Below are positions 1-64,000 of a stretch of DNA of 64,000 nucleotides, one piece after another. This DNA is from an uncultured Bacteroidota bacterium (lineage in GTDB: Bacteria > Bacteroidota > Bacteroidia > Flavobacteriales > Flavobacteriaceae). The notes beneath the pieces are model-generated. The model saw nothing but the letters and a program-made list of their open reading frames with translations, was not told the DNA's origin and ran no database searches. Position 1 is the first letter of the stretch; every line of letters begins with the position of its first letter. The stretch covers positions 62,001 through 126,000 of the forward strand of contig CACIJH010000001.1 in assembly GCA_902586905.1 (NCBI GenBank), read 5' to 3'. The translations under genes were made by a program, and so were the position numbers.

Positions 1-151
1 TGCTGTATGTTTCAATCAAACCGGCATTCTCGTTCACCCTTATATCTACTGCCGAAATGCGTTCAAAATCTTGACCATAGTTTGAGAGTTGTTCACTACA
101 TTTCTTGAGTCGATTGACAGATACATCTAAGTTTATAATGGCAATGCGCAT
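1..151 (-). CDS. Glycosyltransferase family 25-like protein, N-terminal fragment (cut by window edge)
   Basis: About 50 codons read from an ATG at 151 down to base 1, where the window ends. The start MRIAIINLDVSVNRLKKC, followed by a stretch containing FERISAVD, is the typical opening of GT25 (LPS-biosynthesis) transferases: an INLD strand, then a helix starting at an Arg, then an F-R-x-x-A-V-D segment. GT25 enzymes add sugars such as galactose to lipooligosaccharide at the cytoplasmic membrane. The catalytic part is outside the window, so substrate and integrity cannot be judged. It sits just downstream of another glycosyltransferase on the same strand, which supports a surface-glycan role. 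Confidence 0.7.
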   Translation of the reverse strand, partial: MRIAIINLDVSVNRLKKCSEQLSNYGQDFERISAVDIRVNENAGLIETYS

Positions 152-184
152 CTAAATAAAATATTCCGTTTAATTTTTGCTTTG

Positions 185-961
185 CTACTCATGCAAATGC
201 TCGGTTTTCATACACTCGTAGAAGCGATAATGGAAAAATAAAAAAATGAACCAATCATAAGACATTCGCGGCACTCTTTTTAGTTTAGAAATTGCACTAT
301 TCAACTTATAGCTAAGCGTCCTGTTCTTTTCAGACCACGAATCTGCCCACCAGTGAATACACACTGTATTTTCAGTGATGCAATCTTCTGAAAACTCCTC
401 TATCCTGTGATAATAAGGATAAAAATAATCTTTGGTGAAAACAGTAACCCCACCGACTTCTTGGGTTTTGTGTTCGCTAACACCTCGATCAATAAGATAG
501 GGAGATGCGATGGTTGGTGAACCCATTTGATGGAAATAGAGTCTTTGTTTTTTCTCTGTCATTTCGAGGCAATCTTTAAAAAATGGATGCTTTGGAATCC
601 CACCCAATACTGCTGTATTAATGGGATGCCTTGATTGATCAAATGCTGTTTGAAAACCAGTAAACGATGATAGCTTCATCATATCACCAAATGGTTTAAT
701 CATCTCTATATCAGTATCTAAATAAATTCCACCTTTAAAATAAAGTGAATAGAAACGCATATAATCAGCAATGAAAGCCCACTTCTTTCTTTTGTACATT
801 ACCTTCAAAATGGGAATTTGTTTAAAAGGGGTATTTGACTCGTCCCAACAAATGATTTCATAATCTGGAAGTACTCTCCTCCATGATGCGATACATTTTT
901 TGACCATTTCATTATGAGGGGCACCCCCATACCAGCAATAATGTATGATTTTTGGAATCAA
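185..961 (-). CDS. Glycosyltransferase with DXD motif (GT32/capsular sugar transferase type)
   Basis: 258 residues. The opening IPKIIHYCWYGG and the YLDTDIEMI segment (DXD at residues 82-84) mark the DXD-containing sugar-binding transferase family (Gly_transf_sug, OCH1-like/GT32). These use a metal held by the DXD Asp residues to transfer a sugar from a nucleotide donor. Length matches bacterial capsule or O-antigen members. No signal peptide is seen, so it probably acts at the cytoplasmic face of the membrane. The start is a TTG at 961; no in-frame ATG precedes it before a stop, and IPKIIHYCW is the usual N-terminus. The neighbouring GT25-like gene suggests a glycan locus continuing left of the window. 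Donor and acceptor are unknown. Confidence 0.85.
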   Translation of the reverse strand: MIPKIIHYCWYGGAPHNEMVKKCIASWRRVLPDYEIICWDESNTPFKQIPILKVMYKRKKWAFIADYMRFYSLYFKGGIYLDTDIEMIKPFGDMMKLSSFTGFQTAFDQSRHPINTAVLGGIPKHPFFKDCLEMTEKKQRLYFHQMGSPTIASPYLIDRGVSEHKTQEVGGVTVFTKDYFYPYYHRIEEFSEDCITENTVCIHWWADSWSEKNRTLSYKLNSAISKLKRVPRMSYDWFIFLFFHYRFYECMKTEHLHE

Positions 962-1054
962 ATCATTGACTTTGGATCAAAGATAATGATGTTCGAAGAA
1001 TGTTCGATTGTTTTTGGGTGGTTATTCAAAAAACAACAAGAAAACTTCAAAACA

Positions 1055-1237
1055 AACCGAATTTACATTCAAGGAGAAAACGTTTTGCAAGCGGAACTCT
1101 TTGACCTAAGAGGCAGAAAAGTAAAAGCCACAAATCAAAAACAGATCGATTTAAGTGACATCAAAAGTGGATCGTTTATCCTTAAAGTCATAACAGACAA
1201 TAACAACACAAAATCATTTAAAATTATAAAGAAATGA
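1055..1237 (+). pseudogene. Orphan T9SS type A C-terminal sorting domain remnant
   Basis: An open frame ending at 1237 encodes about 60 residues resembling the type A C-terminal sorting signal of type IX secretion cargo: IYIQ, then AELFDLRGRKV, then IDLSDIKSGSFILKV, ending in a basic tail FKIIKK. Such domains normally end proteins of several hundred residues and direct them across the outer membrane. Here no cargo domain, signal peptide or YPNP-type linker precedes it. The frame can be read back to 914, but there it lies antisense to the glycosyltransferase start and looks like non-coding sequence. I read it as the 3' end of a secreted-protein gene whose body was lost by deletion or recombination. 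Confidence 0.7.
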
Positions 1238-1246
1238 GAATTACTG

Positions 1247-1277
1247 TGTGATCCAAGCTTTTGGAAGTTCGAACTTT
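1247..1277. repeat. Repeat copy A (GTGATCCA...AGTTCGAACTTT)
   Basis: A 31-base block matching about 24 of 31 positions, ungapped, with copy B at 3892-3922. Both share a GTGAYCCA start and a central palindrome AAGTTCGAACTT. The two copies lie in the same orientation on either side of the DUF5916 gene. The GTGAYCCA and TTCGAAC elements are reminiscent of the 3' half of the tRNA-Arg gene at 9150, with a 12-base rather than 7-base spacing between them. Confidence 0.5.
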
Positions 1278-1317
1278 ATTGAAGTTATTGAATGTATTTT
1301 TGATTGTTTATTCTTTC

Positions 1318-1348
1318 AAAAATCAATTCAATTTTAAAATTGATTTTT
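1318..1348. terminator. Bidirectional hairpin terminator candidate
   Basis: The 11-base arms AAAAATCAATT (1318-1328) and AATTGATTTTT (1338-1348) pair perfectly around a 9-base loop, with A- and T-rich flanks on both sides. It lies between the T9SS remnant (plus strand) and the end of the DUF5916 gene (minus strand, stop at 1347-1349), so it could end transcription from either side. It is AU-only in most pairs, hence only moderately stable. Confidence 0.5.
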
Positions 1349-3791
1349 ATTTCCTTATTCGATTAAAATCTATCAAATAATTAACCCTAATCGAAAATTG
1401 GTGCTGCGCAGTAAAATCAAAAAGATTGTTTAAACTTCCGAAATAATCAAGCTTTGTTGCATTGTCACTTTTAAATAATTGGTTTCGATACAACAGCACC
1501 AAGTTACTTCCTGGGGCAAACCACCACTCAAAATTTACATCAAGGTTCCAGATGTTAAAGTTTGCATCTGGGTCAAAATCTAAAACTGAAAAGTCTGTTT
1601 CGCTTCGTTTTCCGTTTTCATTTAGTCGAAATAGCGTGTGATCGTATTTGGCTCTACTCCAATAGTTTCTTAGTCTTAAGTTAATCCATTTCTTACTATC
1701 AAAAAAGTAGCTAAGGTCAATGTTGTTTTCCACAGATCTAATATCTCTTCTACCAAAATAAATATTTTGATTTACTGACTCGAGATATCCCACATCATCT
1801 CTAAAATCAATGTGGTTGGACTTTAATGCAATTGAAAATTGCTCTGAAAAACGATAAAACGTAGATAAATTAAGTCTGTTTTGAGATTTTTGTTCTTCAA
1901 AATCTTCTTTAAAATAAGCAAAGTTGTTCCATTGTATCCGATATGAGAAATCTTTGTTTTTATTGGATTTCATCACAAGCTTTGCTTGGAAGTTCGCAGG
2001 TTCTTCTATGAAGCGGTTTATTGTTCTGGGTTTGTCATAATCTCTTGTTCTTGATGAGTAAGCAAAATCAGCCTCAAAAACCATTAAATTTTGTGTTGAG
2101 AAATCATTTCCAAATCTTAAACCCCATAACTTTCTATCAGAAGAATGAAATGTGCGAGTATCATGAAACCATAAATAGTTACTGTAATTTCTAAGAAAGC
2201 CGTATTCTTTAAGAATCTGATAGCTTATTCTAGATGAAAACCTCTGATGATCTAAAAAATTAAAATATCCCAACTCGTTCTGTTTGTAATGTTTATCTAC
2301 ACCCCACCAGCTAACATTGTATCTAAAATTACCTTTGAGTTCACTGAAACTAATACCAGACCTAAATCCATTTTTACTATTTTCTGCTGGTGTTTTACTA
2401 CCAAAAGCTTTTACCTTAATGTTGAAGTCTCTATTGTCATCAAACAAGTCTGCTACAAATGCAACATTGTTTCCATACAAACCATCACCTCCAGTTTTGT
2501 TGGTATTGAGTGCGCTAATCGATGAGTAATCATTCAACAGTTGCTGAGATAAGGAAATTACATTGTAGTTTACTAAGGGTTTTATGGTTTGTTTTCTTGT
2601 TTGATTTGAAGATGAGTTTTGGATTTTAGCTTCAACCTTGTCAGTAGTGGCATTTAGGAAACCTATGCTTAGATTTTTGTTTGTTGTTCCAGTTACTTTA
2701 ATCGTATTTAACAGTTGTGGGGTGTCATCAAAATCATAAATCTGCTCATCATTGTCTAATAAATCATTTCCTACTGATACTTTTTCTCCAATCCTCCGAC
2801 TGTAAAAAAACGATCCACCACCCATACCACCATCTGCGATCTTAAACAGGGTGGCACCCTCGGTAAAAAAAGCTCTGTTTTCAGAGAACTCTTGCTCATA
2901 AGGTCCCAGATTTAGTTCTACATTATCAAAGGCAACTTGGCCAAAATCTGGAATCAGAGATGCGTCTAAAGTAAAACTGCTACTCAACCCGTATTTTACA
3001 TCCATACCAGCTGTATAAGAAGCCGCAGGACCTAATCCTTTTTGTAAATTAATGGATGACTGTACGTAGGGATATAAAAACAGTCTTACAGGTGGACTAA
3101 TATTATTTATTCCCATGAGCGTTCCATTGGATTCATGATACTCCAACTCATTAACATTGACTGGGCTCCAAACATAGGTTTCATTTAAACTTTGAATTTT
3201 TCTGCCAAAGTTCAAGCCCCATAGTTGTATCTCTTTTTCTGGAAATCGAAGTGCACTGTAAGGGATTGCCATTTCTAGACTCCAACCATCTGAACTGATA
3301 TACGCTTTGGCATCAAATACAGTATCGTATAAAAAATCATCTGACTCAATAGATCCAGATGAATATACATCACCAACTGTGCCAGCACTTGTTATCTGAA
3401 AACCAAAAAAGTTTAAATCGTCGTTATATGTATTAAAGGTCACAAAAAAATTCTCTGCATTTACATCCCAGATATCATCCCGTTGACTAAATTCTTTAGG
3501 CATCTTATCTGGATTTGGATGGTTGAGAATAGCACCGACATAAATCGTATCTTGATCGTATCCTACATATGCTGTAGTCTCAAATTCTTTAGGTACATTC
3601 TTACCTTGACGTGTTTCAGGCCATATCAATGTGAAGTCGGTAGCAGGGTCTAAATCTTTCCATATTTCATCTGAAAGAATTCCATCAATAACGGGTGCGT
3701 TTTTTACAAGAGATGCCTCTAAGCTTTTGGATACTTGCGCATGAATAATAATATGAAATATTAAAAATACTGTAACAAAAATATGTTTCAC
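1347..3791 (-). CDS. DUF5916 outer-membrane protein with N-terminal CBM9-like domain
   Basis: 814 residues. An N-terminal hydrophobic segment ending at HAQ (about residue 19) is a Sec signal peptide. Residues about 25-220 form a CBM9-like sugar-binding domain (PVIDGILSDEIW, AYVGYDQDTIYVGA, WSLEMAIPYSALRF). The remainder has the alternating, aromatic-rich strands of an outer-membrane beta-barrel and ends near NYLIDFNRIRK. This architecture is the DUF5916 family, common in Bacteroidota. Its function is not established; carbohydrate binding or uptake at the cell surface is inferred from the CBM9-like domain only. It stands alone between two repeats resembling each other (1247-1277 and 3892-3922), with no SusC/D partner nearby. 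Confidence 0.85.
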   Translation of the reverse strand: MKHIFVTVFLIFHIIIHAQVSKSLEASLVKNAPVIDGILSDEIWKDLDPATDFTLIWPETRQGKNVPKEFETTAYVGYDQDTIYVGAILNHPNPDKMPKEFSQRDDIWDVNAENFFVTFNTYNDDLNFFGFQITSAGTVGDVYSSGSIESDDFLYDTVFDAKAYISSDGWSLEMAIPYSALRFPEKEIQLWGLNFGRKIQSLNETYVWSPVNVNELEYHESNGTLMGINNISPPVRLFLYPYVQSSINLQKGLGPAASYTAGMDVKYGLSSSFTLDASLIPDFGQVAFDNVELNLGPYEQEFSENRAFFTEGATLFKIADGGMGGGSFFYSRRIGEKVSVGNDLLDNDEQIYDFDDTPQLLNTIKVTGTTNKNLSIGFLNATTDKVEAKIQNSSSNQTRKQTIKPLVNYNVISLSQQLLNDYSSISALNTNKTGGDGLYGNNVAFVADLFDDNRDFNIKVKAFGSKTPAENSKNGFRSGISFSELKGNFRYNVSWWGVDKHYKQNELGYFNFLDHQRFSSRISYQILKEYGFLRNYSNYLWFHDTRTFHSSDRKLWGLRFGNDFSTQNLMVFEADFAYSSRTRDYDKPRTINRFIEEPANFQAKLVMKSNKNKDFSYRIQWNNFAYFKEDFEEQKSQNRLNLSTFYRFSEQFSIALKSNHIDFRDDVGYLESVNQNIYFGRRDIRSVENNIDLSYFFDSKKWINLRLRNYWSRAKYDHTLFRLNENGKRSETDFSVLDFDPDANFNIWNLDVNFEWWFAPGSNLVLLYRNQLFKSDNATKLDYFGSLNNLFDFTAQHQFSIRVNYLIDFNRIRK

Positions 3792-4147
3792 AAAACATGA
3801 ATTTTAATACACAAAATTAAATGAAAGGTCATTGATAATAACATATCATTCATTTAAAAAATAATTATCCTCGGTATTTTTGAAATAATCCGTGACCCAA
3901 AATTTCAAAAGTTCGAACTTTTTGAGTGGATTACAGAGCTGTGAATGCTCACAATCACAAAGTATTTTTGTAAAAAAATGAGAAAATTAGAATGAATAAA
4001 AAACCGCTCTACGATAACATTATAACGGTTATATCATTATAAGTTACTCCCCCCATTATTCAAAGATGCAGCAAAACTAAATCTATTTATAAATTATTAA
4101 AGGGCAAAACTGAAAGTTTAAAACTTGCTTTGTTTAAATGATAAAAT
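3792..4147. other. 356-bp intergenic region with a tRNA-3'-end-like repeat
   Basis: Non-coding, AT-rich sequence between the start of the DUF5916 gene and the end of the DUF805 gene. It contains a 16-base copy of the tRNA-Arg 3' end plus flank (3884-3899) and a perfect 16-base palindrome AAAAGTTCGAACTTTT just after it. A weaker inverted AT-rich stretch follows near 4015-4050. No convincing small gene was seen on either strand. Confidence 0.6.
3884..3922. repeat. Repeat copy B: tRNA-Arg 3'-end duplicate plus palindrome (candidate att remnant)
   Basis: Bases 3884-3899 (AATAATCCGTGACCCA) are identical to 9141-9156, which is the 3' end of the minus-strand tRNA-Arg gene plus its downstream flank. 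Allowing one gap, the match extends leftward through TATTTTTG to about 25 bases. A T-arm-like TTCGAAC with complementary A/T flanks follows 12 bases later. Short duplications of a tRNA 3' end are the usual scar of integration at a tRNA gene; no integrase is present here. Confidence 0.55.
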
Positions 4148-4504
4148 TTAGTTTATGGATGCTTCGCCATAATTATTTGGTCCATCATTGCCTTTTTTGA
4201 TTACTAAATAAAGCACATAAGGGATCGCAATTATTGTAAAAACCCACAAATAGTTCCAGCCACTTTTATTTACGTCATGTAATCTTCTAATTGTAACAGA
4301 TAAGCTTGGTATAAAGGAAATAAGTGTATAAATCCCTCCAATTAACCCAGTTTCTGACATAGATGTCCCTAAAACTTGCGTGTCAATCATTGAACATATG
4401 ATGGAAATGATAATAGAAAAAAGGGTAAAATACCAAAACTCTGGTCTATTCGCTCTACCCTTAAAGTTAAATGCTTGTTTAAATGCTAAGATGTAATACT
4501 TCAT
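4148..4504 (-). CDS. DUF805 family membrane protein
   Basis: 118 residues. The motif FKGRANRPEFWYF near the N-terminus, the central SVTIRRLHDVNKSGW and the tail GNDGPNNYGE are hallmarks of the DUF805 family. There are about three hydrophobic segments (residues 25-45, 55-70, 85-105), so it is an integral inner-membrane protein. No biochemical function is established for the family. It is divergent from the adjacent ABC ATPase gene, with about 50 bases between start codons, so the two share an upstream region; no clear TAnnTTTG promoter could be picked there. Confidence 0.88.
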   Translation of the reverse strand: MKYYILAFKQAFNFKGRANRPEFWYFTLFSIIISIICSMIDTQVLGTSMSETGLIGGIYTLISFIPSLSVTIRRLHDVNKSGWNYLWVFTIIAIPYVLYLVIKKGNDGPNNYGEASIN

Positions 4505-4553
4505 AATTTTTAGTTAATTTTAGGTATTAAAAATAACATAAAGTCTGCGATAC

Positions 4554-5429
4554 ATGAAATTATTCATAAACAACCTTTCTAAGACCTACAGAAATGGCGT
4601 TAAAGCATTAGATAAAGTGAATCTTGAAATCGGAACTGGAATGTTTGGGCTATTAGGTCCTAATGGTGCTGGTAAATCTTCTTTAATGAGAACCATTGCT
4701 ACAATTCAAAGTCCTGACGATGGTGAAATTTTCTTTAATGACATTAATGTACTAGAAGATAATATTTCATTGAGAAAAATTTTAGGTTACCTCCCACAAA
4801 CATTTGGCGTTTACCCAAAAATGACTGCGGACAGCTTACTTCATTATTTTGCAATGCTAAAAGGGATCTCCAGTAAAAAGGAAAGAAAAGAATTGATCGA
4901 TAAGCTTCTTGAAATTACTAACCTACAAGATGCAAGATGGAAAAATGTAAGTGGTTTTTCAGGAGGGATGAAACAAAGGTTTGGAATTGCCCAGCTTCTT
5001 ATAAATAATCCCAAACTGATTATTGTCGATGAACCCACCGCAGGCCTTGATCCTGCAGAAAGGCAGCGATTTTTAAATGTGTTAAGGGAAGTTGGTTCAA
5101 ATTCTACTGTTATTTTTTCCACACACATTGTTGAAGATGTAAAAGAACTTTGTAACAACATGGCAATTATGAACAATGGTAGAATTCTAAAGCAAATTAA
5201 ACCAACGGACTCAACCAAAGAGTTAAAAGGAAAAATTTGGACAAAAATCGTTGACAAAGATCAAATCGATGAATTGAATAAAACCCTAAATATTTTATCA
5301 ACTAGTTTTAATCCTGACAATTCCATTAACATTCGGATTTACTCTGAGAGTAAGTCCAATAAAGGATTTAAAAAAGTTGATCCAAATCTGGAGGATGTAT
5401 ACTTTATCACATTAAAAGAAAATTCTTAA
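4554..5429 (+). CDS. ABC transporter ATP-binding protein
   Basis: 291 residues. Walker A GPNGAGKSS (about 35-43), the signature FSGGMKQR, Walker B LIIVDEPTAGLDP and the H-loop STHI are all intact. The domain is of the ABC-2 export type, with a C-terminal extension of about 70 residues. It hydrolyses ATP to drive the adjacent permease; only two bases separate its stop from the next gene's GTG start, so the pair is one operon and one complex. The substrate is unknown, and fusion of the permease to a peptidase hints at peptides or a modified membrane target. Confidence 0.93.
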   Translation: MKLFINNLSKTYRNGVKALDKVNLEIGTGMFGLLGPNGAGKSSLMRTIATIQSPDDGEIFFNDINVLEDNISLRKILGYLPQTFGVYPKMTADSLLHYFAMLKGISSKKERKELIDKLLEITNLQDARWKNVSGFSGGMKQRFGIAQLLINNPKLIIVDEPTAGLDPAERQRFLNVLREVGSNSTVIFSTHIVEDVKELCNNMAIMNNGRILKQIKPTDSTKELKGKIWTKIVDKDQIDELNKTLNILSTSFNPDNSINIRIYSESKSNKGFKKVDPNLEDVYFITLKENS

Positions 5430-5431
5430 TC

Positions 5432-8400
5432 GTGTTATATCATATTTTTTCTAATGAGTTAAGTTATTGGTTCAAAAGACCCGCATTCTATATTTATGCG
5501 ATCATTTTTTTTGCAATTGGTTTATTCAGCTCTGGTGCTTCAGCTGGTCTTTTCGATTCTGTTTCTGTAACGGTAGGCTCCTCTAGGGTTGTTAATTCCC
5601 CCTACGCAATCGCAATGTTATTTGGAGGGCTTAGCTCATTAATTATTTTCTTATATCCTTCAATAATCGGAGTTGGAATATATAGAGACTATAAATCTGA
5701 AGCACATTTCATACTTTATTCATATCCATTTACAAAGCTACAATACCTGTTTGCCAAGCTTCTGAGTGGAGTTTTTATGGTTCACCTCATCATACTCATC
5801 ATTGCTTTAGGAATTGGTTTAGGTTTTATTTTACCTGGAACAAACCCAGATCTTTTAAAATCTTTTGAATTCAGACCATACTTTGATGTCTATCTTATCT
5901 ACATTCTTCCAAATCTGATTTTTACTGGATTTCTCGTTTTTGGGGTTGTAACATTTACAAGAAATATTTCGGCTGGCTTTATTTTTGTTTTGATATTACT
6001 GATTTTACAGGGCTTTTTGGTTGGGTTTTCTGAAGAGGCTGAAAACAGGCTTTTCTCTGCTCTTATCGATCCTTTTGGAGATTTAGCCCTACAATATTAT
6101 ACTCAATATTGGACAGTTGCTGAACAAAACGAACTTTATATTCCGATTAAAGGGGTATTTATTTATAATCGGCTCATATGGTTAGGAGTATCTGCTTTAT
6201 TGTTTGCCGCCATTTATCGTTCTTTTTCATTTAGTCAGAATCCCATTCTTTTTTCTTTTAAAAAGAAGGCGATAAACAAGATAAAACCCCATAACTTTTT
6301 AGGAATAGTCAATATAAATTTACCGAAAGTCCATTTAGACTTTAAACTGTCTTCGCAATTAAAACTTCTCAACAAACTATCAAATATTGACTTTCTTTAC
6401 ATAGTAAAAAGTCTTCCGTTTGTTTGTATTGTTTTATTTGGTTTACTAATAAATGTATTAACTCTTTTTGAAGTTGGAGATATTCTTGGAACACCAACAC
6501 TTCCTCGAACTTGGAGAATGCTTGAAGCAGGTGAAACGCTAACTCTTTCGATAAATATTTGTACTTTTTTGTATGCGGGAATGTTAATCCATCGATCTAG
6601 GATTTTCAAATCTAACGAGCTTATCGATACAACACCTGTTAAAAATTGGATTCTTTTTGGGTCTAAGTTTTTAGCAATAATAAAGATGCAAATTTTATTG
6701 CTTTCATTGGTTTTGGTTTCAGGACTAATTTTTCAAATGAGCCAAGGGTTTTATGACTTTGAGCTAAACCTTTATATTTACGAACTTCTGATTCTAAGCC
6801 TTATTTACTTTGTTATTTGGGCATTCCTTTCATTTTTAGTGCAAACATTAATCCCAAACCCATATTTGGGACTTTTCATAATGATTTTACTATTAATTGG
6901 TATTCCCCTTACAAGTCTAGCAGGTGTAGAGCAGTCGATATATAAATATAGTCAAGGACCTGGCTACAGCTACTCAGACATGAATGGATATGGCTCTAGC
7001 GTTGAAAGATACTTTATACATAAGATTTACTGGACATGTCTTGGCATTGTATTCTATATACTAACATTATTGTTTTACTATAGGGGGGTTGTCAGTAGTT
7101 TTAGAGAACGCTTTTATTTAGCAAAGCGAAGATTCAATGGTCTCCATCGTGTAAGCATTTCATTTTTTACAATTTTGTTTCTGTCTATTGGTGGATATAT
7201 TTATTATGAAAATAATATTCTAAATATTCGAAAGTCTTCTAAAGAAAGAGAAATTGCGACAGTCGAATGGGAGAAAAAGTATAAAAAATATGAAGATTAT
7301 GTTCAACCAAGGATTACATCGGTAAATGTCAATCTAGATCTTTTCCCTGAAAAAAGAGATTTTAAAGCCGCTGGGAGTTATTTAATGGTCAATAAGTCGG
7401 ATGAATCCATTGATAGTTTATTTCTAGACCACTCAAGCAGAATCAGTACCTTTAAATTTGACAAGCCAAATGATTTAGTTTTAGAAGACACATTATATCA
7501 TTTCGATATTTATCACTTCAAAGACCCAATCCTTCCTGGAGATACTCTACAACTTACATTCACAGTTACAAATAAAAACAACACTTTATTGCGAAATAAT
7601 TCACCTGTTCTAAATAACGGTACTTTTATCAATAATTCTGTTTTTCCATCGTTAGGATACCCTGGAGGTGAACTAAGAGATGATAAGACGAGAGAAAAAT
7701 ATGGACTGCCACCAAATAACCTTAAACCCTTCCCTTCTGACACTACAGCTCTTGGGAATACCTATATTTCAAGAGATGCTGATTGGATTGATTTTGAAGC
7801 AATTGTAAGTACGTCTAAGGATCAAATTGCGATTTCTCCTGGTTACTTACAGCGCGAATGGGTTGAAGAAGATCGCAGGTATTTCCATTACAAAATGGAC
7901 AGTAAAATTTTAAATTTTTATGCCTTTAATTCTGCCAAATATTTAGTAAAAAAGGAAAAGTGGAAGAATGTAGATTTAGAAATTTATTACCATGAAGGTC
8001 ATGATTATAACCTGGACCGAATGATGAAAGGAATGAAATCTGCTTTGGAATATTGTTCAACACAATTCAGTCCTTATCAACACAGACAATTGCGAATCGT
8101 TGAGTTTCCAAAAATATTGGGATCATATGCTCAGTCATTTCCGAACACTGTCCCTTTTTCAGAAGGCGTTGGCTTTATAGCCGATGTTGATGATTCAAGT
8201 AAGGGAGGAAACGATTATCCTTTTTACATCACAGCACATGAGGTTGCTCACCAATGGTTTGCTCATCAAGTGATCGGGGCTGATGTCTTAGGGGCAACTG
8301 TTATGTCAGAGAGCTTATCCGAATATGTTGGATTAAAAATTATTGAGAGTGTTAATGGGAAACATAAAATGAGAAAATTTCTGAAGAAGGCTCTTGATAA

Positions 8401-9079
8401 TTATTTAACAGATCGAACTTTCGAAACAAAGAGAGAAAATGCTCTCATGTATAACGATGGACAAGGTTATATTCACTATCAAAAAGGTTCTCTTGTTTTC
8501 TATGCGCTAAGTGATTACCTAGGAGAGAAAAAATTAAACAATACGATATCTAAATATGTAAATAGCGTTGCTTTTCAAGAGCCGCCATACACAACAACAA
8601 TAGAACTTTTAAGTTATTTAAAAGAAGATACTCCAGATTCTCTTCAGTACGTATTAAAGGATATGTTTGAAACCATAACGTTGTATGATAATAAAGCTGT
8701 TTCTGCTACATCTTCAAAACTTGAAAATGGTAAATATAAAGTTGATTTTGAATTCAATGTTCGTAAATACAGAAACGACGAAAAAGGGAAAATTAACTTT
8801 GGTGATCGTAAAATTGATTCGATATCTTTTCAAGGAAGTGATATGGAAAAGCCCTCTTATTCAGTCTATTTAGAGGATTATATCGACATTGGGGTTTTTG
8901 GTATTGACCAAGAAGAGGAGTTAGAATTATATCTAAAAAAGCATAAAATTTCAGCAATTAATAACACCGTTTCAATCATAGTTGACAAAGAGCCAATCGA
9001 AGTCGGTATAGATCCTTATAATAAACTAATTGATACAGACTCAGGTGACAATAGAAAAAAAGTAAAAGAGATTAAGTAA
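5432..9079 (+). CDS. ABC-2 type permease fused to an M1-family metallopeptidase
   Basis: 1215 residues, GTG start two bases after the ATPase gene. Residues 1 to about 610 hold roughly a dozen hydrophobic segments, arranged as two ABC-2 permease-like halves (about 10-265 and 325-600). From about 640 a soluble M1-type aminopeptidase region follows, with zinc motif HEVAHQW at 936-942 and the downstream SESLSEY supplying the third ligand (E956). The spacing is one residue longer than the classical HEXXH-X18-E. SFPNTVPFSEG, about 45 residues upstream, takes the place of the GAMEN exopeptidase loop. Similar fusions occur in other Bacteroidota, annotated as permease/M1 aminopeptidase, without known substrate. 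The peptidase is probably periplasmic and tethered to the transporter. Confidence 0.88.
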   Translation: MLYHIFSNELSYWFKRPAFYIYAIIFFAIGLFSSGASAGLFDSVSVTVGSSRVVNSPYAIAMLFGGLSSLIIFLYPSIIGVGIYRDYKSEAHFILYSYPFTKLQYLFAKLLSGVFMVHLIILIIALGIGLGFILPGTNPDLLKSFEFRPYFDVYLIYILPNLIFTGFLVFGVVTFTRNISAGFIFVLILLILQGFLVGFSEEAENRLFSALIDPFGDLALQYYTQYWTVAEQNELYIPIKGVFIYNRLIWLGVSALLFAAIYRSFSFSQNPILFSFKKKAINKIKPHNFLGIVNINLPKVHLDFKLSSQLKLLNKLSNIDFLYIVKSLPFVCIVLFGLLINVLTLFEVGDILGTPTLPRTWRMLEAGETLTLSINICTFLYAGMLIHRSRIFKSNELIDTTPVKNWILFGSKFLAIIKMQILLLSLVLVSGLIFQMSQGFYDFELNLYIYELLILSLIYFVIWAFLSFLVQTLIPNPYLGLFIMILLLIGIPLTSLAGVEQSIYKYSQGPGYSYSDMNGYGSSVERYFIHKIYWTCLGIVFYILTLLFYYRGVVSSFRERFYLAKRRFNGLHRVSISFFTILFLSIGGYIYYENNILNIRKSSKEREIATVEWEKKYKKYEDYVQPRITSVNVNLDLFPEKRDFKAAGSYLMVNKSDESIDSLFLDHSSRISTFKFDKPNDLVLEDTLYHFDIYHFKDPILPGDTLQLTFTVTNKNNTLLRNNSPVLNNGTFINNSVFPSLGYPGGELRDDKTREKYGLPPNNLKPFPSDTTALGNTYISRDADWIDFEAIVSTSKDQIAISPGYLQREWVEEDRRYFHYKMDSKILNFYAFNSAKYLVKKEKWKNVDLEIYYHEGHDYNLDRMMKGMKSALEYCSTQFSPYQHRQLRIVEFPKILGSYAQSFPNTVPFSEGVGFIADVDDSSKGGNDYPFYITAHEVAHQWFAHQVIGADVLGATVMSESLSEYVGLKIIESVNGKHKMRKFLKKALDNYLTDRTFETKRENALMYNDGQGYIHYQKGSLVFYALSDYLGEKKLNNTISKYVNSVAFQEPPYTTTIELLSYLKEDTPDSLQYVLKDMFETITLYDNKAVSATSSKLENGKYKVDFEFNVRKYRNDEKGKINFGDRKIDSISFQGSDMEKPSYSVYLEDYIDIGVFGIDQEEELELYLKKHKISAINNTVSIIVDKEPIEVGIDPYNKLIDTDSGDNRKKVKEIK

Positions 9080-9111
9080 CACAATGACTTAACCTCTAAA
9101 ATCTAAAAAAT

Positions 9112-9143
9112 ATTCCCAGAAATAAAAAATTATTTTTGGGAAT
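9112..9143 (-). terminator. tRNA-Arg terminator hairpin
   Basis: Arms 9112-9125 and 9130-9143 pair over 14 bp (one G-U) around a 4-base loop. Read on the minus strand, the hairpin begins 7 bases after the tRNA 3' end and is followed by ATTTTTTAG, fitting an intrinsic terminator for the tRNA. It may also help end the permease/peptidase transcript arriving from the other strand. Confidence 0.75.
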
Positions 9144-9149
9144 AATCCG

Positions 9150-9223
9150 TGACCCAGGGAGGATTCGAACCCCCAACCCTCAGAGCCGAAATCTGATATT
9201 CTATCCAGTTGAACTACTGGGCC
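9150..9223 (-). tRNA. tRNA-Arg (anticodon UCG)
   Basis: A full 74-base cloverleaf on the minus strand. The acceptor stem GGCCCAG pairs with CTGGGTC (one G-U), the anticodon stem TCAGA pairs with TCTGA around loop TTTCGGC (anticodon TCG, reading CGA/CGN Arg codons), and the T arm is GGGGG-TTCGAAT-CCTCC. Discriminator base A; the CCA end is not encoded. It stands alone at the boundary between the accessory region to its left and the dcw operon to its right. Its 3' end is partially repeated at 3884-3899. Confidence 0.96.
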
Positions 9224-9268
9224 TTTGCAAATGCGAATGTACTAACTTTCACAACAATAGCCCTATTG

Positions 9269-9718
9269 TTAACCTAGACGCTTTTTTACAATCTCAGCTA
9301 TAAGTTTTCCATCTGCTTGACCAGCCAATTGCTTATTCGCCATAGCCATGACTTTACCCATGTCTTTCATCGTTGTAGCACCAACTGTCGCAATGACCTC
9401 ATCAATTACTTTTTCTACCGCCGATTCAGACAACTGCTCAGGTAAAAACTGACTGATGACTTCTATTTGAGCTTCTTCTGGCTCTGCCAAATCATCGCGC
9501 CCCTGCTCCCTAAAAATTGATGCACTCTCTTTGCGCTGCTTGACCAGTTTCTGCAACAATTTGGTGATTTCACTATCATCAGGAGTTTCCTTCGCGCCTG
9601 ACTGTGTTTGCAATAACAACATCGCTGATTTGATCGCTCGTAGCGACTCTAAAGCAACAGTGTTTTTTTCACGCATTGCCTCTTTGAGTTTGGTGTTTAA
9701 TTCGTCTTGAAAGCTCAT
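9269..9718 (-). CDS. GatB/YqeY domain-containing protein
   Basis: 149 residues, the full length of the YqeY family. MSFQDELNTKLKEAM, LRAIKSA and the C-terminal FLPEQLSE...DMGKVMAM...GQADGKLIAEIVKKRL pattern is typical. The fold is related to the tRNA-binding tail of the GatB amidotransferase subunit; a role in tRNA metabolism is assumed, not shown. It starts two bases after ftsZ ends, so it is the last gene of the dcw transcript. The same position after ftsZ is common in flavobacteria. Confidence 0.93.
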   Translation of the reverse strand: MSFQDELNTKLKEAMREKNTVALESLRAIKSAMLLLQTQSGAKETPDDSEITKLLQKLVKQRKESASIFREQGRDDLAEPEEAQIEVISQFLPEQLSESAVEKVIDEVIATVGATTMKDMGKVMAMANKQLAGQADGKLIAEIVKKRLG

Positions 9719-9720
9719 AA

Positions 9721-11583
9721 TTAATCTACATTATCGTGTAAAAAGGAGTTGTTTGTTCGAATTCGTGTTTCATTGCTCGAATCGGTTTCAACCGACAATC
9801 GAGATAGGCTGTTGTCGGTTTTCATATCGACCTGTGCCCTTTTGTAAGCTGGTTCGTTTTCAAGCTCATCAATTCGATTGGTTGTGAATTTATAATTGAA
9901 TGATTTTAGCTTCTTTCGCCTTTCTTCTGCTCGTTGTGCAAGCCCCTGCGTAATGGTGCTATTCATTGGCGTTAACTCCTCTTCTTTTTCCTCTTCAACC
10001 AAAGGCTCTGATGCTACTTCTTCTTTTTGCGTTGGCGTTGGCATTGGCTTCGCAGCTGCTACTTTCTTTTCAGGGGCTGGCTCAATATAATCCTCAAGGT
10101 TATATTTTTTGACTTCAGATGGTGTGCTTTCCACATCGGTTTGAACAGTAGTTGAGACTGGCTGACTTTCCTGTGAAACTTGCGATTTTGGCTCTTCTTC
10201 TAAGTGAAACAAAACAGGAACTTCATTATCTGCTGGCTCCTCTGTTTCGTTCGTCTCCTCAATAGGTCGATCGAGTGGGCTAGGCTCTGCCTCGACAACC
10301 TCATGGTCTATGACATCCATTTCATTGACTTGACTTGGTAATTCATGAATAATAAACTCTTGTTCCTCTTGAATTGGCTCATGTATCGGCTCTGGAATTT
10401 CATCATATTGAACCTCTATCGATCGAATAACATCTGTGGTTTTCACAAGCTCGTCCTCTTGGGGGTTGTCTTCCTTTGTTTGCGTGATTCCTGAAAACAA
10501 ATTAGCCTCGTCTGTGTCACCCTCAAGCTTGTGCACTACTGTTTGTTCGTCGCTCAGCGTATGAATAATTTTCTTGGGGTCAGCATGTATAATCTCGTCC
10601 TGCTGTTCGATATCAAACCCTGTTGCAATTACAGTTACCGAAATATCTTCATCCAATGACACATCCTCCCCTATTCCCATAATGATGTTTGCACCATGAC
10701 CAGCCTCACGCTGTATATGTTCGTTTATGATGCCTATTTCATCGATGGTTACTTCATCACGACCAGAAACAACGAGCAGTAGTACATTTTTTGCCCCAAT
10801 GATTTTATTGTCATTGAGCAGTGGCGAATCGAGAGCCTTGGCTACTGCCTCCTCACCACGATTAGGTCCTGTTGCAGTTGCAGACCCCATGATTGCTGTT
10901 CCACTGTCAGCCAACACTGTTTTGGCATCTCTAAGGTCTATGTTTTGGGTGTAGTGATGGGTGATTACTTCAGCAATTCCTCGTGAGGCATTTGCAAGTA
11001 CCTCATCTGCTTTTGCGAATCCTTGCTTAAACCCAAGATCGCCATACACCTCTCGAAGCTTGTTGTTGTTGATCACAATAATTGAATCGACAAACTTTCT
11101 GAGCTTTTCCAACCCAACCTCTGCTTGATCGTTGCGTGTCTTCCCTTCAAATTGGAATGGCATAGTCACAATGCCAACAGTCAGAATTCCCATATCACGA
11201 GCCATTTTTGCGATGACTGGCGCTGCACCTGTGCCAGTTCCGCCGCCCATTCCAGCTGTGATGAAAATCATTTTGGTGTTGGTCGCAAGCATACTAGAAA
11301 GCTCATCTACACTTTCAATTGCAGATCGCTCTCCTATCTCTGGATTCGCACCAGCTCCCAACCCCTCTGTGAGTGATACTCCGAGTTGAATTTTGTTGAG
11401 AACAGGGCTATTTTGTAAGGCTTGAGCATCTGTGTTACAAGCGACAAAATCAACCCCTTTGATGCCTAAATGATACATGTAATTTACCGCATTGCTACCA
11501 CCTCCACCAACGCCAATGACCTTGATGACGTTGCTTTGGTTTTTTGGTAAATCAAAATCTATTTTCTGATAATCTAATTCCAT
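9721..11583 (-). CDS. ftsZ: Cell division protein FtsZ
   Basis: 620 residues. The tubulin-like GTPase core occupies residues 18-325, with GGGGSNAV (26-33) and the GTP signature GGGTGTG (113-119). It polymerises at mid-cell into the Z ring that recruits the other division proteins encoded upstream. A long, acidic, low-complexity linker of about 230 residues follows, rich in Glu, Pro and Thr, ending in the conserved tip NSFLHDNVD. E. coli FtsZ has 383 residues; the extended linker and this tip are usual in Flavobacteriia. Ten bases separate it from ftsA. Confidence 0.98.
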   Translation of the reverse strand: MELDYQKIDFDLPKNQSNVIKVIGVGGGGSNAVNYMYHLGIKGVDFVACNTDAQALQNSPVLNKIQLGVSLTEGLGAGANPEIGERSAIESVDELSSMLATNTKMIFITAGMGGGTGTGAAPVIAKMARDMGILTVGIVTMPFQFEGKTRNDQAEVGLEKLRKFVDSIIVINNNKLREVYGDLGFKQGFAKADEVLANASRGIAEVITHHYTQNIDLRDAKTVLADSGTAIMGSATATGPNRGEEAVAKALDSPLLNDNKIIGAKNVLLLVVSGRDEVTIDEIGIINEHIQREAGHGANIIMGIGEDVSLDEDISVTVIATGFDIEQQDEIIHADPKKIIHTLSDEQTVVHKLEGDTDEANLFSGITQTKEDNPQEDELVKTTDVIRSIEVQYDEIPEPIHEPIQEEQEFIIHELPSQVNEMDVIDHEVVEAEPSPLDRPIEETNETEEPADNEVPVLFHLEEEPKSQVSQESQPVSTTVQTDVESTPSEVKKYNLEDYIEPAPEKKVAAAKPMPTPTQKEEVASEPLVEEEKEEELTPMNSTITQGLAQRAEERRKKLKSFNYKFTTNRIDELENEPAYKRAQVDMKTDNSLSRLSVETDSSNETRIRTNNSFLHDNVD

Positions 11584-11593
11584 TGGTGCTTAT

Positions 11594-12907
11594 TTATTCT
11601 GCGTTATCTAAAAATTCTCGAATTCCCTCTGTAAAGCGATCAAAAATTGACCTCCTCTTTTTTACTTCATGATGCTCTGAAGCATCGCCAGTTGATGACT
11701 CTTCACCATCATCTATTGCATCTTCTATTTCCTCAAATGCACTCATTTGCTCTACTGCTTTCATCACTAGTCCAACAGCTGTTGAGAACATTGGACTGGC
11801 AGTAGATTCTGCGTGCTCATCCCCTGCTAAATGCTCGTTTGGAAACCCTATCCGAGTATCCATTCCTGTGATATATTCAACGAGTTGTTTGAGGTGCTTG
11901 AGCTGACTGCCACCTCCTGTTAAAACAATACCAGCAATCAGTTTTTTCTTTTGCTCCTCATGCCCATAGTTTTTAATTTCTGCATAAACACTTTCGATAA
12001 TCTCTGTCACACGGGCATGAATGATTTTGGAAAGGTTTTTTAATGTAATTTCTTTTGGGTCACGACCACGAAGCCCCGGAATGGCAACAATTTCGTTGTC
12101 TTTATTCTCCCCTGGCCATGCAGAACCAAATTTTGTTTTCAAAAGCTCTGCTTGTTTTTCAATAATGGAACAACCCTCTTTGATGTCCTCAGTGATGATG
12201 TTTCCACCAAAAGGAATAACGGAGGTATGACGAATAATACCATCCTTAAAAATAGCAAGGTCTGTTGTTCCACCACCAATATCGATCAGTGCAACCCCTG
12301 CTTCTTTTTCCTCTTTACTCAACACTGCAGACGACGACGCTAAGGGCTCTAACGTAATCCCACCAAACTCTAGGCCAGCAGATTTTACACACCTAGCAAT
12401 GTTTCGAATCGATGACATTTGACCTACAACCACATGAAAATTGGCCTCTAATCGTGCACCATACATCCCGATTGGTTCTTTAATTTCTGATTGCCCATCG
12501 ACCTTGAACTCTTGCGGAAGAACATGGATAATTTCTTCTCCAGGAAGCATCACAAGTTTATATACCTGATTGATAAGTTCCTCTACATCAGATTCTTGAA
12601 TGACCTCTTCTGGATTTGGTCTTGTAATATAATCACTGTGCTGAAGGCTTCGTATGTGTTGCCCAGCAATACCAACAACCACCTCGCTGATGGTCTCACC
12701 TGATGCTGTTTCAGCCTCTTGAACAGCAGCCTGAATCGATTGAATCGTTTGGGTGATATTGTTCACTACACCTCGATGAACTCCTAAACTTTCGGATTTA
12801 CCTGCTCCGATGATTTTGAGCTTTCCATACTCGTTTTTACGTCCAAGCATGGCTACAATCTTTGTTGTTCCAATGTCTAGTCCAACCCCTTTATTTTCTC
12901 GTTTCAT
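11594..12907 (-). CDS. ftsA: Cell division protein FtsA
   Basis: 437 residues, actin/HSP70-like ATPase. Phosphate-binding motifs GLDIGTTKIVAM near the N-terminus and ALIDIGGGTTDLAIF in the middle, plus an SHS2 (1C) insertion, are intact. FtsA anchors FtsZ filaments to the membrane; the C-terminal segment RRSIFDRFTEGIREFLDNAE is basic and amphipathic, fitting the membrane-targeting helix. It overlaps ftsQ by four bases and lies directly upstream of ftsZ, the canonical order. Confidence 0.97.
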   Translation of the reverse strand: MKRENKGVGLDIGTTKIVAMLGRKNEYGKLKIIGAGKSESLGVHRGVVNNITQTIQSIQAAVQEAETASGETISEVVVGIAGQHIRSLQHSDYITRPNPEEVIQESDVEELINQVYKLVMLPGEEIIHVLPQEFKVDGQSEIKEPIGMYGARLEANFHVVVGQMSSIRNIARCVKSAGLEFGGITLEPLASSSAVLSKEEKEAGVALIDIGGGTTDLAIFKDGIIRHTSVIPFGGNIITEDIKEGCSIIEKQAELLKTKFGSAWPGENKDNEIVAIPGLRGRDPKEITLKNLSKIIHARVTEIIESVYAEIKNYGHEEQKKKLIAGIVLTGGGSQLKHLKQLVEYITGMDTRIGFPNEHLAGDEHAESTASPMFSTAVGLVMKAVEQMSAFEEIEDAIDDGEESSTGDASEHHEVKKRRSIFDRFTEGIREFLDNAE

Positions 12908-13620
12908 AACGTGTTTCTTTTACAAATGATCTGGTCACTATAATCCAACGCAACTTCACTATAATCGTCAATGATCCCTTGATCTATAGCGGCTGCATAA
13001 AAAACTTTATATTTTTTAAATTTTGTTTGCATGTCATCAACTGATTTGATTTTCAGTCGATAGCCATGGTCGACTATGTTCATGTAAACCTGATCTCCAA
13101 AATCCTTAATATCAACAATATGCGATGCAAGAAAATTGTCGTTTGCAATGGCAATAGACAGGGAAGACAAGGCTTGGTATCGATCGATATCGGGAGTATT
13201 GGTGATGATCGGAACTTCAGGATCATAGGTAGGCGAAAGAGGGATCACGCTGCCCTCCGAGTCGAGATAAAATTCTGTTTCCCCTTGCACACGCGCCACA
13301 GGAATCCTCGGAAAAACCTTTATATGAAGTGTATCATCCAATGTTAAAAATGCCTCTGTTTTTTTGATTAAATTGTTTTGAGCAAGTCGCAACTCAAGAC
13401 GCTTTAAATTTATTTCAGATTTTCGTTTACTTGTTGAATCTTTAAAAACAAGTGTCAACATTTTATCAACCGAATCTTTTGATATCATCTGTGGGTATTG
13501 ATCATCCATATGAACAACAAATCCCTGCACTGGTCTTGCCGCATTTCTGTAGGAAGACAGCACAATAGCTCCAATTGATAGGATGACCCAAAAAGAAAAT
13601 ATCAATCTTCTAACCAACAT
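12904..13620 (-). CDS. ftsQ: Cell division protein FtsQ/DivIB
   Basis: 238 residues: short cytoplasmic start, one membrane segment (about residues 6-24), then a periplasmic domain. Sequence similarity in this family is low; the call rests on the topology, the segment VARVQGETEFYLDSEGSVIPLS (typical of the beta domain that follows POTRA) and the position between murC and ftsA. The protein links early and late divisome parts through FtsB/FtsL. It overlaps murC by 11 bases and ftsA by 4. Confidence 0.9.
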   Translation of the reverse strand: MLVRRLIFSFWVILSIGAIVLSSYRNAARPVQGFVVHMDDQYPQMISKDSVDKMLTLVFKDSTSKRKSEINLKRLELRLAQNNLIKKTEAFLTLDDTLHIKVFPRIPVARVQGETEFYLDSEGSVIPLSPTYDPEVPIITNTPDIDRYQALSSLSIAIANDNFLASHIVDIKDFGDQVYMNIVDHGYRLKIKSVDDMQTKFKKYKVFYAAAIDQGIIDDYSEVALDYSDQIICKRNTL

Positions 13621-14959
13621 ATGACTTTCGTTTTAGATGTTCCACAATTGGTTGAACCTCGTCTGCAATATCACCTGCACCCATAAACACAACCACGTCG
13701 GCACAAGCATCAACCACTTTTTCGAGCAATTGGTCTTTTGATACAATTTCTGCAGACCCATTCATGCTGTCTCGAATCGATTGGCTAGTGACACCAGGGA
13801 TTGGCAACTCACGTGCTGGGTATATATCGAGCAGTAAGGTGTGATCGAACTGCGATAGGCTATCTGCAAATCCATCACAAAAGTCTTGTGTCCTCGAAAA
13901 CAAATGAGGCTGAAAAACAGCTACTGTTTTTTTAGATGAAGGGTAAAACTCTTGAATCGATTGTACCATTTGATCGATTTCAGTTGGGTGATGGGCGTAG
14001 TCGTCTATCAGTACACAAGGTTCCTTCATTCGGATGCTGAATCGTCTGTCTACCCCTTTAAAACTTTGCAATGCTTTTGCAATTGCGTTCGGATCGCATC
14101 CAACATACAATGCCATTGCTATGGCAACTGTTGCATTCATCAAATTATGCGCACCAGGAAGGCCGAACTGAAGGTTGCGCAACATTTGATCTGTGCTGCA
14201 AAAATCAAAAACATAATGTCCATTTTCGATTTTGATGTTTTGCACACGAACATCGACATTTGAGGCTGTGCCAAAAGACAAACCAGAAACGTCAAGACCA
14301 TCTTTTATCCAACGATGATGTGGGTCGGTGACCAGCGATGCAAAGTCCTTAAAACTTTCTTCCAAATTTTTTTCATTCTGATAGATATCCAAATGATCTG
14401 CATCCATCGAAGTAATGCATAGTAGATCGGGGTGAAGCTTGAGAAAAGAGCGATCAAATTCATCTGCCTCCACCACCATATGCTCTGTGCCATCGCTGAT
14501 AAAATTCGATCCAAAATTGGTTGATATCCCACCTAAAAAAGCAGTGATCTTTTTGCCACTTTCACGCAACAAATGTGCTAGAATTGAAGAGGTTGTTGTT
14601 TTTCCATGCGTTCCACCAACAGCCAAACAGTGTATTTCTTTGCTCAGCTCCCCAAGTACTTCGGAGCGCTTAAAAATGTCAAAGCCAGTTGATTTGAAAA
14701 ATCCAAACTGGGGGGAGTCTTCAGGCATTGCAGGGGTATAGATAACAGTTGTTTTGCTTTTGTTGGTACATGCTTCTGGTATGCTCTCAACACTGTCGTG
14801 GTGATGCACTGTTGCTCCGATTTGAGTCAGTTTTTCAGTGATTTCCGATGCGATCCGATCATACCCAAACACGTTGTGACCTTGCTGAACGAAATACTGC
14901 GCTAGGGCTGACATTCCAATCCCTCCAATACCCAAGAAATAAACTTGCTGTTTAATCAT
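13610..14959 (-). CDS. murC: UDP-N-acetylmuramate--L-alanine ligase
   Basis: 449 residues. The Rossmann-like start YFLGIGGIGMSALA, the ATP loop GGTHGKTTT (115-123) and the DDYAHHPTEI motif define MurC, which adds the first amino acid of the peptidoglycan stem in the cytoplasm using ATP. Length agrees with the family. It overlaps murG by 8 bases and ftsQ by 11. Confidence 0.97.
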   Translation of the reverse strand: MIKQQVYFLGIGGIGMSALAQYFVQQGHNVFGYDRIASEITEKLTQIGATVHHHDSVESIPEACTNKSKTTVIYTPAMPEDSPQFGFFKSTGFDIFKRSEVLGELSKEIHCLAVGGTHGKTTTSSILAHLLRESGKKITAFLGGISTNFGSNFISDGTEHMVVEADEFDRSFLKLHPDLLCITSMDADHLDIYQNEKNLEESFKDFASLVTDPHHRWIKDGLDVSGLSFGTASNVDVRVQNIKIENGHYVFDFCSTDQMLRNLQFGLPGAHNLMNATVAIAMALYVGCDPNAIAKALQSFKGVDRRFSIRMKEPCVLIDDYAHHPTEIDQMVQSIQEFYPSSKKTVAVFQPHLFSRTQDFCDGFADSLSQFDHTLLLDIYPARELPIPGVTSQSIRDSMNGSAEIVSKDQLLEKVVDACADVVVFMGAGDIADEVQPIVEHLKRKSYVG

Positions 14960-16043
14960 TGACTAGTGCATTAATTTGTTCAACAATCGATTTGGTCGCA
15001 TTTGGCTTTGCCAATTTTTTGATGTTTTTACCCAGCTTTGCACGCCACTCAACATCAGTTAGAAGTGCATCTATCTCAGATTGAAATCTATGCTCTAATT
15101 CCTTTTCTTCTATCACCACTGCTGCTGCTTCATTGGCAATCGCCATTGCGTTTTTGTACTGGTGATTTTCTGCTACATTGGGTGATGGAATAAACAATAC
15201 TGCCTTTCCCACTTGACAGAGTTCTGAAACAGCAAGGGCTCCGGCTCGAGAAATAATCACATCGGCAGCTGCATAGGCTGTTGTCATATCATCGATAAAT
15301 GGAGTAACATGAATATTATTTTTTTGTAATGGCAGAAATTCTTTTGTATAAAGTGACCCACATTGCCAAACGATTTGAACCCCCATTTGGGTGATTCTGT
15401 TGCCGTGATCAGCCATAAGCTCATTCATCCGTTTTGACCCAAGACTACCCCCAACAACGAGTAAGGTTGTTTTTGATTGTGCAAGCTTCATCTTTTTTCT
15501 AGCCTCTTTGGTATTGAGGGTAAAGGGAATCAACTCTGCTCGTAAAGGGTTTCCTGTGATCTGTGTTTTGTGCTTTGGAAAAAATGAGGCTGCCTCCTTA
15601 TGTGCAATGCAAATGCGATGTACATGCTTGCCCAGCAATCGGTTGGTGATCCCAGGAAGAGCATTTTGCTCTTGTATCAAAGAAGGGATGTTCATTCGTG
15701 TTGCCATATACAACAATGGTCCACTGGCAAATCCACCAGTACCGATCACTATTTGAGGTTTGAATTTCTTTAAAATAAAATACGACCGACACAGACTCAC
15801 AATGAGCTTGAGAGGAAACATCAAATTTCGAATCGACAGTTTGCGCTGAAATCCTGAAATCCACAGCCCTTGAATCGGAAACCCTGCTTTGGGAACTTGC
15901 TTCATTTCCATCCGTCGATTGGCCCCAACAAACAATATATCAGCGTGTGCCTTTTCGCTTTTCAGAGCGTTGGCAATGGCTAGGGCTGGGAAGATATGAC
16001 CCCCTGTTCCTCCACCAGACAATATGGTTTTAAACTGCTTCAC
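14952..16043 (-). CDS. murG: Undecaprenyl-PP-MurNAc-pentapeptide GlcNAc transferase
   Basis: 363 residues, GT-B fold. SGGGTGGHIFPALAIA at the N-terminus binds the lipid substrate; IGTGGFASGPLLYMA, then VGGSLGSKRMNE and SRAGALAVSEL mark the UDP-GlcNAc side. MurG makes lipid II from lipid I at the inner face of the cytoplasmic membrane. It overlaps ftsW by 14 bases, a sign of tight coupling with the flippase/polymerase gene. Confidence 0.97.
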   Translation of the reverse strand: MKQFKTILSGGGTGGHIFPALAIANALKSEKAHADILFVGANRRMEMKQVPKAGFPIQGLWISGFQRKLSIRNLMFPLKLIVSLCRSYFILKKFKPQIVIGTGGFASGPLLYMATRMNIPSLIQEQNALPGITNRLLGKHVHRICIAHKEAASFFPKHKTQITGNPLRAELIPFTLNTKEARKKMKLAQSKTTLLVVGGSLGSKRMNELMADHGNRITQMGVQIVWQCGSLYTKEFLPLQKNNIHVTPFIDDMTTAYAAADVIISRAGALAVSELCQVGKAVLFIPSPNVAENHQYKNAMAIANEAAAVVIEEKELEHRFQSEIDALLTDVEWRAKLGKNIKKLAKPNATKSIVEQINALVND

Positions 16044-17211
16044 TTAATATTGCTAAAGGGTTTTTTTCGTCGTTTTCAGCCATGCGGCCTGCAGTTACAC
16101 TTTGAACAATGCCAAGTGCAAGAAATGTCATCCATATAGAAGTTCCACCACTACTAATCAGTGGTAAGGGCTGTCCTGTAACAGGTAAAACCGAAACAGC
16201 AACACCCATGTTCACCAGCGATTGTATAATGATGGGAAGACCTACGCCAATGATGAGCAGTTGCCCAAAGAAATCGTTTGCCTTATACACACACATAAAT
16301 ATTCGGAACAAAAGCAAAAGGTATAAAAACAATAAACTCAAACCCCCAGCACTGCCATATTCCTCGGTGATGATGGCATAGATAAAATCTGAGGTGCTTT
16401 GGGGCAACAAATTTTTCATTACACTTTTACCAGCACCTTTGCCGACCACCCCACCTGTAGCGATTGCAATTTTTGCTCGTTCAACTTGATAATTCGTGTT
16501 TGCATCTCCCTTTCCTGTAAAGCTGTCGATACGACTGATCCAAGTATCAACACGGTTTGGAAAAGCATCTGGATAGGCCTTAGCTGTCATGATAAACAAG
16601 CTGAGAAAAAGCGCTGCTGTACCCAACATCAACAGTAGATATTTTTTGGGATAACCACCTATAAAGGCCAAGACAAATACCAAAACACCTATCAGTGCTG
16701 CTGTAGATAAATTTGCAGGTAAAATCGTGGCGATAACCAACATGACTGGTAACCACAGTACAAGTAAACTTCTCCAAAAATTGATATTTTTTTCTTTGTT
16801 GACAGACAAGTATCGAGCCACATAAACCATCAACACAACTGACGCAAGAGTTGACGTCTGAAAAGATAAACCAAGAATGGGGATTTTGATCCATCGACTT
16901 GCATTTGCTCCCTCAATCAGGTTTCCTTGTAGAGCAGTATAAATCAACAACAACCAAACAATAGGTAGCGTGATGACAGACAAACCACTAAAGTATTTGA
17001 ATGGGATGCGATGGACAGCATACATGATACTGATCCCAATCAAAACAATGGCAACGTGCTTAATCAAATGACCGGTAACAGACCCAATCCCTAAAACATA
17101 CACAAAATTGGAGCTTGCACTATACACTGGTAGAAACGAAAACACCGACAATAGAGCTACGATAGCCCAAATTGCTCGATCTCCGTGAATATGTTTTGTG
17201 ATGAATAGCAT
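16030..17211 (-). CDS. ftsW: Septal peptidoglycan polymerase FtsW (SEDS family)
   Basis: 393 residues with about ten membrane segments. SEDS features include the extracellular loop with a DAFPNR-containing stretch, IITEEYGSAGGL, and the C-terminal GQPLPLISSGGTS signature. FtsW polymerises lipid II at the septum together with FtsI, encoded upstream in this operon. Three bases separate it from murD. Confidence 0.96.
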   Translation of the reverse strand: MLFITKHIHGDRAIWAIVALLSVFSFLPVYSASSNFVYVLGIGSVTGHLIKHVAIVLIGISIMYAVHRIPFKYFSGLSVITLPIVWLLLIYTALQGNLIEGANASRWIKIPILGLSFQTSTLASVVLMVYVARYLSVNKEKNINFWRSLLVLWLPVMLVIATILPANLSTAALIGVLVFVLAFIGGYPKKYLLLMLGTAALFLSLFIMTAKAYPDAFPNRVDTWISRIDSFTGKGDANTNYQVERAKIAIATGGVVGKGAGKSVMKNLLPQSTSDFIYAIITEEYGSAGGLSLLFLYLLLLFRIFMCVYKANDFFGQLLIIGVGLPIIIQSLVNMGVAVSVLPVTGQPLPLISSGGTSIWMTFLALGIVQSVTAGRMAENDEKNPLAILSEAV

Positions 17212-17214
17212 AAA

Positions 17215-18516
17215 TTATAGTTGACGAACAAATTGTTTAAATTGATTGCCGCGATCTTCATAGTTCTCAAAAAGGTCAAAGCTTGCACAAGCAGGCGACA
17301 ACAAGACTGTATCTCCTTTTTTTGCCAAATCATATGACGCCTGAACAGCCTCTAACATCGACCCTGCCTCAACCAAAAGGTTTACCACTGGCGAGAAGCA
17401 ATCGATGATTTTTTCGTTGTTGAGCCCCAAGCATATAATCGCTTTTACATTTTTGCGAACCAAAGGCAATAACTTTGTATAGTCATTCCCTTTGTCAACA
17501 CCTCCAACGATCCAAATCGTTGGGCGCGTCATACTTTCCAGTGCATAATATGTTGCGTTTACATTTGTTGCTTTTGAGTCATTTATATAATATACTTTCA
17601 AGATGCTCAACACCTTTTCCAGTCGGTGAGGAGCCCCTTTAAAAGTTTGCAAACTCTCCCTTATTGTTTGTTTGCGAATATTGACCAATTGTGCAATAGT
17701 CGCTGCCGCCATTGCATTTTTGGAATTGTGAATGCCCTCCAATGAGGGGTTGTCAATTCGTATCATATCAATTGAATTAAATCGTTTGTCTTTTATTTTC
17801 TTATCTGTATAGGGTATGCGTTGCGATTTGGGCTTATGTCGTTCGAGAGCCAACTTGATTTCATCGTCTGAATCATCATATATGAAATAGTCCTCCTCTG
17901 TTTGGTTTTTTAGCATGCAAAACTTTGCATCTACATAGCGATCAAAACTGTTGTTGTATCGATCCAAATGGTCTGGCGTAAGACTTGTCATCACAGCATA
18001 GCGTGGGTGAAAGGATAGGATATCCTCCAGTTGAAAACTACTCAGCTCAAGTACCCAATAATCTGGTGAGTTTGTCGTGATGGCTTTGGCAAAGCTCTCA
18101 CCTATATTTCCCGCAAGTGCAACAGATTTCCCTGCCGATGCCAACAAGTGATGGGTGAGCATTGCAGTTGTTGTCTTTCCATTGGTGCCAGTGATGCCAA
18201 TCAACTCAGCATCGGTATGAAGTGAAGCAAATTCGATTTCAGAAAGCAAGGGTATTTCAGCCGATCTTATCGCTTCAACAATTGGTATATCCGAGGGTAT
18301 CCCTGGACTTTTGATGACCAAATCGGCTTGTAGGATTTGTGCTGCTGTGTGTTGACCTTGTTCCCACTGAATCTGATGATCATCCAATTCTTTTTGGAAT
18401 GACGTTCCTATTGTCCCTTTATCACTCACAAAAACTTTATAGCCGAGTTGATGCCCAAGCAAAGCTGCGCCAACCCCACTTTCACCTCCACCCAATACGA
18501 TCATATGCTTTGACAT
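17215..18516 (-). CDS. murD: UDP-N-acetylmuramoyl-L-alanine--D-glutamate ligase
   Basis: 433 residues. The N-terminal LGGGESGVGAA domain, ATP loop GTNGKTTT (110-117), LELSSFQLE and LTPDHLDRY motifs and the central NDSKATN typify MurD, which adds D-glutamate to UDP-MurNAc-L-Ala. Length is normal. It lies between mraY and ftsW with three-base gaps on either side. Confidence 0.97.
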   Translation of the reverse strand: MSKHMIVLGGGESGVGAALLGHQLGYKVFVSDKGTIGTSFQKELDDHQIQWEQGQHTAAQILQADLVIKSPGIPSDIPIVEAIRSAEIPLLSEIEFASLHTDAELIGITGTNGKTTTAMLTHHLLASAGKSVALAGNIGESFAKAITTNSPDYWVLELSSFQLEDILSFHPRYAVMTSLTPDHLDRYNNSFDRYVDAKFCMLKNQTEEDYFIYDDSDDEIKLALERHKPKSQRIPYTDKKIKDKRFNSIDMIRIDNPSLEGIHNSKNAMAAATIAQLVNIRKQTIRESLQTFKGAPHRLEKVLSILKVYYINDSKATNVNATYYALESMTRPTIWIVGGVDKGNDYTKLLPLVRKNVKAIICLGLNNEKIIDCFSPVVNLLVEAGSMLEAVQASYDLAKKGDTVLLSPACASFDLFENYEDRGNQFKQFVRQL

Positions 18517-18519
18517 TGG

Positions 18520-19716
18520 CTATCTGATTTTTAGGGTTACGAGTGAAATAATTGCAAGTGCAATGGTGATGATCCAAAAACGAGTCACAATTTTACTTTC
18601 GTGATATCCTTGTTTTTGGAAGTGGTGATGGACAGGTGCCATTAAGAAAATTCGCTTTCCAACACCTGTTTTCTTTTTGGTGTATTTGAAGTATCCAACT
18701 TGCAGTATGACTGACAAGCTCTCGATAAAGAACACTCCACACAACACTGGGATAAGTAATTCTTTGCGAACCGAAAGGGCAAGAACAGCAATTATTCCTC
18801 CAATGGTCAAGCTCCCTGTATCGCCCATGAATACCTGCGCTGGATAGGTGTTGTACCACAAAAATCCAACAAGACCCCCAGCAAATGCAGCGATAAAAAT
18901 CACCAGTTCACTAACGTCTGGGATGTACATCACATTGAGGTAATTTGAAAAAATTATGTTCCCCGAAACCCACGCAAAAACACCCAAAACCAACACAATC
19001 AGGGTTGCAGTTCCTGCTGCCAAACCATCGATACCATCTGTTAGGTTTGCACCATTCGAAACTGCTGTTACGATGAAAATCACAAAGGGAATAAACACCA
19101 ACCAAGCATACACAGACCAAGTTTCATCAATCCATGTAATCACATCAGCATAATCAAACTCATTGTTCTTCATCAGTGGGATTGTGGTTTTTGTCGATTT
19201 CTCATTGATCACTACTTCCTGTCCTATGGTTGCATTTTCGCGCACAGTAACATCGGGGTGGAAATAAAGTGTAATCCCTACAATAAGACCCAATCCAACC
19301 TGACCTATGATTTTAAACCTGCCTTTAAGTCCTTCTTTATTCTTGCGTTTTATTTTGATATAATCATCTATAAAACCAATCGACCCCATCCACAGGGTTG
19401 TGATAATCAACAGAAGGATATAGATGTTGTCAAGTTTTGCAAATAGCAACACAGGTACGAGCGTTGCGAGTATGATAATGAGACCCCCCATCGTTGGCGT
19501 TCCTGCTTTTTCTTTCTGGCCAGCCAATCCGAGATCTCGAATGCTTTCGTCCATTTGAAATCGATTCAATAGCTGAATGATTCGCTTACCAAAAATCAAT
19601 GAGACCAATAGGGAAAAGATGATGGCAATGGAAGCACGGAAGCTAATGAACTGAAAGAGCCCTGCACCTGGCAGCTGAAATTCTTTCTCTAAATATTCAA
19701 ACAGATAGTATAACAT
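18520..19716 (-). CDS. mraY: Phospho-N-acetylmuramoyl-pentapeptide transferase
   Basis: 398 residues, about ten membrane segments. Catalytic motifs FIDDYIK (DDY Asp pair), [10 protein letters not shown] and APVHHHFQ are all intact. MraY makes lipid I by moving phospho-MurNAc-pentapeptide to undecaprenyl phosphate. It is longer than the E. coli enzyme (360) because of an extracytoplasmic insertion around residues 155-195, as usual in Bacteroidota. Its start shares one base with the murE stop. Confidence 0.97.
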
Positions 19717-21173
19717 TAGCTCTTGTTTTGTAAATGGTTTTTTAACTCCTTTGCATCGTCAAACGCCAATCGTTCTCCCTTCACATCTTGATAGGTTTCA
19801 TGCCCCTTACCCGCCAGCAAAATGATATCCCCCTTATGTGCAAGTTGACAGGCTGTTTTGATCGCTTGTGATCGGCTTGAAATGCTGATATATTTTTTAA
19901 AATGCTCTGCTGGAACACCAGCTTCGATTTGCTGGATAATCTTTTCTGGATCTTCATTGCGAGGGTTGTCAGATGTGAAAATCACTTTATCACTCAATGT
20001 GGAAGCAATCTTCCCCATCACAGGGCGCTTTACCTTATCGCGACCCCCACCACAACCAAAAACAGTAATCAGAATCTCATTCCCAGTCCTGATTTTATTA
20101 ATGGTTTCTAACACATGCTGCAAAGCGTCGGGCGTGTGGGCATAATCGACAATCGCTCGAACTGGATGACTTCCACTAACGACGTTAAATCGTCCTGAGA
20201 CTGGCTCAACAGCGCTCAATGCACTTAAGCTCTGATCGATATTCTCACCTAGCAATTGTGTACATGCATACACTGCCAGCATATTGGATGCATTGAAGTC
20301 TCCAACCAATGCAACCCATGTCTCGATGCCATCGATCCGCAATTGCATTCCAGAAAAATCATGTTCAATGATTTTTGCTTTAAATTCAGCAGTGTTTTTT
20401 AAGGCAAATGAGTGTTTCTTGGCAGCACAATTTTGGAGCATGTATGCGCCATTCTTGTCATCATTGTTTGTGAGTGCAAAAGCAGTTTCTGGAAGAAGAT
20501 CAAAAAACTTCTTTTTGGTATCTCTGTAACTTTCAAATGTTTTGTGATAATCGAGGTGATCATGGGTGAGATTTGTAAATACCCCACCTCTGAACTGTAG
20601 CCCTCCGATTCGGTGCTGATCGATTCCATGAGATGAAACTTCCATAAAGCAATGCGTTACTCCTGCTTCAACCATTTTTGCCAAAAAAGAATTAATCTCC
20701 ATTGGGTCAGGGGTTGTGTGTGTTGCTGGGTAGATATGCTCGTTAATCGCATTTTCGATTGTGGAGAACTTTCCAACAGAAAATCCTAGGTGCTGAAAGA
20801 CTTCAAACATCAGTTGAACAATCGATGTTTTTCCATTGGTGCCAGTGACACCTATAAGGCTGAGTTTAGAAGAAGGATTGTTGTGATAATTCGATGCAAC
20901 AACAGCATAAGCGCTTCGGGATTGGGGCGTCTGCACATAGGTAACACCATCTTTTTTCTTTTTGGGTAACTCTTCACAAAGAACAGCGACTGCCCCCTTT
21001 TTCACAGCATCGCTGATGTGATAATGCCCATCATGATGTTCACCACGAATGGCTACAAATAGTGAATTTGCTCCCAACGCACGAGAATCAGATGTAACAC
21101 CCTCAATCGATACTGATGTCGACCCTAATACAGAGTCGATGGATACACCAAATAGTAATTCTTTGAGTTGCAT
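19716..21173 (-). CDS. murE: UDP-MurNAc-L-Ala-D-Glu--meso-diaminopimelate ligase
   Basis: 485 residues. ATP loop [10 protein letters not shown] (108-117), LTHDHLDYH, and [11 protein letters not shown]. The DNPR motif is the determinant for meso-diaminopimelate rather than lysine, so the wall peptide contains DAP, as expected for this Gram-negative phylum. It follows ftsI with a one-base overlap at 21173. murF, the next enzyme of the pathway, is absent from this operon and must lie elsewhere. Confidence 0.97.
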
Positions 21174-23041
21174 CAGGATTTATTTTGTGTTTTTGTAACA
21201 TCAACTTTTGCGTCCACAACGCCTTTGCTTGTCTCCATTTTACGCTGGGTGATTTCCAAATAGCGTTCGCGACTAAGCTTGGTTTCTACTGGGATTGAAC
21301 TGTATAATTTGTGAGCGATTTTTTGGAACACAGGTGCTGCCACTGTGCTTCCGAAGTACCCCTTTTCTTTATTTGGTCGATGAACCACAACAATGCATGA
21401 ATACTTTGGTCGGTCGGAAGGAAAATACCCCACAAAGCTCGCTACATACTGTATCTCATCAGTATTATAATCCAACTGACATGTGCCTGTTTTTCCAGCG
21501 ATAGCAAAGTTTGGATCGTAAATATTATGTGCTGTACCCCATGGCTTTTCAACCACCCCTTTCAATAAACTTTTTACTTTTCCTATTGTCTCTTTTGAAC
21601 AAACAGATGCAGAGATGATTTCCACATCAGACTTTCTCTTCATTTTACTCCTAGCATCTTGGGTGCGCTCAATAAATCTGGGTTTGACCATCACCCCATC
21701 ATTTGCAATGGCGTTATAAAACGTGAGAGTCTGCATTGGGGTGAGTAAAACCCCATATCCATATGCCATCCATGGAAGAGAGATCCCACTCCAACCCTTT
21801 TTATCAGGATGCGGGATCAATGGCTTGCCCTCTCCTACAATTGGCAATCCCAATGGCTCGCTTAAACCCATGTTCATAAGGCGATTCACAAATTGTTCAG
21901 GCTTTGACTTATACTGGTCATAAATTGCCTGAACCATTCCAGTGTTTGATGAACGCTCAAAAATTTCGGTAATGGGAATTTTGCCATACCCTCCTTTTCG
22001 AGAGTCACGCACCTTATATTTTGAGTAAAATGTCAACTCCCCGTTCTGGGTATCAAAAACCGAAGTGGTATCAACCACCTGATCTTCAAAAGCAGCAACA
22101 AGGGCCATCAGTTTAAAAGTAGAGCCTGGCTCGTGGGACTCCCCAATTGCATAATTGAGTTTTTCGTAATACTTCCCCTCTTCTGTTCTGCCAAGGTTTG
22201 CCACTGCACGAATGGCTCCTGTTTCAGTCTCCATGACCACAGCAGTTCCATGATCGGCTTCAAAGTTTTCGAGTGCATCGAGCAATGCATGATGAGTAAT
22301 GTCTTGAATGTTTACATCTAGTGTGGTTTGCACATCATAACCATCTTGTGGCTCCTGCAAATAAGAATCACTCAATGGTTTCCACTGACCGTTTGCTATC
22401 CTTTGACGCAATTGCAAACCAGGAATACCTCGCAACTGATCTCCAAAAGCACCTTCAAGCCCTACACGAACGTAACTTCCATTTGGCTGTTCTTGTTCAT
22501 ACCCAATGGTTCGCTCAGCTATTTTTCCTAGTGGTTTTTCACGCACTGTTTTTCGTTCGACCACCAAACCACCTCGCACACCCCCTAGCCTAAAAAGAGG
22601 GAAAGTTCGCAAGCGAGTCATCTGACCGTAGGTCAAGTCTTTTGCAATGCGTCTATAGCGATGCTGCTTTTTGTGCGCATCAACAAGTGTGTTATAATAG
22701 AAGTTTGCGCTTTTGCCCAACAGCTGCGAAAGCGAATCTGAAAGGGCATCAACATGATTTTCAAAGCGGCTTGTGCTGACAGTCGCTGCGTCGAAATGAA
22801 TGGTGTATCTCGGGACTGAAGTGGCAAGTAAACTCCCATCTTGCGCATAAATATTCCCACGTATTGGTTGTATTTCAAAATTTTGTATTGTTGTTTTTTC
22901 AGCGAGAAGCTTAAAGTAATCGCCTTCAACAAATTGGATGTGAATGATTTTGTATCCAATCACAAAACCAAGCAGAAATAAGCCCACTACCACAAATGAA
23001 AATCTCGAAATCAGTCTTTTTTGCTTTTCCATCTTATTCAA
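21173..23041 (-). CDS. ftsI: Septal transpeptidase FtsI (PBP3, class B PBP)
   Basis: 622 residues: one membrane anchor (about 13-30), a PBP-dimer domain starting at IRGNIYAQDGSLLA, then the transpeptidase domain with catalytic STFK (307-310), SSN (364-366) and KTGT (517-520). It cross-links septal peptidoglycan with FtsW. The protein stops about 50 residues after the catalytic domain, with a hydrophilic tail; I see no PASTA domain, which many flavobacterial homologues carry at this end. It overlaps ftsL by eight bases. Confidence 0.96.
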   Translation of the reverse strand: MNKMEKQKRLISRFSFVVVGLFLLGFVIGYKIIHIQFVEGDYFKLLAEKTTIQNFEIQPIRGNIYAQDGSLLATSVPRYTIHFDAATVSTSRFENHVDALSDSLSQLLGKSANFYYNTLVDAHKKQHRYRRIAKDLTYGQMTRLRTFPLFRLGGVRGGLVVERKTVREKPLGKIAERTIGYEQEQPNGSYVRVGLEGAFGDQLRGIPGLQLRQRIANGQWKPLSDSYLQEPQDGYDVQTTLDVNIQDITHHALLDALENFEADHGTAVVMETETGAIRAVANLGRTEEGKYYEKLNYAIGESHEPGSTFKLMALVAAFEDQVVDTTSVFDTQNGELTFYSKYKVRDSRKGGYGKIPITEIFERSSNTGMVQAIYDQYKSKPEQFVNRLMNMGLSEPLGLPIVGEGKPLIPHPDKKGWSGISLPWMAYGYGVLLTPMQTLTFYNAIANDGVMVKPRFIERTQDARSKMKRKSDVEIISASVCSKETIGKVKSLLKGVVEKPWGTAHNIYDPNFAIAGKTGTCQLDYNTDEIQYVASFVGYFPSDRPKYSCIVVVHRPNKEKGYFGSTVAAPVFQKIAHKLYSSIPVETKLSRERYLEITQRKMETSKGVVDAKVDVTKTQNKS

Positions 23042-23342
23042 TTATGATTTTAGTGGGTGGAGTGACTGAGGATACAAACCCACGCTCGGACAGTTTGGTT
23101 TTTACTTCAGTCTCAAGACGCATATACATGGCCTTGGTTCTTGTTTCAGCAAATTGACTTTTTAACTCTTGGATTTCAGTGTTTAGAGCAGAAATCTCCA
23201 TCACCTTTTGGTCGATGTTGTGAGAGGACGCAATCATAATCCCCGCCAGAAAAAAGAAGAAAATAATGAGTCGCCAATTTTTCAAGGCACCTTGTTGTAC
23301 CAAGAAAGAACCTCGAAGAATTTCCAACAGACTTTGTCTCAT
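23034..23342 (-). CDS. ftsL: FtsL-like cell division protein
   Basis: 102 residues: short basic cytoplasmic start, one membrane segment (about residues 22-41), then a periplasmic coiled-coil rich in Glu, Lys and Leu (about 45-90). Sequence identity in FtsL is too low to rely on, so the call rests on size, topology and its place between rsmH and ftsI. FtsL bridges FtsQ with FtsW/FtsI. It overlaps rsmH by four bases. Confidence 0.88.
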   Translation of the reverse strand: MRQSLLEILRGSFLVQQGALKNWRLIIFFFFLAGIMIASSHNIDQKVMEISALNTEIQELKSQFAETRTKAMYMRLETEVKTKLSERGFVSSVTPPTKIIIE

Positions 23343-24241
23343 ATTTTCTCTGCTATTCGCAACTTTGCACTGCGTGCACGTTTATTTTTTTTTATTTCTG
23401 TTTCACTGGGCAAGGCCAATTGCCCCACCTTTTTGAAAGGTTTGTGTGAGTGTCCAAACTCATCTTTTACAGGTTCGCTATCAAAGCAGCCGTGCTGTAT
23501 AAATCGCTTTACCAAACGATCTTCCAATGAGTGATAACTTATCACGCAAAGCCTTCCATTGCTTTTGATAACCTCGCCACTTTGTTCGAGTAGCGACTTC
23601 AATGCTTCCAACTCTTGGTTTACTTCAATACGAAGGGCTTGGAAAATTTGAGCCATCATTTTATGCTTGATTTTTACTGGCACCAAGGGACTGAGAGTCT
23701 CTGTGAGTTCAAGGGTTGTTTCAATGGGCTTATGACTCCGTTGCTCCACAATTCGCAACGCAATCTTTCGGGCGTTGGTCAGCTCGCCATATTGGTAAAA
23801 AATTTCACTGAGTTGTTCCTTTGTATATGTATTCACTACATCTCTTGCCGACACCCCTTCCGATGAATTCATTCGCATGTCAAGGGGGCCATCAAAGCGT
23901 GTAGAAAACCCTCTTTCTGGTGTATCGATTTGGTGTGATGAAACGCCTAGATCAGCTAAAATTCCATCGACTTTATCGATTTTGTGAAATCGTAAAAAAC
24001 GTTGTAGAAAGGAAAAGTTTTGATGAACAAAAATCAAACGATCATCATCCAATGAGTTTTCAGCAGCATCTTCATCTTGATCAAAAGCAATGACCTTTCC
24101 CCCACTGCCAATCGCATCTAAAATTGCTTTGGTATGGCCCCCACCACCAAAAGTCACATCGATATAAGTGCCAGACTCTTTGAGAGCCAACCCCTCTAGA
24201 CAAGCATCCAGCAAAACGGGCTTATGATACATCCTCATCAT
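23339..24241 (-). CDS. rsmH: 16S rRNA (cytosine1402-N4)-methyltransferase
   Basis: 300 residues. YHKPVLLDACLEGL, the SAM-binding DVTFGGGGHT, GILADLGVSSHQID and the C-terminal VISYHSLEDRLVKRF are diagnostic of RsmH (MraW). It methylates N4 of C1402 in the ribosomal decoding centre using SAM. It is the second dcw gene and overlaps mraZ by 20 bases. The start could be the first Met (24241) or the Met at 24232, just before YHKPVLL. Confidence 0.97.
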   Translation of the reverse strand: MMRMYHKPVLLDACLEGLALKESGTYIDVTFGGGGHTKAILDAIGSGGKVIAFDQDEDAAENSLDDDRLIFVHQNFSFLQRFLRFHKIDKVDGILADLGVSSHQIDTPERGFSTRFDGPLDMRMNSSEGVSARDVVNTYTKEQLSEIFYQYGELTNARKIALRIVEQRSHKPIETTLELTETLSPLVPVKIKHKMMAQIFQALRIEVNQELEALKSLLEQSGEVIKSNGRLCVISYHSLEDRLVKRFIQHGCFDSEPVKDEFGHSHKPFKKVGQLALPSETEIKKNKRARSAKLRIAEKI

Positions 24242-24677
24242 GATTTCCCATTACCTCTTCTGCCAATTCTGCAAAGTCAAGAGCAGCATCATCAATGGCT
24301 TTTTCGTAAAGCTCCTTGTCCCAAATTTCAATCATGTTGATTGCTGATGATAAAACCAAAGACTTGTCCAAAGAAGCAATGGAAAGCAAATCCTTTGGAA
24401 TCAAAATTCTGGTTGCTGCATCGATATCAATCATCTTTACCCCTGCAGTAAATCGGCGGATGAAGTCGTTGTTCTTTTTTCTGAATCGATTCAGCATGTT
24501 CACTTTTTCCATCATGGCTGACCACTCCTCCAAAGTGTAAAGCTCTAAGCACTTTTGAAACACCGAACGCTTGAGAACAAAGGTCTCAACTCCCTTTAGC
24601 TGCTTGGTGATGGACACAGGAAGCTTTACCCTACCCTTGGGATCCAACTTGCATTCATACGTGCCAACAACGTGCAT
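24222..24677 (-). CDS. mraZ: Transcriptional regulator MraZ
   Basis: 151 residues, two SpoVT/AbrB-like DNA-binding repeats: GTYECKLDPKGRVKLPVSI at the N-terminus and a second DIDAATRILIPKDLL around residue 85. MraZ forms ring-shaped oligomers that bind direct repeats upstream of its own operon and adjust dcw expression. Matching repeats lie immediately upstream at 24713-24743. First gene of the dcw transcript. Confidence 0.96.
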   Translation of the reverse strand: MHVVGTYECKLDPKGRVKLPVSITKQLKGVETFVLKRSVFQKCLELYTLEEWSAMMEKVNMLNRFRKKNNDFIRRFTAGVKMIDIDAATRILIPKDLLSIASLDKSLVLSSAINMIEIWDKELYEKAIDDAALDFAELAEEVMGNHDEDVS

Positions 24678-24697
24678 TTTTTCGACTCTAACTGAGT

Positions 24698-24705
24698 CAA
24701 ATATA
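24698..24705 (-). promoter_or_regulatory. dcw operon promoter, -7 box TATATTTG
   Basis: Read on the minus strand, TATATTTG matches the Bacteroidota -7 consensus TAnnTTTG exactly and ends about 20 bases before the mraZ ATG at 24677. No clear TTG occupies the expected -33 region; that region is instead taken by the MraZ repeats, suggesting a promoter whose activity depends on or is masked by MraZ. Confidence 0.65.
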
Positions 24706-24712
24706 TCAATAA

Positions 24713-24743
24713 ATTACCACTTTTTACCACTTTTTACCACTTT
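24713..24743 (-). promoter_or_regulatory. MraZ operator: three 10-bp direct repeats
   Basis: On the minus strand GTGGTAAAAA occurs twice in tandem and a third GTGGTAATTT follows, giving three GTGGTAA units with exact 10-base (one helical turn) spacing. Known MraZ sites are three or four G-rich repeats with ten-base period ahead of mraZ. The block ends about eight bases before the TATATTTG box. Confidence 0.88.
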
Positions 24744-24900
24744 GTTGATAAATTTAGACACCTTTGGCACGCAGGCTTCTTAAGATGCTTAAAATGAGTT
24801 TATTAAGCACAAGTTTTAAAAACTCAGCTGATGCCATGTTTTTAAACTGTTGTAAGCCGCACTTTGTTTGATATGAATGAAGTAACTGACTTGAAATGGT

Positions 24901-24908
24901 TATATTTG
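24901..24908 (+). promoter_or_regulatory. Promoter -7 box for hydrolase-engB
   Basis: TATATTTG fits TAnnTTTG and lies 21 bases before the hydrolase ATG. A convincing TTG at -33 was not found. Two inverted repeats lie upstream (24786-24809 and 24815-24846), of unknown role. Confidence 0.45.
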
Positions 24909-24929
24909 CTGACTATTTGTTATCAATAG

Positions 24930-25694
24930 ATGCAAGAAACAATCAAAAAATCAGGCAAATTCCAATTTCTTGAGATTGGAGAGGGAAAACCAATTCTTAT
25001 TCTTCATGGTCTTATGGGTGGGTTGAGTAACTTTCAAGGAGTAACAGATTACTTTCCCAGCAAAGGATACAAAGTGATTATTCCCATGTTGCCCATCTAC
25101 GACTTGCCGCTACTTAAAACAAATGTGAAAGAGTTTGCCAAATATGTGAATCAATTTATTTTACACCTTGGTCTTTCTGATGTTACCTTGCTTGGCAACT
25201 CGTTGGGCGGGCATATCGGTTTGCTTGTTTCTTTATTATATCCAAAAAATATTAAGGGTCTTATCATCACAGGAAGTTCTGGACTGTACGAAAACTCTAT
25301 GGGAGAAAGCTATCCCAAAAGAGAAGACAAAGGTTACATGAGAAAAAAATGTGAAGAGGTTTTTTATGACCCTAAAGTGGCAACTGACGAGGTGGTTGAT
25401 GAGGTTTTTGAAACTGTCAACGATCGAAAAAAACTGGTTAAAATCCTCACGATTGCCAAAAGTGCAATTCGCCACAACATGTCCAAAGATTTGCCAAAAA
25501 TCAAAATCCCAACTGCTATCATTTGGGGTGAAAATGACATTGTAACACCCCCTGAAGTTGGGCACGATTTTAATCGTCTTCTTCCTAATTCTACTCTATT
25601 TTGGATTAAAGAATGTGGTCATGCACCAATGATGGAACATCCCAATCAGTTCAATGTGCACGTAGAAAAATGGTTGAGCACGAACTCAAATTGA
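24930..25694 (+). CDS. Alpha/beta-hydrolase
   Basis: 254 residues. ILILHGLMGG (oxyanion loop), nucleophile elbow GNSLGGH (Ser in GxSxG), acid in WGENDIVTP and the His in ECGHAPMMEHP make a complete Ser-Asp-His triad. It is similar to general esterase/acyl hydrolases next to engB in flavobacteria; substrate unknown. Soluble and cytoplasmic, with no signal peptide. It is transcribed divergently from the dcw operon and followed six bases later by engB. A TATATTTG -7 element lies at 24901-24908. Confidence 0.9.
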   Translation: MQETIKKSGKFQFLEIGEGKPILILHGLMGGLSNFQGVTDYFPSKGYKVIIPMLPIYDLPLLKTNVKEFAKYVNQFILHLGLSDVTLLGNSLGGHIGLLVSLLYPKNIKGLIITGSSGLYENSMGESYPKREDKGYMRKKCEEVFYDPKVATDEVVDEVFETVNDRKKLVKILTIAKSAIRHNMSKDLPKIKIPTAIIWGENDIVTPPEVGHDFNRLLPNSTLFWIKECGHAPMMEHPNQFNVHVEKWLSTNSN

Positions 25695-25700
25695 GTTGTC

Positions 25701-26297
25701 ATGATTCATACTGCTCGTTTTCTGGTCAGCAGCTCGGATGTAGATCAATGTCCAAAGGCCTCCTCAGCTGAATATGCTTTTATTGGTCGCTCAAATGTGG
25801 GCAAGTCATCCCTCATCAACGCATTGACAAACAATAAAAAACTTGCCAAAACATCTGGCACCCCTGGAAAAACAAAATTGATCAATCACTTTGTCATCAA
25901 CGAAAGTTGGTTTTTGGTCGATTTGCCTGGCTATGGTTACGCCAAAGTGTCTAAGAAAGAAAGAAACGAAATCAAAAAACTCATTCATGGGTATTTTGAA
26001 AAGAGAACACAATTGGTCAACACTTTTGTCCTAATTGACAGTCGCCATGAACCACAAAAAATTGATGTAGATTTTATCAATATGCTTGCTGAAAAGCAAC
26101 ACCCATTCTCTATTGTTTTTACCAAAATTGATAAGCTCTCGGAGAAGCAACGAAAAGACAATCTATCGCACTATCAATCGCATCTTTTGGAGCAGGGATG
26201 GGAAAGCACTCCCCCGATGTTTGAATCCTCTGCAAAAACAGGTGAAGGGAAAGAAGAAATAATCAATTACATCGAAACAATCAATTCGAATCTTTAG
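25701..26297 (+). CDS. engB: Ribosome biogenesis GTPase EngB/YihA
   Basis: 198 residues, TRAFAC GTPase. G1 GRSNVGKSS, G2/G3 region TSGTPGKTK and DLPGYGYA, G4 TKID and G5 SSAKTGEG are present. EngB assists 50S subunit assembly and is usually essential. It starts six bases after the hydrolase and converges on gldC, with the two reading frames overlapping by 17 bases at 26281-26297. Confidence 0.96.
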   Translation: MIHTARFLVSSSDVDQCPKASSAEYAFIGRSNVGKSSLINALTNNKKLAKTSGTPGKTKLINHFVINESWFLVDLPGYGYAKVSKKERNEIKKLIHGYFEKRTQLVNTFVLIDSRHEPQKIDVDFINMLAEKQHPFSIVFTKIDKLSEKQRKDNLSHYQSHLLEQGWESTPPMFESSAKTGEGKEEIINYIETINSNL

Positions 26298-26631
26298 TTT
26301 TTTGGGCTTTTCCCAAATTGTGCTCATCTGAAAAATAATCACAAAACTGTTGGAAGGCCTCACCCATTTCAACATCCTGCGTAGCTTTCATATACGAGTT
26401 ACGAATCCCCACAAGCGTTTGATGAACAAACACACGCATTTGGTCAACAGGCATTTCTTTTGACCATAAATCAATTCGAGAGGTTTCTTGCATTTCCTTA
26501 TCCCAAGTACTCAAAAAAACAGCGTGGGTTTCTTGATTGCTAATACCTCCATCAGGTGCAGACCAATGCAACTTGTCCGGCACATGGTTTTCGTCTAGCG
26601 TAACATCTATCGTAATACTTGTTTCTTTCAT
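26281..26631 (-). CDS. gldC: Gliding motility protein GldC
   Basis: 116 residues, hydrophilic, no signal peptide. The start MKETSITIDVTLDENHVPDK and the internal SAPDGG are characteristic of GldC, which accompanies gldB in flavobacteria and supports gliding, although its biochemical role is unknown. The ATG overlaps the gldB stop by one base (26631), so the two are translationally coupled. Confidence 0.93.
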   Translation of the reverse strand: MKETSITIDVTLDENHVPDKLHWSAPDGGISNQETHAVFLSTWDKEMQETSRIDLWSKEMPVDQMRVFVHQTLVGIRNSYMKATQDVEMGEAFQQFCDYFSDEHNLGKAQKTKDSN

Positions 26632-27593
26632 TATCGTCGTGGTTTATATTTTGAGTTTTCAAACAGCTCTCTGGTTGGTGTTTTTAGCAGTTCGTCGATG
26701 GATTTACGCTCGTTTTTTTGATAAGCATTGACGATTTGCAAGCCCAACCACTGCCCTATTTTTCCAGGGGAATCAACATCAATATTTAAATAAAATTTTG
26801 AAAATGGTGCTGGCAAAATAAAACGATTGATCAGGTCTGGATCAGTACTAAAAAGCAACTCTTTAGACACAAAAAAATTCCAAATCTCTTTTTCATTTGC
26901 TCTTGCCCATTCAAGTTGTTCGGGGGTATATCCCATGATTTGATCTTCAGAAAAATCTGGCATGATCGATTGCTTGATATACTGTATTTTTCCATAGTGA
27001 ATTAACTGTGACAAAAAACTTCGATCATTGGGCGATGTGAGAATGCGCTCTGCAAACGACTCGGCGAGTTGCACAGAAAGGTCTCGCAAATTCATCTCTT
27101 GTCGTAAATACATGGCAATTCCCTTATACATAAAATGATTAACTCCCAAGAAGTTATCAATGGCAACCAAAGCCATGGTGTCGTTCAGAATCACTTTATT
27201 GTTATAGTCAACATCAGAAGTTATGGTGATTACTTTTTTGGGTAGTTTCGCACTTTCAAACACACGGGGAAGACCCTGAATAAAAGGACCCAATTGATCT
27301 TCAATGTCGCTGCTTGATATCATTTTTGTTTGCTCATAGAGTGCCATTTGCAAGCTGTCTGTGCGTCGATTGACCCACACAGAAAAAGGATAATTTTTTG
27401 GGAAAAAATAAGGGAATTGTTTTTCAACTACTGCTAAGGAGTCAGGGTGTGATTCAAAAAAAATTTGCTCAAAACGAATCAACTCATATGAGTGGGTGTT
27501 TGTTGAAGAGTTTCGATTTGAACAACTCCACAAAAAAGCCAAAAAAAATACCATGACCAAAAATGTTCGATACAAGTTTTTGAATAAGCGCAT
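26631..27593 (-). CDS. gldB: Gliding motility lipoprotein GldB
   Basis: 320 residues. A short hydrophobic N-terminus ends in a lipobox with Cys at about residue 24 (FLWSCSN), so it is a lipid-anchored envelope protein. The mature part (RFEQIFFESHPDSL, DNFLGVNHFMYKG, YTPEQLEWARANEKEIW) matches GldB, required for gliding and linked to T9SS function in Flavobacterium johnsoniae. The gldB-gldC pair beside nadE is conserved in the order. Confidence 0.94.
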   Translation of the reverse strand: MRLFKNLYRTFLVMVFFLAFLWSCSNRNSSTNTHSYELIRFEQIFFESHPDSLAVVEKQFPYFFPKNYPFSVWVNRRTDSLQMALYEQTKMISSSDIEDQLGPFIQGLPRVFESAKLPKKVITITSDVDYNNKVILNDTMALVAIDNFLGVNHFMYKGIAMYLRQEMNLRDLSVQLAESFAERILTSPNDRSFLSQLIHYGKIQYIKQSIMPDFSEDQIMGYTPEQLEWARANEKEIWNFFVSKELLFSTDPDLINRFILPAPFSKFYLNIDVDSPGKIGQWLGLQIVNAYQKNERKSIDELLKTPTRELFENSKYKPRR

Positions 27594-27599
27594 ATGTAC

Positions 27600-27607
27600 T
27601 ATCTTTG
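27600..27607 (+). promoter_or_regulatory. nadE promoter -7 box TATCTTTG
   Basis: TATCTTTG matches TAnnTTTG; a TTTG lies 17 bases upstream as the -33 element. The predicted transcript would carry about 55 bases of leader before the nadE ATG at 27666. Confidence 0.6.
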
Positions 27608-27665
27608 AACCTAGAATTAGAGTTTACGAAACTACTGTTTTTTTAAATGATAATTGAGTTGTGCT

Positions 27666-28454
27666 ATGAAAACTAAAGATGTTCCTAAATATATTATTGA
27701 TTGGTTAGCTTCCTACATTGAAGACGCCAAACTAGATGGTTTTGTCGTTGGTGTTTCCGGAGGCATAGATTCTGCACTAACATCCACATTGTGCGCAATG
27801 ACCGGCAAGCCAACTCTTTGCCTTGAAATGCCAATCCACCAAGAAAAAAATCAGGTCAACAGAGCCAAGAATCACACAAACTGGCTTTCACAAAAATACA
27901 GTAATGTCAGTGTAAAAGTTGTGCCATTGACTGAGCTATATGACAGCTTTTGTCAATTGGACGCTGCTCCGAATCAATTTGAAGGCACAGGGCTTTCTTT
28001 GGCCAATACACGTTCACGATTGCGCATGACAACACTCTACTACTTCGCATCAAAACAACGACTCCTCGTGGCAGGAACAGGAAATAAAGTTGAAGATTTT
28101 GGTGTAGGATTCTATACAAAATATGGTGACGGAGGAGTTGATGTAAGCCCCATAGCAGATTTGATGAAAAGTCAAGTGAAAGAGCTTGCATCACATTTGG
28201 GCGTCGATCGTTCTATTGTAGATGCAGCGCCGACTGATGGGTTGTGGGACGATAATCGAACCGATGAAGACCAACTTGGCGCGTCTTATGACGAACTTGA
28301 ATGGGCGATGAAACAACATGAAAACGGCAAAACCCCTGCTGATTTTAGCGATCGCGAAAAAGACGTGTTCACAACTTATTTGAAACATCATACAATGAAC
28401 AAACATAAAATGCTGCCAATTCCAATTTGTGTGATACCACAGCATCTAATGTAA
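27666..28454 (+). CDS. nadE: NAD(+) synthetase (ammonia-dependent)
   Basis: 262 residues from the ATG at 27666; an in-frame TTG at 27654 would add four residues but is less likely. The pyrophosphatase loop GVSGGIDSAL, AGTGNKVEDFGVGFYTKYGDGGVD and PTDGLWDDNRTDEDQLG motifs are intact. The enzyme amidates deamido-NAD with ATP. It lacks the glutaminase domain found in the ~550-residue glutamine-dependent type, so it uses ammonia directly. Confidence 0.96.
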   Translation: MKTKDVPKYIIDWLASYIEDAKLDGFVVGVSGGIDSALTSTLCAMTGKPTLCLEMPIHQEKNQVNRAKNHTNWLSQKYSNVSVKVVPLTELYDSFCQLDAAPNQFEGTGLSLANTRSRLRMTTLYYFASKQRLLVAGTGNKVEDFGVGFYTKYGDGGVDVSPIADLMKSQVKELASHLGVDRSIVDAAPTDGLWDDNRTDEDQLGASYDELEWAMKQHENGKTPADFSDREKDVFTTYLKHHTMNKHKMLPIPICVIPQHLM

Positions 28455-28551
28455 TTTTTTTGTTAAATTTATTCAGAATTTACCTACAGGCTTTGTAGTT
28501 TGTTTCATTTGTTGTTTATTTAGAAACTTTTTCTGATTATTATTTAAGTTA

Positions 28552-29187
28552 GTGATTAAAATTGTACTTGCTGATTCACATCCAATAGTCCACAAAGGAG
28601 TTAAGGCTGTTTTTAAAAATTCCACAGAAATTTCAGTTGTTGGGAAAGCACTTAAAGCAGACGACCTTTTTAAGATTATCGAAAAAAAGATAATTGATAT
28701 TATTGTTTTAGAGTTAGATCTATATGAATCTGAAGGACTAACAGTTTTACGACGAATTAAGGAAGAATACCCAGGTACTCGTGTGCTGATCTACTCAAAT
28801 CAGCCTGAAGAAGTATATGCCATTTCATCTTTAAAAGCAGGTGCTTCTGGTTACCTTAACAAAAAAGCAAATCCAAGCTCTCTTCGCCATGCCATATTGA
28901 AAATTGCTTCGGGCGGCGTGTTTATCACCAATGAGCTTGCACAAACAATTGCCTTTGATGAATCAACAGGTCGGCCAAGAAGAATGTTCAAAAAACTTTC
29001 GATGCGCGAAGTCGAAGTACTCAAAATGCTCAGCGATGGCAAAAGAAATAAAGACATTGCTGCTGAGTTAAATCTAAACGAAAAAACCGTAAGCACATAT
29101 CGCAGTCGGATTATGAAAAAATTGAGGGTTAGAAACCTAGTTGAACTGGTCAGAAAAGCACAATCGATTCATATCGATTCGTTTTAG
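28552..29187 (+). CDS. NarL/LuxR-type response regulator with degenerate receiver
   Basis: 211 residues, GTG start. The N-terminal receiver domain (1-120) aligns without gaps to NarL-type regulators, but Glu54 (IIVLELDLYESEGL) stands where the phospho-accepting Asp should be, and the acidic pair is Asp8-Ser9. Ser82 and Lys104 of the pocket are kept. A LuxR helix-turn-helix follows (about 145-205: LSMREVEVLKMLSDGK, NLNEKTVSTYRSRI). It probably acts without phosphorylation. No kinase gene is adjacent. It converges on dnaG with a four-base overlap. Confidence 0.92.
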   Translation: MIKIVLADSHPIVHKGVKAVFKNSTEISVVGKALKADDLFKIIEKKIIDIIVLELDLYESEGLTVLRRIKEEYPGTRVLIYSNQPEEVYAISSLKAGASGYLNKKANPSSLRHAILKIASGGVFITNELAQTIAFDESTGRPRRMFKKLSMREVEVLKMLSDGKRNKDIAAELNLNEKTVSTYRSRIMKKLRVRNLVELVRKAQSIHIDSF

Positions 29188-31133
29188 AAAATGACGCGAT
29201 CTAGGCGTTGGCTTAAATTCTTTTTAAGCCCTACATAATCATTTACCTCCTCTAAAATTTCTTGATGTGTTTCCACATGACTTTCGACTGTCTTGTTCTG
29301 TAATTCTCCTATTTTTTCCTGTATCAACAAACAGCGAAGATTCAAAATGGTTTGCTGCAGCCATCTCCCAATTTCAGACTTTTTGTCCTTGATGATGATG
29401 TTTTTTCTTTCCCAATCATGAAGCACATTGTTTTCCTCATTCATGATAATACTGCTCACCAATGCCGATTGCTCTGCAGAGAGTTCTTGCAAAAAAGTTT
29501 CCATGACTAGGGGTTTTTGTTCGTTGTAAATAGACAGTAAGGAATGGTAAAGTTCGCGAAAGCTTTTGGTCGACAATTCCACTTCATCTTGCTGGAGGTC
29601 TAGGTATATTTTTTCATACACCTTCGCACTAATTTCTGTGGGCGTGAGTTCGATTTTGCCTTCATCATCAGACTGTAAAACCACATCTTCAAACGACACT
29701 TCTTCGTTGCCATAAAGCAGAAGCAATGAAATAATATTGCGCTCAAGCTCAAATCGTTGATCAACTTTTTGCTTTGGTGTACTGACCACTTGCATCTTTT
29801 CTGACGCTTTGGCTTGTGGTGCTTGTTTGGCCTTTTTTTGAAGCATCTGAGCAAGAGTCGAAAACAACACATCCTCACTGATGTTCATCGTAGAAGCACA
29901 GTCTTGGATATAAATTTCTCGACGTATGGCATCTGGTATCAAAGCAATAGTATGCACAATTTCACGTATGGTTTCTGCCTTACGAATGGGTTCATTGTTG
30001 CCTTCCTCTGCAAGTAATTTTGCCTTGAACTGAACAAAATCAACTGTGCTTTTATCCAAAAACTCCTTGACCTCTGTGGGTTGATTCTTTTTTATAAAAC
30101 TATCTGGATCTTCTCCCGCTGGAAATGTGCATATCGAAACATGCATACCAGCCTCCAAAATCACATCAACTCCTCTGATTGCAGCACGAAGCCCAGCAGC
30201 ATCTCCATCAAACAACAGTGTGATTTTATTTGTCAGTCGGCGAACCAAACGAACTTGGTCAGGCGTCAACGCAGTGCCAGATGAGGACACTACATTTTGA
30301 ATCCCAGCCTGATGCATCTGAATCACATCAGTATAGCCCTCAACCAAATAACAATTACTTTCCTTTGCAATGTGTTGTTTTGCTTGATAGAGCCCATACA
30401 GCACTTTGCTTTTTTGATACACCTCACTTTCGGGAGAGTTCATGTATTTGGCAGCTTGCTTGTCTTGTTTTAAAATACGCCCACCAAACCCAGTCACTCT
30501 GCCAGACATACTGTGGATTGGGAACATTATTCGTCCTTTAAACCGATCGAAGGTTTTATCTCCTTTTTCTATCGTTAAACCAGTCGATACCAAAAATTCC
30601 TTTTGAAATCCAGCGTCTATTGCTGCATTGGACAGGGCAGTCCATTCATCTGGTGAGTATCCCAATTGGAAACGCTCTATGGATTCGTCAGTAAATCCCC
30701 TTTCCTTAAAATAACTCAATCCAATATTTTTTCCTTCTTCGGATTCAGTCAGCATTTTTGAGAAATAGGATTGGGCAAACGCTGTTACAGCATACATGCT
30801 TTCGCGCAATGATGCTGCTTCTTTCTGCTCATTGGTCTGCTGGGTTTCTTCAACCTCAATATTGTATTTTTTGGCAAGAAATTTAATCGCTTCAGGAAAT
30901 GTAAAGTGCTCATGCTCCATCAGAAAAGAAACAACATTACCACCCTTTCCACTACTAAAATCTTTCCAAATCTGCTTGGCTGGGGACACCATAAAACTCG
31001 GGGTTTTTTCGTTTGAAAAAGGACTGAGACCTTTGAAATTTGAACCCGACTTTTTGAGCTGTACAAAGTCTCCGATCACCTCTTCAAGGCGAGCCGTTTC
31101 AAATACGAGATCTACTGTTGACTTGCTGATCAA
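29184..31133 (-). CDS. dnaG: DNA primase DnaG
   Basis: 649 residues, TTG start (MISKSTVDLVFE is the usual N-terminus). The N-terminal CHC2-type domain is recognisable (GLSPFSNEKTPSFMVSP, then GKGGNVVSFLMEHE) but its four zinc ligands are replaced: Ser37, Ser40, Asp58 and Ser61. The catalytic core and Toprim domain (NCYLVEGYTDVIQM, LLFDGDAAG) are intact. DnaG lays RNA primers at the replication fork and binds the DnaB helicase through its C-terminal domain. Loss of the cysteines is, to my knowledge, seen in other flavobacteria too. Confidence 0.96.
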   Translation of the reverse strand: MISKSTVDLVFETARLEEVIGDFVQLKKSGSNFKGLSPFSNEKTPSFMVSPAKQIWKDFSSGKGGNVVSFLMEHEHFTFPEAIKFLAKKYNIEVEETQQTNEQKEAASLRESMYAVTAFAQSYFSKMLTESEEGKNIGLSYFKERGFTDESIERFQLGYSPDEWTALSNAAIDAGFQKEFLVSTGLTIEKGDKTFDRFKGRIMFPIHSMSGRVTGFGGRILKQDKQAAKYMNSPESEVYQKSKVLYGLYQAKQHIAKESNCYLVEGYTDVIQMHQAGIQNVVSSSGTALTPDQVRLVRRLTNKITLLFDGDAAGLRAAIRGVDVILEAGMHVSICTFPAGEDPDSFIKKNQPTEVKEFLDKSTVDFVQFKAKLLAEEGNNEPIRKAETIREIVHTIALIPDAIRREIYIQDCASTMNISEDVLFSTLAQMLQKKAKQAPQAKASEKMQVVSTPKQKVDQRFELERNIISLLLLYGNEEVSFEDVVLQSDDEGKIELTPTEISAKVYEKIYLDLQQDEVELSTKSFRELYHSLLSIYNEQKPLVMETFLQELSAEQSALVSSIIMNEENNVLHDWERKNIIIKDKKSEIGRWLQQTILNLRCLLIQEKIGELQNKTVESHVETHQEILEEVNDYVGLKKNLSQRLDRVIF

Positions 31134-31172
31134 AACCCAACGATTATAAGTTTTAAAAATAGAAAAAAGGAA

Positions 31173-32144
31173 TTAAAATTCTCTATCAATGACATAGGAA
31201 ACTAATTTTTTCAAGCTATCCTTTGATTCAGAAGCTGGGAATGAATCCAAAATCGAGATCGCTTCCTGTTGAAATTCATGCATTTTGCTGATTGAGTACT
31301 CCAAACCACCTTTTGATTTGACAAAAGCAATCACTTCTTTGACTATCTTTTTATTCTTGTTATTTTTTTTCAAATTGCGTTTCAGCCACCTTCGCTCTGA
31401 AGGACTGGCTTGCTCCATCACATGAATCAAAGGCAATGTCATTTTTCGCTCACGAATATCTATCCCTGTTGGTTTTCCAATACGCTGCTGTCCGTAATCA
31501 AACAAGTCATCTTTAATCTGAAAAGCCATCCCAATTTTTTCTCCAAAATGTGTCATTTTTTTTATGTCATTTTGAGAAGCATCTACAGAGCATGCCCCCA
31601 AAGCACAGCAAGATGCAATCAGCGTGGCTGTTTTTTTTCGAATCACCTCGTAGTAAATCTCTTCTGTGATATCGAGACTTCTTGCTTTTTCGATTTGCAA
31701 CAACTCTCCTTCACTCATTTCACGTACTGCAACAGAGATAATCTCGAGCAAGTCAAAATCTTTATTGTCGATGCAAAGCAACAATCCCTTGGACAACAAA
31801 TAGTCCCCAACCAATACTGCAATTTTATTTTTCCAGAGGGCATTGATTGAGAAAAAGCCACGTCGTTTGTCGCTATCGTCGACAACATCGTCGTGAACCA
31901 AAGTCGCAGTGTGAATTAATTCGATGACTGAGGCTGCTCGGAAGGTACGTTCGCTAGTTTTGCCCAAGAGTTTAGCAGTGAGAAAAACAAACATAGGACG
32001 CATTTGTTTTCCTTTGCGATTGACGATATAATGTGTGATTCGATTCAATAAAGCAACCTTGGAGGACATTGCTTTGGAAAACCTTCCTTCGAAGAGTTCC
32101 ATTTCCTCACGTATGGGACGTTTGAGTTGCTCAATGATTTTCAT
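31173..32144 (-). CDS. Polyprenyl diphosphate synthase
   Basis: 323 residues. First aspartate-rich motif LVHDDVVDDSDKRRG and second QIKDDLFDY, plus GKQMRPMFVFLTAKL, define an all-trans isoprenyl diphosphate synthase. It extends allylic diphosphates with isopentenyl diphosphate; in this phylum the likely product is the side chain of menaquinone, but chain length cannot be read from the sequence alone. It follows rlmN by 57 bases on the same strand. Confidence 0.93.
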   Translation of the reverse strand: MKIIEQLKRPIREEMELFEGRFSKAMSSKVALLNRITHYIVNRKGKQMRPMFVFLTAKLLGKTSERTFRAASVIELIHTATLVHDDVVDDSDKRRGFFSINALWKNKIAVLVGDYLLSKGLLLCIDNKDFDLLEIISVAVREMSEGELLQIEKARSLDITEEIYYEVIRKKTATLIASCCALGACSVDASQNDIKKMTHFGEKIGMAFQIKDDLFDYGQQRIGKPTGIDIRERKMTLPLIHVMEQASPSERRWLKRNLKKNNKNKKIVKEVIAFVKSKGGLEYSISKMHEFQQEAISILDSFPASESKDSLKKLVSYVIDREF

Positions 32145-32201
32145 GTGTTTCTAAATATACAATTTCGCTTGATTTTATTAAACACCAATTTCATAAGCAA
32201 A

Positions 32202-33245
32202 TTAGTGTTGTTTGTTTGCCAATTGACCACATGCAGCATCGATATCATTTCCTCGAGATTGGCGAACAGTAACCGATATGTTTTGACCCTCCAATGCAGA
32301 GATGTATGCCGAAATTGATGCTGGTTTTGCTTGTACAAATTGATTGTCTCCAATAGCATTGTATTCAATCAAGTTTACTTTTGATGGCACCTGTTTGCAA
32401 TACGCCACAAGTGCATCAATATCTTCTTGCTTGTCATTAATCCCTTGCCAGACAACCACTTCAAAAGTGATTTTACTTTTGGTTTGATCATACCAATACT
32501 TGAGTGCTTCCAATAGCTCGGGCAAAGGGAATTTTTTGGTAAATGGCATCAACCGATTTCGAGTTTTTTCGATGGCAGAGTGAAGTGAAACAGCCAATTT
32601 AAACTTTGGGTTTTGATCTGCCATTTCACGAATAATTTTAGTGATCCCAGAGGTTGAAACTGTGATTCGTTTGGGTGACATTCCAAGACCATCAGGTGAA
32701 GTTATTTTCTGAATTGCGAGTAAGGTATTTTTATAATTCATCAGTGGTTCTCCCATTCCCATAAACACAATGTTGGTGAGCCCGCGATTATAGTACAATC
32801 GACTTTGTCGATCGATAACAACAACTTGATCATAAATCTCATCAGCGTTGAGATTTCGCATTCTTTTCAGTTTGGATGTTGCACAAAAATGGCAGTCCAA
32901 GCTACACCCAACCTGACTCGACACACATGCTGTTGCACGTGAATCTGTAGGAATTAAAACAGATTCGACCAAAAACCCGTCATGCAAACGAATGGCGTTT
33001 TTGACTGTGCCATCATTACTTCTTTGGAGATGATCGACCTCAATATGATTAATGACAAAATGTTCTTCTAGAAGTGAGCGATGTGATTTTGACAAATTGG
33101 TCATACCCTCAAAATCATGAGACCCTTTACTCCAAAGCCATTCATAAACCTGATTGCCTTTGAATGCTGGTACAGCATTTGAGGTGAAAAAACGACGTAA
33201 CTCTTCCAAGGATAATGCACGAATGTCACGACGTGCTTTATCCAT
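32202..33245 (-). CDS. rlmN: Dual-specificity 23S rRNA/tRNA adenine-C2 methyltransferase RlmN
   Basis: 347 residues, radical-SAM enzyme. The cluster motif CSLDCHFC (CX3CX2C) and the catalytic methyl-carrying Cys in DAACGQLA near the C-terminus are present. It methylates C2 of A2503 in 23S rRNA and A37 in some tRNAs. It begins two bases after queA ends. Confidence 0.96.
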   Translation of the reverse strand: MDKARRDIRALSLEELRRFFTSNAVPAFKGNQVYEWLWSKGSHDFEGMTNLSKSHRSLLEEHFVINHIEVDHLQRSNDGTVKNAIRLHDGFLVESVLIPTDSRATACVSSQVGCSLDCHFCATSKLKRMRNLNADEIYDQVVVIDRQSRLYYNRGLTNIVFMGMGEPLMNYKNTLLAIQKITSPDGLGMSPKRITVSTSGITKIIREMADQNPKFKLAVSLHSAIEKTRNRLMPFTKKFPLPELLEALKYWYDQTKSKITFEVVVWQGINDKQEDIDALVAYCKQVPSKVNLIEYNAIGDNQFVQAKPASISAYISALEGQNISVTVRQSRGNDIDAACGQLANKQH

Positions 33246-33247
33246 AA

Positions 33248-34297
33248 TTATAAGATAAGCATCGCATCTCCATACGAATAGAAGCGATATTTTTTCTTCA
33301 CAGCTTCTTGATAAGCCTTTTTGACAAACTCATGCCCTGCAAAAGCAGACACCATCATCAAAAGCGTTGATTTTGGCAAATGTAAATTGGTAATCATACT
33401 ATCTGCAATGCTAAACTCATGCGGTGGGAAAATAAACTTATGCGTCCAGCCACGATAGGTGTTGAGTGTTTTGCTGGAAGACACTGCACTTTCGAGCGCA
33501 CGCATAGACGTGGTACCGATTGAGCACACTCGCTTTTTGTTGGCTTTTGCATTGTTGACCATATCGACAGCTTGCTGGTCGATGATGAGTTCCTCTGAAT
33601 CCATTTTATGCTTAGACAAATCTTCAACCTCCACTGGATTGAATGTACCCAGGCCTACATGAAGAGTGATATCAGCCATATCCACTCCCTTAATTTCAAG
33701 TCTTTTGAGGACGTGTTTTGAGAAATGAAGCCCAGCAGTTGGTGCTGCAACAGCACCTTCATGCTTTGCATAAATTGTTTGGTATCGTTCCCGATCAAAA
33801 TCCTCTTCTTCTCTTTTGATATACTTTGGAAGTGGCGTTTGACCCATTTCATGGAGTTTTTCGCGAAAAGCGTCGTAGGGACCATCGTATAAAAATCGGA
33901 GTGTACGACCACGAGAAGTGGTATTATCAATCACTTCAGCAACCAAATCCTCACTATCTCCAAAATAGAGCTTATTTCCAATTCTTATTTTTCGAGCAGG
34001 GTCAACAAGAACATCCCAAAGTCGTTGAGATTGATTCAATTCACGAAGTAGAAAAACTTCTATTTTGGCACCCGTTTTTTCCTTATTACCAATCAAACGA
34101 GCTGGAAATACCTTCGTGTTGTTGCGAACCATAATATCTCCTTCGTCAAAATAATCAACAATATCTTTGAAATACTTGTGTTCAATGGTTTCTGTTTCTC
34201 GATGTAAAACCATGAGTTTTGACTCATCGCGATGGTCGGTTGGATATTCGGCCAGCAGTTTTTCTGGCAAATCAAAATTAAAGTGTGAAAGTTTCAT
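33248..34297 (-). CDS. queA: S-adenosylmethionine:tRNA ribosyltransferase-isomerase
   Basis: 349 residues. [28 protein letters not shown] and VGLGTFNPV are typical QueA motifs. It makes epoxyqueuosine in tRNA by transferring the ribosyl part of SAM. The 73-base gap from aroA is the longest in this gene run, so a separate promoter is possible but none stands out. Confidence 0.96.
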
Positions 34298-34370
34298 TTT
34301 GTGTGTTAAGGCGGCAAATATACATTCTCAGCAGGGGGGTTGTCAAGTTATTGGGCATGTTTTTGCTCAA

Positions 34371-35591
34371 TCACCCTAATAAAAACCCATTCATCTCTAA
34401 ATCTTTCCAAAATCCTGGGTACGATTTTGTTACCACATCAGCGTCTTGAATCCGAATGGGCACCAACAACGCCAGTGGTGCATATGCCATCGCCATGCGA
34501 TGATCGTGATAGGTTTTGATCAAAACATTTGGCCGAATTGGATTGTTGCGTTTATGAAGGTGTAAACTTCGGTCTGTGATCTCGATTGTTGCTCCCAATT
34601 TTGTCAATTCGTTTTGCAAGGCAACCAAGCGATCCGTTTCTTTAATTTTCAAGGTGTGTAAGCCTTTGATATCACAAGCGATGCCCAACCCATAACAACT
34701 CACGACTATCGTTTGAGCGATATCTGGGGCGTTGGAAAGGTCCAATTGTATAGACGTGGAATGCAAGGCTTGCTTTTGCAAATGAAGTGTATTGTTTTTG
34801 ATCGAAGATTGTACACCCAACTGCTCGTATATGTTCATCAACACACGATCCCCTTGTAAACTGTTTTCTTTGTAGGTCGACAAATGAATATCTGCCTCTT
34901 TTGCGAGTGCTGCGATGCCAAAATAATAGGATGCAGAACTCCAGTCTGACTCAACAGCATGGGTAGTTGCATCAATATCCATTTTTGGAGAAATCTCTAT
35001 GGTTTGGTCAGAAAAGCTGGCTTCAATACCTATGTCATGCAATAGAGATTGGGTCATTTTTATGTAGGGAACTGAGGTTATCATTCCTTGTAAATGAAGA
35101 CGCAATCCACCCGCCAAGCGTGGCGCAATGAGCATCAATGCTGTGATGTATTGACTACTGATATCTGCTGAGAGACGAACCTCATTGGCAGAAAGTTTTT
35201 TTCCTTTGATCAACAAAGGTGGGTATCCCTCATTTTTCAGGTAGGTGATATCAGCTCCGAGCTGTCGCAACGCATCGACCAATATCCCTATTGGACGTTC
35301 TTGCATACGCTGAGAGCCAGTTAAGGTTTTTTCTTGATTTTCTATTGTAGAAAAATAGGCTGTCAAAAAACGCATCGTGGTGCCAGCATGACCAATATCT
35401 ACCAAGGCATCTTCACTTTCAAGCCCAGACTTCATCGCTACTGTATCGTCAGAATTGGACAGGTTTTTAAGTTCAATTTGTGGAAAAAGTGCTTGTAAAA
35501 GCAACATCCGATTCGACTCACTTTTTGACCCTGTGACTTGAATTTTTCCGACTACAGAGCCAGATTTATGACGAAGTCTGATGTCTTTCAT
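34371..35591 (-). CDS. aroA: 3-phosphoshikimate 1-carboxyvinyltransferase (EPSP synthase)
   Basis: 406 residues. GSKSESNRMLLLQAL (PEP/shikimate-3-phosphate binding), GHAGTTMRFLTAYF and KETDRLVALQNEL are the diagnostic segments, and YHDHRMAMA lies near the C-terminus. It is the sixth step of the shikimate pathway, feeding the Phe/Tyr genes a few kilobases upstream. It is shorter than E. coli AroA (427), in line with Bacteroidota members. Four-base overlap with the upstream MazG-like gene. Confidence 0.95.
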   Translation of the reverse strand: MKDIRLRHKSGSVVGKIQVTGSKSESNRMLLLQALFPQIELKNLSNSDDTVAMKSGLESEDALVDIGHAGTTMRFLTAYFSTIENQEKTLTGSQRMQERPIGILVDALRQLGADITYLKNEGYPPLLIKGKKLSANEVRLSADISSQYITALMLIAPRLAGGLRLHLQGMITSVPYIKMTQSLLHDIGIEASFSDQTIEISPKMDIDATTHAVESDWSSASYYFGIAALAKEADIHLSTYKENSLQGDRVLMNIYEQLGVQSSIKNNTLHLQKQALHSTSIQLDLSNAPDIAQTIVVSCYGLGIACDIKGLHTLKIKETDRLVALQNELTKLGATIEITDRSLHLHKRNNPIRPNVLIKTYHDHRMAMAYAPLALLVPIRIQDADVVTKSYPGFWKDLEMNGFLLG

Positions 35592-35917
35592 TTATTGATT
35601 TTAGGGTTGTTGTGATGTCGATCGTGATCGCGTTTGGTTTTTAATTCTAATTTTTTGGCAAAGGCTTTTGACAAGTCCACTCCAGTCTGATTGGCCAGGC
35701 ATAAAACAACAAAGAGCACATCGGCGAGTTCTTCGCCCAAGTCTTTTTCTTTATCACTTTCCTTTTCTGATTGCTCACCATATCGACGTGCAATAATCCT
35801 CGCCACTTCCCCAACTTCCTCGGTCAATTGCGCCATATTGGTTAATTCGTCGAAATAGCGAACGCCATGGTTTTTGATCCATTGGTCTACTGCTTGTTGT
35901 GCGTTCTTTAAATTCAT
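35588..35917 (-). CDS. MazG-like nucleotide pyrophosphohydrolase
   Basis: 109 residues. The all-alpha NTP-PPase pattern is clear: LTEEVGEVARIIARRYGE (EEVGE with conserved Glu residues) and DLGEELADVLFVVLCLANQ (EExAD metal site). Such small MazG proteins cleave non-canonical or surplus nucleoside triphosphates to monophosphates. It overlaps aroA by four bases. The opposite-strand acyltransferase pseudogene separates it from dtd, with which it would otherwise be contiguous. Confidence 0.9.
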   Translation of the reverse strand: MNLKNAQQAVDQWIKNHGVRYFDELTNMAQLTEEVGEVARIIARRYGEQSEKESDKEKDLGEELADVLFVVLCLANQTGVDLSKAFAKKLELKTKRDHDRHHNNPKINK

Positions 35918-36038
35918 GTATCTATAATCAGTAACTTTTATAAGCTAAAATCAGCCATAAAATTACTCATTAAATCTATATTCATTTTATTTAAAACAAA
36001 ACTTTACTTTTACATCACACTAACTCTAAAAAACAGTA

Positions 36039-37097
36039 TTGAAAACATTGCCAAATCTCAATCCGCTTCGATTTGTGCTAGCGTTTCTTGTTATTTTATT
36101 TCATGTACCTCAGTTTTTTATGAACAGAGGTCTTCCATGTTACAATGGTATGCCCATTTTCAACAAAGGAACTGAAGCTGTTTACGTATTTTTTGCATTG
36201 AGTGGTTTTCTTATCATTCGACTTCTTTTCCATTAAAAGACAATATCTAAGAACATTAATATTGGAAGGTTTTACATGAGAAGAATTCTTAGAATTTTCC
36301 CTCTTTACTTTCTAGTTTTATTTTCTGGTCTTTTTTACTACAATGTGTTTCTTAAATATATCGGCATCGATTTTGACCATCAGAACAACATCGTCGAGGT
36401 CTTGGCTTATTATATCTTTTTTTTACCAAATATTGGAGCAAAGCTATATGACCCAGGTGGAGCTTTGGAAGTACTTTGGTCAATTGGGATAGAAGAACAG
36501 TTTTATATTTTGGTTGCACCATTGATATTTCTTTTGAAGAAAAAGCATATCATCCCCTTTTTTATTTTATTCACATTCGCCTACTTTATTGTTTTCGCTT
36601 TACATTATTTTTCTTTTCTAGTTGAATATGATTTTCTATACTTCTATCTGTCGGCTGGTGGAGTAATGGGCCTAATAGATTTAAAGTTCCGTTTTGGAGA
36701 GAAACTAAACGCTAATTATCAATACTTAATTCTAATCTGTTTTGCTTTATACTTCTTTTTAGATTTTGGTGGCTTCTCTAGAATTTCAATTCATTTGATT
36801 GGGATGATTTTATTTCCACTCACCATTTTGAGTTTGTCAGTTCACCCACCTTTTATAATCAAGTCTAAGTTTATAAATTATTTGGGGAAAATATCATATG
36901 GGATTTATATGTACCATGCTTTTTCCATGCAAGTCGTCGGATTTTTCATTCTGAAAATAAACAATGAGAATCTTCCTAGCACTTTAGTGATATTTCTATC
37001 ATTTTTTTTAGTCGCTGTAATCACAATAATTGTAGCTCATATTTCATATTTTGCATTTGAAAGGAAGTTTATTTCGATGAAAAATAAATATCGTTAA
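36039..37097 (+). pseudogene. Acyltransferase family 3 (OafA/YrhL-like), interrupted by an in-frame stop
   Basis: The frame encodes about 352 residues of a multi-pass acyltransferase: LNPLRFVLAFLVILFHV at the start, FFALSGFLIIRLLF, then, after a TAA at 36234-36236, FYMRRILRIFPLYFLV, GGALEVLWSIGIEEQF and SYGIYMYHAF. Both parts are in the same frame, so one codon change (for example CAA, GAA or AAA to TAA) explains the break; it is not a frameshift. The family O-acylates surface sugars. It is AT-rich, on the opposite strand and set between dtd and mazG-like, which look like former neighbours, suggesting insertion followed by decay. A sequencing error at the TAA would make it intact. Confidence 0.82.
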
Positions 37098-37099
37098 GT

Positions 37100-37552
37100 T
37101 TACTCTTTATTTTTTGAATCCATCAAAATCGTGACTGGGCCATCATTGCTAAGCTGCACATCCATCATCGCTCCAAAAACACCTGTTGAGACAGATCGTC
37201 CGAGGGCATTTTCACATTCCTCCACAAAGCTTTGATACAAAGGCAAGGCTGTTTCTGGCTTAGCAGCATCGAAATAGGAGGGTCGGTTGCCTTTTTTGGT
37301 CAGTGCGTGGAGTGTGAACTGACTAACCACCAACAACTCACCCTGTGTATCTTTTAGCGATAAATTCATCACATCGTTTGTATTGTTAAAAATACGAAGT
37401 CCGATCGTTTTTTTTACCAACCATGACACATCTTCCATGTCATCATCGTGTGTGATGCCCAAAAAAACCAATAGTCCTTTGGAAATCGATCCTACGATCT
37501 CTCCATCGACTCGAACACTTGCTTCGCTAACACGTTGAATAACGACCCTCAT
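37100..37552 (-). CDS. dtd: D-aminoacyl-tRNA deacylase
   Basis: 150 residues. MRVVIQRVSEASVRVDGE, VVSQFTLHA (the SQFTL active-site loop) and the DTD Gly-cis-Pro equivalent NRPSY are all present. It frees tRNA mischarged with D-amino acids or glycine. Five bases after rsgA; probably the last gene of the pheA transcript before the acyltransferase insertion. Confidence 0.96.
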   Translation of the reverse strand: MRVVIQRVSEASVRVDGEIVGSISKGLLVFLGITHDDDMEDVSWLVKKTIGLRIFNNTNDVMNLSLKDTQGELLVVSQFTLHALTKKGNRPSYFDAAKPETALPLYQSFVEECENALGRSVSTGVFGAMMDVQLSNDGPVTILMDSKNKE

Positions 37553-37557
37553 AAATT

Positions 37558-38490
37558 CTAAAAATCAGTTCTATACTGTCGGTCCTCACCAGCAAGAATT
37601 TGGGTGTAACTTTTATAACGTGAAGCAGCAATATCTCCTGATGCTACTGCTGATTTCACTGCACATTTTGGCTCGTCTATGTGCAGACAGTCGTTGAATT
37701 TGCATTGGCTTTTACGATCAAAAAATTCAACAAAATAATCCCCTAGTTCTTGTGGGGAAAATGCAATCATACCAAATCCTCTAATCCCTGGCGTATCAAT
37801 GATTTTTGCCCCAAAATCCAGCTCATGCAATTCGGCATGTGTTGTTGTGTGCTGCCCTTGCTGATGCTGCTCCGAAATTACTTTGGTTTTGATATTCAAC
37901 ATCGGAGCAAGTGTGTTAACAAGGGTTGATTTCCCCACGCCACTGTGACCAGAAAGCATACATACTTTAGATGCCATTAGTGTTTTAACTTGATGGACGT
38001 TGGTTCCTTTCAATGCCGAAATTTCTACACAATGATAGCCAATGTCATCATACACTGCTTTGAGCTGGCGCAGTTCTGTCAACTCTTGGCTTGTGTAGGT
38101 ATCTTCTTTGTTGAACAACAACACAACTTCAATTCCAAATGCCTTGGCGGTTGCCAAAAACCGATCGATAAAGGCAGTATAAGTCACAGGATTGTTGAGT
38201 GTAATCAATAAAAATGCAATATCAATATTGGCAGCTAGAATATGTATTTGCTTGGATAGGTTAACCGATTTTCGAACGATATAGTTTTTGCGATCATGGA
38301 TGTGATGAATCACTCCTTCATCGGGATTTTCGTCGATAGAAATGGTCACTCGATCGCCTACCGCAACAGGGTTGGTGCTTGAGATTTGATCTGTTCGAAA
38401 TTTACCTTTTATGCGACAAGAAATCAGTGTACCTGTATCTGTTTTTACATTGTACCAACTTCCTGTCGATTTATAAACCGTTCCTTCCAC
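37558..38490 (-). CDS. rsgA: Ribosome small subunit-dependent GTPase RsgA
   Basis: 310 residues: N-terminal OB fold, circularly permuted GTPase (G4 FNKED, G1 GHSGVGKST, G3 DTPG in that order) and C-terminal zinc segment CKFNDCLHIDEPKCAV. RsgA works in late 30S maturation, releasing RbfA. It follows the DAHP synthase gene by 26 bases on the same strand. Confidence 0.96.
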   Translation of the reverse strand: MEGTVYKSTGSWYNVKTDTGTLISCRIKGKFRTDQISSTNPVAVGDRVTISIDENPDEGVIHHIHDRKNYIVRKSVNLSKQIHILAANIDIAFLLITLNNPVTYTAFIDRFLATAKAFGIEVVLLFNKEDTYTSQELTELRQLKAVYDDIGYHCVEISALKGTNVHQVKTLMASKVCMLSGHSGVGKSTLVNTLAPMLNIKTKVISEQHQQGQHTTTHAELHELDFGAKIIDTPGIRGFGMIAFSPQELGDYFVEFFDRKSQCKFNDCLHIDEPKCAVKSAVASGDIAASRYKSYTQILAGEDRQYRTDF

Positions 38491-38516
38491 AGCTTACAAG
38501 GTAAGACTTTTCAATC

Positions 38517-39599
38517 TTAGGTATTGATCACCTTCTCTTGATGGTTAATCGATTCCTGGTGAATTGCTTTGAACATACGCAGTACAAACTCTTCACTCAA
38601 CCCATGTCCTTCGCCTTCCAAAATCATCTTTCCAAGGATTTCATTCCAACGCTTGGATTGCAAAACAGCAACATTATGCTCTTTTTTTAACGTACCAATA
38701 TCAACAGAGATATTCATTCTTTTTTCAAGTGTTTCAAGGATCGAGTGGTCGATGACGTCGATTTGTGCGCGAAGTGTATCGAGCTTATTCACATAGCTCT
38801 CAGCTTCTGCTGTTGTTTTTCGAATGCGAAGATCTTTCATCATTTGAACAAGAGTGTCAGGTGTGATTTGCTGTGCAGCATCACTCCAGGCATTGTCAGG
38901 GTCTCGATGGGTTTCAATCATCAAACCCTCAAAATTCAAGTCTAAGGCTGTTTGTGATACATCTTGCAAAATATCTCGACGCCCACAAATGTGAGAAGGA
39001 TCACAAATTAATGGAAGATCGGGAAATCGATTTTGCAGTTCGATCGCCAATTGCCATTCTGGGTTGTTGCGATATTTTGTCTTGGCATAGCTTGAAAATC
39101 CACGATGGATCACACCTAATTTTTTGATGTCAGCTGTGTATAAACGCTCTATCCCCCCAAGCCAAAGAGCCAAATCAGGATTGACTGGGTTTTTTACAAG
39201 TACAATTTTATCTGTGCCTTGAAGAGCATCGGCAATCTCCTGCACAATAAAGGGGCTAACAGTAGAACGAGCACCGATCCAGAGCACATCAATGTCTGCC
39301 TCCAGTGCCAGCTTTACATGATCCTTATTTGCCACTTCGGTGGCGGTCATCAGACCCGTTTCTTCTTTGACGCGCTGCAGCCACTTTAATCCAATGGCGC
39401 CAACACCCTCAAAATTTCCAGGGCGTGTTCTTGGTTTCCAAATTCCTGCACGATAAATTGTCGCATCTGTATCTTTCAGTTGATGTGCAATATCCATCAC
39501 TTGTTCTTCCGTTTCTGCGCTGCAAGGACCAGCAATGACTAGGGGGTGAGGGAGATCAAAGGCATGCAGCCATTCTCCCATGGCTTTATTATTTTCCAT
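38517..39599 (-). CDS. Bifunctional DAHP synthase / chorismate mutase
   Basis: 360 residues. Residues about 1-255 are a type I-beta (KDPG-aldolase-like) DAHP synthase: LVIAGPCSAETEEQV, RAGIWKPRTRPGNFEG, LPLICDPSHICGRR. Residues about 270-355 are an AroQ-type chorismate mutase helix bundle (LRAQIDVIDHSILETLEKRM). The mutase domain may also serve as allosteric sensor for prephenate. One protein thus catalyses the first shikimate step and the branch point to Phe/Tyr. Overlaps tyrA by 11 bases. Confidence 0.95.
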   Translation of the reverse strand: MENNKAMGEWLHAFDLPHPLVIAGPCSAETEEQVMDIAHQLKDTDATIYRAGIWKPRTRPGNFEGVGAIGLKWLQRVKEETGLMTATEVANKDHVKLALEADIDVLWIGARSTVSPFIVQEIADALQGTDKIVLVKNPVNPDLALWLGGIERLYTADIKKLGVIHRGFSSYAKTKYRNNPEWQLAIELQNRFPDLPLICDPSHICGRRDILQDVSQTALDLNFEGLMIETHRDPDNAWSDAAQQITPDTLVQMMKDLRIRKTTAEAESYVNKLDTLRAQIDVIDHSILETLEKRMNISVDIGTLKKEHNVAVLQSKRWNEILGKMILEGEGHGLSEEFVLRMFKAIHQESINHQEKVINT

Positions 39600-40452
39600 T
39601 TGTTTTATTTTCAGGTTTTAATATGTGTCTAATCTTATTTATATTCTTCATTTCTTCCACTAATGTGGTGTAATCATCATTTGCCAATAGGGATTTAAAA
39701 TGCTCCATATTGGAAATGTATTCGTCTAAGGTTTCAATAACGTTGTGTTTGTTTTGTCGAAAGATTGGCATCCACATTTCGGGCGAACTCTTTGCCAAAC
39801 GAACTGTAGAGGAGAAACCACTACCAGCCATATCGAATATGTTTTGCTCATCAGCTTCCTTTTCCATAACAGTTTTTCCAAGCATAAATGAGGTGATATG
39901 CGATAGGTGTGATACGTAAGCAATGTTTCTGTCGTGCTCGCTGGGGTCAATCTCACGCATATGCATTCCCAAATTAGTGAAGATAGCATGTGCACGCTTC
40001 AACAAATCTGGTCTTGTTTTTTGTGTTTCACAAAGCATATTGACCTTGCCTTGGTATAGGTTGCGAATGGCAGCTTCTGGTCCTGAAAATTCAGTTCCTG
40101 CAATTGGGTGGCATGCCAAAAACTGCTCGCGCTTTGGATGCTCAGATACCGATTCGCAAATAGCTGTTTTGGTCGAACCCATATCAATGACCAATGTGTT
40201 TGGACCTATTGCATTGAGTACACTGGGCAAAATATCGACAGTGGCTGTCACTGGTATAGCAATGGAAACAAAGTCCATGTCTTTCATCTCATCTATTGTC
40301 GACTGGTGATCAATCAAACCCAATTCCTTTGCATTTGCCAATGTTGATGCTCTTCGACTTATGCCATAGATCGTAACACTTGGATGTGCGCTTTTCAGAT
40401 CCAATGCCAATGATCCATTCATCAAACCAACACCAATTAATCCTACTTTCAT
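39589..40452 (-). CDS. tyrA: Prephenate dehydrogenase
   Basis: 287 residues. NAD-binding start GLIGVGLMNGSLALDLK, DMGSTKTAI, CHPIAGTEFSGPEAA and SHLSHITSFMLG motifs identify TyrA. It oxidatively decarboxylates prephenate to 4-hydroxyphenylpyruvate for tyrosine. No ACT or mutase domain is attached; the mutase is supplied by the next gene. Overlaps the aminotransferase by four bases. Confidence 0.94.
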   Translation of the reverse strand: MKVGLIGVGLMNGSLALDLKSAHPSVTIYGISRRASTLANAKELGLIDHQSTIDEMKDMDFVSIAIPVTATVDILPSVLNAIGPNTLVIDMGSTKTAICESVSEHPKREQFLACHPIAGTEFSGPEAAIRNLYQGKVNMLCETQKTRPDLLKRAHAIFTNLGMHMREIDPSEHDRNIAYVSHLSHITSFMLGKTVMEKEADEQNIFDMAGSGFSSTVRLAKSSPEMWMPIFRQNKHNVIETLDEYISNMEHFKSLLANDDYTTLVEEMKNINKIRHILKPENKTNGK

Positions 40453-41597
40453 TTGTCCAATCGATTTAAAGCTTCTGTGATCTGACTTTTCTCAACACAC
40501 AACGAGAAACGTATATATCCTTGACCAGCACTTCCGAAGATAGTTCCTGGTGCTAAGAAAATATGTTTCTCCTGCAGTAGTTCGTCGATGAAATCCTCGC
40601 TGTTTGTATGTCCTTCTGGAAGTTTTGCCCAAACAAACATTCCACTGTTATTCCTGCTAAAGATACAGCCCATGGCTTCTGCCAGTTTCCACACTTGTTC
40701 TCTTCGTTCTTGGTATACAGCATTGTTATGATCAAACCACGCTTGTGGCTGTTGCAAGGCAGCAATAGCACCTTGCTGGATGCCATAAAACATACCCGAA
40801 TCCATATTGCTTTTGACTTTAAGCACATGGTTGATATTGTCTTTCGATCCACTCAGCATTCCCATTCGCCAACCTGCCATGTTGAATGATTTACTTAGCG
40901 AATTGAGCTCCATGATGTTTGATTTATCCTTTTGGTTTTGAAATATGCTTTTTGGGTGATCTGTGAGCACAAAACTATAGGGATTGTCATTCACCAATAG
41001 AATTTCATTTTGAGCAGCCCATGCAATGAGATCACCCAGCAGTTGCGAATCAATCGATGTGCCAGTGGGCATGTGTGGACTATTGATCCACATCAAACGA
41101 ATCTTGGTACAGTCAAGGCTTTTTAGCTCGTCGAGATTTGGTTGCCAATGATTCTTTTCGTCGAGATTATAAAACACAGGCTCGGCTTCCACCAATCGAG
41201 TGACGGAAGTATAGGTTGGATAGCCTGGGTTAGGCACCAGCACTTGATCGCCAGGGTTGAGAAAAGCCATTGAAATATGCATTATCCCTTCTTTAGAACC
41301 AAGCAAAGGCAAAATTTCATTTGCTGGATTGAGTGCTACATCATATTTGTTTTGATAAAAATCTGCAATCGCTTCGCGCAATGCAGGGATGCCCTGATAG
41401 CTTTGGTATTTGTGTGCTGTGGGGTGCGACATACTGTTATGCAATGCATCAACTACCTCCTGAGGTGGTGGTAGATCGGGACTGCCGATACCCATATTGA
41501 TCACTGGCTTACCCTCAGCAATCATTGCATGTACCTCTCGCAATTTTTTGGAGAAATAATATTCATGAACACGATCTAATCTTCTTGCTGTTATCAT
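40449..41597 (-). CDS. Class I/II pyridoxal-phosphate aminotransferase
   Basis: 382 residues. PLP lysine in SLSKSFNMAGWRMG, INMGIGSPDLPPPQEV near the start, WINSPHMPTG and RFSLC near the end. It belongs to the aspartate aminotransferase superfamily. Set between pheA and tyrA with four-base overlaps on each side, it most likely transaminates phenylpyruvate and 4-hydroxyphenylpyruvate, the products of its neighbours. Aspartate or LL-DAP aminotransferase-like activity cannot be excluded from sequence. Confidence 0.92.
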   Translation of the reverse strand: MITARRLDRVHEYYFSKKLREVHAMIAEGKPVINMGIGSPDLPPPQEVVDALHNSMSHPTAHKYQSYQGIPALREAIADFYQNKYDVALNPANEILPLLGSKEGIMHISMAFLNPGDQVLVPNPGYPTYTSVTRLVEAEPVFYNLDEKNHWQPNLDELKSLDCTKIRLMWINSPHMPTGTSIDSQLLGDLIAWAAQNEILLVNDNPYSFVLTDHPKSIFQNQKDKSNIMELNSLSKSFNMAGWRMGMLSGSKDNINHVLKVKSNMDSGMFYGIQQGAIAALQQPQAWFDHNNAVYQERREQVWKLAEAMGCIFSRNNSGMFVWAKLPEGHTNSEDFIDELLQEKHIFLAPGTIFGSAGQGYIRFSLCVEKSQITEALNRLDK

Positions 41598-42415
41598 GAT
41601 TTTGATTGGTATTCACCTAGGATTTTGAATGAGGTTGCCATAATTTTCAAAAGGGACTTGGCTTTACGATAGTCGTCAGGGTTATCAAAGGTCACATCGA
41701 TAAAAAAGGCATACTTGCCAGGGGTTTTAATCACTGGAAGGGATTGAATTTTAGTGAGGTTCAATTTGCAATCACTCATCACGTTGAGGGCTGTTGCCAG
41801 GCTTCCACGCTTGTGATTTAAAACAAATTTCCAAGATGCTTTTGAAATATTTGGAATCGTTTGATCTGCCGATTTTTGAACGATCACAAAACGAGTAACA
41901 TTGTTTTTAATCGTTTGAATCGACTCGCTTATGACTTGAAGACCATATAAGTCTGCTGCCAGCTGACTGGCAATTGCCCCTTTTCCAATTTGATTGTTAT
42001 CGCTGATTTCTTTCGCAACAGCTGCAGTGTCTGAACTTTCGACAAGTTTTATATGAGGGTGTGCATGGAAAAATTGCTTACACTGCAAAAGCGCCATCGG
42101 ATGGGAATGTACTTCATGAATATCTGAAATGCTTTGCCCAGGCATGGCCATCAGGTTGTGAGTGATGCTCAGCAAATGTTCCCCTACGATAGACAAGTCG
42201 TATTGATCGAGTAAGGCATAGTTGGGTAAAATCGAACCTGCAATAGAGTTTTCGATCGCCATGACAGCTTGTTTGCAATTGTCATTCACAACCGACTGTA
42301 CGAGTTGGTCGAAAGAATCACATGCCAATACCTCTGTTTGATTTCCAAAATATTGCTGTGCCACCTCATCGTGAAATGACCCTTTGATTCCTTGTATTGC
42401 AACTGTTGTCTTCAT
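41594..42415 (-). CDS. pheA: Prephenate dehydratase
   Basis: 273 residues. AIQGIKGSFHDEVAQQYFG, the catalytic segment NNVTRFVIVQK (TRF motif) and a C-terminal ACT domain (LNVMSDCKLNLTKIQSLPV) that binds phenylalanine for feedback control. It converts prephenate to phenylpyruvate. First structural gene of the Phe/Tyr operon; its ATG (42415) lies three bases after the T tract of a leader terminator, so its expression depends on read-through of the attenuator upstream. Confidence 0.96.
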   Translation of the reverse strand: MKTTVAIQGIKGSFHDEVAQQYFGNQTEVLACDSFDQLVQSVVNDNCKQAVMAIENSIAGSILPNYALLDQYDLSIVGEHLLSITHNLMAMPGQSISDIHEVHSHPMALLQCKQFFHAHPHIKLVESSDTAAVAKEISDNNQIGKGAIASQLAADLYGLQVISESIQTIKNNVTRFVIVQKSADQTIPNISKASWKFVLNHKRGSLATALNVMSDCKLNLTKIQSLPVIKTPGKYAFFIDVTFDNPDDYRKAKSLLKIMATSFKILGEYQSKS

Positions 42416-42418
42416 ATC

Positions 42419-42449
42419 AAAAAAAAAGCCCTGATGTTGTTGTCAGGAC
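42419..42449 (-). terminator. Attenuator terminator of the Phe/Tyr operon
   Basis: On the minus strand GTCCTGA (42443-42449) pairs with TCAGGGC (42428-42434), one U-G pair, around an 8-base loop, directly followed by nine T (42419-42427). It lies between the leader peptide stop and the pheA ATG, three bases before the latter. The 5' arm GTCCTG can alternatively pair with CAGGGT (42487-42492) at the end of the leader reading frame. Confidence 0.88.
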
Positions 42450-42477
42450 TTTTTTGTGTTTTTTTCATCGTGTATTA

Positions 42478-42543
42478 TTACAAACCACCCTGCTCCGTTT
42501 GAGAAGTATAATAAGCGTTGTAATAGTAAAACGAGTTGTTCAT
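42478..42543 (-). CDS. Phe/Tyr leader peptide (attenuator), 21 residues
   Basis: A 22-codon frame with ATG at 42541-42543 and TAA at 42478-42480. Residues 5-12 are FYYYNAYY: five Tyr and one Phe within eight codons, which is far from chance. It precedes the pheA-aminotransferase-tyrA-DAHP synthase/mutase operon and is followed by an intrinsic terminator. This is the plan of ribosome-mediated attenuation: scarce Tyr/Phe stalls the ribosome, exposing the antiterminator segment; plentiful supply lets it reach the stop and cover that segment. It begins about 5 bases from the predicted transcript start, so the leader mRNA would be nearly leaderless. Confidence 0.85.
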   Translation of the reverse strand: MNNSFYYYNAYYTSQTEQGGL

Positions 42544-42551
42544 AACGATTG

Positions 42552-42582
42552 CAAATGTAAGCGCATCTCTCGAAAAAACAAA
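42552..42582 (-). promoter_or_regulatory. Phe/Tyr operon promoter (TTTG-N19-TACATTTG)
   Basis: On the minus strand, TTTG (42579-42582) and TACATTTG (42552-42559) are separated by 19 bases, the textbook Bacteroidota -33/-7 pair. Transcription should begin near 42546-42548, just before the leader peptide ATG at 42543. Confidence 0.78.
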
Positions 42583-42632
42583 TATTTATATGATTTTTTT
42601 TGTAGGTTTAGTTCAAAATTATATCCAATCTT

Positions 42633-43406
42633 ATGATGCTCAATTTTATAAAACACACTGCTTTGTCGCGCTTATTTTTTGTGTTGTTTTCCATATGCCT
42701 ACTACTACTCAGTTGTGAAAACGAAGCTGCTGACCAACAAAGTCCCTTAGATGAAAATACATCCGATAATCTTAATAAAATCATGCCATTGGGTGCCTCT
42801 CGCGTGCAAGGATTAACGCCATGGTTTGAGAGTTATCGATATCCATTGTGGAAAGCTTTGATTGATGGTGGTTGGGACTTTGACTTCATCGGAACAGAAA
42901 AAGAAATAGGTTCTTATTCCAACCATGAAGGGTTTTCTTTTGATCGAGACCATCAGGGACATAGTGGCTGGACATCTGGACAGATTCTCAATCATTTACC
43001 CACTGCATTATCAGAGGTTCCCACCCCTGATATTATATTGTTTAGCTCACCTGGAGGGAATGATATTTTAGATGAGCTTCCCTATGAAGATGTTCTTGAT
43101 AATGTAAATGATATCATCGATTTTTTTCAAGACCTCAATCCCGATATTGTGATTCTGATTGAGCAGCTTGCACCTGGCAAATCGAGCTTTATGACACGAG
43201 AATTAACTGCAATTTTTGATCAAGCTGTGTTGGATGTGGAAACAATTGCACAAGCGCAAACCAATGACGACTCACAAGTGATTCCAGTGAATATGTTCGA
43301 AGGGTTTAATGATCGCTATCTCGCAGATGATATTCATTATAACGATGAGGGTGCAGAGTTTATCGCCCAACGATACTACGAAGTCCTGCAAAGCATTCTA
43401 GAATAG
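42633..43406 (+). CDS. SGNH/GDSL-family lipoprotein hydrolase
   Basis: 257 residues. A hydrophobic N-terminus ends in lipobox LLLLSC (Cys28), so the protein is lipid-anchored. Block I reads IMPLGASRVQG: the catalytic Ser is kept but the usual Asp of GDS is Ala. GGND (block III) and the C-terminal DDIHYNDEGAEFIA (Asp and His of the triad) are present. Such proteins deacetylate or de-esterify polysaccharides at the surface. Start is the first of two Met codons (42633/42636). It diverges from the pheA leader region and has no obvious partner gene. Confidence 0.85.
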   Translation: MMLNFIKHTALSRLFFVLFSICLLLLSCENEAADQQSPLDENTSDNLNKIMPLGASRVQGLTPWFESYRYPLWKALIDGGWDFDFIGTEKEIGSYSNHEGFSFDRDHQGHSGWTSGQILNHLPTALSEVPTPDIILFSSPGGNDILDELPYEDVLDNVNDIIDFFQDLNPDIVILIEQLAPGKSSFMTRELTAIFDQAVLDVETIAQAQTNDDSQVIPVNMFEGFNDRYLADDIHYNDEGAEFIAQRYYEVLQSILE

Positions 43407-43481
43407 TTGATCCAAATGGGTGTTTTCCCAAGTATCGATCAAAAAACTTCTTTGGCAAGTTGTGTACGAATTGCATTTGTT

Positions 43482-43916
43482 TCATTCTTGTTTGGGGTGC
43501 TCATATGGGGTGTCGTTTACGATTACAGAAAAAGTGATGGTTGCAGTATGCTCAAGTGTTTTGGAAACTGAACAGTATTTTTCAAATGACAGTTGTGCTG
43601 CACGATACAAACGATCTGCAGGTACATCTCCTGTCGCAATGACTTTGGCGTGTATGGCTGTAAATAAAGAAGGGACTTGCCCTTTCACACGATCGCCTTC
43701 CACTTGTATTTGAAGACTGTCAGGTTTAATTTTTTGCTTGTTTAATATGGAGACAATATCAATACTACTACATCCCGCTACACCCATAAGCAAGAGTTCC
43801 ATCGGGCTTGGCCCTTGAGGGTTTTCACTTGAGGTGGTATCAATAGATATGCTGTGACCTCTGTCATTGCTGATAACTGAATGAAATCCGTTTTGATGCT
43901 TGAGTTCTACTTTCAT
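43482..43916 (-). CDS. OsmC family peroxiredoxin-like protein
   Basis: 144 residues. The core PMELLLMGVAGCSSIDIVSIL with its Cys and the second Cys in KYCSVSKTLEHTA make the redox pair of OsmC/YhfA proteins, which reduce organic hydroperoxides. The SSENPQGPSPMELLL lead-in is typical. It overlaps metX by four bases and is the last gene of the metK-metY-metX unit, so it should be under the same SAM control. Confidence 0.92.
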   Translation of the reverse strand: MKVELKHQNGFHSVISNDRGHSISIDTTSSENPQGPSPMELLLMGVAGCSSIDIVSILNKQKIKPDSLQIQVEGDRVKGQVPSLFTAIHAKVIATGDVPADRLYRAAQLSFEKYCSVSKTLEHTATITFSVIVNDTPYEHPKQE

Positions 43917-44908
43917 GAGTGTGCATATATATTGGTAAATAAGGGCATCAACATCCTATTGAGTTGGTCATATTCAATCAAAAAGGCGTCATGCCCATGA
44001 ACAGATGATATGGTGTGATAATGTAGGTTGGCTTTTCTTTCCATCAATCTCGAATAGGTTTCTCGATTTTCAGCATCAGTAAAAAACAAGTCGGTATCGA
44101 TTGAAATCAAATGAATCGATCCTTTAATTTGTGAAGCAACCTCCTCAAACGACCCTCGACCCTCTGTGATATCAATTGTTCGTAAGAGATGGTTCATGAG
44201 TTTATATGCTTGTACCTGAAATCGATTGTTGAGCTTCTCACCATGATACAACAGCCAACTATCGATGTTGAATATTTCTTTTTCTTCGTGAATCGATCTT
44301 CCAAATCTCTCTTTAAAAGACTCGGGTGTTCGATAACACATCATCGCATGGATGCGTGCATCCTCTAAAGGTTTTTTTGAGTTGTGCAATATTCGGTCTT
44401 GCAACAAAGTGTTGGCCAAGACCCAACTAGAGGTTTTCCAATCGCAAGCAACAGGGATTAGGTTTTCGATAAGCTCTGGAAAACTCGCTCCCATTTCCCA
44501 AACCAAAGCACCACCAATTGAGCCACCAATAGCTGCATAAAGCTTATCAATTCCCAGTTGGTCTAAAGCTGCTTTAAAAAGATTTGCTATATCACGAAGC
44601 ACGAGATGATCATAGTTTTCAATCAGGTTGTTGTCAGCGCCGTTCCCTGGAAAATTGAAAGCCAAAATAGTATATTGCTGGGTGTCAATGACTTTACCAT
44701 CTCTAATGAGTTCAGACCACCAGCCATTTTCACCAGCCACATCTGCATCACCAGTCAGAGAATGGTTGACCAACACAACAGGAGCACTCCCCAGAGGGAG
44801 ACCAAATAGCTTGTAGGACAACTGCAAGTCCATTTGCTCTCCAGACAGAGTCGTGTATTGTTCAAACGCAATGTTGGCGAGTTGAGACATATTATTGAAC
44901 CTTATCAA
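43913..44908 (-). CDS. Homoserine O-acetyltransferase family protein (MetX-like)
   Basis: 331 residues, alpha/beta-hydrolase fold. LVNHSLTGDADVAGENGWW (the oxyanion region of MetX), nucleophile GGSIGGALVWE, acid in SIDTDLFFTDAE and His in SVHGHDAFLIEY give a full triad. MetX acylates homoserine with acetyl-CoA, providing the substrate for the sulfhydrylase encoded directly upstream, with which it overlaps by 17 bases. It is a little shorter than classical MetX (about 350-380). Succinyl specificity cannot be ruled out. Confidence 0.88.
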   Translation of the reverse strand: MIRFNNMSQLANIAFEQYTTLSGEQMDLQLSYKLFGLPLGSAPVVLVNHSLTGDADVAGENGWWSELIRDGKVIDTQQYTILAFNFPGNGADNNLIENYDHLVLRDIANLFKAALDQLGIDKLYAAIGGSIGGALVWEMGASFPELIENLIPVACDWKTSSWVLANTLLQDRILHNSKKPLEDARIHAMMCYRTPESFKERFGRSIHEEKEIFNIDSWLLYHGEKLNNRFQVQAYKLMNHLLRTIDITEGRGSFEEVASQIKGSIHLISIDTDLFFTDAENRETYSRLMERKANLHYHTISSVHGHDAFLIEYDQLNRMLMPLFTNIYAHS

Positions 44909-46169
44909 ACGCTTGTTGGAGGTCTGCTTTTAAGTCATCAACGTTTTCCAAACCTACTGAAAGGCGAATCAAATCAGGGGACACACCAGTCGATTCTTGC
45001 TCCTCTGGCGTCAACTGTTGGTGGGTTGTACTGGCTGGGTGAATGACCAATGACTTGGAGTCTCCAAAATTGGCAACCAACGCAAATAGTTTGGTTTCAT
45101 CAGCAACAGTTTTACCTGCATCAAATCCTCCTTTTAAACCAAAAGCCAATAGTCCACTTTGCCCCTCTGGAAGATATTTTTTGGCAAGTGCATTGTACTT
45201 GCTCGACTTAAGTCCTGGGTAGTTTACCCAAGCAACATCTTCGTGAGCCTCTAACCATTCTGCCAAAGCAAGTGCGTTTTCACTGTGCTTTTTCATACGA
45301 ATTTCCAACGTTTCAAGTCCTTGTATGATTTGAAAAGCATTGAATGGGTTAATTGCAGCACCAAGATCTCTCAGTCCTTCAATTCGAACCTTTGCAATAT
45401 ATGCAGCTGGGCCCAAAACATCGTGTAGCACCAGCCCATGATAACCTTCAGAGGGGGTGGTAAATTCTGGAAACTTTCCACTCGACCAATCAAAATTACC
45501 TGCATCTACGATTACACCTCCCATTGTTGAGCCATTGCCATTGGCGTATTTTGTAAGCGAATGAATCACGATATTCACACCATGTGCAATTGGGTTTTGA
45601 AGTGCAGGTGTCGCCAAGGTACTGTCGACCATAAATGGCACTTTTGCTGCTTTGGCTTCTTTAGAAATACCCTTGAGGTCTAAAACATCTAGTTTTGGAT
45701 TCCCAAGCGATTCTGCAAAAAAGAGACGTGTGTTTTCTTGAACAGCATCTGTAAAATTCTTCGGATTGTCAGGGTCCACAAATGTCGTGGTGATGCCAAG
45801 TCTTGGCAGCAACACTTTTAACATATTATATGACCCTCCATACAAACTGTTTGACGCAACAATATGATCACCAGCCTTGAGTAAAACCAAAATGGCAGTA
45901 CTCAGTGCAGATGTTCCCGATGCAGTTGCCACTGCAGCAAGTCCGCCCTCCATGGCAGCGATTCGCTGCTCCAATACATCAACCGTGGGGTTGTTCAGTC
46001 GGGTGTAGATGAAACCTGGCTCGGCCAGAGAAAACAGTTTGGCTGCGTGGTCGCTGTCGTTAAACACGTATGCTGTAGATTGAAAAATAGGAACTGATCT
46101 TGTTCCTTGTGTAGCAGTTACATCATGTCCTTGATGCAGTGCGTTTGTTGAGAGTTGTTGAGCGCTCAT
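44892..46169 (-). CDS. metY: O-acetylhomoserine aminocarboxypropyltransferase (sulfhydrylase)
   Basis: 425 residues, Cys/Met metabolism PLP enzyme. VPIFQSTAYVFND, GFIYTRLNNPTVDVLEQR, the PLP lysine in HSLTKYANGNGSTMGG and the C-terminal RLSVGLENVDDL are typical of MetY. It makes homocysteine from O-acetylhomoserine and sulfide. It starts two bases after metK ends and is followed by metX, giving a compact methionine branch. Confidence 0.95.
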   Translation of the reverse strand: MSAQQLSTNALHQGHDVTATQGTRSVPIFQSTAYVFNDSDHAAKLFSLAEPGFIYTRLNNPTVDVLEQRIAAMEGGLAAVATASGTSALSTAILVLLKAGDHIVASNSLYGGSYNMLKVLLPRLGITTTFVDPDNPKNFTDAVQENTRLFFAESLGNPKLDVLDLKGISKEAKAAKVPFMVDSTLATPALQNPIAHGVNIVIHSLTKYANGNGSTMGGVIVDAGNFDWSSGKFPEFTTPSEGYHGLVLHDVLGPAAYIAKVRIEGLRDLGAAINPFNAFQIIQGLETLEIRMKKHSENALALAEWLEAHEDVAWVNYPGLKSSKYNALAKKYLPEGQSGLLAFGLKGGFDAGKTVADETKLFALVANFGDSKSLVIHPASTTHQQLTPEEQESTGVSPDLIRLSVGLENVDDLKADLQQAFDKVQ

Positions 46170-46171
46170 AA

Positions 46172-47431
46172 TTAAGATTTAATTTTAAATGATGATTGTA
46201 ATAAAGAAACGGCATCGAGCTTTTCCCAGGGGAACAACTCAACTTCGTGTACGATTTTTCCATTGTAAGGAGATTCAAAAACTTTTTTAACTTTTTTTGG
46301 TGTACGTCCCATATGGCCATAGGATGCAGTCTCAGCATAAATTGGTGTTCGTAGTTTGAGACGCTGTTCGATACCATAGGGTGTCAAGTCAAAAAGCGTT
46401 TCTAATTTTTTTGCGATTTCGCTGTCAGTCAAGTCAACGTTTGATGTGCCATAGGTGTCTACAAAAATCGAAGTAAGTGCAGCGACGCCTATTGCGTAGC
46501 TCAACTGAATAAGGATTTCATCTGCAATGCCAGCAGCCACTGCATTTTTAGCAATGTGCCGAGCAGCATAAGCAGCACTTCTATCGACTTTACTAGGGTC
46601 TTTCCCACTGAAAGCACCGCCACCATGGGCGCCTTTACCTCCATATGTATCGACTATGATTTTTCTTCCTGTAAGTCCAGTGTCGCCATGTGGTCCTCCG
46701 ATAACAAATTTTCCTGTTGGATTGATATGGTAAGTCAGGTCGCTGGAAAACAAAGACTGGATCTCAGGCGAGAAAGAGGCAATCACTTTTGGCATTACCT
46801 TTTCAATAATATCCTTTCGAATCTGGCTTGCCATGATTTCGTCTGTATCAAAGTCATCATGCTGAGTAGAGACAACCACAGTTTCAATTCGTATGGGCTT
46901 ATGATCCTCACTGTACTCGACTGTGACTTGAGACTTGGCATCAGGGCGTAGATAAGTGATATCTGATTTGGCACGACGGAAATCGGCAAGCACCTCCAAA
47001 ATTTTGTGAGAAACAGCTAGTGCCAAAGGCATATAATTCTCTGTTTCATTGTTTGCATAACCAAACATAATCCCTTGGTCACCAGCACCTTGATCTTCCT
47101 TTTTTTTACGCTCAACACCTTGATTGATATCTGATGACTGTTCGTGTATCAGCGAAATTACCCCACAAGAGTTGCCTGAAAATTGATAGGCATCGTCTGT
47201 GTAGCCTATGTCATTAATTGTTTGTCGTGCAATGTGTTGCACATCCAAGTAGGTTTCACTTTTCACCTCACCAGAAAGAATCACTTGACCAGTGGTCACG
47301 AGTGTTTCACAAGCAACTTTACTTTGGGAGTCAAAGGCAATGAAATGATCGAGTAAGGCATCACTGATTTGATCAGCAACTTTGTCGGGATGCCCTTCAC
47401 TGACAGACTCGGATGTAAAAAAATATGGCAT
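46172..47431 (-). CDS. metK: S-adenosylmethionine synthetase
   Basis: 419 residues. [20 protein letters not shown] (ATP site), [24 protein letters not shown] and [16 protein letters not shown] are the canonical MetK motifs. It makes SAM from methionine and ATP. First gene of metK-metY-metX-osmC. Its ATG lies five bases after a hairpin arm and about 50 bases downstream of a SAM-II aptamer, so SAM should repress its own synthase. Confidence 0.97.
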
Positions 47432-47436
47432 TAATA

Positions 47437-47481
47437 TTACTTTTTAGCGAAGAAGAAATGCGATAAGTCTCTAAAAAGTAA
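47437..47481 (-). promoter_or_regulatory. SAM-II expression platform hairpin
   Basis: The 11-base arms TTACTTTTTAG (47471-47481 on the minus strand) and CTAAAAAGTAA (47437-47447) are perfectly complementary around a 23-base loop. The second arm sits 5-16 bases before the metK ATG, where a ribosome binds; no T tract follows, so control is probably translational. The first arm directly abuts the aptamer. Confidence 0.75.
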
Positions 47482-47482
47482 A

Positions 47483-47533
47483 GCTGTTTTAGCACTTTTT
47501 TTGAGAGGTTGCAATCAGTCAAATCCTTCCTCT
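47483..47533 (-). ncRNA. SAM-II riboswitch aptamer
   Basis: On the minus strand the 51-base block follows the SAM-II layout: P1 arm AGAGG, then GATTTGACTGATTGCA (matching the conserved GAUUU...UUGCA core), P1 return CCTCT, an A-rich spacer ending AAAGT, and the conserved GCTAAA. CTG in the loop and CAG at the 3' end can form the H-type pseudoknot. The class is known mainly from Alphaproteobacteria and some Bacteroidota, upstream of Met/SAM genes, as here. Confidence 0.9.
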
Positions 47534-47542
47534 TTTGCGTGG

Positions 47543-47573
47543 CAAATATACAACGCAATTACAAATTCCAAAA
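47543..47573 (-). promoter_or_regulatory. metK operon promoter (TTTTG-N18-TATATTTG)
   Basis: Minus-strand TATATTTG (47543-47550) with TTTTG (47569-47573) 18 bases upstream fits the Bacteroidota promoter pattern. The predicted start leaves just enough room for the SAM-II aptamer to be near the 5' end of the mRNA. Confidence 0.75.
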
Positions 47574-47587
47574 TATTTTTTTAACGA

Positions 47588-48625
47588 TTATCGAAAATTA
47601 AATGAAATTCCGAAGTTTAAAGTGTTGTATTCTTGAATGGTATAGTTGGTGTAAATCTTCATGAATAAAAGATTGAGTCGAGCACCAATGAGGCCCATCA
47701 TACCAGACGTGTCTGATTCGATACTGACGGGATCTTTAAGCATTCTTGAAATGGTAGGCATACCTTGTATTTCGTAATCGATACTATAGTTACCACTGAC
47801 ATTAAACTGTGAATTGCCACTGTTGTAGCCTAAAGCACCAAAAACACTCACAACAGGAAAATCGACAGAGGCCAGTGCTTGAAAGGTAAAGGTATCTGCT
47901 TCGAATGTCATATTGCGATTGTCGCTATCCCCGCCAAAGGTTGAGTCTGTTAAGTCATACTCCAAACTCGCTTTGGACATGGCTGCCAAAACTGATACGT
48001 TGAGAGGCAGCTTATCCAGTGGCCCAAAATACTGCATGATGTTGTGTTTTAATCCAAAGCCAAACAATTTGAAACTACTATCTTCAATATCGATAGTAGG
48101 AACAAAACGAATCAACACATCTGTGTCAAAAACAGCACCCACACTTGCTTGAATAATCGGGGCAGGAAGTGTTCCAAAGGGCAATTCATCTTTTAAGCCG
48201 CCAGGAAAGTAAAGCTCGCCAGTATATTGGTTTTCACCCAAACCAATGACATCATCGCTGTCCAACTCAAAATTTAAAATTTGGTCTCCACCCTCGCCAA
48301 ATACAGTTGGTAATGATCCAGATGGCACATTCAAAGAAGTGAGTCCTGTTGGGGTAAACACTAAATCTGCATCTGGCACATAAGGAACGGCTGCTCCTAT
48401 GGTAAGGCCAAAGCCTAGTTTTTTATGTGTTTTTGCACTCGTTGCCCAACCTGAATTTAGGGCATAGGTAAGACTTTTTCCGATGGGGGTAGTGTATCCC
48501 TCTGCCAAAATACGAGCATCCTCGGTTGAGGTCAATAATATGTTTTCAATACCGCCCAAGAGTTGGGCAGAAGCTGTTGTAAGGCTAAGTGTGAACGTTA
48601 TAACTGATAGAATAAGATTTTTCAT
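47588..48625 (-). CDS. DUF6588 family secreted/outer-membrane protein
   Basis: 345 residues. A signal peptide (about 1-20, ending TTASAQ) is followed by a family pattern that includes LLTSTEDARILAEGYTTP, GWATSAKTHKKLGFGLTIGA and a C-terminal strand-rich half ending LNFGISFNFR. The terminal Phe-Arg with alternating hydrophobic residues suggests an outer-membrane beta-barrel. No function is known for the family. Not obviously linked to the metK operon promoter, which lies just beyond its stop. Confidence 0.82.
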   Translation of the reverse strand: MKNLILSVITFTLSLTTASAQLLGGIENILLTSTEDARILAEGYTTPIGKSLTYALNSGWATSAKTHKKLGFGLTIGAAVPYVPDADLVFTPTGLTSLNVPSGSLPTVFGEGGDQILNFELDSDDVIGLGENQYTGELYFPGGLKDELPFGTLPAPIIQASVGAVFDTDVLIRFVPTIDIEDSSFKLFGFGLKHNIMQYFGPLDKLPLNVSVLAAMSKASLEYDLTDSTFGGDSDNRNMTFEADTFTFQALASVDFPVVSVFGALGYNSGNSQFNVSGNYSIDYEIQGMPTISRMLKDPVSIESDTSGMMGLIGARLNLLFMKIYTNYTIQEYNTLNFGISFNFR

Positions 48626-48795
48626 GATATTTTTTTGGCTTAATCAATGAATCTAAAGTACAAAAATTTTAAACAGAATTGTACTTAAAAATGAATGAAA
48701 AATGACCCTTGCGTCTGAGATTGTTAAAACATTGCTTGATTTAGTGTTTACAATTGACATTATTTTTTATTTTTATGCGACATAAAATTGGAGAT

Positions 48796-49422
48796 ATGCA
48801 CATTGCAATTGCAGGAAACATAGGAGCAGGAAAAACAACATTAACAGAGTTATTGGCAAAGCATTATAAATGGGAGCCGCAGTACGAAGACGTTGTGCAA
48901 AACCCATATCTCGATGATTTTTATGCCGAAATGGAACGTTGGTCTTTTAATCTCCAGGTCTATTTTCTAAACAGTCGTTTTCGTCAAATTTTAGACATTC
49001 ACAACAGCAAAAATACAGTGATACAAGATCGTACGATTTATGAGGACGCTCACATATTTGCACCCAACCTTCATGCGATGGGACTGATGACCCATCGTGA
49101 TTTTAAAAACTACAGTTCTTTATTTCAGCTCATGGAGTCTTTGGTCAAAGGACCCGATTTGCTCATTTATCTTCGAAGCTCTATCCCAAACCTCGTCAAC
49201 CAGATTCACAAACGTGGACGTGTTTATGAAAACTCAATCAGCATCGAGTACCTCAGTCGATTAAACGAGCGTTATGAAGCATGGATTCATGATTATAATA
49301 AAAACAATCTTATCATTTTAGAGGTCGATGATCTCAATTTTGTTGATCGTTCTGAAGACCTACAACAAGTGATTCAAACCATTGACAGCAAACTTGAGAA
49401 TATGAAAATGGACGCCAAATAG
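48796..49422 (+). CDS. Deoxynucleoside kinase
   Basis: 208 residues from the ATG at 48796 (MHIAIAGNIGAGKTTLTELL). In-frame starts at 48754 and 48775 would add 14 or 7 residues, but no family member needs them. P-loop GNIGAGKTT, the DRTIYEDAHIFA (DRS-type) motif and the LID region RGRVYENSISIEYL are present. It phosphorylates deoxynucleosides for dNTP salvage. Which base is preferred cannot be told from sequence. Confidence 0.93.
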   Translation: MHIAIAGNIGAGKTTLTELLAKHYKWEPQYEDVVQNPYLDDFYAEMERWSFNLQVYFLNSRFRQILDIHNSKNTVIQDRTIYEDAHIFAPNLHAMGLMTHRDFKNYSSLFQLMESLVKGPDLLIYLRSSIPNLVNQIHKRGRVYENSISIEYLSRLNERYEAWIHDYNKNNLIILEVDDLNFVDRSEDLQQVIQTIDSKLENMKMDAK

Positions 49423-49458
49423 GCGCCCATTCTAAAGCATTTTACAACTATCTCTTAC

Positions 49459-51813
49459 TTATTTTTTCTCTAAACCTTTGATTTCATTGAGAGTAGAGTC
49501 GATCATTTCTTGACTCCCAACAATCTCTTGAATGGTTTCTGAGGTTTCTCCATTTTTGGTTGTGATTGTTGTGATTGTAGCAATCGTTTCACCCTCAGTG
49601 GTGCTTGATACTTCGACACGAATTTCTTTTTGTTCTTCTTTCACTTGATGAGCTTGGGCGCTATGTCCATCTCCAAGGATGGGTGCAATAACCAAACCAA
49701 CCAAACAAGTTAATTTGATGAGAATATTCATCGATGGACCTGAAGTATCTTTAAAAGGGTCACCAACTGTGTCGCCAGTGACTGCAGCTTTGTGTGCGTC
49801 AGAACCTTTTTTCTCCACTTTTCCATTGATTTCAACACCTGCTTCAAATGATTTTTTGGCATTATCCCAAGCACCTCCTGCATTGTTTTGAAAGATCGCC
49901 CACAGTACGCCTGAAACAGCCACTCCTGCCATATAACTACCCAGTGCTTCGGGTCCCATCAATAAGCCAATAACAACTGGCGTGGCAATTGTGATCAAAC
50001 CAGGAAGTAACATTTCTCTCAACGCAGCCTTGGTTGAAATTTCAACACATTTTGCATAATCAGGTGTTCCTTTTCCTTCAAGGATTCCTGGAATTTCTTT
50101 AAACTGACGACGAACTTCCTGCACCATTTCCATGGCAGCTTTTCCAACCGATTGCATGGCAAGGGCAGAGAAAACAACTGGAATCATTCCCCCAATAAAC
50201 AAGGCTGCCAACACATCTGCCTTAAAGATATTTATCCCATCGATGCCTGTAAAAGTTACATAGGCTGCAAATAGGGCCAATGCTGTGAGTGCAGCAGATG
50301 CAATCGCAAATCCTTTTCCGATTGCAGCAGTTGTGTTTCCAACTGAGTCGAGAATGTCGGTGCGCTCACGAACCTCGCTTGGCAGTTCACTCATTTCGGC
50401 AACACCACCTGCATTGTCAGCAATGGGACCAAACGCATCGATGGCCAACTGCATGGCTGTCGTTGCCATCATGGCAGAGGCTGCAATCGCAACTCCATAA
50501 AACCCTGCAAGGGCATATGAACCCCAAATCGCAACTGCGAAGAGAAGGACTGATGAAGCCGTCGAGATCATCCCAACAGAAAGACCTGCAATGATGTTCG
50601 TCGCTGCTCCTGTAGATGAGTTTTGTACAATGCTCATCACTGGCTTTTTGCCAATGGCAGTATAATACTCTGTAAAGAGGGAAATCAAGTACCCAACACC
50701 CAACCCAACGATGGTTGCATAGAATACGTTGGTTGAAGACACATCACGTGCTGCTTCGCCAAAAAACTTCATGCCACTAATCGTCTCTGGTAATAGGTAA
50801 TCAATCAAGAACCAAGATGCAATTAGGGTCAGTAAAATAGAAAAGATATTCCCAGTATTCAAGGCGCGCTGCACCTCAGCTTCTTTGGCTGAATTGTCTT
50901 TGATTCGAATAAAAAGTGTTCCTGCAATTGATGCTATTATACCAACGCCTGCCAACACCAATGGCAACAGAATTGGACCCATCCCTTGAAATGTATCAAG
51001 CGTTTGTCCAGCTTCCGACATATCTTTAATAATGTAGTTTCCAAGAACCATAGATGCAAGAACCGTTGCGACATAACTCCCAAACAAATCGGCACCCATA
51101 CCAGCCACATCACCTACATTATCACCCACGTTATCAGCTATGGTTGCAGGGTTTCGAGGGTCATCTTCAGGGATACCTGCTTCGACTTTCCCAACAAGGT
51201 CTGCCCCAACATCAGCTGCTTTTGTGTAGATTCCACCACCAACTCTGGCAAATAGAGCAATGGACTCGGCACCTAGCGAAAACCCAGCCAATGATTCTAA
51301 AACGATGGTCATATTTGTATAAAAATCAGACCCATCAATAAATTGTCCGACTAAAAACAAAAACCATAACGCTAATCCAAATACAGCAAGTCCAGCGACG
51401 CCAAGACCCATGACAGTACCACCACCAAAAGACACCTTGAGTGCTTTTGGCAAACTGGTTTTTGCAGCTTCTGCAGTTCGTGCGTTTGCTTCTGTTGCAA
51501 TTCGCATCCCAATGTTCCCAGCCAAAGCTGAAAAAATAGCACCAACAACAAAAGCTGGAACAATCAACCAACTTGTGGTTTCTACCATAGTCGATATCCC
51601 ATAGAGTGCACCTGATGCTATGACTACAAAAACCAATAACAAACGATATTCTGCGTTTAAAAACGCCAGAGCACCTTCTTTGATACTCTTGGATATCGAT
51701 TGCATTTTTTCAGTACCTGCTGATTGTTTTCTTACCCAAACAGATTGTATGTACATGACGATTAGACCTACAATTCCGAGTAAAATAGGGGTATATTGAA
51801 TGAAGTTTTCCAT
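49459..51813 (-). CDS. hppA: Membrane-bound ion-translocating pyrophosphatase
   Basis: 784 residues from the ATG at 51813; an upstream in-frame extension to 51891 is not credible, as MENFIQYTPILLGIVGLIVM starts a membrane helix. About 16 membrane segments. Substrate loop KAADVGADLVGKVEAGIPEDD and DNVGDNVGDVAGMGADLF are canonical. GNTTAAIGKGFAI has Ala at the site that distinguishes K+-dependent enzymes (Lys in K+-independent ones), so it is K+-dependent; Na+ pumping is likely but not certain. A hydrophilic tail of about 65 residues follows the last helix. Starts 23 bases after pdhB. Confidence 0.94.
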   Translation of the reverse strand: MENFIQYTPILLGIVGLIVMYIQSVWVRKQSAGTEKMQSISKSIKEGALAFLNAEYRLLLVFVVIASGALYGISTMVETTSWLIVPAFVVGAIFSALAGNIGMRIATEANARTAEAAKTSLPKALKVSFGGGTVMGLGVAGLAVFGLALWFLFLVGQFIDGSDFYTNMTIVLESLAGFSLGAESIALFARVGGGIYTKAADVGADLVGKVEAGIPEDDPRNPATIADNVGDNVGDVAGMGADLFGSYVATVLASMVLGNYIIKDMSEAGQTLDTFQGMGPILLPLVLAGVGIIASIAGTLFIRIKDNSAKEAEVQRALNTGNIFSILLTLIASWFLIDYLLPETISGMKFFGEAARDVSSTNVFYATIVGLGVGYLISLFTEYYTAIGKKPVMSIVQNSSTGAATNIIAGLSVGMISTASSVLLFAVAIWGSYALAGFYGVAIAASAMMATTAMQLAIDAFGPIADNAGGVAEMSELPSEVRERTDILDSVGNTTAAIGKGFAIASAALTALALFAAYVTFTGIDGINIFKADVLAALFIGGMIPVVFSALAMQSVGKAAMEMVQEVRRQFKEIPGILEGKGTPDYAKCVEISTKAALREMLLPGLITIATPVVIGLLMGPEALGSYMAGVAVSGVLWAIFQNNAGGAWDNAKKSFEAGVEINGKVEKKGSDAHKAAVTGDTVGDPFKDTSGPSMNILIKLTCLVGLVIAPILGDGHSAQAHQVKEEQKEIRVEVSSTTEGETIATITTITTKNGETSETIQEIVGSQEMIDSTLNEIKGLEKK

Positions 51814-51836
51814 GTGGATTATATAATTGGTATAAA

Positions 51837-52811
51837 TTATAGCATGACCTTTTTCACTGCGCGAACCACGTCTTCCCGATTGGGAAGCCATTCAGCTAAC
51901 AAAACGGGTGAATATGGTGCAGGAGTGTCTGCTGTATTGATTTTAATGATTGGTGCGTCTAAGTAATCAAAGGCTTGGTTTTGAATTTGATAAGTGATTT
52001 CAGTCGAAATATTACCAAATGGCCAAGATTCCTCTAGGATGACCAGACGATTTGTTTTCTTAACAGACTCGAGGATTGTATTGATGTCAAGTGGACGTAT
52101 TGTGCGTAGGTCGATCAGCTCAACAGATATATTTTCTTTTTCAAGTAGTTCGGCAGCAGCGTTGGCCTCCTTGAAAATCTTACCAAAGGAAACAAGAGTA
52201 ACATCTGTACCAGTACGTGTAGTGTTCGCAACCCCAATTGGGAGTACATATTCCCCATCTGGCACTTCGCCTTTGTCACCATACATTTGTTCAGACTCCA
52301 TAAATATGACAGGATCGTCATCTCGAATGGCAGCCTTCAACAGACCTTTGGCATCATATGGATTGGATGGAACAATAACCTTAAGTCCAGGACAATTGGC
52401 ATACCAGCTTTCAAACGCTTGAGAGTGCGTAGCAGCGAGCTGCCCTGCCGAGGCAGTTGGCCCTCGAAAAACGATCGGGCAAGGAAACTGTCCACCAGAC
52501 ATCTGACGTATCTTTGCAGCATTGTTGATGATTTGATCAATCCCAACGAGTGCAAAATTAAAAGTCATGAATTCAATGATCGGACGATTCCCTGTCATTG
52601 TTGACCCAACACCAATACCAGCAAAACCTAGCTCAGAAATCGGTGTGTCAATTACACGTTTTTCGCCAAACTCATCCAACATTCCCTTCGAGGCTTTGTA
52701 GGCCCCATTGTATTCAGCTACCTCCTCACCCATCAAGTAAATACTGTCATCACGACGCATTTCCTCTGACATGGCTTCACAAATGGCTTCTCTAAACTGG
52801 ATTGTTCTCAT
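51837..52811 (-). CDS. pdhB: Pyruvate dehydrogenase E1 component, beta subunit
   Basis: 324 residues. REAICEAMSEEMRRDDSIYLMGEEV, the ThDP-site Glu region, DTPISELGFAGIGVG and the C-terminal domain with VILEESWPFGNIS are typical of the E1-beta (transketolase-like) subunit. With E1-alpha, E2 and E3, encoded elsewhere, it turns pyruvate to acetyl-CoA. Branched-chain 2-oxoacid E1-beta is a close relative; the pyruvate assignment rests on the overall pattern. Divergent from etfB across a palindrome. Confidence 0.92.
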   Translation of the reverse strand: MRTIQFREAICEAMSEEMRRDDSIYLMGEEVAEYNGAYKASKGMLDEFGEKRVIDTPISELGFAGIGVGSTMTGNRPIIEFMTFNFALVGIDQIINNAAKIRQMSGGQFPCPIVFRGPTASAGQLAATHSQAFESWYANCPGLKVIVPSNPYDAKGLLKAAIRDDDPVIFMESEQMYGDKGEVPDGEYVLPIGVANTTRTGTDVTLVSFGKIFKEANAAAELLEKENISVELIDLRTIRPLDINTILESVKKTNRLVILEESWPFGNISTEITYQIQNQAFDYLDAPIIKINTADTPAPYSPVLLAEWLPNREDVVRAVKKVML

Positions 52812-52828
52812 GCTTTTTTTTGACTGCG

Positions 52829-52836
52829 CAAAAATA
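52829..52836 (-). promoter_or_regulatory. pdhB promoter -7 box TATTTTTG
   Basis: Minus-strand TATTTTTG fits TAnnTTTG, 18 bases before the pdhB ATG. A TTG lies 21 bases upstream as possible -33 element. Confidence 0.55.
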
Positions 52837-52877
52837 GCAATATTTACATGAATCAGCCAACTTATTATGAATTGTAT

Positions 52878-52903
52878 AAATTATTATGCACGCATAATAA
52901 TTT
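52878..52903. promoter_or_regulatory. 26-bp perfect palindrome (candidate operator) between pdhB and etfB
   Basis: AAATTATTATGC, then AC, then its exact inverse GCATAATAATTT. It occupies the -33 region of the etfB promoter (-7 box at 52916-52923) and lies upstream of the pdhB promoter. Size and symmetry fit a dimeric regulator, not a terminator: it has no T tract and sits between divergent genes. Confidence 0.7.
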
Positions 52904-52915
52904 GAAGATTTTTTT

Positions 52916-52923
52916 TATCTTTG
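52916..52923 (+). promoter_or_regulatory. etfB promoter -7 box TATCTTTG
   Basis: Matches TAnnTTTG and lies 17 bases before the etfB ATG at 52941. The -33 region falls inside the palindrome 52878-52903. Confidence 0.65.
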
Positions 52924-52940
52924 TGTTTCATCTATTTCTC

Positions 52941-53687
52941 ATGAAAATCTTAGTCTGTATAAGTTGTGTGCCAGACACAACTTCAAAAATAAATTTTAAG
53001 GAAAATGACACTGTCTTTGATGACCAAGGTGTTCAATTTGTTATCAATCCCAATGATGAGTTTGGGTTGACACGTGCCATCTGGTTTAAAGAAAAAGTAG
53101 GTGCTTTTGTGGACGTGCTACACGTTGGGCAAGCCAGTGCTGATCCAACCTTGAGAAAAGCACTTGCCATTGGTGCAGACAAAGCAATTCGAATTGATAC
53201 TCCTGCATTGGATGCTTTTGTTGTGGCAGACCAAATTTCAAACTATCTGCAAGCCAATCCCTACGATTTGATTATCGCTGGTCGTGAGTCAATCGATTAC
53301 AATGGTTCTATGGTTCCTGGGTTGGTAGCTGCCAAGTGTGATATCGCTTTTGTCAACACTTGTGTTCAGCTAGAAATCGATGGTTCTACTGCCACTGCAA
53401 CAAGAGAGATGGATGGTGGTATGGAGGTGCTAAGCGTAGATCTTCCCCTAATAATCGGCAGTCAAAAAGGACTGGTGGAAGAAAACGATCTTCGCATACC
53501 AAATATGAGAGGAATTATGCAAGCAAGGCAAAAGCCACTTGAGGTTGTTACAGCTGTAGAATCGCTAGCCAAGTCAGCGATTCAAAATTTTGAAAAGCCT
53601 GCACCCAAAGCTGCTGTCAAACTCATTCCTGCCGACGACATCGACCAACTTATCGATCTACTACAAAACGAAGCTAAAGTCTTATAA
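52941..53687 (+). CDS. etfB: Electron transfer flavoprotein, beta subunit
   Basis: 248 residues from the ATG at 52941; the family starts MKILVCISCVPDT, and upstream in-frame codons run through the promoter. AMP-binding segment FVINPNDEFGLTRAIW and DYNGSMVPGLVAAKCD are conserved. With EtfA it forms an FAD/AMP heterodimer that takes electrons from acyl-CoA and other dehydrogenases. Three bases separate it from etfA. Confidence 0.96.
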   Translation: MKILVCISCVPDTTSKINFKENDTVFDDQGVQFVINPNDEFGLTRAIWFKEKVGAFVDVLHVGQASADPTLRKALAIGADKAIRIDTPALDAFVVADQISNYLQANPYDLIIAGRESIDYNGSMVPGLVAAKCDIAFVNTCVQLEIDGSTATATREMDGGMEVLSVDLPLIIGSQKGLVEENDLRIPNMRGIMQARQKPLEVVTAVESLAKSAIQNFEKPAPKAAVKLIPADDIDQLIDLLQNEAKVL

Positions 53688-53690
53688 CCT

Positions 53691-54635
53691 ATGTCAATTC
53701 TACTATTTGCCGAATCACAACAAGGAAAACTCAAAAAAGGGTCAACTGAACTATCATCCTATGGCTTTGCCCTTGCCAAACAACAAAATACCACATTCAC
53801 AATTGTTACTATTAACTGTGAAGATGCTGATCAACTTGCCAATTATGGTGCGTCAAAACTGATCAATCTAAAGATGGAAACCAAGCATTTTGAGGCGCAT
53901 GCATATGCAACTGCCTTGGCTGAAATTGCCACAAAAGAAGATGCAAAAATCATATTGATTGGCAGTAGCGCTGATGCAAAATATATGGGTGGTATCCTCG
54001 CTGGTAAGCTGCAAGCTGGCTATGTAACCAACGTCGTAGGACTTCCTACTTCCAACGATCCTCTCACAGTAAAGCGATCGGTTTTTAGCAATAAGGCATT
54101 TGCCAACACAACACTTGCTGGCGCAATCAATATCATTGGTTTGTCAAACAATGTGCATGAGGAGATATCGCAAGACTCGTCAACGACAGTTGAACAGCAA
54201 GATGTACAAACAACAGCCAAATGCACCCAGGCCAGTCTAGAACAAAGCGAAGGAAAAGCAACCATTGCCGATGCTGATGTTGTTGTTTCTGGAGGGCGAG
54301 GGCTCAAAGGCCCTGAAAACTGGGGACTTATTGAGGATCTTGCCGATGTACTGGGAGCTGCTACGGCTTGCTCTAAACCTGTTTCGGATATGGGTTGGCG
54401 ACCCCATAGTGAACACGTGGGGCAAACAGGAAAACCTGTCGCAACAAATCTATATATCGCTGTGGGTATCTCAGGTGCAATTCAGCATTTAGCTGGCGTC
54501 AACGCATCAAAAATAAAAGTCGTTATCAACACAGACCCAGAGGCTCCTTTCTTTAAGGCAGCAGACTATGGAATTGTTGGTGATGCTTTTGAAGTCTTGC
54601 CAAAATTGACTGAAAAATTAAAAGCACGAGCATAA
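53691..54635 (+). CDS. etfA: Electron transfer flavoprotein, alpha subunit
   Basis: 314 residues. The C-terminal FAD domain has VVSGGRGLKGPENW, GATACSKPVSDMGW (FAD-site Arg/Ser region), GQTGKPVATNLYIAVGISGAIQH and NTDPEAPFFKAADYGIVGD, all canonical. Partner of EtfB in a two-gene operon. The acceptor ETF dehydrogenase is not in this window. Confidence 0.96.
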   Translation: MSILLFAESQQGKLKKGSTELSSYGFALAKQQNTTFTIVTINCEDADQLANYGASKLINLKMETKHFEAHAYATALAEIATKEDAKIILIGSSADAKYMGGILAGKLQAGYVTNVVGLPTSNDPLTVKRSVFSNKAFANTTLAGAINIIGLSNNVHEEISQDSSTTVEQQDVQTTAKCTQASLEQSEGKATIADADVVVSGGRGLKGPENWGLIEDLADVLGAATACSKPVSDMGWRPHSEHVGQTGKPVATNLYIAVGISGAIQHLAGVNASKIKVVINTDPEAPFFKAADYGIVGDAFEVLPKLTEKLKARA

Positions 54636-54684
54636 GCGAGGTTTAATCGCCTTTTTTACATAAATTCGTTGTAATTGTTTACAA

Positions 54685-55266
54685 ATGAGTTTAGTCAAAC
54701 TTCAGGTCAATCGGATTTCATATAGCCAAAATCAAAGTGGTGCATACGCACTCATTCTTGATGAAGTAGAAGGTCCTCGTAAACTTCCTGTCATTATTGG
54801 TGAGTTTGAGGCTCAATCTATTGCTGTGGCACTAGACGATGATATCCAACTCCAGCGACCCTTTACCCATGACTTGTTTCGCAATTTTTCCGAACGATTT
54901 GAAATTCATGTCAAAAGGGTGATTATACAAAAACTTGTCGATGGGGTTTTTTATTCAAGCTTAATTTGTGAACGCGACCAGATTGAAGAAATTATCGACT
55001 CTCGAACGTCTGATGCGATCTCTTTAGCCTTGCGCTTCAATGCGCCTATTTTTGCACACGAAAGTGTTCTTGAAAAAGCAGCTGTCATGATTGATGATAA
55101 GGCTTTGGATAAAGACCCAGAAGAAAACACAAACGACACAGATGATCTTCAACAACTCAGTGTAGATGAGTTGGAAAAACTCATCCAAAAAGCACTGAAA
55201 AAAGAAGAATATGAGCTCGCTGTCAAAATACGCGATGAGATTGCAAAACGAGAGTCCAAACCATAA
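54685..55266 (+). CDS. Bifunctional nuclease family protein (DUF151) with UVR motif
   Basis: 193 residues. Residues 1-130 are the bifunctional nuclease/DUF151 domain (LPVIIGEFEAQSIAVAL, SRTSDAISLALRFNAPIFA). After an acidic linker, residues about 155-190 form a UvrB/UvrC-type helical hairpin (LSVDELEKLIQKALKKEEYE, KIRDEIAKRE). Both-domain proteins of this kind are common in Bacteroidota; DNase/RNase activity has been reported for plant and bacterial members of the family, but the role here is unknown. Followed nine bases later by the nucleoside transporter. Confidence 0.9.
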   Translation: MSLVKLQVNRISYSQNQSGAYALILDEVEGPRKLPVIIGEFEAQSIAVALDDDIQLQRPFTHDLFRNFSERFEIHVKRVIIQKLVDGVFYSSLICERDQIEEIIDSRTSDAISLALRFNAPIFAHESVLEKAAVMIDDKALDKDPEENTNDTDDLQQLSVDELEKLIQKALKKEEYELAVKIRDEIAKRESKP

Positions 55267-55275
55267 TACAAAAAC

Positions 55276-56616
55276 TTGATAGATACAATAATTCAAACAG
55301 AAGTCATTCCCAGTGCCGGGTTGGAAATACAAGGCATCATGCGTGGACTTCTAGGTATGGTTGTGCTTTTGGCAATTGCTGTTACCTGTAGTTCGAACCG
55401 AAAAAAAATTCCATGGAAAACAGTCGGCATCGGACTGTTGATTCAATTGACCCTAGCGATAGGGATTTTGCGTATTGGATGGGTGCAACAAATTTTTGAA
55501 GGCATAGGAAAACTCTTTGTGAGTATCCTTGACTTTACCAATGCAGGTAGTATTTTTCTCTTTGGAGACCTGATGAATGCCGATTCTTATGGGTTTATTT
55601 TTGTTTTTCAAATTCTACCAACCATTGTCTTTTTTGCTTCACTCACATCACTTCTATTTTATTTGGGTGTCATACAAGTTGTTGTAAAGTTTCTTGCTTT
55701 AGCCTTGACCAAAGTGCTCAAAATTTCTGGGGCTGAAAGTTTGTCTGTCATCGGCAATATATTCCTTGGTCAAACCGAAGCACCACTCATGATTAAGGCA
55801 TATTTGGAACGAATGACAAAATCTGAAATCTTATTGGTCATGATTGGAGGTATGGCTACTGTAGCAGGTGGTGTACTTGCAGCATATATCGGCTTTTTGG
55901 GTGGAGATGACCCAGTGATGCGATTGGAATTTGCCAAACACTTATTGGCTGCCTCTGTTATGGCAGCACCTGGTGCAATTGTGATTGCAAAAATCCTCTA
56001 TCCACAAACCGAAAAAATCAACAATGAAATCAGTGTTTCTATGGAAAACATAGGCTCCAACGCCTTGGATGCAATTTCAAATGGAACTGTTGAAGGTATC
56101 AAACTTGCCACCACTATTGGCGGTATGTTGCTTGTTTTTGTTGCTTTTATTGCAATGTTTAATGGCGTTTTGGGTTGGATTGGCGATTGGACCACCCTTA
56201 ATGATTGGTTTGCAGCAAACACAATCTATGATAGTTTTTCTCTGGAATCCATCCTCGGTATTATTTTCGCACCACTGATGTGGATTATGGGTGTGCCAAC
56301 GCCCGACATTATGCCTATGGGACAACTCCTTGGTGTGAAGCTAGCTGCCAGTGAATTTGTTGGATACATCCAACTAGCTGAACTCAAAGACCCGATGAAT
56401 ATCGTACATCTACAATACCAGAAATCGATCATCATGGCAACCTATATGCTATGTGGATTTGCCAACTTTGCTTCTATCGGAATTCAAATTGGTGGGATTG
56501 GGTCGCTTGCGCCAGGCCAACGAAAAGTGCTCTCCCAATTTGGTGTTCGTGCGCTCATCGGTGGAACATTAGCCTCCCTGATTTCTGCAGTCATTGCAGG
56601 AGCAATCATTGGCTAG
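55276..56616 (+). CDS. Concentrative nucleoside transporter (NupC/CNT family)
   Basis: 446 residues, TTG start. About ten membrane segments. GNIFLGQTEAPLMIKAYLERM (the CNT signature with QTEAP), MATVAGGVLAAYI and the C-terminal NFASIGIQIGGIGSLAPGQR are conserved. It imports nucleosides with an ion gradient (Na+ or H+). Neighbouring nuclease-family, thyA, folA and the nearby deoxynucleoside kinase genes suit a nucleotide-salvage setting. Confidence 0.94.
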   Translation: MIDTIIQTEVIPSAGLEIQGIMRGLLGMVVLLAIAVTCSSNRKKIPWKTVGIGLLIQLTLAIGILRIGWVQQIFEGIGKLFVSILDFTNAGSIFLFGDLMNADSYGFIFVFQILPTIVFFASLTSLLFYLGVIQVVVKFLALALTKVLKISGAESLSVIGNIFLGQTEAPLMIKAYLERMTKSEILLVMIGGMATVAGGVLAAYIGFLGGDDPVMRLEFAKHLLAASVMAAPGAIVIAKILYPQTEKINNEISVSMENIGSNALDAISNGTVEGIKLATTIGGMLLVFVAFIAMFNGVLGWIGDWTTLNDWFAANTIYDSFSLESILGIIFAPLMWIMGVPTPDIMPMGQLLGVKLAASEFVGYIQLAELKDPMNIVHLQYQKSIIMATYMLCGFANFASIGIQIGGIGSLAPGQRKVLSQFGVRALIGGTLASLISAVIAGAIIG

Positions 56617-56700
56617 GATGGTGGATAACCATGTGAAAAAAAGTAGATATCAAATGAGAATCTATGGTCGAATCACACTATTTTTATCAAAATATTTAGG

Positions 56701-57525
56701 ATGAAACAATACCTCGATTTGGTTCGCCATGTCCTTGATCATGGAGTAGAAAAATCGGACCGTACTGGCACAGGAACAAAAAGCGTTTTTGGCTATCAAA
56801 TGCGATTTGACCTCAGCAAAGGTTTTCCTATGGTCACCACAAAAAAACTTCACCTAAAATCAATCATTTATGAGCTTCTTTGGTTCTTAAAAGGAGATAC
56901 AAATATTGCGTACCTCAAGGAAAATGGGGTCAGAATCTGGAATGAGTGGGCAGATGAAAATGGTGATTTAGGTCCTGTTTATGGACATCAATGGCGCAAC
57001 TGGAACAGTGAAAACATTGACCAAATCAAGGAGATTATCCACACACTCAAGCACAACCCAGATAGTCGAAGGATGCTTGTGTCGGCATGGAACCCAAGTG
57101 TGATGCCTGACACCTCCAAACCTTTTGCAGAAAATGTGGCAAATGGAAAAGCTGCCTTACCCCCATGCCATGCGTTTTTTCAATTTTATGTTGCTGATGG
57201 CAAACTTTCGTGTCAGCTTTATCAGCGCAGTGCAGATATCTTTTTAGGGGTTCCGTTCAACATAGCTTCTTATGCCCTTTTTACGCATATGATGGCACAA
57301 GCTTGTGGATATAAACCAGGAGATTTTATTCATACTTTTGGTGATGCACATATCTACTCCAATCATATGGAACAACTCGAATTGCAGCTCAGTCGTAAGC
57401 CGAGAACACTGCCAAAACTTACGATCAACCCTGACAAAACCGATATTTTTGGGTTTGAATTTTCTGATTTTACCATTGAAAATTATGACCCACATCCGCA
57501 TATTAAAGGAGCTGTAGCTGTTTAA
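56701..57525 (+). CDS. thyA: Thymidylate synthase
   Basis: 274 residues. The catalytic Cys lies in [12 protein letters not shown], dUMP-binding Arg residues in [16 protein letters not shown], and YGHQWRNW and DAHIYSNH are canonical. It makes dTMP from dUMP using methylene-tetrahydrofolate, releasing dihydrofolate, which the next gene's DHFR domain recycles; the two start codons lie in tandem 42 bases apart. Confidence 0.97.
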
Positions 57526-57567
57526 TATTAGGATCTAAAGCTCTATGTTTGCACCTGATATAACAAT

Positions 57568-58473
57568 ATGATTTTTCGACGTAAAAACAAGACCACCATA
57601 GACGATCACCAAATTGATTTGGTAGACTATGCTCGTGCTCGCATTCGTCAAAAAAAGCGTTTGTACTTTCATTTTGTCAGCTTTTTGTTTGTGTCACTTG
57701 TACTGACAATTCTCAACATCGGTTTGGGTTATGGGGTTGATATCAAACCTTTCGGCTACCCTTGGGTATTCAGTGCTGCCTTGCTGTGGGTTGTTTTTTT
57801 GCTGTTGCATTTTTTTCAAGTTTATGTGACCAAGCGTTTTATGAATCCTGCTTGGGAAAAACAACAAATCAAAAATCTAGTTGGTTTACAAGAAGCACGT
57901 ATTGAAAAAATAAAGCGTAAGCTCGACAAAGAAGCGAGTTTGATCGCCGACGCAGAGTGGCATGAAGAAAGGACCAATCAAACCAGTCAACGCATTACCA
58001 TCATCGCAGCAGCATCGACCAATCACGCGCTGGGAAAAGACAACAAATTGATCTGGCATCTGTCCAAAGACCTACAACACTTTAAAAAATTGACAAGTGG
58101 CCATGCTGTCATCATGGGTAGAAAAACCTTTGAATCAATGCCACGTGCATTACCCAATCGAACCAATATTGTGATTACAAGACAATCCGACTATAAGGCC
58201 GAAAACATCAAAGTAGCTTCGTCGATTTCTGATGCGCTAAGCATTGCCAAAGATGACCCTCGACCCTTTATTATTGGTGGGGGCGAGATTTATAAAGAGT
58301 CGATGAAAATTGCTGATGAAATTGAGCTTACTCGTGTGCATGCTACGTTTGAAGCAGATACCTATTTCCCCGAAATCAATCCACATCAATGGGAGGAAGT
58401 TTGGCGAGAGGAACACCCAGCTGATGAAACGCACGCACATGCTTTTACCTTTTTACGTTATCAAAAAAAATAA
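57568..58473 (+). CDS. 2TM-domain / dihydrofolate reductase fusion
   Basis: 301 residues. Residues 1-115 are a 2TM domain: two membrane helices (about 33-56 and 66-87) flanked by charged segments, with FMNPAWEKQQIKNL after the second. A charged, partly coiled linker leads to a complete dihydrofolate reductase at 142-301 (ITIIAAASTNHALGKDN, WHLSKDLQHF, VIMGRKTFESMP, FIIGGGEIYKESM). The DHFR part is normal length (160). The 2TM and DHFR genes are usually separate neighbours in flavobacteria; here one frame joins them, tethering DHFR to the inner membrane on the cytoplasmic side. Confidence 0.93.
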   Translation: MIFRRKNKTTIDDHQIDLVDYARARIRQKKRLYFHFVSFLFVSLVLTILNIGLGYGVDIKPFGYPWVFSAALLWVVFLLLHFFQVYVTKRFMNPAWEKQQIKNLVGLQEARIEKIKRKLDKEASLIADAEWHEERTNQTSQRITIIAAASTNHALGKDNKLIWHLSKDLQHFKKLTSGHAVIMGRKTFESMPRALPNRTNIVITRQSDYKAENIKVASSISDALSIAKDDPRPFIIGGGEIYKESMKIADEIELTRVHATFEADTYFPEINPHQWEEVWREEHPADETHAHAFTFLRYQKK

Positions 58474-58474
58474 T

Positions 58475-59356
58475 ATGAATGCATTTGTTTTTCCTGGACA
58501 AGGATCCCAATTTCAAGGAATGGGCAAAGCTCTTGGTGAGCAGCATAAAGAAGCTGCCGCATTGTTTACCCAAGCCAATGAGATTTTAGGTTTTTCACTT
58601 ACCGAAATCATGTTTGAAGGTAGTGCTGAAGACTTACGTGAAACACGAGTTACCCAACCTGCTATTTTTGTTCATTCCATGGCAATTCGGATGTCATTGG
58701 GCGATGGGTTTGCCCCACAAATGGTTGCTGGGCATTCGCTTGGAGAATTTTCAGCTCTGACTGCTACTGGTGCTTTATCTTTTGCCGATGGTTTACAACT
58801 TGTTGCACAGCGCGCTCAGGCGATGCAAGATGCTTGCAACCAAAGCAAAGGCACCATGGCGGCAGTGCTTGCCCTCGACGATAGTGTTGTGGAAGAGGTC
58901 TGTGAACATACAGAAGGTATCGTTGTAGCGGCCAACTACAATTGCCCTGGGCAATTGGTTATTTCTGGTGAAGTTGAAGCTGTTGAAGCTGCTTGCGAAA
59001 CCCTCAAAGAAAAAGGTGCAAAACGAGCTTTACTTCTCCCTGTGGGAGGTGCATTTCACTCCCCCCTGATGGAATTTGCTCGCGAAACATTGGCAGATGC
59101 CATACGCCAAACAACACTAAGCGAACCTAGCTGTCCGATTTATCAAAACGTAACTGCACAAGCAACCCAAAACACTGAAGTCATCAAAAACAACCTGATT
59201 GCTCAACTGACTGGACCTGTGAGATGGACCCAAACCATTCAAGCCATGCGTAGCGATGGAGCAACACAATTTATCGAATGTGGTCCAGGCAAAGTGTTAC
59301 AGGGTTTGGTGAAAAAAATTGATCGTGAAGCCAATGTTCAGGCGGCTCTTGACTGA
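58475..59356 (+). CDS. fabD: Malonyl-CoA:ACP transacylase
   Basis: 293 residues from the ATG at 58475, one base after the DHFR stop. FVFPGQGSQFQGMG, nucleophile GHSLGEFSAL (Ser in GHSLG), and GAFHSPLM with its His are the acyltransferase signatures. It loads malonate onto ACP for fatty-acid synthesis. Longer in-frame reading back to 58310 lies inside the DHFR gene and is not used. Confidence 0.96.
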   Translation: MNAFVFPGQGSQFQGMGKALGEQHKEAAALFTQANEILGFSLTEIMFEGSAEDLRETRVTQPAIFVHSMAIRMSLGDGFAPQMVAGHSLGEFSALTATGALSFADGLQLVAQRAQAMQDACNQSKGTMAAVLALDDSVVEEVCEHTEGIVVAANYNCPGQLVISGEVEAVEAACETLKEKGAKRALLLPVGGAFHSPLMEFARETLADAIRQTTLSEPSCPIYQNVTAQATQNTEVIKNNLIAQLTGPVRWTQTIQAMRSDGATQFIECGPGKVLQGLVKKIDREANVQAALD

Positions 59357-59365
59357 GGAGTTGAC

Positions 59366-59917
59366 TTAGCCAAACCATTGTACTTTTTTACGCCAATCAT
59401 CAGGTTCTCTATTGGGCATAGGGCCCTCAAATCCACCCAAATAAAATAGCCCCGAGCATTTTTCATTTTCTTCCAAAGTAGTAAATTGATGAATTTGCTT
59501 GATGTAAGCTAGTGTGCTCCAATATCCTCCTAGCCCCAATTCTGTCGTTTTTAACCAAAGGTTTTGCACAGCCATTGCTGTAGCTGCAATTTCTTCCCAC
59601 TCAGGGACACTCTCTTTTTCATCTCTTTTCATACAAATCAAAACAACTACTGATGACAAGTTGATTTTCTCAACAATCGATTTGCTTTTGCGTTTGGAAA
59701 ACTTTGGAGTCGTCTTGGTGTATGCATCAACTAAAAAGTGTGACAGCTCTGTTTTTTTATCCCCTCGAAATACTTTAAATCGCCAAGGCTCAGTTCGCCG
59801 ATGAGTGGGTGCCCAATTGGCTGCTTCAAACAGTTCGTTGAGTTGGGTATCAGTGATCTCTTTATCAGAAAATTGAATCGGAAATATAGAGCGTCTGCTC
59901 GAGAAGATTGATTTCAT
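59366..59917 (-). CDS. Nitroreductase family protein
   Basis: 183 residues. The FMN-binding start SRRSIFPIQFSDKEI (SRRS motif), NWAPTHRRTEPWRFKVF and LGLGGYWST match the small flavin nitroreductases, NAD(P)H-dependent enzymes acting on nitroaromatics, quinones or flavins. No specific substrate can be named. Faces fabD in convergent orientation with nine bases between stops. Confidence 0.92.
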   Translation of the reverse strand: MKSIFSSRRSIFPIQFSDKEITDTQLNELFEAANWAPTHRRTEPWRFKVFRGDKKTELSHFLVDAYTKTTPKFSKRKSKSIVEKINLSSVVVLICMKRDEKESVPEWEEIAATAMAVQNLWLKTTELGLGGYWSTLAYIKQIHQFTTLEENEKCSGLFYLGGFEGPMPNREPDDWRKKVQWFG

Positions 59918-59986
59918 ATTGCAAAGTACAAAACCCCAGGCACACTCGAAACTCGTGTGATATAAATACTTATATGATGATTGAGA

Positions 59987-61126
59987 TTATTTGTCTAAAA
60001 ATGCAAGGACTGCTTGTACAATCGATTGTATTTGTTCATCGTCAAGCTCTGAGTGCATCGGCAATGAAATCACCTCTTTCACCAATTGATTGGTGACTGT
60101 AAAATCATCCTCCTTATATCGATCACTTCGATACGCTTTTTGCGCATGAAGAGGAATCGGATAATATACACCACATGGAATACCTTTCTGTTGAAGATGC
60201 TTGACGAGTTCATCACGATTTGCATCAATCACACGCAAGGTATATTGATGAAACACATGCGATTGACAATCACGAACAACCTTTGGGGTAATGATTTTAT
60301 CATGGCCAGCAAACAATTGTGTGTAGCGAATGGCTGCCCATTTCCTTCGTTCATTGTAATAATCGAGCAATTTGAGTTTTTCATCCAACACAACAGCTTG
60401 TAAGCTATCCAAACGAGAATTGACACCAACCACATCATGGTGATAGCGCTCATACATACCATGATTGACAATGCCTCTGAGGCTGTGCGCAAGCTCATCA
60501 TCATTGGTAAAAATTGCACCGCCATCCCCATAGCAGCCAAGGTTTTTGGAAGGGAAAAAGGAAGTCGAACCCACATTGCCAATTCCTCCAGTTTTGATTT
60601 TATTTCCCTCTCTGTCAGTATGGGTTGCTCCTATACCTTGCGCATTGTCTTCAATGACATAGAGGTTGTGCTTTTTGGCAATTGCCATGATGGCATACAT
60701 GTCTGCTACCTGACCAAAAAGATGAACAGGCACAATTGCTTTGGTTTTGGGAGTGATTGCTTTTTCTATCGCTTGGGGAGAAATGTTAAAAGAAACTGGA
60801 TCAACATCAACAAGAACGGGCGTAAGCCCCAACAAGGCAATCACCTCTACTGTGGCAGCAAAGGTAAAGTCTGCTGTAATGACTTCGTCTCCTGGCTGCA
60901 ACCCAAGACCCATCATTGCCACCTGTAAAGCATCGGTTCCATTGGCACAAGGAATCACATGCTTGACGACTAGGTATGCCTCCAAATTGGATTGGAATGA
61001 CTTGACAGCAGGTCCGTTGATAAACTGTGCACTCGAGAGCACTTCTTGCATTCCTGCTTCTACTTGCTCGCGAATAAAAGCATATTGCGATTGCAAGTCA
61101 ACCATTTGTATTTTACGCATAGCCAT
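59987..61126 (-). CDS. DegT/DnrJ/EryC1/StrS family sugar aminotransferase
   Basis: 379 residues from the ATG at 61126 (the MRKIQM Met at 61120 is equally possible); an in-frame stretch upstream lies inside the promoter region. GPAVKSFQSNLEAYL, PCANGTDALQVAM, DNAQGIGATH and the PLP lysine in STSFFPSKNLGCYGDGGAIF are complete. These enzymes aminate keto-sugar nucleotides for LPS, O-antigen or capsule. Divergent from kdtA, also an LPS gene. Confidence 0.93.
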   Translation of the reverse strand: MAMRKIQMVDLQSQYAFIREQVEAGMQEVLSSAQFINGPAVKSFQSNLEAYLVVKHVIPCANGTDALQVAMMGLGLQPGDEVITADFTFAATVEVIALLGLTPVLVDVDPVSFNISPQAIEKAITPKTKAIVPVHLFGQVADMYAIMAIAKKHNLYVIEDNAQGIGATHTDREGNKIKTGGIGNVGSTSFFPSKNLGCYGDGGAIFTNDDELAHSLRGIVNHGMYERYHHDVVGVNSRLDSLQAVVLDEKLKLLDYYNERRKWAAIRYTQLFAGHDKIITPKVVRDCQSHVFHQYTLRVIDANRDELVKHLQQKGIPCGVYYPIPLHAQKAYRSDRYKEDDFTVTNQLVKEVISLPMHSELDDEQIQSIVQAVLAFLDK

Positions 61127-61138
61127 TTTTTGATGATG

Positions 61139-61146
61139 CAAATTTA
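61139..61146 (-). promoter_or_regulatory. Promoter -7 box TAAATTTG for the sugar aminotransferase
   Basis: Minus-strand TAAATTTG fits TAnnTTTG, 12 bases before the ATG at 61126. The -33 element is not clear. Confidence 0.45.
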
Positions 61147-61174
61147 CAAAAACAATTGCCTCTTGGGAAAGCAT

Positions 61175-61182
61175 TATCTTTG
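61175..61182 (+). promoter_or_regulatory. kdtA promoter -7 box TATCTTTG
   Basis: TATCTTTG fits TAnnTTTG and ends only three bases before the kdtA ATG at 61186, so transcription would begin at or very near the start codon. Confidence 0.5.
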
Positions 61183-61185
61183 TGT

Positions 61186-62409
61186 ATGCAACTGTTGTAT
61201 TCTTTTGTGGTTCGGTTGGTTCGTGGGCTATTGACTTTTATCCCTCTTTCGGGTAAAACAAAACAGTTTGTTGAAGGAAGAAAACATATTTGGAACGACA
61301 TAAAAAAAATTCCAAACAACCGATCAGTTGTCTGGATGCACTGTGCATCGCTTGGGGAGTATGAACAGGGACTACCCATTCTAAAATCTCTGCAGGCAGA
61401 AGACCCTGACAGCTTTTATCTCATCACATTTTTTTCCCCGTCTGGTTATCAAACTGAAAAAACACATCAAGTTGCCGATCTAACGACATACTTGCCTTGG
61501 GATAATCGGTCGGACATAAGGCGATTTATAAATCACATACAGCCAGCGAAAGTTCTTTTTGTCAAATACGAATTTTGGCCCAACTTGCTTAAAGAACTTC
61601 ACAAACAACAAGTACAAACCTACCTCATAGCTGGGCTCTTTCAATCTCGCCAAGTGTTTTTTAAACCCTGGGGTGGATGGTTTCGTAAACTCTTGAGAGA
61701 GTTTACTCATATTTTTGTGCAAGATGAAGAATCTCAACAGCTCCTACACAAGATTCGCATAACCCAAACATCTGTTTCTGGAGATACTCGTTTTGATCGT
61801 GTGCAGCAGCAAAAGCAAGACCTCTCCTTTATGAAAACATTTGTTGGGAATCGAAAATGTATCATTGCTGGGAGTACTTGGTCGCAAGACATCGATGTGT
61901 TGAAAGAGGCGATTCATCATACACCCAAAGGATGGTGCTGGCTTATTGCACCTCACGAAATAAACAAACAACAGCTATTGAAATTGATGGAACAACTCCC
62001 CTCCACTGCTCAGCGATACACAACACGCGAGAAACACAATCTATCACAAACAGCTATTCTTGTTCTCGATACTATTGGTTTACTATCGTCATGCTATCAG
62101 TATGGTCACATCGCTTATGTGGGTGGTGCGATGGGTGGTTCTGGGTTGCACAACATCCTCGAACCCGCAGCAGCTGGGCTCCCAATAGTGATTGGAAAAA
62201 ACTATCATCAATTCCCTGAAGCCATTGATCTCGTCAAAAAAGGGGGAGTGATCTCAATTACTACAAAAACAGATGCTGTAAAACATCTAAATAACCTCAT
62301 GGAAAACCCATCCGAAAGAGTTGAAAAAGGGACTGTGAATCTCAGCCACATCACATCAAAAGCAGGGGCAACAATAAGGATAATAAAGTCACTCTCAGCA
62401 AAGACATAA
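61186..62409 (+). CDS. kdtA: 3-deoxy-D-manno-octulosonic acid (Kdo) transferase
   Basis: 407 residues from the ATG at 61186 (MQLLYSFVVRL); an in-frame TTG at 61156 lies upstream of the promoter box. N-terminal membrane anchor, WMHCASLGEYEQGLPIL, KYEFWPNLL, SVSGDTRFDRV, and YVGGAMGGSGLHNILEPAAAGLP in the CMP-Kdo side. It adds Kdo to lipid A precursor at the inner membrane, so the organism makes LPS. Confidence 0.95.
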   Translation: MQLLYSFVVRLVRGLLTFIPLSGKTKQFVEGRKHIWNDIKKIPNNRSVVWMHCASLGEYEQGLPILKSLQAEDPDSFYLITFFSPSGYQTEKTHQVADLTTYLPWDNRSDIRRFINHIQPAKVLFVKYEFWPNLLKELHKQQVQTYLIAGLFQSRQVFFKPWGGWFRKLLREFTHIFVQDEESQQLLHKIRITQTSVSGDTRFDRVQQQKQDLSFMKTFVGNRKCIIAGSTWSQDIDVLKEAIHHTPKGWCWLIAPHEINKQQLLKLMEQLPSTAQRYTTREKHNLSQTAILVLDTIGLLSSCYQYGHIAYVGGAMGGSGLHNILEPAAAGLPIVIGKNYHQFPEAIDLVKKGGVISITTKTDAVKHLNNLMENPSERVEKGTVNLSHITSKAGATIRIIKSLSAKT

Positions 62410-62518
62410 GGCATCAAATTTTTTTTGAGCTCCTTTCTTTTTACTATAAATAATTATAAAAAATCAACATATTTATAATAAAATGTTAGCGTTTTGGGCT
62501 CTTTCAGTTGAAAATTTG

Positions 62519-62526
62519 TATATTTG
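62519..62526 (+). promoter_or_regulatory. Lrp-family gene promoter -7 box TATATTTG
   Basis: TATATTTG fits TAnnTTTG; a TTTTG about 22 bases upstream could be the -33 element. Predicted leader of about 40 bases to the GTG start at 62571. Confidence 0.5.
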
Positions 62527-62570
62527 ATTAACCTCAAATTTTAGTTATAAAGATTATTAATCAAGATCTA

Positions 62571-63026
62571 GTGCTTGATGGCATCGATAAACAAATCTTA
62601 GACCATCTCGTCGAAAATGCACGAACCCCCATTTTAGAAATCGCAAGAAAAATTGGCGCCTCTGGTGCTTCTGTACACCAGCGAGTACGCAAAATGGAAG
62701 AAATAGGAGTCATTTCTGGAAGCTATATCAAAATCAATCAAGAGAAGTTAGGTAATTCTACCCGAGCCTTTGTTGGAATTTTTCTAGAAAAAGCCACCCA
62801 TCACACGGAAACTGTAGCGATGTTGGAAGAGATACCAGAAGTAACCTCATGTTACTATACAACTGGAAATTGGAGTTTGTTGGTTCAGCTGAACTGCAAA
62901 GACAACAATCATTTGTCGAGTCTATTGAGTGAAAAAATTCAAAACTTAAAAGGAGTTTTACGAACAGAAACCTACATCTGTTTCAAACACCTAATAAACC
63001 GGCAAATTCCAATGGATGGACTCTAA
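62571..63026 (+). CDS. Lrp/AsnC family transcriptional regulator
   Basis: 151 residues, GTG start (MLDGIDKQILDHLVENAR). N-terminal winged helix-turn-helix (IARKIGASGASVHQRVRKME), then an RAM/ACT-like ligand domain (residues 65-145: AFVGIFLEKATHH, VTSCYYTTGNWSLLVQL). Such octameric regulators sense amino acids. Targets are unknown. Its stop abuts the convergent metallopeptidase stop. Confidence 0.94.
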   Translation: MLDGIDKQILDHLVENARTPILEIARKIGASGASVHQRVRKMEEIGVISGSYIKINQEKLGNSTRAFVGIFLEKATHHTETVAMLEEIPEVTSCYYTTGNWSLLVQLNCKDNNHLSSLLSEKIQNLKGVLRTETYICFKHLINRQIPMDGL

Positions 63027-63731
63027 TTAACGACGCTGATTGACGCGCATTACCAAATAAATGAGCGTTGCCAATGAGCCAATCGCTGCAACCACATAGG
63101 TTCGTGCTGCCCACTTGAGAGCGTCTTTGGAGGCGACAAGCTCTTGCTGGCTAACCATGTTTTTTCGTCTGAGCCAAGCCAAGGCGCGATTACTGGCATC
63201 ATATTCTACAGGAAGTGTGATAAAGCTAAATAATGTTCCTAAAGCAAACATGGCAACACCTATACTGGCAATCGTATAGTTTTGAGTGCCCCCAAACATA
63301 CCAAGACCAATAATGATGACCCACATGGATAGGTTGGAGGAAATACTCACCACTGGCACCAATAGCGATCGCATTTTGAGCCATTCATAGCCTTGGGCAT
63401 GTTGCACAGCATGACCACATTCGTGTGCTGCGACAGCAGCAGCAGCAGCGTTGCGCTCGTTGTAAACACTCTCACTGAGGTTGACTGTTTTTTTCATGGG
63501 GTTGTAGTGGTCAGTCAAACTTCCTTTAACAGACACCACTTTCACATCTCTGATACCATGATCGGAAAGCATTTTTTCAGCGATCTCTGCACCAGACATG
63601 CCATTGCGCAATTGCAGTTTTGAATAGGTCTTAAATTTTGATTTCAGTCGGCTGCTCACAAACATACTCAGACCAGCGAAAATTAAGAGAAGTAAGTAAT
63701 ATTCTACTCCGATACCGTAATAATAGCCCAT
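63027..63731 (-). CDS. Zinc metallopeptidase, YugP-like (PF04298)
   Basis: 234 residues. An N-terminal membrane segment is followed by LRNGMSGAEIAEKML, NLSESVYNERNAAAAAVAAH and the zinc motif HECGH (about residues 102-106, AAHECGHAVQHAQGY), then two or three membrane helices near the C-terminus. It is an integral inner-membrane HEXXH protease of unknown substrate. Immediately convergent with the Lrp gene. Confidence 0.93.
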   Translation of the reverse strand: MGYYYGIGVEYYLLLLIFAGLSMFVSSRLKSKFKTYSKLQLRNGMSGAEIAEKMLSDHGIRDVKVVSVKGSLTDHYNPMKKTVNLSESVYNERNAAAAAVAAHECGHAVQHAQGYEWLKMRSLLVPVVSISSNLSMWVIIIGLGMFGGTQNYTIASIGVAMFALGTLFSFITLPVEYDASNRALAWLRRKNMVSQQELVASKDALKWAARTYVVAAIGSLATLIYLVMRVNQRR

Positions 63732-63836
63732 AATTTTTTTTTCAATATACTACAAAAATACTGCCAAGTAAAGTCTGGCTGTCAAGAAGTCATAAGTTTA
63801 AGAAATTTATATCTTTTATAATACTTAATCTTACAT

Positions 63837-64000
63837 ATGAAGTTTTACAGCTTACAATCTTTTGGGAGAACCTTTTTGTGGATTGGAATACCCTCGATCA
63901 TTTTTTCAATCATCTATTTTAATTGGATTGGGCATGATTTAATTGATTATTCTCATATACTTGCGTGTTTTGTAGCAATTATCTCACTGTTTCTGTTCTC
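63837..64000 (+). CDS. Membrane protein, N-terminal fragment (cut by window edge)
   Basis: From an ATG at 63837, 54 codons run to the window end without a stop: MKFYSLQSFGRTFLWIGIPS, then two hydrophobic helices (about residues 14-30 and 41-54). I do not recognise the family from this much. The open frame and membrane-like composition support a real gene. Confidence 0.5.
   Translation, partial: MKFYSLQSFGRTFLWIGIPSIIFSIIYFNWIGHDLIDYSHILACFVAIISLFLF

Follow-up and report, generated by a model that had tools for sequence, protein, structure and literature searches.

A candidate leader-peptide attenuator with Phe and Tyr codons upstream of pheA in Flavobacteriaceae and other Bacteroidia

In the genome of an uncultured marine Flavobacteriaceae bacterium pheA is preceded by a short open reading frame rich in Tyr and Phe codons, which is followed by an intrinsic terminator. 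We regard this element as very probably a ribosome-mediated transcription attenuator sensing charged tRNA-Tyr and tRNA-Phe, an assignment that draws on the sequence of its parts, their conservation, their covariation and the specificity of the codons. The window, meaning the whole stretch of DNA analysed, is 64,000 nucleotides long. A Tyr/Phe attenuator had been proposed at this site in an initial annotation of the window, together with a search for conserved Tyr/Phe codons and alternative pairing in relatives. When this search was carried out, the codons, the terminator and the alternative pairing were found to be conserved across the family and in much of the class, which supports the proposal.

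Leader region and operon in the window

The element occupies the minus strand of the intergenic gap that separates pheA from a GDSL-type lipase gene. Since this upstream gene is divergent from pheA, the terminator serves no upstream gene on the same strand. A promoter of the form TTTG-N19-TACATTTG, a 21-codon frame with FYYYNAYY, a hairpin and nine T had been annotated here at coordinates that all proved right (Table 1). FYYYNAYY occupies codons 5-12 and a spacer of 22 bases separates the frame from the terminator hairpin. The core arms of the stem, GTCCTGA (42449-42443) and TCAGGGC (42434-42428), are followed by the T tract (42427-42419), which ends 3 bases before the pheA ATG (42415). The predicted terminator fold has an energy of -15.2 kcal/mol (z -5.5 in comparison to shuffles).

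Table 1. Positions of the leader elements and of the genes behind them in the window.
Feature	Position	Strand	Details
Bacteroidota-type promoter	42552..42582	-	TTTG 42582-42579, 19-nt spacer, TACATTTG 42559-42552
Leader peptide ORF	42478..42543	-	MNNSFYYYNAYYTSQTEQGGL, then stop; 21 codons; sensor codons Phe5 Tyr6 Tyr7 Tyr8 Tyr11 Tyr12
Possible 1:2 hairpin	42468..42534	-	MFE fold of leader; Tyr codons pair with ORF 3' end/stop region
Putative antiterminator strand (segment 2)	42481..42493	-	core CAGGGT 42492-42487; overlaps last leader codons
Predicted intrinsic terminator	42419..42455	-	13-pair stem, core GTCCTGA/TCAGGGC, nine-T tract
pheA, prephenate dehydratase (proposed controlled gene)	41594..42415	-	PF00800, E 3.9e-58
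Class I/II aminotransferase	40449..41597	-	PF00155, E 2e-63; 4-nt overlap with pheA
tyrA, prephenate dehydrogenase	39589..40452	-	NF006307, 359.5 bits against a cut-off of 295; PF02153/PF20463
Bifunctional DAHP synthase/chorismate mutase	38517..39599	-	PF00793 + PF01817
rsgA-like GTPase	37558..38490	-	ORF; 26-nt gap, same strand
dtd-like D-aminoacyl-tRNA deacylase, putative	37100..37552	-	ORF on same strand

In the window 8 bases lie between the TACATTTG box and the leader ATG, and the same 8 nt were found in the genus mates shown. Transcription would thus start a few bases 5' of the ATG, and given the short distance between box and ATG the 5' UTR of the leader is probably only a few bases long. 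In 166/187 leaders a TAnnTTnG box is present in the 45 nt that precede the ATG of the leader, compared to 41/777 control windows further upstream. Leaderless mRNAs account for 5.5% in Flavobacterium psychrophilum according to PMC9723704.

Consecutive genes from pheA through the aminotransferase and tyrA to the DAHP synthase/mutase all overlap. Further downstream follow an ORF which, as in the initial annotation, we take to be rsgA-like from its sequence, and the dtd-like gene. Both are probable, unproven members of the operon, and the gene order suggests that they might respond to the attenuator as well. An opposite-strand ORF for a membrane protein, acyltransferase-like by eye, is located at 36276-37097 (+) between the dtd-like gene and mazG-like/aroA-like genes. 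Elsewhere in the window a SAM-II riboswitch (RF01726, 75.6 bits) was detected at 47479-47538 (-), upstream of S-adenosylmethionine synthetase-like and methionine-synthesis-like genes that were named by sequence only.

Proposed mechanism

From this layout we infer a transcription start, ribosome stalling, termination and a response to amino acids along the following lines. RNA polymerase would initiate shortly before the leader ORF, and translation of this ORF by a ribosome would begin. In the presence of charged Tyr and Phe tRNAs the ribosome would reach the stop codon and cover the antiterminator strand, so that the terminator forms and an RNA of about 125-130 nt is released. When Tyr or Phe is short, the ribosome would stall in the FYYYNAYY run, leaving the antiterminator strand free to pair with the 5' arm of the terminator before the 3' arm has been synthesised; transcription would then continue into the pheA-aminotransferase-tyrA-DAHP synthase/mutase operon. 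In the untranslated leader the 1:2 hairpin could possibly hide the antiterminator strand, as the predicted fold suggests.

Conservation of leader and terminator

We located pheA homologues in four samples (relatives, family, phylum and class) and scanned up to 420 bases upstream of pheA for a short ORF with at least 4 Phe/Tyr in 12 codons and, no more than 90 bases behind it, an intrinsic terminator with a T tract after the stem. This detector found both elements in 173/182 upstream regions, mostly one per Flavobacteriaceae genus. The count rises to 174/182 when one region cut by a contig end (L065) is added, in which the tail of the leader and the terminator were recognised by eye. In L030, which is negative by the detector, the element lies about 0.5 kb further upstream of pheA. 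Real absences on present evidence include L077/L078, where pheA directly follows another gene, and L039. With a stricter threshold of at least 5 Phe/Tyr in 12 codons, again together with a terminator, 171/182 real regions scored. Among the controls, 6/910 dinucleotide shuffles and 5/182 reverse complements reached this threshold, as did 4/1116 stretches taken from elsewhere in the same loci.

In members of the class that belong to other orders, leader and terminator were present in 14/16 genomes of a first sample and, at a threshold of at least 4 Phe/Tyr, in 10/20 regions of a second one. For the phylum outside the class, no convincing leader was found among 54 pheA upstream regions. Exceptions outside the class are L081, L083 and L084, in which a flavobacterium-like pheA is preceded by a Phe/Tyr leader; here the gene may have been acquired horizontally along with its leader. 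Covariance-model hits weaker than about 1e-4 were mostly chance-like. Two such weak hits, L319 and L329, show by eye the end of a reading frame and a terminator before an RNase III-like gene and were judged to be chance-like.

Across 187 leaders Phe makes up 22% and Tyr 16% of the residues. Phe occurs in 187/187 leaders and both residues occur together in 186/187; both synonymous codons are used for Phe and likewise for Tyr.

Terminator and antiterminator

Compensatory changes were observed in 6/7 pairs of the terminator stem among 60 relatives, with 38 two-sided changed cells versus 8.9 in shuffles, and the signal was lost when the partner strand was slid. Such a stem bears on the alternative that the leader acts on mRNA stability or on the translation of pheA rather than on termination. 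In many members the distance from the end of the terminator to pheA is no more than about 30 nt, and an effect on initiation is possible there as well. Yet in the 173/182 regions positive by the detector a T tract comes after the covarying stem, and some terminators are located about 70-130 nt or even ~0.5 kb ahead of pheA, a distance too great to influence initiation directly. We therefore give this alternative hardly any credence and keep to transcription attenuation.

The pairing that had been proposed for the window is present in the sequence as described: CAGGGT and GTCCTG can form six pairs, of which two are G-U, and UUU/AAA pairing follows beyond two mismatches. The duplex of this antiterminator with the terminator 5' arm reaches -6.4 kcal/mol and is not above chance, a fraction of 0.575 of synonymous-codon randomisations being as good. 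The nearest sister species carry CAGGGC and their antiterminators reach -10.6 kcal/mol. Support for the antiterminator thus comes from sequence comparison with relatives and not from the weak pairing of the window itself. The pairing register shifts by at least one base between subfamilies and varies little within one. For this reason we used duplex energies in relation to synonymous randomisation and a table of stem cores instead of covariation in a single alignment. The mean antiterminator energy of 187 leaders is -12.5 kcal/mol, versus -8.6 kcal/mol for synonymous-randomised ORFs (Wilcoxon p 4e-30, with p-values that ignore shared ancestry) and -7.3 kcal/mol for shuffles. The search was confined to the 3' end of the ORF, so that the position of the antiterminator is partly imposed. 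For the commonest stem cores, the exact complement occurs mostly in those leaders whose terminator has the core in question (GTCTCG 31/70, GTCCCG 13/26, CCCGGC 5/6); off-diagonal cases are few, except between related cores. Pairing between the sensor codons and the end of the ORF was also stronger in real leaders, with -16.1 for their own 5' part versus -10.8 with a shuffled 5' part (185 leaders).

Geometry and folding of the leader

For the geometry we assumed an E. coli-like ribosome footprint and a restricted search region for the antiterminator. All leaders (187/187) contain at least 3 Phe/Tyr codons at which a stall would free the antiterminator core, and in 146/187 a ribosome at the stop codon would cover at least 75% of this core. 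We then folded the window RNA as it would be before the 3' arm exists. With a ribosome placed at codon 8 the antiterminator formed in the model, with the ribosome at the stop codon it did not, and without a ribosome the leader hairpin was predicted. When codon 12 was occupied instead, a different pairing prevailed. In equilibrium folding the terminator wins in every modelled ribosome state of the window, so the switch would have to act during transcription.

The antiterminator of the stalled state formed in the folding model for 187/187 real leaders, versus 141-147/187 of the synonymous-randomised ones. Ribosome-masked folding thus separates real leaders from the null modestly and is weak evidence by itself. 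Without a ribosome the model still formed the antiterminator in 136/187 leaders, hence the 1:2 hairpin would not always be decisive.

A leader hairpin in the ribosome-free fold, like a conserved structured 5' region with a terminator at its end, would also be expected if the amino acid were sensed by a riboswitch, a T-box or an RNA-binding protein, with the leader ORF being incidental. No Rfam family matches the leader locus at gathering thresholds, Bacteroid-trp RNA (RF01692) and the T-box included, and the T-box has no match anywhere within the window at its gathering threshold. In the RNAalifold consensus of 60 leaders the terminator appears as the sole structured domain. Codons for the matching amino acids are, on the other hand, conserved, in frame and at the right distance. 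Sensing by such an RNA or protein appears extremely improbable to us, and a translating ribosome remains the preferred sensor.

Codons follow the pathway

The most informative comparison is that of leaders before other operons, whose codons match the respective pathway in the sequences at hand. In the same genome as the window a His leader MKKNTHIHHNIALSQTS (HIHH) with terminator is located upstream of hisG (L312 1220-1325), and a Trp leader MKNINTWWSALNAQS (WW) with terminator before a chorismate-binding trpE-type gene (L313 from 786). The latter leader has no Rfam match at the gathering threshold, Bacteroid-trp RNA included. A leader with HHHHFH precedes hisG in a further genome (G088).

We also analysed 19 Flavobacteriaceae genomes without a detected pheA; these have no PF00800 match either, and some of them are incomplete. 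In six of the 19 genomes (L336, L338, L339, L340, L341 and L347) a leader containing TGG TGG precedes the DAHP synthase/mutase gene together with a terminator, the tandem Trp leaders being located about 70-140 nt upstream of this gene. The corresponding leader of another pheA-less genome (L337) contains a single Trp codon. WW is absent from all 187 pheA leaders. In a genome with no detectable pheA (L316 197-320) a Tyr-only leader MKNLNNTYYYYPILTRRIGQ (NTYYYY) with terminator precedes a gene for a PF00351 aromatic amino-acid hydroxylase. Apart from these, at L317 ~206-336 and L323 ~182-309 a terminator directly precedes an MFS-type transporter gene and follows a short ORF that has Cys codons near its end.

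The short aromatic peptide is conserved and shows family-wide motifs such as FYFYFFF, as would also be the case for a small aromatic-rich peptide, e.g. of the membrane, that has a function of its own and whose terminator merely ends its own transcript. Such a peptide would not account for His codons before hisG, Trp-Trp before trpE and before the DAHP synthase of pheA-less genomes, and Tyr codons before the hydroxylase. Moreover, variation of its C-terminus goes along with that of the terminator stem, and the nucleotide sequence at the 3' end of the ORF is under more constraint than the peptide alone would impose. We consider a peptide with its own function very improbable in comparison to an attenuator.

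Tentatively, the leader attenuator of Bacteroidia might be a sensor of modular design, in which the loss of a pathway is followed by a change of the codons to a new target. Phe/Tyr codons at the full operon would then have given way to Trp-Trp at the lone DAHP synthase/mutase in pheA-less genomes and to Tyr alone at the hydroxylase, a course of events that we hold to be possible rather than probable. Scores of the pheA covariance model on the Trp leaders are intermediate; these leaders may descend either from the pheA leader or from the leader of the trp operon.

Relation to known attenuators

Ribosome-mediated attenuation is a textbook principle. The pheA attenuator of E. coli (pheL) consists of a Phe-rich leader peptide, alternative hairpins and a terminator before pheA, and the element described here shares leader peptide, alternative hairpins and terminator with it. 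In contrast to pheL, it combines Tyr with Phe codons, and the operon behind it serves Tyr synthesis as well and supplies the common pathway. Further differences are the Bacteroidota promoter, the presumably short 5' UTR and an antiterminator strand that lies inside the last codons.

In Bacteroidetes the leader of another amino-acid operon, Bacteroid-trp RNA (RF01692; PMC2864571), has been discussed as resembling a Trp leader with terminator and antiterminator. It belongs to the Trp operon, however, and at the gathering threshold its model matches neither the pheA locus of the window nor the trpE leader of the same genome. Candidate uORFs bearing Phe/Tyr codons near shikimate genes were reported in 2019 from a survey of five bacterial genomes, one of them SAR11 HIMB5 (PMC6429828). 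These are likewise short ORFs before genes of the shikimate pathway; they come from other bacteria, and the main text of that report does not mention Flavobacterium.

According to the initial annotation a Phe/Tyr attenuator is not known to have been described in this phylum, which holds only in part. A report of 2021 (PMC9723704) already described a structured 5' element before the pheA gene of F. psychrophilum, at the same gene and in the same family as the leader in the window. This element was derived from transcriptome data of one species and is described as conserved in other Flavobacteriaceae genera and lacking an Rfam match. Attenuation by leader peptides is inferred in the same report for regions upstream of amino-acid operons, while its main text names neither the Phe/Tyr codons nor the alternative pairing at pheA. 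The device has thus been partly reported before; what is new is its breadth, the anatomy of the switch and the natural codon replacements.

The control of Phe and Tyr synthesis in Bacteroidota has been little studied, and leader-peptide attenuation in this phylum is mostly predicted. Promoters and translation initiation of these hosts differ from those of E. coli, as described in PMC9723704. The attenuator described here appears to occur in a large part of the class, and its codons seem to go with the pathway concerned. The leader offers a concrete target for reporter studies in a cultured flavobacterium, and the pheA-less genomes with Trp codons provide a ready comparative test of what it senses. 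If the retargeting of codons is true, these genomes would represent natural codon-replacement experiments, in organisms whose leaders have very short 5' UTRs and which lack Shine-Dalgarno sequences.
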